From NCBI GenBank assembly GCA_021157815.1, contig JAGGVT010000125.1:1-17527 (forward strand): DNA of 17,527 nucleotides. The letters are read 5' to 3'. Below, piece after piece: positions 1-17,527 of the stretch. The notes under the pieces were generated by a model. The model was not told the origin of the DNA, did no database searches, and saw nothing but the letters and a program-made list of their open reading frames with translations. The DNA comes from a bacterium (GTDB lineage Bacteria; JAJVIF01; JAGGVT01). Position 1 is the stretch's first letter. Each line of letters opens with the position of its first letter. The translations under genes and the position numbers were made by a program.

Positions 1-283
1 ATGCGCCCAAAACGGTAGATTTAAAGCGGAATACAACATAAACCACAGGTGAAATACGGCTTTTTATTGGGGACTTTTGTGAAAGGAGCATGAATGCTTG
101 TTAAGTCAGGTTTTTGCAACGGTACCAATATAGTATAATTATTTGGAAAATATCCAGGGACTACAATTTGTTATTTAATAACATTATCAGGATGGGCTTA
201 TGTAATCATGCCGGTTCTTCCTCAAAATTATCCTCAATGCTGTCATTTCGCTTCTTTATCAATAAAAGTTGTATGGAGGTATT
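1..283. other. Leader region upstream of first lipoprotein gene
   Basis: No convincing gene lies here. A perfect TATAAT sits at 134-139 on the plus strand, but the hexamer 17 bases upstream (111-116, TTTTTG) is a poor -35, so it is only a possible promoter for the gene starting at 284 and would give a leader of roughly 140 bases. An AAGGAG-like sequence at 83-88 precedes a 14-codon frame (94-138) that I do not believe is coding. The ribosome binding site of the next gene is GGAGG at 275-279. Confidence 0.4.
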
Positions 284-1960
284 ATGAGATTCGTTAACAT
301 ATACAGGTTAATTCCAGTGTTGCTGTTGCTGTTTGTCATGACAGGATGCGGTTCATCAGACACGGCAATCACGCCATCGGAAAATGTCGATTCAGACGCT
401 ACTGTCCTTGATAATCACTACCAGCTTGTTATCGACCAGGACGCGGGAACATGCGAGTTGGTGAACAGGAACGCAGAATTTGATGTTACAGAGAATTTCG
501 CAGTCAGGCTTCAAGGATATGAATGGGACCCTGTAAAGCGGCTTCTCTATGCAAGAGTCGAACTGGAGAATCTTGTCCGCACGATCTACTATGGTGTAAG
601 GCTTGTGTTTGACAACACGGGTGAAAGGTGGATTGTCAATTCAGACGGTTATGATGATTATAAAATCACTCCTGACGGCCCACCGACGAAATTAATGCCC
701 TTTATCACATACAAGCGGGATACATATCATCGCTCATTCCCCGGGCCCCAGAATGATTTACGTGAAATCTGTATCTACTGCCCACCCGACGCCGGCACAA
801 TTGATTTCTGGCTTGATGCTGTACAGCCGTGGGAAAGAGAAGAACCGGTTGTCGAGGAGCAGTTCTGCCACAAGACGCTTGCTATTTCCGCATGGGCTGT
901 AACCGCTTTCTGCTATGATTTCCAGTCGCATTATAATGGCTCACACTGGGATGGACTAAACGATATCGAGGTGTGGGCTGATTTAAGCGGTGTTGGAGGA
1001 CCATCCAAAGCTGAAATGTTCGATGACGGCATGCACTGGGATTATGAGGAAGGGGATTACATTTACGGAATTAGTTTCGTCCCTGACCCGATGGTCGATT
1101 TCGCAATGATTCCAATTTACTGCGAGGATTCAGATGGTTATGTTTCGCAGAACAAAGTCGCATTCATTCGCCATTACACGCTTCGCGACTTTCCAATTGA
1201 CACAATTGAACAGGGATTCTGGAGCGAGCTTATGGGTCCCCATTACGAGATAATCCGTGATAATGTCCGCTGGGAGGAATTCTGGATTGAACATAAAGGT
1301 GCTCCAATTCCTCCACCCTATGTCGATTTCACAAGGAACATGGTTCTTGTCGCGATTGTCGGAATGGGCGGCGGCGGTGAATCAATCGAGATAGACAGGG
1401 CATTTATAAATACGAAAAATAAGCTGGAACTTCAGGCATCAATCTGGAACGGTACGAAAGGATGTATCCTGCCGATGCTTCTAACAAACTCATATCATAT
1501 TGCGACAATTCAAAAGGATTTCCATTATCCTGATCCGAAAATACGCGGAAGGCTTTTCTATTGCGACGAGCAGATTCCATTTAATATTGTGGCAAGCGGT
1601 GATTTTTCCGAGATTCATGAACCTCGCCAAGTGCTGGTTGAGGACTGGGCGGCATGGGAAGCTCTTTGGGCTGAGCACACAGGCGGAACAACCGAACCGC
1701 CATTTATTGATTTTGAGCTCAACACTGTCGCGGCAGTATTCCTTGGCGACAGGGAGCTTGATGACACTTATGTCGATTTCGATAGAATCATGGAATATCA
1801 AGCGCCATCGAGGGAAATTTACTGGTCGGAGCATTATCCGGGCTACGGCTGCGAACTCGCGCCTCTGGACTGCCAGCCGTATTCAATAATCGTTTTCAGC
1901 AAGGCTGAATATTTCAGCTATGAGTTTTTCAACCGGCTTGTTCCGGATGATTGTGTTTAG
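284..1960 (+). CDS. Secreted lipoprotein with two PrcB-like C-terminal domains (paralogue 1)
   Basis: This predicted lipoprotein has 558 residues and unknown function. The ATG at 284 is chosen because GGAGG lies at 275-279; an in-frame TTG at 269 sits before that site. Residues 1-22 form a signal peptide with basic start, hydrophobic core and lipobox ending in Cys22 (VMTGC). Residues about 45-195 form a beta-rich domain shared with the next two lipoproteins (motifs VELEN, VNSDGY). Residues about 206-270 look like an Ig-like module with a DDGMHWDYEEGDYIYG stretch. Residues about 318-410 and 433-540 are two copies of one pattern: Trp-rich W..FW..H or W..LW..H, then P.vDF and a hydrophobic strand, then GC...PY.I. 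This resembles the C-terminal domain of PrcB family proteins (known as Treponema protease-complex subunits). That match is by eye, so it is tentative. The protein ends PDDCV like its neighbour at 2275. No protease gene is adjacent. Confidence 0.85.
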   Translation: MRFVNIYRLIPVLLLLFVMTGCGSSDTAITPSENVDSDATVLDNHYQLVIDQDAGTCELVNRNAEFDVTENFAVRLQGYEWDPVKRLLYARVELENLVRTIYYGVRLVFDNTGERWIVNSDGYDDYKITPDGPPTKLMPFITYKRDTYHRSFPGPQNDLREICIYCPPDAGTIDFWLDAVQPWEREEPVVEEQFCHKTLAISAWAVTAFCYDFQSHYNGSHWDGLNDIEVWADLSGVGGPSKAEMFDDGMHWDYEEGDYIYGISFVPDPMVDFAMIPIYCEDSDGYVSQNKVAFIRHYTLRDFPIDTIEQGFWSELMGPHYEIIRDNVRWEEFWIEHKGAPIPPPYVDFTRNMVLVAIVGMGGGGESIEIDRAFINTKNKLELQASIWNGTKGCILPMLLTNSYHIATIQKDFHYPDPKIRGRLFYCDEQIPFNIVASGDFSEIHEPRQVLVEDWAAWEALWAEHTGGTTEPPFIDFELNTVAAVFLGDRELDDTYVDFDRIMEYQAPSREIYWSEHYPGYGCELAPLDCQPYSIIVFSKAEYFSYEFFNRLVPDDCV

Positions 1961-1991
1961 GCATTGGAGTTTTAAAAAAGAGAAATGCTTC

Positions 1992-2056
1992 GTAGCCCGG
2001 CTTCTCATTAGCCGGGAAACCAAGCTGGCTAATTTACGCATTACCCCGGTTAATGA
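1992..2056. repeat. GTAGCCCGG hairpin repeat, copy 1
   Basis: A 7-bp stem CCCGGCT/AGCCGGG (1996-2002 with 2010-2016) encloses the loop TCTCATT. It is followed by ACCCCGGTTAATGAGG, a degenerate second arm. The arrangement is the same as the fuller copy at 16858-16933. It lies just after the stop codon at 1960 but lacks a T-run, so it is not a classical Rho-independent terminator. Confidence 0.65.
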
Positions 2057-2165
2057 GGAAGCTGTCTTGGAACGTTGTTTTTTCTGTCATCCTGAGCGAA
2101 GCGAAGGATCTATTTTAGATAGTGTGGATTAATTTCATCAGGTTTAATCATCAACACAGTAGCAG
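2057..2165. repeat. Palindromic MITE-like repeat, copy A (degenerate, truncated)
   Basis: The copy starts GGAAGCTGTCTTGGAAC, matching GGAAGCTGTCTCAGAAC at 4061. It continues with a TGTCATCCTGAGCGAAGCG arm (2085-2103) and the inner segment AATCATCAACACAGTAGCA (2146-2164), which is also found at 14894-14912. The closing arm is missing. With the GTAGCCCGG hairpin it fills most of the 314-base gap between the two paralogous lipoprotein genes. I see no promoter there. Confidence 0.6.
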
Positions 2166-2274
2166 TTAGTAAATAGTACTTAACATAAAAACCAGAAGAA
2201 AGGAATCCAACACATAACCAGGGCTTGAAACGTTTTATTACTTATCCCAAATTCCCCTATTTAAGGAGGATGAA

Positions 2275-3975
2275 ATGAAGTTCTCATTCTTCACACGTTT
2301 TATTGTTGTGGTCGCAGTATTCCTGTTACTGTCTGGATGTAGCGGTTCGGATACCGTAATCACGCCGCCGGATGATTCATCCCTTATGTCGGATGGGCCA
2401 TCAACCTGCGGTCACTACCAACTTGTTCTTGACGAAGAGGGAGGAAGTGTTGAGCTGATTAACAGAGAAGCATCATCCGATGTAACCCCGTACTTTATGG
2501 TCAGATTGCTGGACTATGAATGGGATCCGGCAAAACGGCTTCTCTACGCGACAGTTGAGCTTGAAAACATCGTCGATTGTGTGTTCTGGGGGGTAAACCT
2601 TGTATTCGACAACACGGGTGGACGTTTCGTTGTCAATTCCGATGGCTATCATGGTTTACACAATGATGATTCATCCGAAAAACCGAAACCGTTCATAGCC
2701 TATGAGCGCGACACGTATCACCGTGAAATGCCCGGTGTGGACGCTCGTGAAATCATCTTCCATGTACCACGTTATGTATGCAGAATCGATTTCTGGATCG
2801 ATGCCGTGCAACCGTGGGAACGGGAGGAGCCGTTTATCGAGGAACAGTTCAGCCATCAGCTTCTTAAAATCTGCCCGCCTCCCGCATGGGCGATAACGGC
2901 ATTCTGTTACGATTTCCAGACACATTACATGGACACATGGGGAGAAAAAGGGATAAACGACCTTGAGGTGTGGGCTGATCTGACCGCGGTCGGAGGAAGC
3001 GCGCATGAACCGATGTATGATGACGGCATGCATTTCGACTATGATGCCAACGACCATTACTACGCTGTTGTGTTCGAACCGCCTAATCATGTGAATTTCG
3101 GAATGATTTCGATTTACGCGAAAGATTCGGACGGCAACATCGCAATGAACAAAGTTCCGTTTTTAAGGCATCACACGCTGCGTGACTATCCATGGCACAG
3201 CACTCCGCTGGATACGATCGAAAAAGGATACTGGAGCAATGTGCCGGGTCCGCATTTTGAAATAATCCGAAACCAGCGTCGATGGACCGAATTCTGGATG
3301 GAGCACAAGGGCGGGCCGCCATATCCAATTCCGCCTTATGTCAATTTCTCGTATGAGATGGTAGTTGTTGATATCGCTGGCTATGGTGGTGCCGAGACAC
3401 TGAATATTCATCACATCTTCGATAGTTATAAAGGCCTTCTTGAGGTTCAGACCGCAATATGGCACGGCACAAAAGGCTGTATTCTTCCTACGCTTGCCAC
3501 GAATGCATATCACATTGTGAAAATCGAGAAAAACAATCTTGTTCCCGATCACCAGGTTAGAGACCGCCTGTTCTATTGCGATGAACAGTTGGCTTTCAAC
3601 ATTGTGGAGGATGGGTTGTTCTCCAATATCCATGACTCCCGCGAGGTAATAGTTGAAGATTGGGGTTCATGGGTTGATCTCTGGATTGAACACACAGGCG
3701 GAATGATTGCACCACCGCTGATTGATTTTGATGTAAACACGGTCGCGGCAGTATTCCTTGGAGATCGTGAGATTGGCGATACGTACGTTGAAGTTGACCG
3801 GGTGATGGATTATCAGGGGAGTTCGAGAGAGATTTATTACTCGGAGCATTTTCCCGGTTACGGCTGCGAACTCGCGCCTCTGGACTGCGCGCCATATACG
3901 ATGGTTGTTTTCGCAAAACAGAACTGGACGGATTATGATTTCTTCTATCGCCAGGTTCCGGATGACTGCGTTTAG
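2275..3975 (+). CDS. Secreted lipoprotein with two PrcB-like C-terminal domains (paralogue 2)
   Basis: This 566-residue lipoprotein is clearly a duplicate of the gene at 284-1960. The two align along their whole length, sharing YEWDP.KRLLYA, DAVQPWEREEP, AITAFCYDFQ-type segments and the ending PDDCV. AAGGAGG at 2263-2269 stands five bases before the ATG. Residues 1-22 form a signal peptide with a textbook lipobox, LLSGC (Cys22). The order of parts is the shared N-terminal beta domain, an Ig-like module (DDGMHFDYDAND), and two W..(F/L)W..H...GC...PY.I modules resembling PrcB C-terminal domains. Nothing shows enzymatic residues, so a binding or structural surface role is the safest inference. 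The intergenic repeat insertions and the divergence argue for an old tandem duplication. Sequencing artefact is unlikely because the two copies differ throughout. Confidence 0.87.
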   Translation: MKFSFFTRFIVVVAVFLLLSGCSGSDTVITPPDDSSLMSDGPSTCGHYQLVLDEEGGSVELINREASSDVTPYFMVRLLDYEWDPAKRLLYATVELENIVDCVFWGVNLVFDNTGGRFVVNSDGYHGLHNDDSSEKPKPFIAYERDTYHREMPGVDAREIIFHVPRYVCRIDFWIDAVQPWEREEPFIEEQFSHQLLKICPPPAWAITAFCYDFQTHYMDTWGEKGINDLEVWADLTAVGGSAHEPMYDDGMHFDYDANDHYYAVVFEPPNHVNFGMISIYAKDSDGNIAMNKVPFLRHHTLRDYPWHSTPLDTIEKGYWSNVPGPHFEIIRNQRRWTEFWMEHKGGPPYPIPPYVNFSYEMVVVDIAGYGGAETLNIHHIFDSYKGLLEVQTAIWHGTKGCILPTLATNAYHIVKIEKNNLVPDHQVRDRLFYCDEQLAFNIVEDGLFSNIHDSREVIVEDWGSWVDLWIEHTGGMIAPPLIDFDVNTVAAVFLGDREIGDTYVEVDRVMDYQGSSREIYYSEHFPGYGCELAPLDCAPYTMVVFAKQNWTDYDFFYRQVPDDCV

Positions 3976-3983
3976 TTATGCAT

Positions 3984-4009
3984 GTAACCCGGTGTCCCTT
4001 CACCGGGGT
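3984..4009. repeat. GTAACCCGG hairpin repeat, copy 2
   Basis: GTAACCCGGTGTCCCTTC is followed by ACCGGGGT. The stem CCCGGTG/CACCGGG pairs 3988-3994 with 4001-4007 over a TCCCTT loop. It begins eight bases after the stop at 3975, again without a T-run. A CAGGGCTAC sequence just downstream may be a further remnant. Confidence 0.7.
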
Positions 4010-4044
4010 ACCAGGGCTACATTCTATATTTGAATATCCATTGC

Positions 4045-4252
4045 AACAGGGGCACAGTAAGGAAGCTGTCTCAGAACCCTGATTTAAACATTATACATTG
4101 TCATTCTGAGCGCAGCGAAGAATCTATATGCTACTGTGTTAATGATTATATCTGATGAGAATTATTTACTTCATCGCGAATAGATTCTTCACTTCGTTCA
4201 GAATGACAGAAAATATGGGGTTCTGAGACACCTTCCGCGCTGTGCCCTTGTT
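4045..4252. repeat. Palindromic MITE-like repeat, copy B (complete)
   Basis: This is an imperfect palindrome of about 208 bp. The outer ends GGGCACAG (4050-4057) and CTGTGCCC (4240-4247) are exact reverse complements. Inside them lie CTGTCTCAGAACCC (4065-4078) and GGGTTCTGAGACA. The 29-bp cores 4099-4127 and 4180-4208 pair at 26 of 29 positions. No open frame of interest lies within, and I see no clear target-site duplication. It is the fullest of three copies in the window and probably a non-autonomous element or a structured intergenic repeat. The 544-base gap 3976-4519 contains this element, two GTAACCC hairpins and a possible promoter. Confidence 0.8.
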
Positions 4253-4327
4253 TTATTTATTCTTGAAGCCTATGAAAAACAAGTAACCAGAAATCAATTT
4301 CCCCTGGCTACTGTGTAACTGAAACAT

Positions 4328-4353
4328 GTAACCCGGTGTCCCTTCACCGGGGT
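4328..4353. repeat. GTAACCCGG hairpin repeat, copy 3
   Basis: It is identical to the copy at 3984 over 26 bases. The stem CCCGGTG/CACCGGG spans 4332-4338 and 4345-4351 and is followed by four Ts. It stands alone between the palindromic element and the promoter region of the third lipoprotein gene. Confidence 0.7.
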
Positions 4354-4470
4354 TTTGTGTGAGCTAGTCATGCTTTGCATCAACACAATCAAATCAAAAA
4401 TTCAACACCAGTTGCTACCAATAATATATCAGATTGCCTGATAAATCCTCTGTGAAAAATCTCACTTATC

Positions 4471-4479
4471 TGGTACAAT
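4471..4479 (+). promoter_or_regulatory. Possible extended -10 promoter element
   Basis: TGGTACAAT fits an extended -10 (TGN plus TACAAT) 41 bases before the start at 4520. The sequence TGGTACAATTTA recurs at 8023-8034 before the large lipoprotein gene, which supports it being functional. No good -35 is seen here (4451-4456 is TGTGAA). Confidence 0.4.
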
Positions 4480-4519
4480 TTATATGTGTTTATATTTATC
4501 TCTCCCGGAGGTGCAATTC

Positions 4520-6058
4520 ATGAAGCACTATCGATGGGGGCTCATTTTGTTGTCCCTCTTAATCTCGCTTTCATTCGGGTGTTCATCCGACAGGAGTTCA
4601 ACTCCGCTGACACCCTCAAATGACGCGAATTTACCAACTGATTTATCCGATGACTCTCACGGAATCATGGCATCAGGAACATTTGAAATTAATCCTGAGG
4701 ACATGACCATTCAAGATGTCTCTGATCGAATCAGTTCTTTTCATTACAATATCACAACGTTCATTGGCGGTTATTTCAGATTCTACATTGAAAATGTCAG
4801 TGGACCACTCTGGACAATCAGGCTGGAAATAGAGAATCCGACCGCTCTTCAGGTCCACGATGTCAGGATAATCTACACTAATTTGTATGGGAAGAAAGTA
4901 GCGAACCCGGATGGATTCACCAATTTCCTTGATCCACCAGGTGGTCAGCCTTACAACCCGTTCCATTATTTCGCGAAAGAATATGACAACCACGCGTTCC
5001 CGATTGGTCCGGGCGCGATTGAGAATCAAGAACTTATTCTCTACTGGCCTGCAGGCGCACAGTGGTACGTTACCTACGCAATCGAATGCAGCCTTGGCGG
5101 AAACGCCGCTGAGCCGATTAAGATTAGTGAAATCGAGCAGGTTGGCGATATTACTCCCGCTGGTGGAGGAAAAATTATCACCTGTGATGTCGATGACTGG
5201 CAGGATGATATCAGCAGCGTTTGGATTTGCGCCAGCGATTTCAATTCAGAAGATGTGGAAATGTATCAGTATGGTGACTCAAACACATATATTGGCAGTC
5301 TCGTTAATCTGAATGGTGTCGTACCCGGCAAGCATATTGTCTGGATAAGAGCGGAATCTGACAATCCGAATAATATTAAACTATGGATGCCAATTATACT
5401 TACCGTTTTGGAAACGACTGATGACGCTCCGCAGTTTGGTTATGTTCCCTACTGTGATCCTGAAAACGTCTCGGTTGGAGTTTCCTCCAATTTAAACGGC
5501 GGGGCTGAGGATCCGCAGGGGGATGGCGTAACTTTCTACTGGGAGCAGATTTCACCGTCATCGCCAACAGGCGCGTTCACAGGTTCAGGGGGCGCAAACG
5601 CGTCATCCGCTGTCTGGTCGCCACCGCAGGTTGATGAGGACACACAGTATCTTATGACAATTCGAGTGGGCGAACAGTCAGGGTCTCAGATTTCAAGAGC
5701 GGTTGTCGAAATTATCAATCATGTTCCTCTTCCCCCTGAAATCATCAACGGACCGTTGATTGTTCCGTCGCCTCTTACTGAAAACACAAACGGGCAATTT
5801 TCTGTTATAGCGGAAGACCCTAATCAGCCCGGCATACCGGTTGTGTTCGATTATTACTGGGAGCAGATGAGTCCGACAGCCCCTACCGGTGTATGGTATG
5901 GAACATCTTATGGGCATGGCCGCTATCCTGTCTGGATTGCTCCTGAAGTTGGATCGGACACATCGTTCACTTTCCGTGTGACAATCACAAAGGATTGGAC
6001 ATCGCCGCCAATGACCACTGAGGGATTTGTCGAGTTTGATGTAACGGACGTTGATTAA
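4520..6058 (+). CDS. Secreted lipoprotein with shared N-terminal domain and two Ig-like repeats
   Basis: This lipoprotein has 512 residues and unknown function. The ATG at 4520 is preferred because GGAGG (4507-4511) lies eight bases before it; an in-frame ATG at 4484 has no such site. The signal peptide ends at Cys21 (LSFGC); Phe at -2 is slightly unusual for a lipobox. Residues about 90-195 (LEIENP, DVRIIYTN, NPDGFTNFLDP) match the N-terminal domain of the two lipoproteins upstream. About 196-290 is an Ig-like module. Residues about 301-400 and 405-512 are two tandem repeats of one fold with shared motifs EDP, (F/Y)YWEQ(I/M)SP and a V...P.V conclusion, as in PKD or cadherin-type surface repeats. 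The family relationship suggests the cell uses one targeting or binding domain with exchangeable C-terminal modules. Confidence 0.85.
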   Translation: MKHYRWGLILLSLLISLSFGCSSDRSSTPLTPSNDANLPTDLSDDSHGIMASGTFEINPEDMTIQDVSDRISSFHYNITTFIGGYFRFYIENVSGPLWTIRLEIENPTALQVHDVRIIYTNLYGKKVANPDGFTNFLDPPGGQPYNPFHYFAKEYDNHAFPIGPGAIENQELILYWPAGAQWYVTYAIECSLGGNAAEPIKISEIEQVGDITPAGGGKIITCDVDDWQDDISSVWICASDFNSEDVEMYQYGDSNTYIGSLVNLNGVVPGKHIVWIRAESDNPNNIKLWMPIILTVLETTDDAPQFGYVPYCDPENVSVGVSSNLNGGAEDPQGDGVTFYWEQISPSSPTGAFTGSGGANASSAVWSPPQVDEDTQYLMTIRVGEQSGSQISRAVVEIINHVPLPPEIINGPLIVPSPLTENTNGQFSVIAEDPNQPGIPVVFDYYWEQMSPTAPTGVWYGTSYGHGRYPVWIAPEVGSDTSFTFRVTITKDWTSPPMTTEGFVEFDVTDVD

Positions 6059-6090
6059 TTTATAATTAGAAATACACAAGAGACAAATAG

Positions 6091-6127
6091 ACGCTCTGTC
6101 CTGAATTTATCGAAGGACGGGCGTTTT
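6091..6127 (+). terminator. Rho-independent terminator after third lipoprotein gene
   Basis: ACGCTCTGTCC (6091-6101) pairs with GGACGGGCGT (6115-6124, one bulge and a G-U) and runs into seven Ts. It is 32 bases after the stop at 6058. The loop TGAATTTATCGAA with its flanks resembles a small dispersed repeat, so the terminator may have been built from one. Confidence 0.75.
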
Positions 6128-6169
6128 TTTCTTTGCCATAACAATATCTCCTCCAAACATACTCATCCT

Positions 6170-6313
6170 GCCAACTTGCTAACCTGCTAACTTACTAACC
6201 TGCTAACCTGCTAACCTGCTAACTTACTAACTTGCTAACTTGCTAACCTACTAACCTGCTAACTTACTAACTTGCTAACTTGCTAACTTACTAACCTGCT
6301 AACCTGCTAACTA
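6170..6313. repeat. 8-bp tandem repeat array (18 units)
   Basis: Eighteen consecutive 8-base units follow the consensus RCTAACYT with no spacers. Almost all variation is at position 1 (A or G) and position 6 (C or T); the first unit (GCCAACTT) and last unit (GCTAACTA) are degenerate. The array ends five bases before the probable cobO promoter. Such arrays commonly change in copy number by slippage. It may affect the promoter or act as a protein-binding array, but it shows no coding potential. Confidence 0.9.
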
Positions 6314-6318
6314 TTCTT

Positions 6319-6346
6319 TTGCTCTGATTCAACTTGGTTGTATAAT
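6319..6346 (+). promoter_or_regulatory. Probable cobO promoter
   Basis: TATAAT at 6341-6346 is a perfect -10, with TTGCTC (6319-6324) 16 bases upstream as a modest -35. It lies directly downstream of the 8-bp repeat array and 40 bases before the cobO start. No cobalamin riboswitch is recognisable in the short leader. Confidence 0.55.
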
Positions 6347-6385
6347 ACAAAATGAATACATGATTGATTGAGTATGGAGACTGAC

Positions 6386-6946
6386 ATGAAGAATGATATA
6401 GAGTACCTGGACAGCAGCGAAACAGAACAAATCGGGCTTGTTTTCATTATGTCAGGTGATGGCAAAGGGAAAACCGCAGCAGCAATCGGGATGGCAATAC
6501 GTGCCTCCGGATGGAATATCCCGCTGACTTTCATTCAACTGATGAAAAAACGCACGTACGGCGAAATTCAAATACTGGAAAATCTCGGTGATAAATTTGA
6601 TTTTTTCCAGATGGGGCGCGAAAAGCATGTTGTAATGGGAGACCCGTCGCAGGAGGATATCGACATGGCTAAACGGGCAATGAAAATGGCGCGTGAATCG
6701 ATGGAATCGCGACAGTTCGACATGGTAATCCTCGATGAGGTGCTTACCGCAATGCAGTATGAACTTATAACGGAAGAAGACATTCTTGATTTAATTAAAG
6801 CGAGACCGCCATATCTTCACCTCGTGCTGACTGGCCGGGGAGTAACACCGGCGTTAATCGATGCCGCCGACTGCGTGACTATCATGGAAAAAGTGAAACA
6901 TCATTTCGATAAGGGAGTTCCCGCGCAGAAAGGAATTGAATTCTAA
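6386..6946 (+). CDS. cobO: Corrinoid (cob(I)alamin) adenosyltransferase, BtuR/CobO/CobA type
   Basis: This cytoplasmic enzyme transfers the adenosyl group of ATP to Co(I) of corrinoids, yielding adenosylcobalamin or its precursors. It has 186 residues, close to the family size. The P-loop GDGKGKT at residues 24-30 (family: GxGKGKTTAA) follows a GLVFIMS strand. Further family hallmarks are VILDEV (Walker-B-like) and the C-terminal signature LVLTGRG, DAADCVTIMEKVKHHFDKG and GIEF. The ATG at 6386 has GGAG six bases upstream (6376-6379); in-frame TTG 6368 and ATG 6374 lack one. The following gene is a MeaB-type GTPase, a chaperone of adenosylcobalamin-dependent mutases, which fits a shared role in coenzyme supply and loading. 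No corrin biosynthesis genes are present in the window, so salvage is possible. Confidence 0.93.
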   Translation: MKNDIEYLDSSETEQIGLVFIMSGDGKGKTAAAIGMAIRASGWNIPLTFIQLMKKRTYGEIQILENLGDKFDFFQMGREKHVVMGDPSQEDIDMAKRAMKMARESMESRQFDMVILDEVLTAMQYELITEEDILDLIKARPPYLHLVLTGRGVTPALIDAADCVTIMEKVKHHFDKGVPAQKGIEF

Positions 6947-6951
6947 AATTT

Positions 6952-6977
6952 GTAACCCGGTGTCCCTTCGCCGGGGA
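6952..6977. repeat. GTAACCCGG hairpin repeat, copy 4, between cobO and meaB
   Basis: The unit differs from copies 2 and 3 by one stem base. Stem CCCGGTG/CGCCGGG (6956-6962 with 6969-6975) keeps pairing through a T-G wobble. It starts six bases after the cobO stop and precedes the next gene by about 38 bases, inside what looks like a two-gene transcription unit. Confidence 0.65.
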
Positions 6978-7014
6978 AATTCGCTGATTTATTGAATATA
7001 AGAGGTATTCTGAA

Positions 7015-7962
7015 TTGATTGACGCCCTTTTGGAAAAGATAAAAAATGGAAATCCACGAGCGCTGGCCCGATTAATATCGAAAGTCGAGGATGAGAGTCC
7101 GGAGCTTCCTGAGATAATAGCGCGAATTTATCCGCATCTGCACAGCACATTACGAGTGGGATTTACAGGCCCTCCCGGCGCGGGGAAATCATCTCTCGTA
7201 AATAAACTGCTTCCCCTATTTAAAAAACGCGGACACAGAATCGGCGTGATTGCCGTTGACCCGACATCACCGTTCACAGGCGGCGCGATTCTTGGCGACC
7301 GAATCAGGATGATTGACCATCAGCTCGACAACGATGTTTTCATACGTTCGATGGGCACTCGCGGAAGCCTCGGCGGACTCGCGCAGCGGAGCCGTGATGT
7401 CGCCAAGCTGCTTGACTACGCCGGTTACGACATAATCCTGTTTGAGACTGTCGGAAGCGGACAAGTCGGAAGTGACATTTCAAAAAGCGCGGACGCTGTA
7501 GCTGTTGTCATGGTGCCGGAGGGCGGGGATTTTGTCCAGACAATGAAAGCCGGAATCATGGAGTTGGCGGATATTTACGTCGTCAATAAATCCGACCGCG
7601 ACGGCGCCAATCACATGGTTCGAAGCATACAGGGAATGGTTGAATTGAGTGTATTTGAAACGGGATGGCGGCCGCCTACTGTCTGCACACAAGCGAATGC
7701 GGATGTCGGCATGGATGAGTTTATGCAAAAGCTGGATGAGTTCATCGCGTACCAAAAAGAGAACGGCCTGTTTGAGAAACGCCGTCGTGAGCAGTTAATC
7801 ATGGAGGTAGGCGACATCCTGCAGGACTTGCTGAGACGTCAGGTTAAATCCGCATTCGACACCGGCGCGATTGAGGATGTCGTGCTGGAAAAAATAATCA
7901 AACACGAATCCGACCCCTACACCGCCGCACATGAGCTGCTTGAGCATAAGACGTCGTTGTGA
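7015..7962 (+). CDS. meaB: MeaB/ArgK-family GTPase (methylmalonyl-CoA mutase-associated chaperone)
   Basis: This is a G3E-type P-loop GTPase of 315 residues, normal for the family. Family members gate delivery of adenosylcobalamin to methylmalonyl-CoA mutase or related acyl-CoA mutases and protect or rescue the mutase. Visible motifs are Walker A GPPGAGKSS (52-60), VDPTSPFTGGAILGDRIRM, the family signature RGSLGGLA, the switch segment FETVGSGQVGSD (often FIETVGVGQ in relatives) and the NKSD guanine-specificity motif (191-194). The start is TTG at 7015, with AGAGG nine bases upstream (7001-7005); no nearby ATG preserves the expected N-terminus. It follows cobO by 68 bases with a hairpin repeat between, probably as one operon. 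The mutase itself is not in the window, so its exact client (methylmalonyl-, isobutyryl- or ethylmalonyl-CoA mutase) is unknown. Confidence 0.92.
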   Translation: MIDALLEKIKNGNPRALARLISKVEDESPELPEIIARIYPHLHSTLRVGFTGPPGAGKSSLVNKLLPLFKKRGHRIGVIAVDPTSPFTGGAILGDRIRMIDHQLDNDVFIRSMGTRGSLGGLAQRSRDVAKLLDYAGYDIILFETVGSGQVGSDISKSADAVAVVMVPEGGDFVQTMKAGIMELADIYVVNKSDRDGANHMVRSIQGMVELSVFETGWRPPTVCTQANADVGMDEFMQKLDEFIAYQKENGLFEKRRREQLIMEVGDILQDLLRRQVKSAFDTGAIEDVVLEKIIKHESDPYTAAHELLEHKTSL

Positions 7963-8002
7963 AAAGCTGGATGTTGATTATGGTTTTATAGATGTTGTTC
8001 CC

Positions 8003-8031
8003 TTGCCGTTTCCAAACTAAAATGGTACAAT
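8003..8031 (+). promoter_or_regulatory. Probable promoter of large lipoprotein gene
   Basis: TTGCCG (8003-8008) is separated by 17 bases from TACAAT (8026-8031), with an extended TGG before the -10. TGGTACAATTTA also precedes the lipoprotein gene at 4520. The GGAGG at 8053-8057 and ATG at 8065 follow downstream. Confidence 0.6.
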
Positions 8032-8094
8032 TTAATTTGACTTTAGTAATTCGGAGGAAAAATAATGAGATTTAAAAAATCAAAGTTAAAATTA

Positions 8095-8102
8095 CCCCCC
8101 CC
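8095..8102 (+). repeat. Homopolymeric C8 tract causing frameshift in signal peptide
   Basis: Eight consecutive Cs lie ten codons into the frame that starts at ATG 8065, which has a strong GGAGG at 8053-8057. As read, that frame ends at TGA 8113-8115 after 16 codons. One extra C (or two fewer) joins it to the long frame beginning at 8112. The result is MRFKKSKLKLPPPIILVIPL leading into LLFSMLFVQC, a complete lipoprotein signal peptide. The tract is therefore either a phase-variation switch, a sequencing or assembly indel, or a slippage site. Confidence 0.85.
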
Positions 8103-8111
8103 ATTATTCTC

Positions 8112-11100
8112 GTGATTCCGCTATTATTCAGTATGCTATTCGTTCAGTGCTCGAAAGGCAGTGATACAATCATGCCGATACTGCCATCTGGTGATTATGC
8201 ATATCAGAGCGAACGAGTTCTACCGCCGGATGATTACGATTACGGTGATAGGTCAGGTTATCAAAATCGAACGAATGTACTCCTTCAGGTAACCGCGCCT
8301 GCGGAATATTTATCATCGCAACTCAATCCTCCGCTGGTTACAGATAATCAGCCGACATTCTCTGCAATAGTGCACAACAATATTTCACGATTATCTGAGG
8401 ATGATTTCATCGCCACTGTCGATGGCGAACATGTCCGATGTATGTTCAATCCTACGTTAAACGAAGTTAGCTTTACACCGGCATCACCGCTTAAAAACGG
8501 CAACCATCACGCGATGCTGATTTTCAAGAACCCGGACGGCTCTGCGCGAAGTTTGTACTTGTCATTCAGAATCGACACCAATCCGCCAAACATCAACCTT
8601 GTCATGTGGAGTAAGGAACATGATTATGCTCTTGTGATTTTTGACAGAGCAATTGAACCTTTTCGATTAGCAGAACCGTCACGATGGCTGTTTAACGCTG
8701 AACAAAACATATTAAGGGAAAACGTTATCGTTGCTGGAAACATTACTGTGTTGCTGCCCTTGACAAACGATGCGTTTAACTTGAATCGAAACAAGTTACC
8801 TTTAACTGTATCATTTACTGATAAAAATGGTACCGCTGATTATGTTGTCCGTCGCGGCGGTTCGATGATTCGCAAAGTACAGGGTGATCCCCCCTGTGAC
8901 TGCAGTGAGATTGATATTATCATTGCACAGGAACATCATTTCCTTGAAGCGGGTGCAGAAGATTATGCCTTTTGCTACACAGTGAACAATCCGAATAATT
9001 GTGATCTCACGATGGAATGGGAAGGATGGTCGCTTACCCCTGTTGCCAATGTTGATCCGACAATCGGAAGCAATTATGATCTTAGTATCGACACCTTATG
9101 TGCCGGAACAGGGCAAGCCGGTTTTCCTGGCGTTCCCTATCCGCTGGATTTCTCGATGCCGTTGAATCTCGGCGAAAATGAAATGGCGACTGTTATATTT
9201 GAAAGGGAATACAGCCACAGTCTGAATGTATCTTTCTGGGCTGACTGTACAACTGAACAACGTCCTGACGACGATCCTCATGAAACCTGGATTGCGGATC
9301 AACATTTCGCTTTCTACGAATCATTCGACTGCAAACACCCTGTGTTCGATGAGGAACCGATTGTCCTTTACGGCGATGAGGCAGCGTATTTTATCCATTA
9401 TGGATTGATGGAGGGGCTTCCGCATAATCCGTATGATTGGCCAACGAGAATTCCGTTGGCTGGTGAGGATGTAAATGGTGATTTGTATTGTTTCAGTCTT
9501 AATAGAGCCTATTATAGCTTCCTAATGGAACAGCTTGTTCTGCATAATTGCGATCTGTTTATTATCACGAAGGCATCCGATCCAATTACCGCACTTCGTC
9601 AAGGCAATATGGCTCCTCAGCAGATGGTGCTGGATTACAAATATACTGGTGGGACATACGATTATGGCAATTCATATGTGGGCGGTGATCCTGGCACTGG
9701 AAACATTGTCATCGACAAGAAACCATGGGCTTGCAGGTATCCGGGTTTTATGCAGGGGGAACTTGAACTGTTTCATTGGCCAGATGACGACTGGCCTCTA
9801 TATTTAGAGGAAGGTGGATACAAGCACGACTGGTGTGGCGAGGAAATCGCAATCAAGTGGTGGAATCTGACTGATATTTTACTCGATGATGGCGGTGTGA
9901 ATATTGAAGGAATCAAGGTGCGAATAACAGACAACACACAGCAAAAACCATCCGGCTACCACGGCAACTGGCGTCGAAGCGCGGATGTTATGGAGCAGTT
10001 GTGCGCTATGTCTCCAAGAGGCGGTTCTGTACATAGGAAAGGCGAGGGACCGTTTGATCCAGCAGTTGAAATTCAGGTTGAACCTGGCATTCCACCAGAA
10101 AACCCAAATGATCCGCAATTATACTGGATTGATGGTCCAGCTATTCCAATCTTCGGCTCGAAGGAACATCCAACAGATGATGAAACACCGATACCTTCCT
10201 ATTGTTGGGATAATTGGGATATGTACACTCTTCAACACAAATGGCTGCCTTTTGATTATGATATAGGCAATGATCATGGTGTATGTCCAATGGGTTCTTT
10301 TATTCCAAATCTGGATGATATGCGTATTGGAGAAATTAAAATTAGAATATGTATAAACTTCGATTGCATTTATGCATTCAGAATTTATGCAATCGGTCCT
10401 GAAGACAAGATATACGACATCAAACCAGACCCAAATGAAGATAATATCTATTTCACAAATATTAATGACTATAGACTATCTTGCTGGTCACCTCTGCCTT
10501 TGCGATGTCTTGATGACGGTTACATTACGTGGGACATTTCAGCATTGCCATGTGGTGAATATAAAATCCATGTTGAAGCTTATAGTGAAACTGTATTTAA
10601 ATTATTACAAATACATGCATGCATACCTTCTCTTATAGAAACTGCGGAAAGCGATACGCTGGAACTCGATAAGGTTAAGAAATCTGATTTGGTCAGAATT
10701 GCTCCGATATATGATGGGGATGGTTATCATGAAACGAGCAGTATTCTTAGAAATGGTTACCGACCACGTAACAATCATGAAACTGAAGAGAATAATTGTG
10801 ATGAAGATGAAACAGTCGATTGCACAAACTATGTAACACAGCTTTTGCGTAGATTGGGACGACTGGATCATGACACTCACATTGATACACCAACTGGTGA
10901 TTATCCTATTGATCACTCAAGGGCATCATGGTGGAATACAGATAGAGAAGATGAAGTTAATCATCTGGAAGATCATCAATGGTATCTAATGGAGAAAGGT
11001 GATTTGGTTACACGAGATCCCAGATCATGGACCATTCCGGATATTCCACATCATGTTATGGTTTTTGTTAGAATAGATGATGATGGAATACCTGATGATT

Positions 11101-11276
11101 TAGTAGGCCCCTTTCCTGATGATTATTACGAAAGTATTGGCTATGAATATAGCTATGAAGAATGGGAATCAACTTCTGATAATGATGATGGTGTAAGATT
11201 GCACACGAGAACTGGTGATAGTAGAACCCATTTTCGCCAATGGCTTGATGATGTTGTTTTTACCAATTGTGAATAA
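8112..11276 (+). CDS. Very large lipoprotein with Ig-like domains and C-terminal Cys/His amidase-like domain (5' end frameshifted)
   Basis: The long frame encodes 1054 residues from a GTG at 8112 that has no ribosome binding site. The true start is probably ATG 8065, in frame only if the C8 tract is C9. The lipobox would then be LFVQC, with C13 in the present numbering. Residues about 58-156 form an Ig-like domain (VDGEHV, FTPASPLKNGNHHAMLIF, RIDT). The middle, about 160-880, is beta-rich, Cys-rich and Trp-rich and I do not recognise it. The C-terminus about 895-1054 has VDCTNYV with Cys904, an SWW motif, GDLV, HHVMVF with His980/981, and LHT with His1031. This order resembles the putative amidase domain family (Amidase_6) and CHAP/NlpC cysteine peptidases, which cleave peptidoglycan or amide bonds. 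The assignment is by motif order only. The next gene starts 15 bases after the stop, so the two are likely co-transcribed. Confidence 0.8.
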   Translation: MIPLLFSMLFVQCSKGSDTIMPILPSGDYAYQSERVLPPDDYDYGDRSGYQNRTNVLLQVTAPAEYLSSQLNPPLVTDNQPTFSAIVHNNISRLSEDDFIATVDGEHVRCMFNPTLNEVSFTPASPLKNGNHHAMLIFKNPDGSARSLYLSFRIDTNPPNINLVMWSKEHDYALVIFDRAIEPFRLAEPSRWLFNAEQNILRENVIVAGNITVLLPLTNDAFNLNRNKLPLTVSFTDKNGTADYVVRRGGSMIRKVQGDPPCDCSEIDIIIAQEHHFLEAGAEDYAFCYTVNNPNNCDLTMEWEGWSLTPVANVDPTIGSNYDLSIDTLCAGTGQAGFPGVPYPLDFSMPLNLGENEMATVIFEREYSHSLNVSFWADCTTEQRPDDDPHETWIADQHFAFYESFDCKHPVFDEEPIVLYGDEAAYFIHYGLMEGLPHNPYDWPTRIPLAGEDVNGDLYCFSLNRAYYSFLMEQLVLHNCDLFIITKASDPITALRQGNMAPQQMVLDYKYTGGTYDYGNSYVGGDPGTGNIVIDKKPWACRYPGFMQGELELFHWPDDDWPLYLEEGGYKHDWCGEEIAIKWWNLTDILLDDGGVNIEGIKVRITDNTQQKPSGYHGNWRRSADVMEQLCAMSPRGGSVHRKGEGPFDPAVEIQVEPGIPPENPNDPQLYWIDGPAIPIFGSKEHPTDDETPIPSYCWDNWDMYTLQHKWLPFDYDIGNDHGVCPMGSFIPNLDDMRIGEIKIRICINFDCIYAFRIYAIGPEDKIYDIKPDPNEDNIYFTNINDYRLSCWSPLPLRCLDDGYITWDISALPCGEYKIHVEAYSETVFKLLQIHACIPSLIETAESDTLELDKVKKSDLVRIAPIYDGDGYHETSSILRNGYRPRNNHETEENNCDEDETVDCTNYVTQLLRRLGRLDHDTHIDTPTGDYPIDHSRASWWNTDREDEVNHLEDHQWYLMEKGDLVTRDPRSWTIPDIPHHVMVFVRIDDDGIPDDLVGPFPDDYYESIGYEYSYEEWESTSDNDDGVRLHTRTGDSRTHFRQWLDDVVFTNCE

Positions 11277-11291
11277 ACTTTGGAGGTCGAA

Positions 11292-12515
11292 ATGATTAAA
11301 TACATAATTACTGCAATAATGCTTGTTCTCTTTATTTTACCTGAATCTTCATTAGCACAAGATGTGTATACAGCCACAGTTCTTTACACAATTCCATGGG
11401 GTAATGAACCGGATAAAATATCAAGTGATTTTCAAACTATTTCTTATATTGGGCATAATGAAATTTTTGAACCGGGTCCATGGGCTATTTCTGATTCAGG
11501 TATACTTGTTGTGGTTGAAGAGAATCAAAATGGTCGCTTAATAATGAAATTTGACCAAAACGGAGATATGATTGTTCGAAAAAACCTTGCAACAGAAGGT
11601 GGTCATCCAAAGGAAATAGCCATCCTTAATAGTAACGAGGTTGCACTTTACAATAGCGCTGTTCCACAAAAAATTTTTATTTTAAATACTAATCTTGATC
11701 TTACTCATGAAATCTTGTTGCCAACTAACAATGATGGTTATGTATTATTCAATTTAACTCCTACTTCTCAAAATTCTTTTTGGTTAGCGTTTTTCATCAT
11801 TGAAAAGATTGCTGATGTTACGTACAAGCAATATTATAAAACTGAAATATTTTTAGATGGAACTTATTCAACACCATTGCTTATATGGGATGACGTTAGC
11901 AATACCGGAACCCCTGGACGATTTATTAGTCCCGCAGGGGAGCCATATATTTTCCCGACTGATGTTTTTGGTGATGTTTATCTTGAGAAGTACACAGATG
12001 TAGGCCTTGAGCTTAAAAAACACAGATTAAACGAGCAAGAAACAGCTTATGAAATAATATATACTCACACTTCAGTATCAGATCCTGGATGGGAGAATTT
12101 TAATCAATCTCAAAACGTAGGTGCAAGACATTTTGTTACTTGGCAAGGTGATTTCTACACTATCCACGCAACAGATGCCGGTATGGTCTTAACCAAATAC
12201 ACGCTTAACCATGATCCAGTTTGCGATCTTCTTGTTGTTACTCCGATGCCGTATCAGGGACCGTCTCCTGCAGCGATTGAATTCGACGCAAGCGGTACGT
12301 ATGACCCAAATCCAGATGACGAGCTCACTTTCGAGTGGGATTTCGATGGCGACGGCATTTTCAATGAACCTGTTGATGATGCTTACACAGGCGATCAAAA
12401 TCATCCAACGCATGAATATACTCAGAATTACGAAGGCTTTGTAACCATGCGTGTAACTGATAACCATGAGGGCGAGTGCAATTCGTCTGTTTATATCAAC
12501 GTTGTCATTCAGTAA
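11292..12515 (+). CDS. Exported protein with C-terminal PKD domain
   Basis: This exported protein has 407 residues. The ATG at 11292 has GGAGG five bases upstream (11282-11286); an in-frame TTG at 11280 precedes that site and is rejected. Residues 1-22 are a Sec signal peptide with an S-L-A cleavage site before Gln23, and there is no lipobox Cys. Residues about 25-300 contain repeated beta-strand patterns (FDQNGDMI, EIAILNSNEVALY, FILNTNLDL) that suggest a beta-propeller-like fold, without a firm family. Residues about 307-407 are a good PKD domain: FDASGTYDPNPDDELTFEWD, DGDGIFN, HEY and V.MRVTD in order. It lies 15 bases behind the large amidase-like lipoprotein, so the two may act together at the cell surface. 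The first two-thirds of this gene is AT-rich, whereas the PKD part returns to the composition of the rest of the window. Confidence 0.8.
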   Translation: MIKYIITAIMLVLFILPESSLAQDVYTATVLYTIPWGNEPDKISSDFQTISYIGHNEIFEPGPWAISDSGILVVVEENQNGRLIMKFDQNGDMIVRKNLATEGGHPKEIAILNSNEVALYNSAVPQKIFILNTNLDLTHEILLPTNNDGYVLFNLTPTSQNSFWLAFFIIEKIADVTYKQYYKTEIFLDGTYSTPLLIWDDVSNTGTPGRFISPAGEPYIFPTDVFGDVYLEKYTDVGLELKKHRLNEQETAYEIIYTHTSVSDPGWENFNQSQNVGARHFVTWQGDFYTIHATDAGMVLTKYTLNHDPVCDLLVVTPMPYQGPSPAAIEFDASGTYDPNPDDELTFEWDFDGDGIFNEPVDDAYTGDQNHPTHEYTQNYEGFVTMRVTDNHEGECNSSVYINVVIQ

Positions 12516-12521
12516 TCCACG

Positions 12522-12552
12522 AAAAAAAGGGACATCGTTCTTTTATTTCCCT
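12522..12552 (-). terminator. Weak terminator for the ispF fusion gene
   Basis: Read on the minus strand, AGGGA (12552-12548) pairs with TCCCT (12532-12528) across a 15-base loop and is followed by Ts (12528-12522). The five-pair stem and long loop make it weak. It lies in the 47-base gap between two convergent genes. Confidence 0.35.
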
Positions 12553-12562
12553 GATTAAAACC

Positions 12563-13546
12563 TCACGCCCTATCCAGCGCTTTGTTGGCGAGTGTGTCGG
12601 CGCGGTTGTTTTGATTGCGGGGGATGTGTTCGATGTCCCATGATTTGAGGAATTTTAGTTGCTGGATTACGAGAGCGAACAGCGGTTTCAGCTTGGCATC
12701 CTTGACTTTGTATTCACCCGATATCTGCCGGACAATCAACTGGCTGTCCATGCGGATTACGAGACGTTCGGGGCGCAGCGATGACGCCTCTTTCAGCGCG
12801 AGAATCAACGCCTGATATTCCGCCTGGTTGTTGGTCATCGTGCCGAGGAACATCGAAATCTCTTTTAGCGTGTTTCCCGATGAATCCAGTATTACCGCTC
12901 CGGCGCTGGACGGGCCGGGATTTCCCCGTGATGCGCCGTCCGTGTATATCGTGAGTGTGCCTTTTGTTTTAACTCGATGTTCAATCGGAGTGTCATCATC
13001 GACAAGTTGAAGCGGTTTAGCGGCAGGCTTGGTTTCGGTTTCTTTGATTTTGTCCTCATCAGATTTGCTGTCGGTGGAAACGAGCAACACGACAGCATCC
13101 GCGGCGATTCCCTCTCCACGGCCGATGAATCCAAGTTTCTCCCATGTGGTGGCTTTGATATTTATCCGATTGTCGGGGCAGTTTAAATCATCCGCGATAT
13201 TGCCCCGCATTTCATCCATGTAATCAGCGAGTTTCGGAGCCTCGGCGTGGATTGTGATATCAGCGTTGTTGATTGAGTAACCAGAGTTTTTCATCATGCC
13301 CGCTACTTTTATCAACAGTTTACGGCTTGAGATGTTTTTGTATTCGGGATTTGTATCGGGGAAATGCCGTCCGATATCGCCCTGTCCAAGCGCACCGAGG
13401 ATTGCGTCGATGAGCGCGTGAATGGCAACATCAGCATCGGAATGGCCATCAAGACCGAGCTCGTGTTCAATTGTCACGCCGCCCAGAATCAGCTTGCGAT
13501 TTTCTTTAAAGGGATGGACATCGAATCCATGGCCTATCAGCAACAT
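12563..13546 (-). CDS. ispF: Fusion of IspF (MECDP synthase) and ribonuclease HI
   Basis: One 327-residue frame joins two complete enzymes. Residues 1-157 are 2-C-methyl-D-erythritol 2,4-cyclodiphosphate synthase of the MEP isoprenoid pathway. Metal ligands Asp9, His11 and His43 are present, in the same spacing as E. coli Asp8, His10 and His42, and the C-terminal signature [19 protein letters not shown] (131-149) is intact. Residues 158-193 form a charged, Lys/Asp/Glu-rich linker. Residues 196-327 are RNase HI, which cuts RNA in RNA-DNA hybrids, with the catalytic set Asp203 ([11 protein letters not shown]), Glu243 (NNQAEY), Asp267 (MDSQL) and Asp317 (NRADTLAN). Both halves therefore look active. 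The ATG at 13546 has GGAGG (13557-13553) six bases upstream; a GTG at 13552 overlaps that site. IspD-IspF fusions are well known, but I do not recall this one being described. Confidence 0.92.
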
Positions 13547-13616
13547 AATCACCCTCCGAGTTGAATTTGCAATTGTATACTAATCTGTTTTGGGTGGATT
13601 CTGCAAAGAAAAAATG

Positions 13617-13641
13617 AAAAAAAACCCGACTTATAATCGGG
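13617..13641 (-). terminator. Rho-independent terminator of the receiver-like gene
   Basis: On the minus strand CCCGA (13641-13637) pairs with TCGGG (13629-13625) over a seven-base loop and runs into eight Ts (13624-13617). It lies 23 bases past the stop codon at 13665 and upstream of the ispF fusion gene, so that gene probably has its own promoter. Confidence 0.75.
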
Positions 13642-13664
13642 GCGATAAAGAGATATCAATTTAG

Positions 13665-14213
13665 CTAACCTGCTTTTCGCGTGCTTCTTTTCAATATGAT
13701 GTCTCCAATTACATTATTCATGCGCCTTGTGTCGATTGGCTTGACAAGGAAATCATCCACGCCGGCAGTTACAATTTCCCTGATCACATCAACATCATTT
13801 TCGGGAAGTACGGCGATTAATCCTGTTTTGTGCGACAAGATTCTCAGCTGGCGGATTGTCTCAACTGTACTAACCGTGTCATTATAACCGCCATGCTCAA
13901 TAACGCAGATATCCGGCTGGTATAAAGCAAAGGCGCTTTCGATATTTTCATTGGTATCAAGCATTTTTACATCATAAGAGCAATTCTTTTCGAGCATGGT
14001 TTTCAGAATTTCTCTTAATGTTTTGGATTGGAAAACCAACATGACCTTTCCCCCGACGTCAGCCTTGTCATCCAGCAAACTCAGGTTAACATTCTTAGGC
14101 TTGAAAACATCAAGCTGAGCTTTAAGTTCCGCAACTTCAGCCTCTTTTCGAGCGGACATTTCAAGGAGACTTTCCACAATCTCCAGATATTCATGAAGAG
14201 TCAATTCAGCCAT
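13665..14213 (-). CDS. Coiled-coil protein with degenerate response-regulator receiver domain
   Basis: This small cytoplasmic protein has 182 residues. Residues about 5-36 are rich in Leu, Glu, Lys and Ala (SARKEAEVAELKAQL) and likely form a short coiled coil. Residues 55-178 follow the receiver fold: KVMLVF strand, PDICVI strand, GLIAVLP strand, AGVDDFLVKP ending with conserved Lys158. Key phosphorylation residues are altered. The phosphoacceptor Asp after PDICVI is Glu106, and the acidic pair after the first strand is replaced (VFQSK). It is therefore probably a pseudo-receiver that is not phosphorylated, or one with a built-in phosphomimetic. There is no output domain. The ATG at 14213 has AAGGA eight bases upstream (14226-14222); ATGs at 14219 and 14222 are too close. 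No partner kinase is nearby. Confidence 0.75.
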   Translation of the reverse strand: MAELTLHEYLEIVESLLEMSARKEAEVAELKAQLDVFKPKNVNLSLLDDKADVGGKVMLVFQSKTLREILKTMLEKNCSYDVKMLDTNENIESAFALYQPDICVIEHGGYNDTVSTVETIRQLRILSHKTGLIAVLPENDVDVIREIVTAGVDDFLVKPIDTRRMNNVIGDIILKRSTRKAG

Positions 14214-14346
14214 CCCCATCATCCTTGTTCTAAAGGCATAATAAGCTTACTGATAATAGTATCGACACAGATAACGAAGTTGTTAACTTTTAATCATTTC
14301 AAGTGGGATAAATTGACGGCTGGATGTGATAAAATGATGTTGCTGT

Positions 14347-14400
14347 CCTTTCGACAGGCTCAGGGTATATCCTCGAACTTCGTTTGAGGATATAGCGTAG
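14347..14400 (+). repeat. Left arm of 54-bp inverted repeat enclosing rnpB
   Basis: Every base of 14347-14400 pairs with 14809-14756; the only two non-Watson-Crick positions (14349 and 14365) form G-U in the plus-strand RNA. The arm itself also forms a hairpin (14366-14374 with 14386-14394). Its outer part, CTTTCGACAGGCTCAGGG, resembles a dispersed repeat type. The inner ten bases are helix P1 of RNase P RNA. Confidence 0.9.
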
Positions 14401-14765
14401 TGCGCGGTCGCGTAATGCTGATTCCCTTCGGGGATAAGTATTATGAGGAAAGTCCGGACACCACAGGATCAGGATGCCGGTTAACAGCCGGTCGGGGTAA
14501 CCTGCAGGAAAGTGCCACAGAAAGGGAAACTGCCTACGGCCTGAAAAGGTCCGGCGATGGTGAAAAGGTGAGGTAAGAGCTCACCGGTTTCTGGAGTAAT
14601 TCAGAAAGCCTGGTAAACCCCATCCGGTGCAAGTACGGGAACTTATGGCTTGATCCGGCTGTTCCCAAAACGCATGAGGTCAGCAGCGATGCTGATCCCA
14701 GATAGATGGCCATGATCCTTTAGCTTTGCTTTAGGATACAGAATCCGGCTTATAGCTACGCTATA
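14391..14765 (+). ncRNA. rnpB: RNase P RNA (class A)
   Basis: This is the catalytic RNA of ribonuclease P, which removes 5' leaders from tRNA precursors. Hallmarks in order are: P4 5' strand and CR-I GAGGAAAGTCCGGAC (14445-14459); GCCACAGAAA; GGTGAAAAGGTG; GGTAAGAGCTCACCGG; GGTAAACCCC; AGATAGATGGCC; and CR-V/P4 3' strand ACAGAATCCGGCTTATAG (14738-14755). P1 is TATAGCGTAG (14391-14400) paired with CTACGCTATA (14756-14765). The length of about 375 bases is normal for bacteria. Transcript ends are inferred from P1, and the inverted repeats outside it could lengthen P1 by 44 bp if transcribed. A TTGACG at 14313-14318 is a possible -35, but no matching -10 is clear. It is divergent from the receiver-like gene and convergent with pyrG. 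Confidence 0.96.
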
Positions 14766-14809
14766 TCCTCAAACGAAGTTCGAGGATATATCCTGAGCCT
14801 GTCGAAGGG
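14756..14809 (+). repeat. Right arm of 54-bp inverted repeat enclosing rnpB
   Basis: This is the reverse complement of 14347-14400 at 52 of 54 positions. It also folds on itself (14762-14770 with 14782-14790, plus three inner pairs and a GAA loop). It ends in GCCTGTCGAAGGG. It has no T-run, so it is not a standard terminator, although the self-hairpin could slow polymerase or define the 3' end. Confidence 0.9.
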
Positions 14810-14831
14810 CTATACATGTAACATGATTTTG

Positions 14832-14974
14832 TGTCATTCTGAGCGCAGCGAAGAATCTATTCGCAATAACGTAAATATTCCTCCTTAGATATAATCATCA
14901 ACACAGTAGCATATAGATTCTTCGATACACTCAGAATGACAATGTATCCTGTTTAAATCGGGGTTCTGAGACAG
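14832..14974. repeat. Palindromic MITE-like repeat, copy C (inverted relative to copy B)
   Basis: Reverse-complemented, this matches copy B nearly base for base over the CTGTCTCAGAACCC arm, the core and the TGCTACTGTGTTGATGATTA inner segment. The 29-bp cores 14832-14860 and 14913-14941 pair at 26 of 29 positions. The outermost arm on the left is missing. It lies in the gap between rnpB and pyrG, after the 3' end of both, and could provide a bidirectional hairpin. The remainder of the gap to 15023 has nothing else I can identify. Confidence 0.78.
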
Positions 14975-15023
14975 ATTAACCGGATACGTTCCTACGAAAA
15001 CTCCATCATTCCTTAAGTTGAAA

Positions 15024-16857
<1,834 letters not shown>

Positions 16858-16933
16858 GTAGCCCGGTTTCTCATTAACCGGGAAAATGAGGGTCAATTCA
16901 CGCAACTACCCCGTTGAGGGGACACCGGGTTAC
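16858..16933. repeat. GTAGCCCGG/GTAACCCGG hairpin repeat, copy 5 (two-armed)
   Basis: This is the most complete copy. A left hairpin CCCGGTT/AACCGGG (16862-16868 with 16876-16882) is followed by a middle of about 25 bases, then a right arm. The right arm, read on the minus strand, starts GTAACCCGGTGTCCCC like the single-armed copies. The two outer ends are thus inverted repeats of each other, suggesting the single hairpins elsewhere are half-elements. Confidence 0.7.
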
Positions 16934-16978
16934 GGGATTTTCATCAATAGCTACACCTTAAACACAAGGAGAAGAACA

Positions 16979-17527
16979 ATGCGGAAATTTTTAACGAGCG
17001 TGATGGTAGTAGGATTTTTAGCGTTAATAATTTCGACAGGTTATGCCGAAGATGCGAAGAGTGAATCCGAAATTGATATTGAAGGCAGATTTAATGAGTG
17101 GATTGCTAAATATGGCGATATGCAATTGGATTATCACACAAACACTATTGATCCCTTAGATATTAATTTCCTCAAGGCGTTAGGAGATATAAAGCCAAAA
17201 GATATTGTGATTAAAAAAAACGTTTGCGTTGCAGAAATAAGCAAAGAAGTCAGGCATGCAATAGGATTTGACTACAATAATGCAGACATCAGTAATGAAG
17301 AATTGGCGATGATAGATTTTGGCAGAGCGCGAGAAAGCTTTGATTATGTTGTCAATCAATATTTAAAATGTCTTGAAAATCCCCATCTTGAGATAATAGA
17401 AATTTTGGATTTGTGTGATAGCCATCCTGTTGAAGATAAATTAAAGAAAGAAATTGATCATTACGCAAATCTTATATCGGAATTATTGAATAAAATAGAT
17501 GCACTTGACCATTTGATTTTTGTGAAT
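16979..17527 (+). CDS. Exported protein of unknown function (3' end beyond window)
   Basis: An open frame of 183 codons runs off the window end. The ATG at 16979 has AAGGAG seven bases upstream (16966-16971). Residues 1-23 form a Sec signal peptide (MRKFLTSVMVVGFLALIIS then TGYA) with likely cleavage after Ala23; there is no lipobox. The mature part is charged and mainly helical in appearance, with motifs such as FNEWIAKYGDMQLDYH, EELAMIDFGRARESFDYVVN and LKKEIDHYANLISELLNK, and three Cys (VCV, KCL, LCD). I do not recognise a family. It is moderately AT-rich and is preceded by the two-armed hairpin repeat. Confidence 0.75.
   Translation, partial: MRKFLTSVMVVGFLALIISTGYAEDAKSESEIDIEGRFNEWIAKYGDMQLDYHTNTIDPLDINFLKALGDIKPKDIVIKKNVCVAEISKEVRHAIGFDYNNADISNEELAMIDFGRARESFDYVVNQYLKCLENPHLEIIEILDLCDSHPVEDKLKKEIDHYANLISELLNKIDALDHLIFVN

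What the first reader, a model, noticed from the sequence alone, without database searches (positions are those of the whole stretch)
14347..14809. RNase P RNA gene enclosed by a 54-bp inverted repeat that could extend helix P1 more than fivefold
14347-14400 and 14756-14809 are complementary at all 54 positions if G-U pairs are allowed. The only two deviations (14349/14807 and 14365/14791) give G-U in the plus-strand transcript; in a minus-strand transcript they would be A-C mismatches. Known RNase P RNAs usually have a P1 of roughly ten pairs, which the inner TATAGCGTAG/CTACGCTATA provides. Each arm can also fold alone into a hairpin, so two exclusive structures exist: a long P1 rod or two local hairpins. 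Options are a repeat pair bracketing rnpB like a composite mobile unit, a maturation signal for both ends (an RNase III-like substrate), or a structural switch.
Basis: partly seen in the sequence, partly recalled or inferred. Interest (0 to 1): 0.75.

Follow-up and report, generated by a model that had tools for sequence, protein, structure and literature searches.

The report
RNase P RNA with extra-long end helix
The gene for the RNA part of the tRNA-processing enzyme RNase P is bracketed in this uncultured bacterium by two mirror-image flanks that would zip its two ends into a 54-base-pair rod, about five times the usual length and the longest of 138 such genes compared, probably trimmed after transcription as ribosomal RNA precursors are.

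Summary
The only detected rnpB in this 3.2-Mb MAG (RF00010, 253.5 bits, 14392-14768 +) is enclosed by 54-nt arms that continue helix P1 in register. 52 of 54 positions are Watson-Crick; the other two are G-U in the plus-strand RNA. Fainter similarity (p about 0.004-0.008) runs outward past a possible promoter. Among 138 rnpB genes it is the extreme outlier: P1 score 57, next 30, median 13.5; flank-only score 40 against a maximum of 17.5 in 3,401 mismatched pairings. Weaker extensions recur in excess (9 genes at 14 or more, 0.7 expected), with unrelated arm sequences. The outer 15 nt of each arm is a dispersed REP-like element; the inner hairpin occurs nowhere else in the genome. This argues against a pair of mobile insertions and fits a replication template switch seeded on P1. 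The rod is about 57 kcal/mol better than two local hairpins, so a stable switch is unlikely. RNase III is encoded. Best reading: a leader-trailer-like P1 extension in pre-RNase P RNA, probably trimmed by RNase III. Cleavage, transcript ends and selection are not shown; harmless DNA-level expansion is the main rival. No relative closer than class was available for covariation.

The parts
14392..14768 (+). rnpB, bacterial class A RNase P RNA core
   Evidence: Rfam RF00010, 253.5 bits, E 5.7e-82, full model length; only match found in the genome
14347..14400 (+). 5' arm of the extended P1 helix
   Evidence: 54-nt inverted repeat, 96% complementary
14756..14809 (+). 3' arm of the extended P1 helix
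   Evidence: pairs with the 5' arm in the predicted fold
14349..14363 (+). REP-like element 2 (TTTCGACAGGCTCAG) in the 5' arm
   Evidence: 8 further places in the genome within 1 mismatch of TTCGACAGGCTCAGG, 0 for the reversed control
14793..14807 (-). REP-like element 2 (CTTCGACAGGCTCAG), inverted copy in the 3' arm
14366..14394 (+). self-complementary segment of the 5' arm (13-bp local hairpin), not found elsewhere in the genome
14762..14790 (+). self-complementary segment of the 3' arm, inverted copy of the above
14331..14346 (+). decayed outer continuation of the 5' arm, overlapping the possible -10 region
   Evidence: BLAST match of 14331-14400 to 14756-14830 at 88%; alignment; p 0.004-0.008
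14810..14830 (+). decayed outer continuation of the 3' arm
14327..14335 (+). possible extended -10 promoter TGATAAAAT (predicted start about 14341-14343, just before the arm)
   Evidence: read by eye from the sequence; inference; the consensus scan did not list it
14712..14740 (+). P19-position hairpin inside rnpB; the same place carries REP2-like hairpins in two class relatives
14833..14940 (.). inverted pair of REP-like element 1 (14833-14858 - and 14915-14940 +), a BIME-like unit between rnpB and the convergent CTP synthase gene
   Evidence: 76 places in the genome, 0 reversed controls, many pairs 82 bp apart

Best explanation
This is a working rnpB gene whose terminal helix P1 has been lengthened outward to about 54 base pairs. 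Probable origin (inferred): while the DNA was single-stranded during replication, the two P1 strands paired, and synthesis switched template across them, copying one flank (REP element, hairpin and part of the promoter region) as an inverted copy onto the other side; similar events can also keep the arms identical. Probable working (inferred): transcription starts just before the left arm, the 5' arm first folds as a local hairpin, and when the 3' arm emerges both ends zip into a rod that closes the ribozyme and protects both ends. The perfect double strand is then cut by RNase III and trimmed to an ordinary P1, as leader-trailer helices of rRNA precursors are. Shown here: arms, register, predicted energetics, outlier status, an RNase III gene. 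Inferred: transcript ends, template switch, cleavage.
For: Intact full-length class A model match and only one rnpB found. Arms continue P1 without a gap; 52 of 54 Watson-Crick plus 2 G-U in the plus-strand RNA. Predicted transcript -231.0 kcal/mol with the rod against about -173.5 with local hairpins; the rod forms in prefix folds once the 3' arm emerges. P1 score 57 against next 30 and median 13.5 in 138 genes; flank-only 40 against null maximum 17.5. Recurrence: G330 28 bp perfect, G223 26 bp perfect, G149 32 pairs with one mismatch; G149 and G286, same family, have unrelated arms, as expected if P1 is repeatedly extended from local sequence. RNase III gene at 204.9 bits, over cut-off. Template switching creates and maintains perfect RNA stems (PMC8794818); RNase III recognises dsRNA of 11-20 bp largely regardless of sequence (PMC8687705).
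Against: No RNA data: promoter, transcript ends and cleavage are inferred. No closer relative than class was found, and the three held class members have ordinary P1 helices, so neither conservation nor covariation of these arms could be tested. Two G-U deviations carry little statistical weight. Inverted repeats of similar size occur elsewhere in the genome without rnpB. No assembly reads were available to exclude an assembly error, though the two differences and decayed outer part make a simple artefact unlikely.
Confidence: 0.5

Rival explanations
1. Neutral expansion: a DNA-level inverted duplication at a gene end, tolerated because P1 is peripheral, with no role in maturation. Arm identity reflects recent origin or DNA-level homogenisation.
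For: Other inverted repeats of similar size occur in this genome; class relatives do without; template switching can create perfect stems in one event (PMC8794818).
Against: The outer, probably untranscribed part has decayed while the inner 54 bp has not, hinting at RNA-level constraint; excess of flank complementarity over 137 rnpBs.
Confidence: 0.35
2. Two insertions of REP-like mobile elements in opposite orientation bracket rnpB, a composite-like unit.
For: The outer 15 nt of each arm is a dispersed repeat; a second REP-like family with 76 places sits 24 bp downstream; nine Y1 transposase genes are present.
Against: The inner part, including the hairpin, has no second copy; arms are in register with P1; no target duplication seen; six Y1 transposase loci read have no clear copy of either repeat nearby.
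Confidence: 0.08
3. Structural switch between a rod and two local hairpins that regulates RNase P RNA.
For: Each arm has a 13-bp hairpin.
Against: Rod lower by about 57 kcal/mol (-231.0 against -173.5), so no equilibrium switch is expected.
Confidence: 0.05

Closest known systems
Leader-trailer helices of bacterial 16S and 23S rRNA precursors
   Same: Complementary flanks of a stable RNA form a 25-40 bp helix that RNase III cuts; in 23S a 27-bp helix is trimmed to the 8-bp helix H1 (PMC10250234).
   Different: Here the RNA is RNase P RNA, the helix is an uninterrupted continuation of P1 and longer; cleavage is untested.
Bacillus subtilis scRNA (SRP RNA) maturation by RNase III then RNase J1
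   Same: A small stable RNA cut by RNase III and trimmed (Yao et al. 2007 as cited in PMC8687705).
   Different: Different RNA; no processing data here.
Ordinary bacterial class A RNase P RNA (RF00010)
   Same: Core matches along the full model.
   Different: P1 54 bp instead of roughly 10-15; rnpB 5' maturation known in Staphylococcus uses RNase J with P1 protecting the 5' end (PMC3937233).
Repeats inside RNase P RNA genes, such as STRR sequences in cyanobacterial rnpB (Vioque 1997, cited in PMC2858038)
   Same: Dispersed repeats accepted in peripheral helices of rnpB; two class relatives carry REP2-like hairpins at the P19 position.
   Different: Here the repeat is in flanks that extend P1.
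Template-switch mutations that create RNA stems (PMC8794818)
   Same: Produces perfect reverse-complement arms next to an existing stem.
   Different: Inferred here without an ancestral sequence.

Membership tests
Bacterial class A RNase P RNA (RF00010) | Score over the curated gathering cut-off with the full model | tested here: met
   253.5 bits against 100, positions 1-367
Bacterial class A RNase P RNA (RF00010) | Catalytic activity on pre-tRNA | not testable with these tools
   no experiment
Leader-trailer (RNase III processing) helix | Complementary flanks forming a long double-stranded helix around a stable RNA | tested here: met
   54 pairs, -103.3 kcal/mol
Leader-trailer (RNase III processing) helix | RNase III present | tested here: met
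   TIGR02191, 204.9 bits, cut-off 166.25
Leader-trailer (RNase III processing) helix | Cleavage by RNase III in the helix | not testable with these tools
   needs RNA ends
Leader-trailer (RNase III processing) helix | Helix conserved by covariation in relatives | tested here: inconclusive
   no close relatives; class relatives have ordinary P1
REP-like mobile palindrome pair (BIME or composite unit) | Whole arm dispersed in the genome | tested here: not met
   only the outer 15 nt is dispersed
RAYT-mobilised REP | Y1 transposase flanked by the repeat | tested here: inconclusive
   nine Y1 genes; in the six loci read only weak core-like matches and no clear copy of either repeat; three loci not read

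The most novel reading that the evidence does not exclude
RNase P RNA in this lineage, and in weaker form in several unrelated bacteria, is made from a precursor closed by an RNase III-cut leader-trailer helix that grows by P1-seeded template switching: an rRNA-style maturation route for the RNase P ribozyme.
Probability: 0.35. Interest if true: 0.65.

Novelty: new variant of a known kind. Interest (0 to 1): 0.48.

Why it matters
How RNase P RNA ends are made is known in few bacteria. An rnpB whose ends are closed by a near-perfect 54-bp helix would tie its maturation to RNase III, and the recurrent, sequence-unrelated extensions of P1 give a natural series for testing whether template switching lengthens the terminal helices of essential RNAs.

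Tried and rejected
The one genome-contig scan used the neighbouring IspF-RNase H protein and gave no close relative (best 42% identity, L058); rnpB in that genome has an ordinary-looking P1. The REP motif strings found no paper, and the literature searches found no report of a bacterial rnpB inside a long inverted repeat, which is weak because most subscription journals are not held. Composite transposon and equilibrium switch were considered and disfavoured (see rivals). The first constrained-fold attempt ('no rod') suppressed local hairpins as well and was replaced by the segment sums. The first P1 baseline read minus-strand loci in the wrong orientation; one search corrects it. One locus (L148) remained without a recognisable core there and was dropped. 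The intrinsic-terminator scan found nothing in 14000-15100. The direction of copying between the arms could not be settled.

Full report
Observation. The window holds a complete class A RNase P RNA gene at 14392-14768 + (RF00010, 253.5 bits, cut-off 100, full model), the only one detected in the 3,217,173-base, 221-contig genome. Around it lie two 54-nt arms, 14347-14400 and 14756-14809, 96% complementary. Aligning the left arm with the reverse complement of the right gives 52 identities and two transitions; in the plus-strand RNA these are U-G (14349/14807) and G-U (14365/14791). The similarity goes on outward, weaker, to 14331 and 14830 (88% with gaps for the whole; alignment; p 0.004-0.008 for the outer part alone).

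Is it unusual? I compared the duplex that contains P1 in 138 rnpB loci from as many genomes, nearly all outside the window's class. The window scores 57 with 77 pairs; the next are 30 (G286), 29 (G149), 27.5 (G330) and 25 (G223); the median is 13.5. Using only the 60 nt outside the model on each side, the window scores 40, while 3,401 pairings of flanks from different genomes reach at most 17.5. The same test shows a mild general excess: 9 of 137 genes at 14 or more, 0.7 expected. Several of these are clean extensions of P1 by local sequence, such as G330 (28 pairs, no mismatch), G271 (23 pairs, one mismatch) and G286; G149 and G286 belong to one family but have unrelated arms. So the window is the extreme of a recurring phenomenon. 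A counterweight: in 380 kb of the same genome, apart from one tandem array, two other inverted repeats of comparable score exist, so long inverted repeats as such are not rare here. The exact continuation of P1 is the notable point.

What the arms are made of. The outer 15 nt (CTTCGACAGGCTCAG and one variant) is a dispersed REP-like element: eight further places within one mismatch in the genome, none for the reversed control, and exact cores in several unrelated genomes. The inner hairpin TATCCTCGAACTTCGTTTGAGGATA occurs only in these two arms even with three mismatches allowed. A second, abundant REP-like family (76 places, control 0, many inverted pairs 82 bp apart) has a pair at 14833-14940, just downstream of the right arm and before the convergent CTP synthase gene. 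Two class relatives (G001, G003) carry REP2-like hairpins inside rnpB at the P19 position, CCCTGAGCTAGTCGAAGGG and ACCCTGAAAGTTGTCGAAGGGT, while their P1 is ordinary. Peripheral helices of rnpB therefore seem to take up such palindromes in this class. Nine Y1 transposase genes are present, but in the six loci read none has a clear copy of either repeat nearby.

Origin. Two independent insertions would need the same otherwise unknown hairpin to land twice, inverted, exactly at both ends of P1. A single replication template switch seeded by P1 pairing explains the register, the near identity and the outward similarity that includes the possible -10 region. Monttinen and Loytynoja (PMC8794818) describe such events creating and maintaining RNA stems. 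This step is inferred; no ancestral state is available.

Folding. The transcript 14342-14815 folds to -231.0 kcal/mol with the rod. Summing the separately folded arms and core gives -169.3 or -173.5. Folds of successive prefixes keep the 5' arm as a local hairpin until the 3' arm emerges, then change to the rod. These are minimum-energy predictions, not kinetics. An equilibrium switch is unlikely.

Working. A perfect duplex this long should be an RNase III substrate: the enzyme recognises dsRNA of 11-20 bp largely without sequence preference (PMC8687705), and the genome encodes it (TIGR02191, 204.9 bits, cut-off 166.25). The closest parallel is the leader-trailer helix of rRNA precursors, 25-40 bp in 16S and 27 bp in 23S, where trimming leaves the 8-bp helix H1 (PMC10250234); Bacillus scRNA is cut by RNase III and trimmed by RNase J1 (cited in PMC8687705). 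In Staphylococcus aureus RNase J matures the 5' end of RNase P RNA and P1 protects it (PMC3937233). A possible extended -10 (TGATAAAAT, 14327-14335) would start the transcript around 14342, just before the left arm; this was read by eye and was not listed by the promoter scan.

What is not shown. Transcript ends, cleavage and selection. Two G-U deviations out of two transitions have probability about one quarter by chance. The contrast between the near-perfect 54 bp and the decayed outer part hints at RNA-level constraint but depends on the inferred start. No relative closer than class was found in the collections, so covariation of these arms could not be tested. Neutral expansion remains a serious rival.

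Verdict. Real, well outside the range of other rnpB genes, and best read as a leader-trailer-like extension of P1 produced at the DNA level; a new variant of a known kind.

Noticed in passing
window 14833-14940, also 4100-4207 and 2086-2111: REP-like element AGATTCTTCGCTGCGCTCAGAATGAC occurs 76 times in the genome within 1 mismatch, often as inverted pairs 82 bp apart (BIME-like); three sites lie in this window.
   Followed up: partly
L047 (G001) and L049 (G003), P19 position of rnpB: REP2-like palindromes sit inside the RNase P RNA of two class relatives, at a place where the window's gene has an unrelated-looking hairpin.
   Followed up: partly
L251 (G330), L222 (G271), L147 (G149), L238 (G286), L172 (G223): Other rnpB genes with P1 extended to about 23-41 pairs by locus-specific inverted repeats.
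   Followed up: partly
window 12563-13552 (-): Single ORF joining IspF (YgbB, PF02542) and RNase H domains; the one full-length relative found in the scan is L058, 42% identity.
   Followed up: no
L328 2504-3183 (own genome, contig C143): Tandem array of GTTAGCAGGTTAGAAA-type units with an inverted counterpart about 400-550 bp away.
   Followed up: no
L050 (own genome, contig C31): Two REP2-like copies in tandem, apparently inside a reading frame.
   Followed up: no
window 8112-11276 (+), 269-1960 (+), 4484-6058 (+): Large predicted proteins with lipoprotein-like starts and no Pfam match.
   Followed up: no
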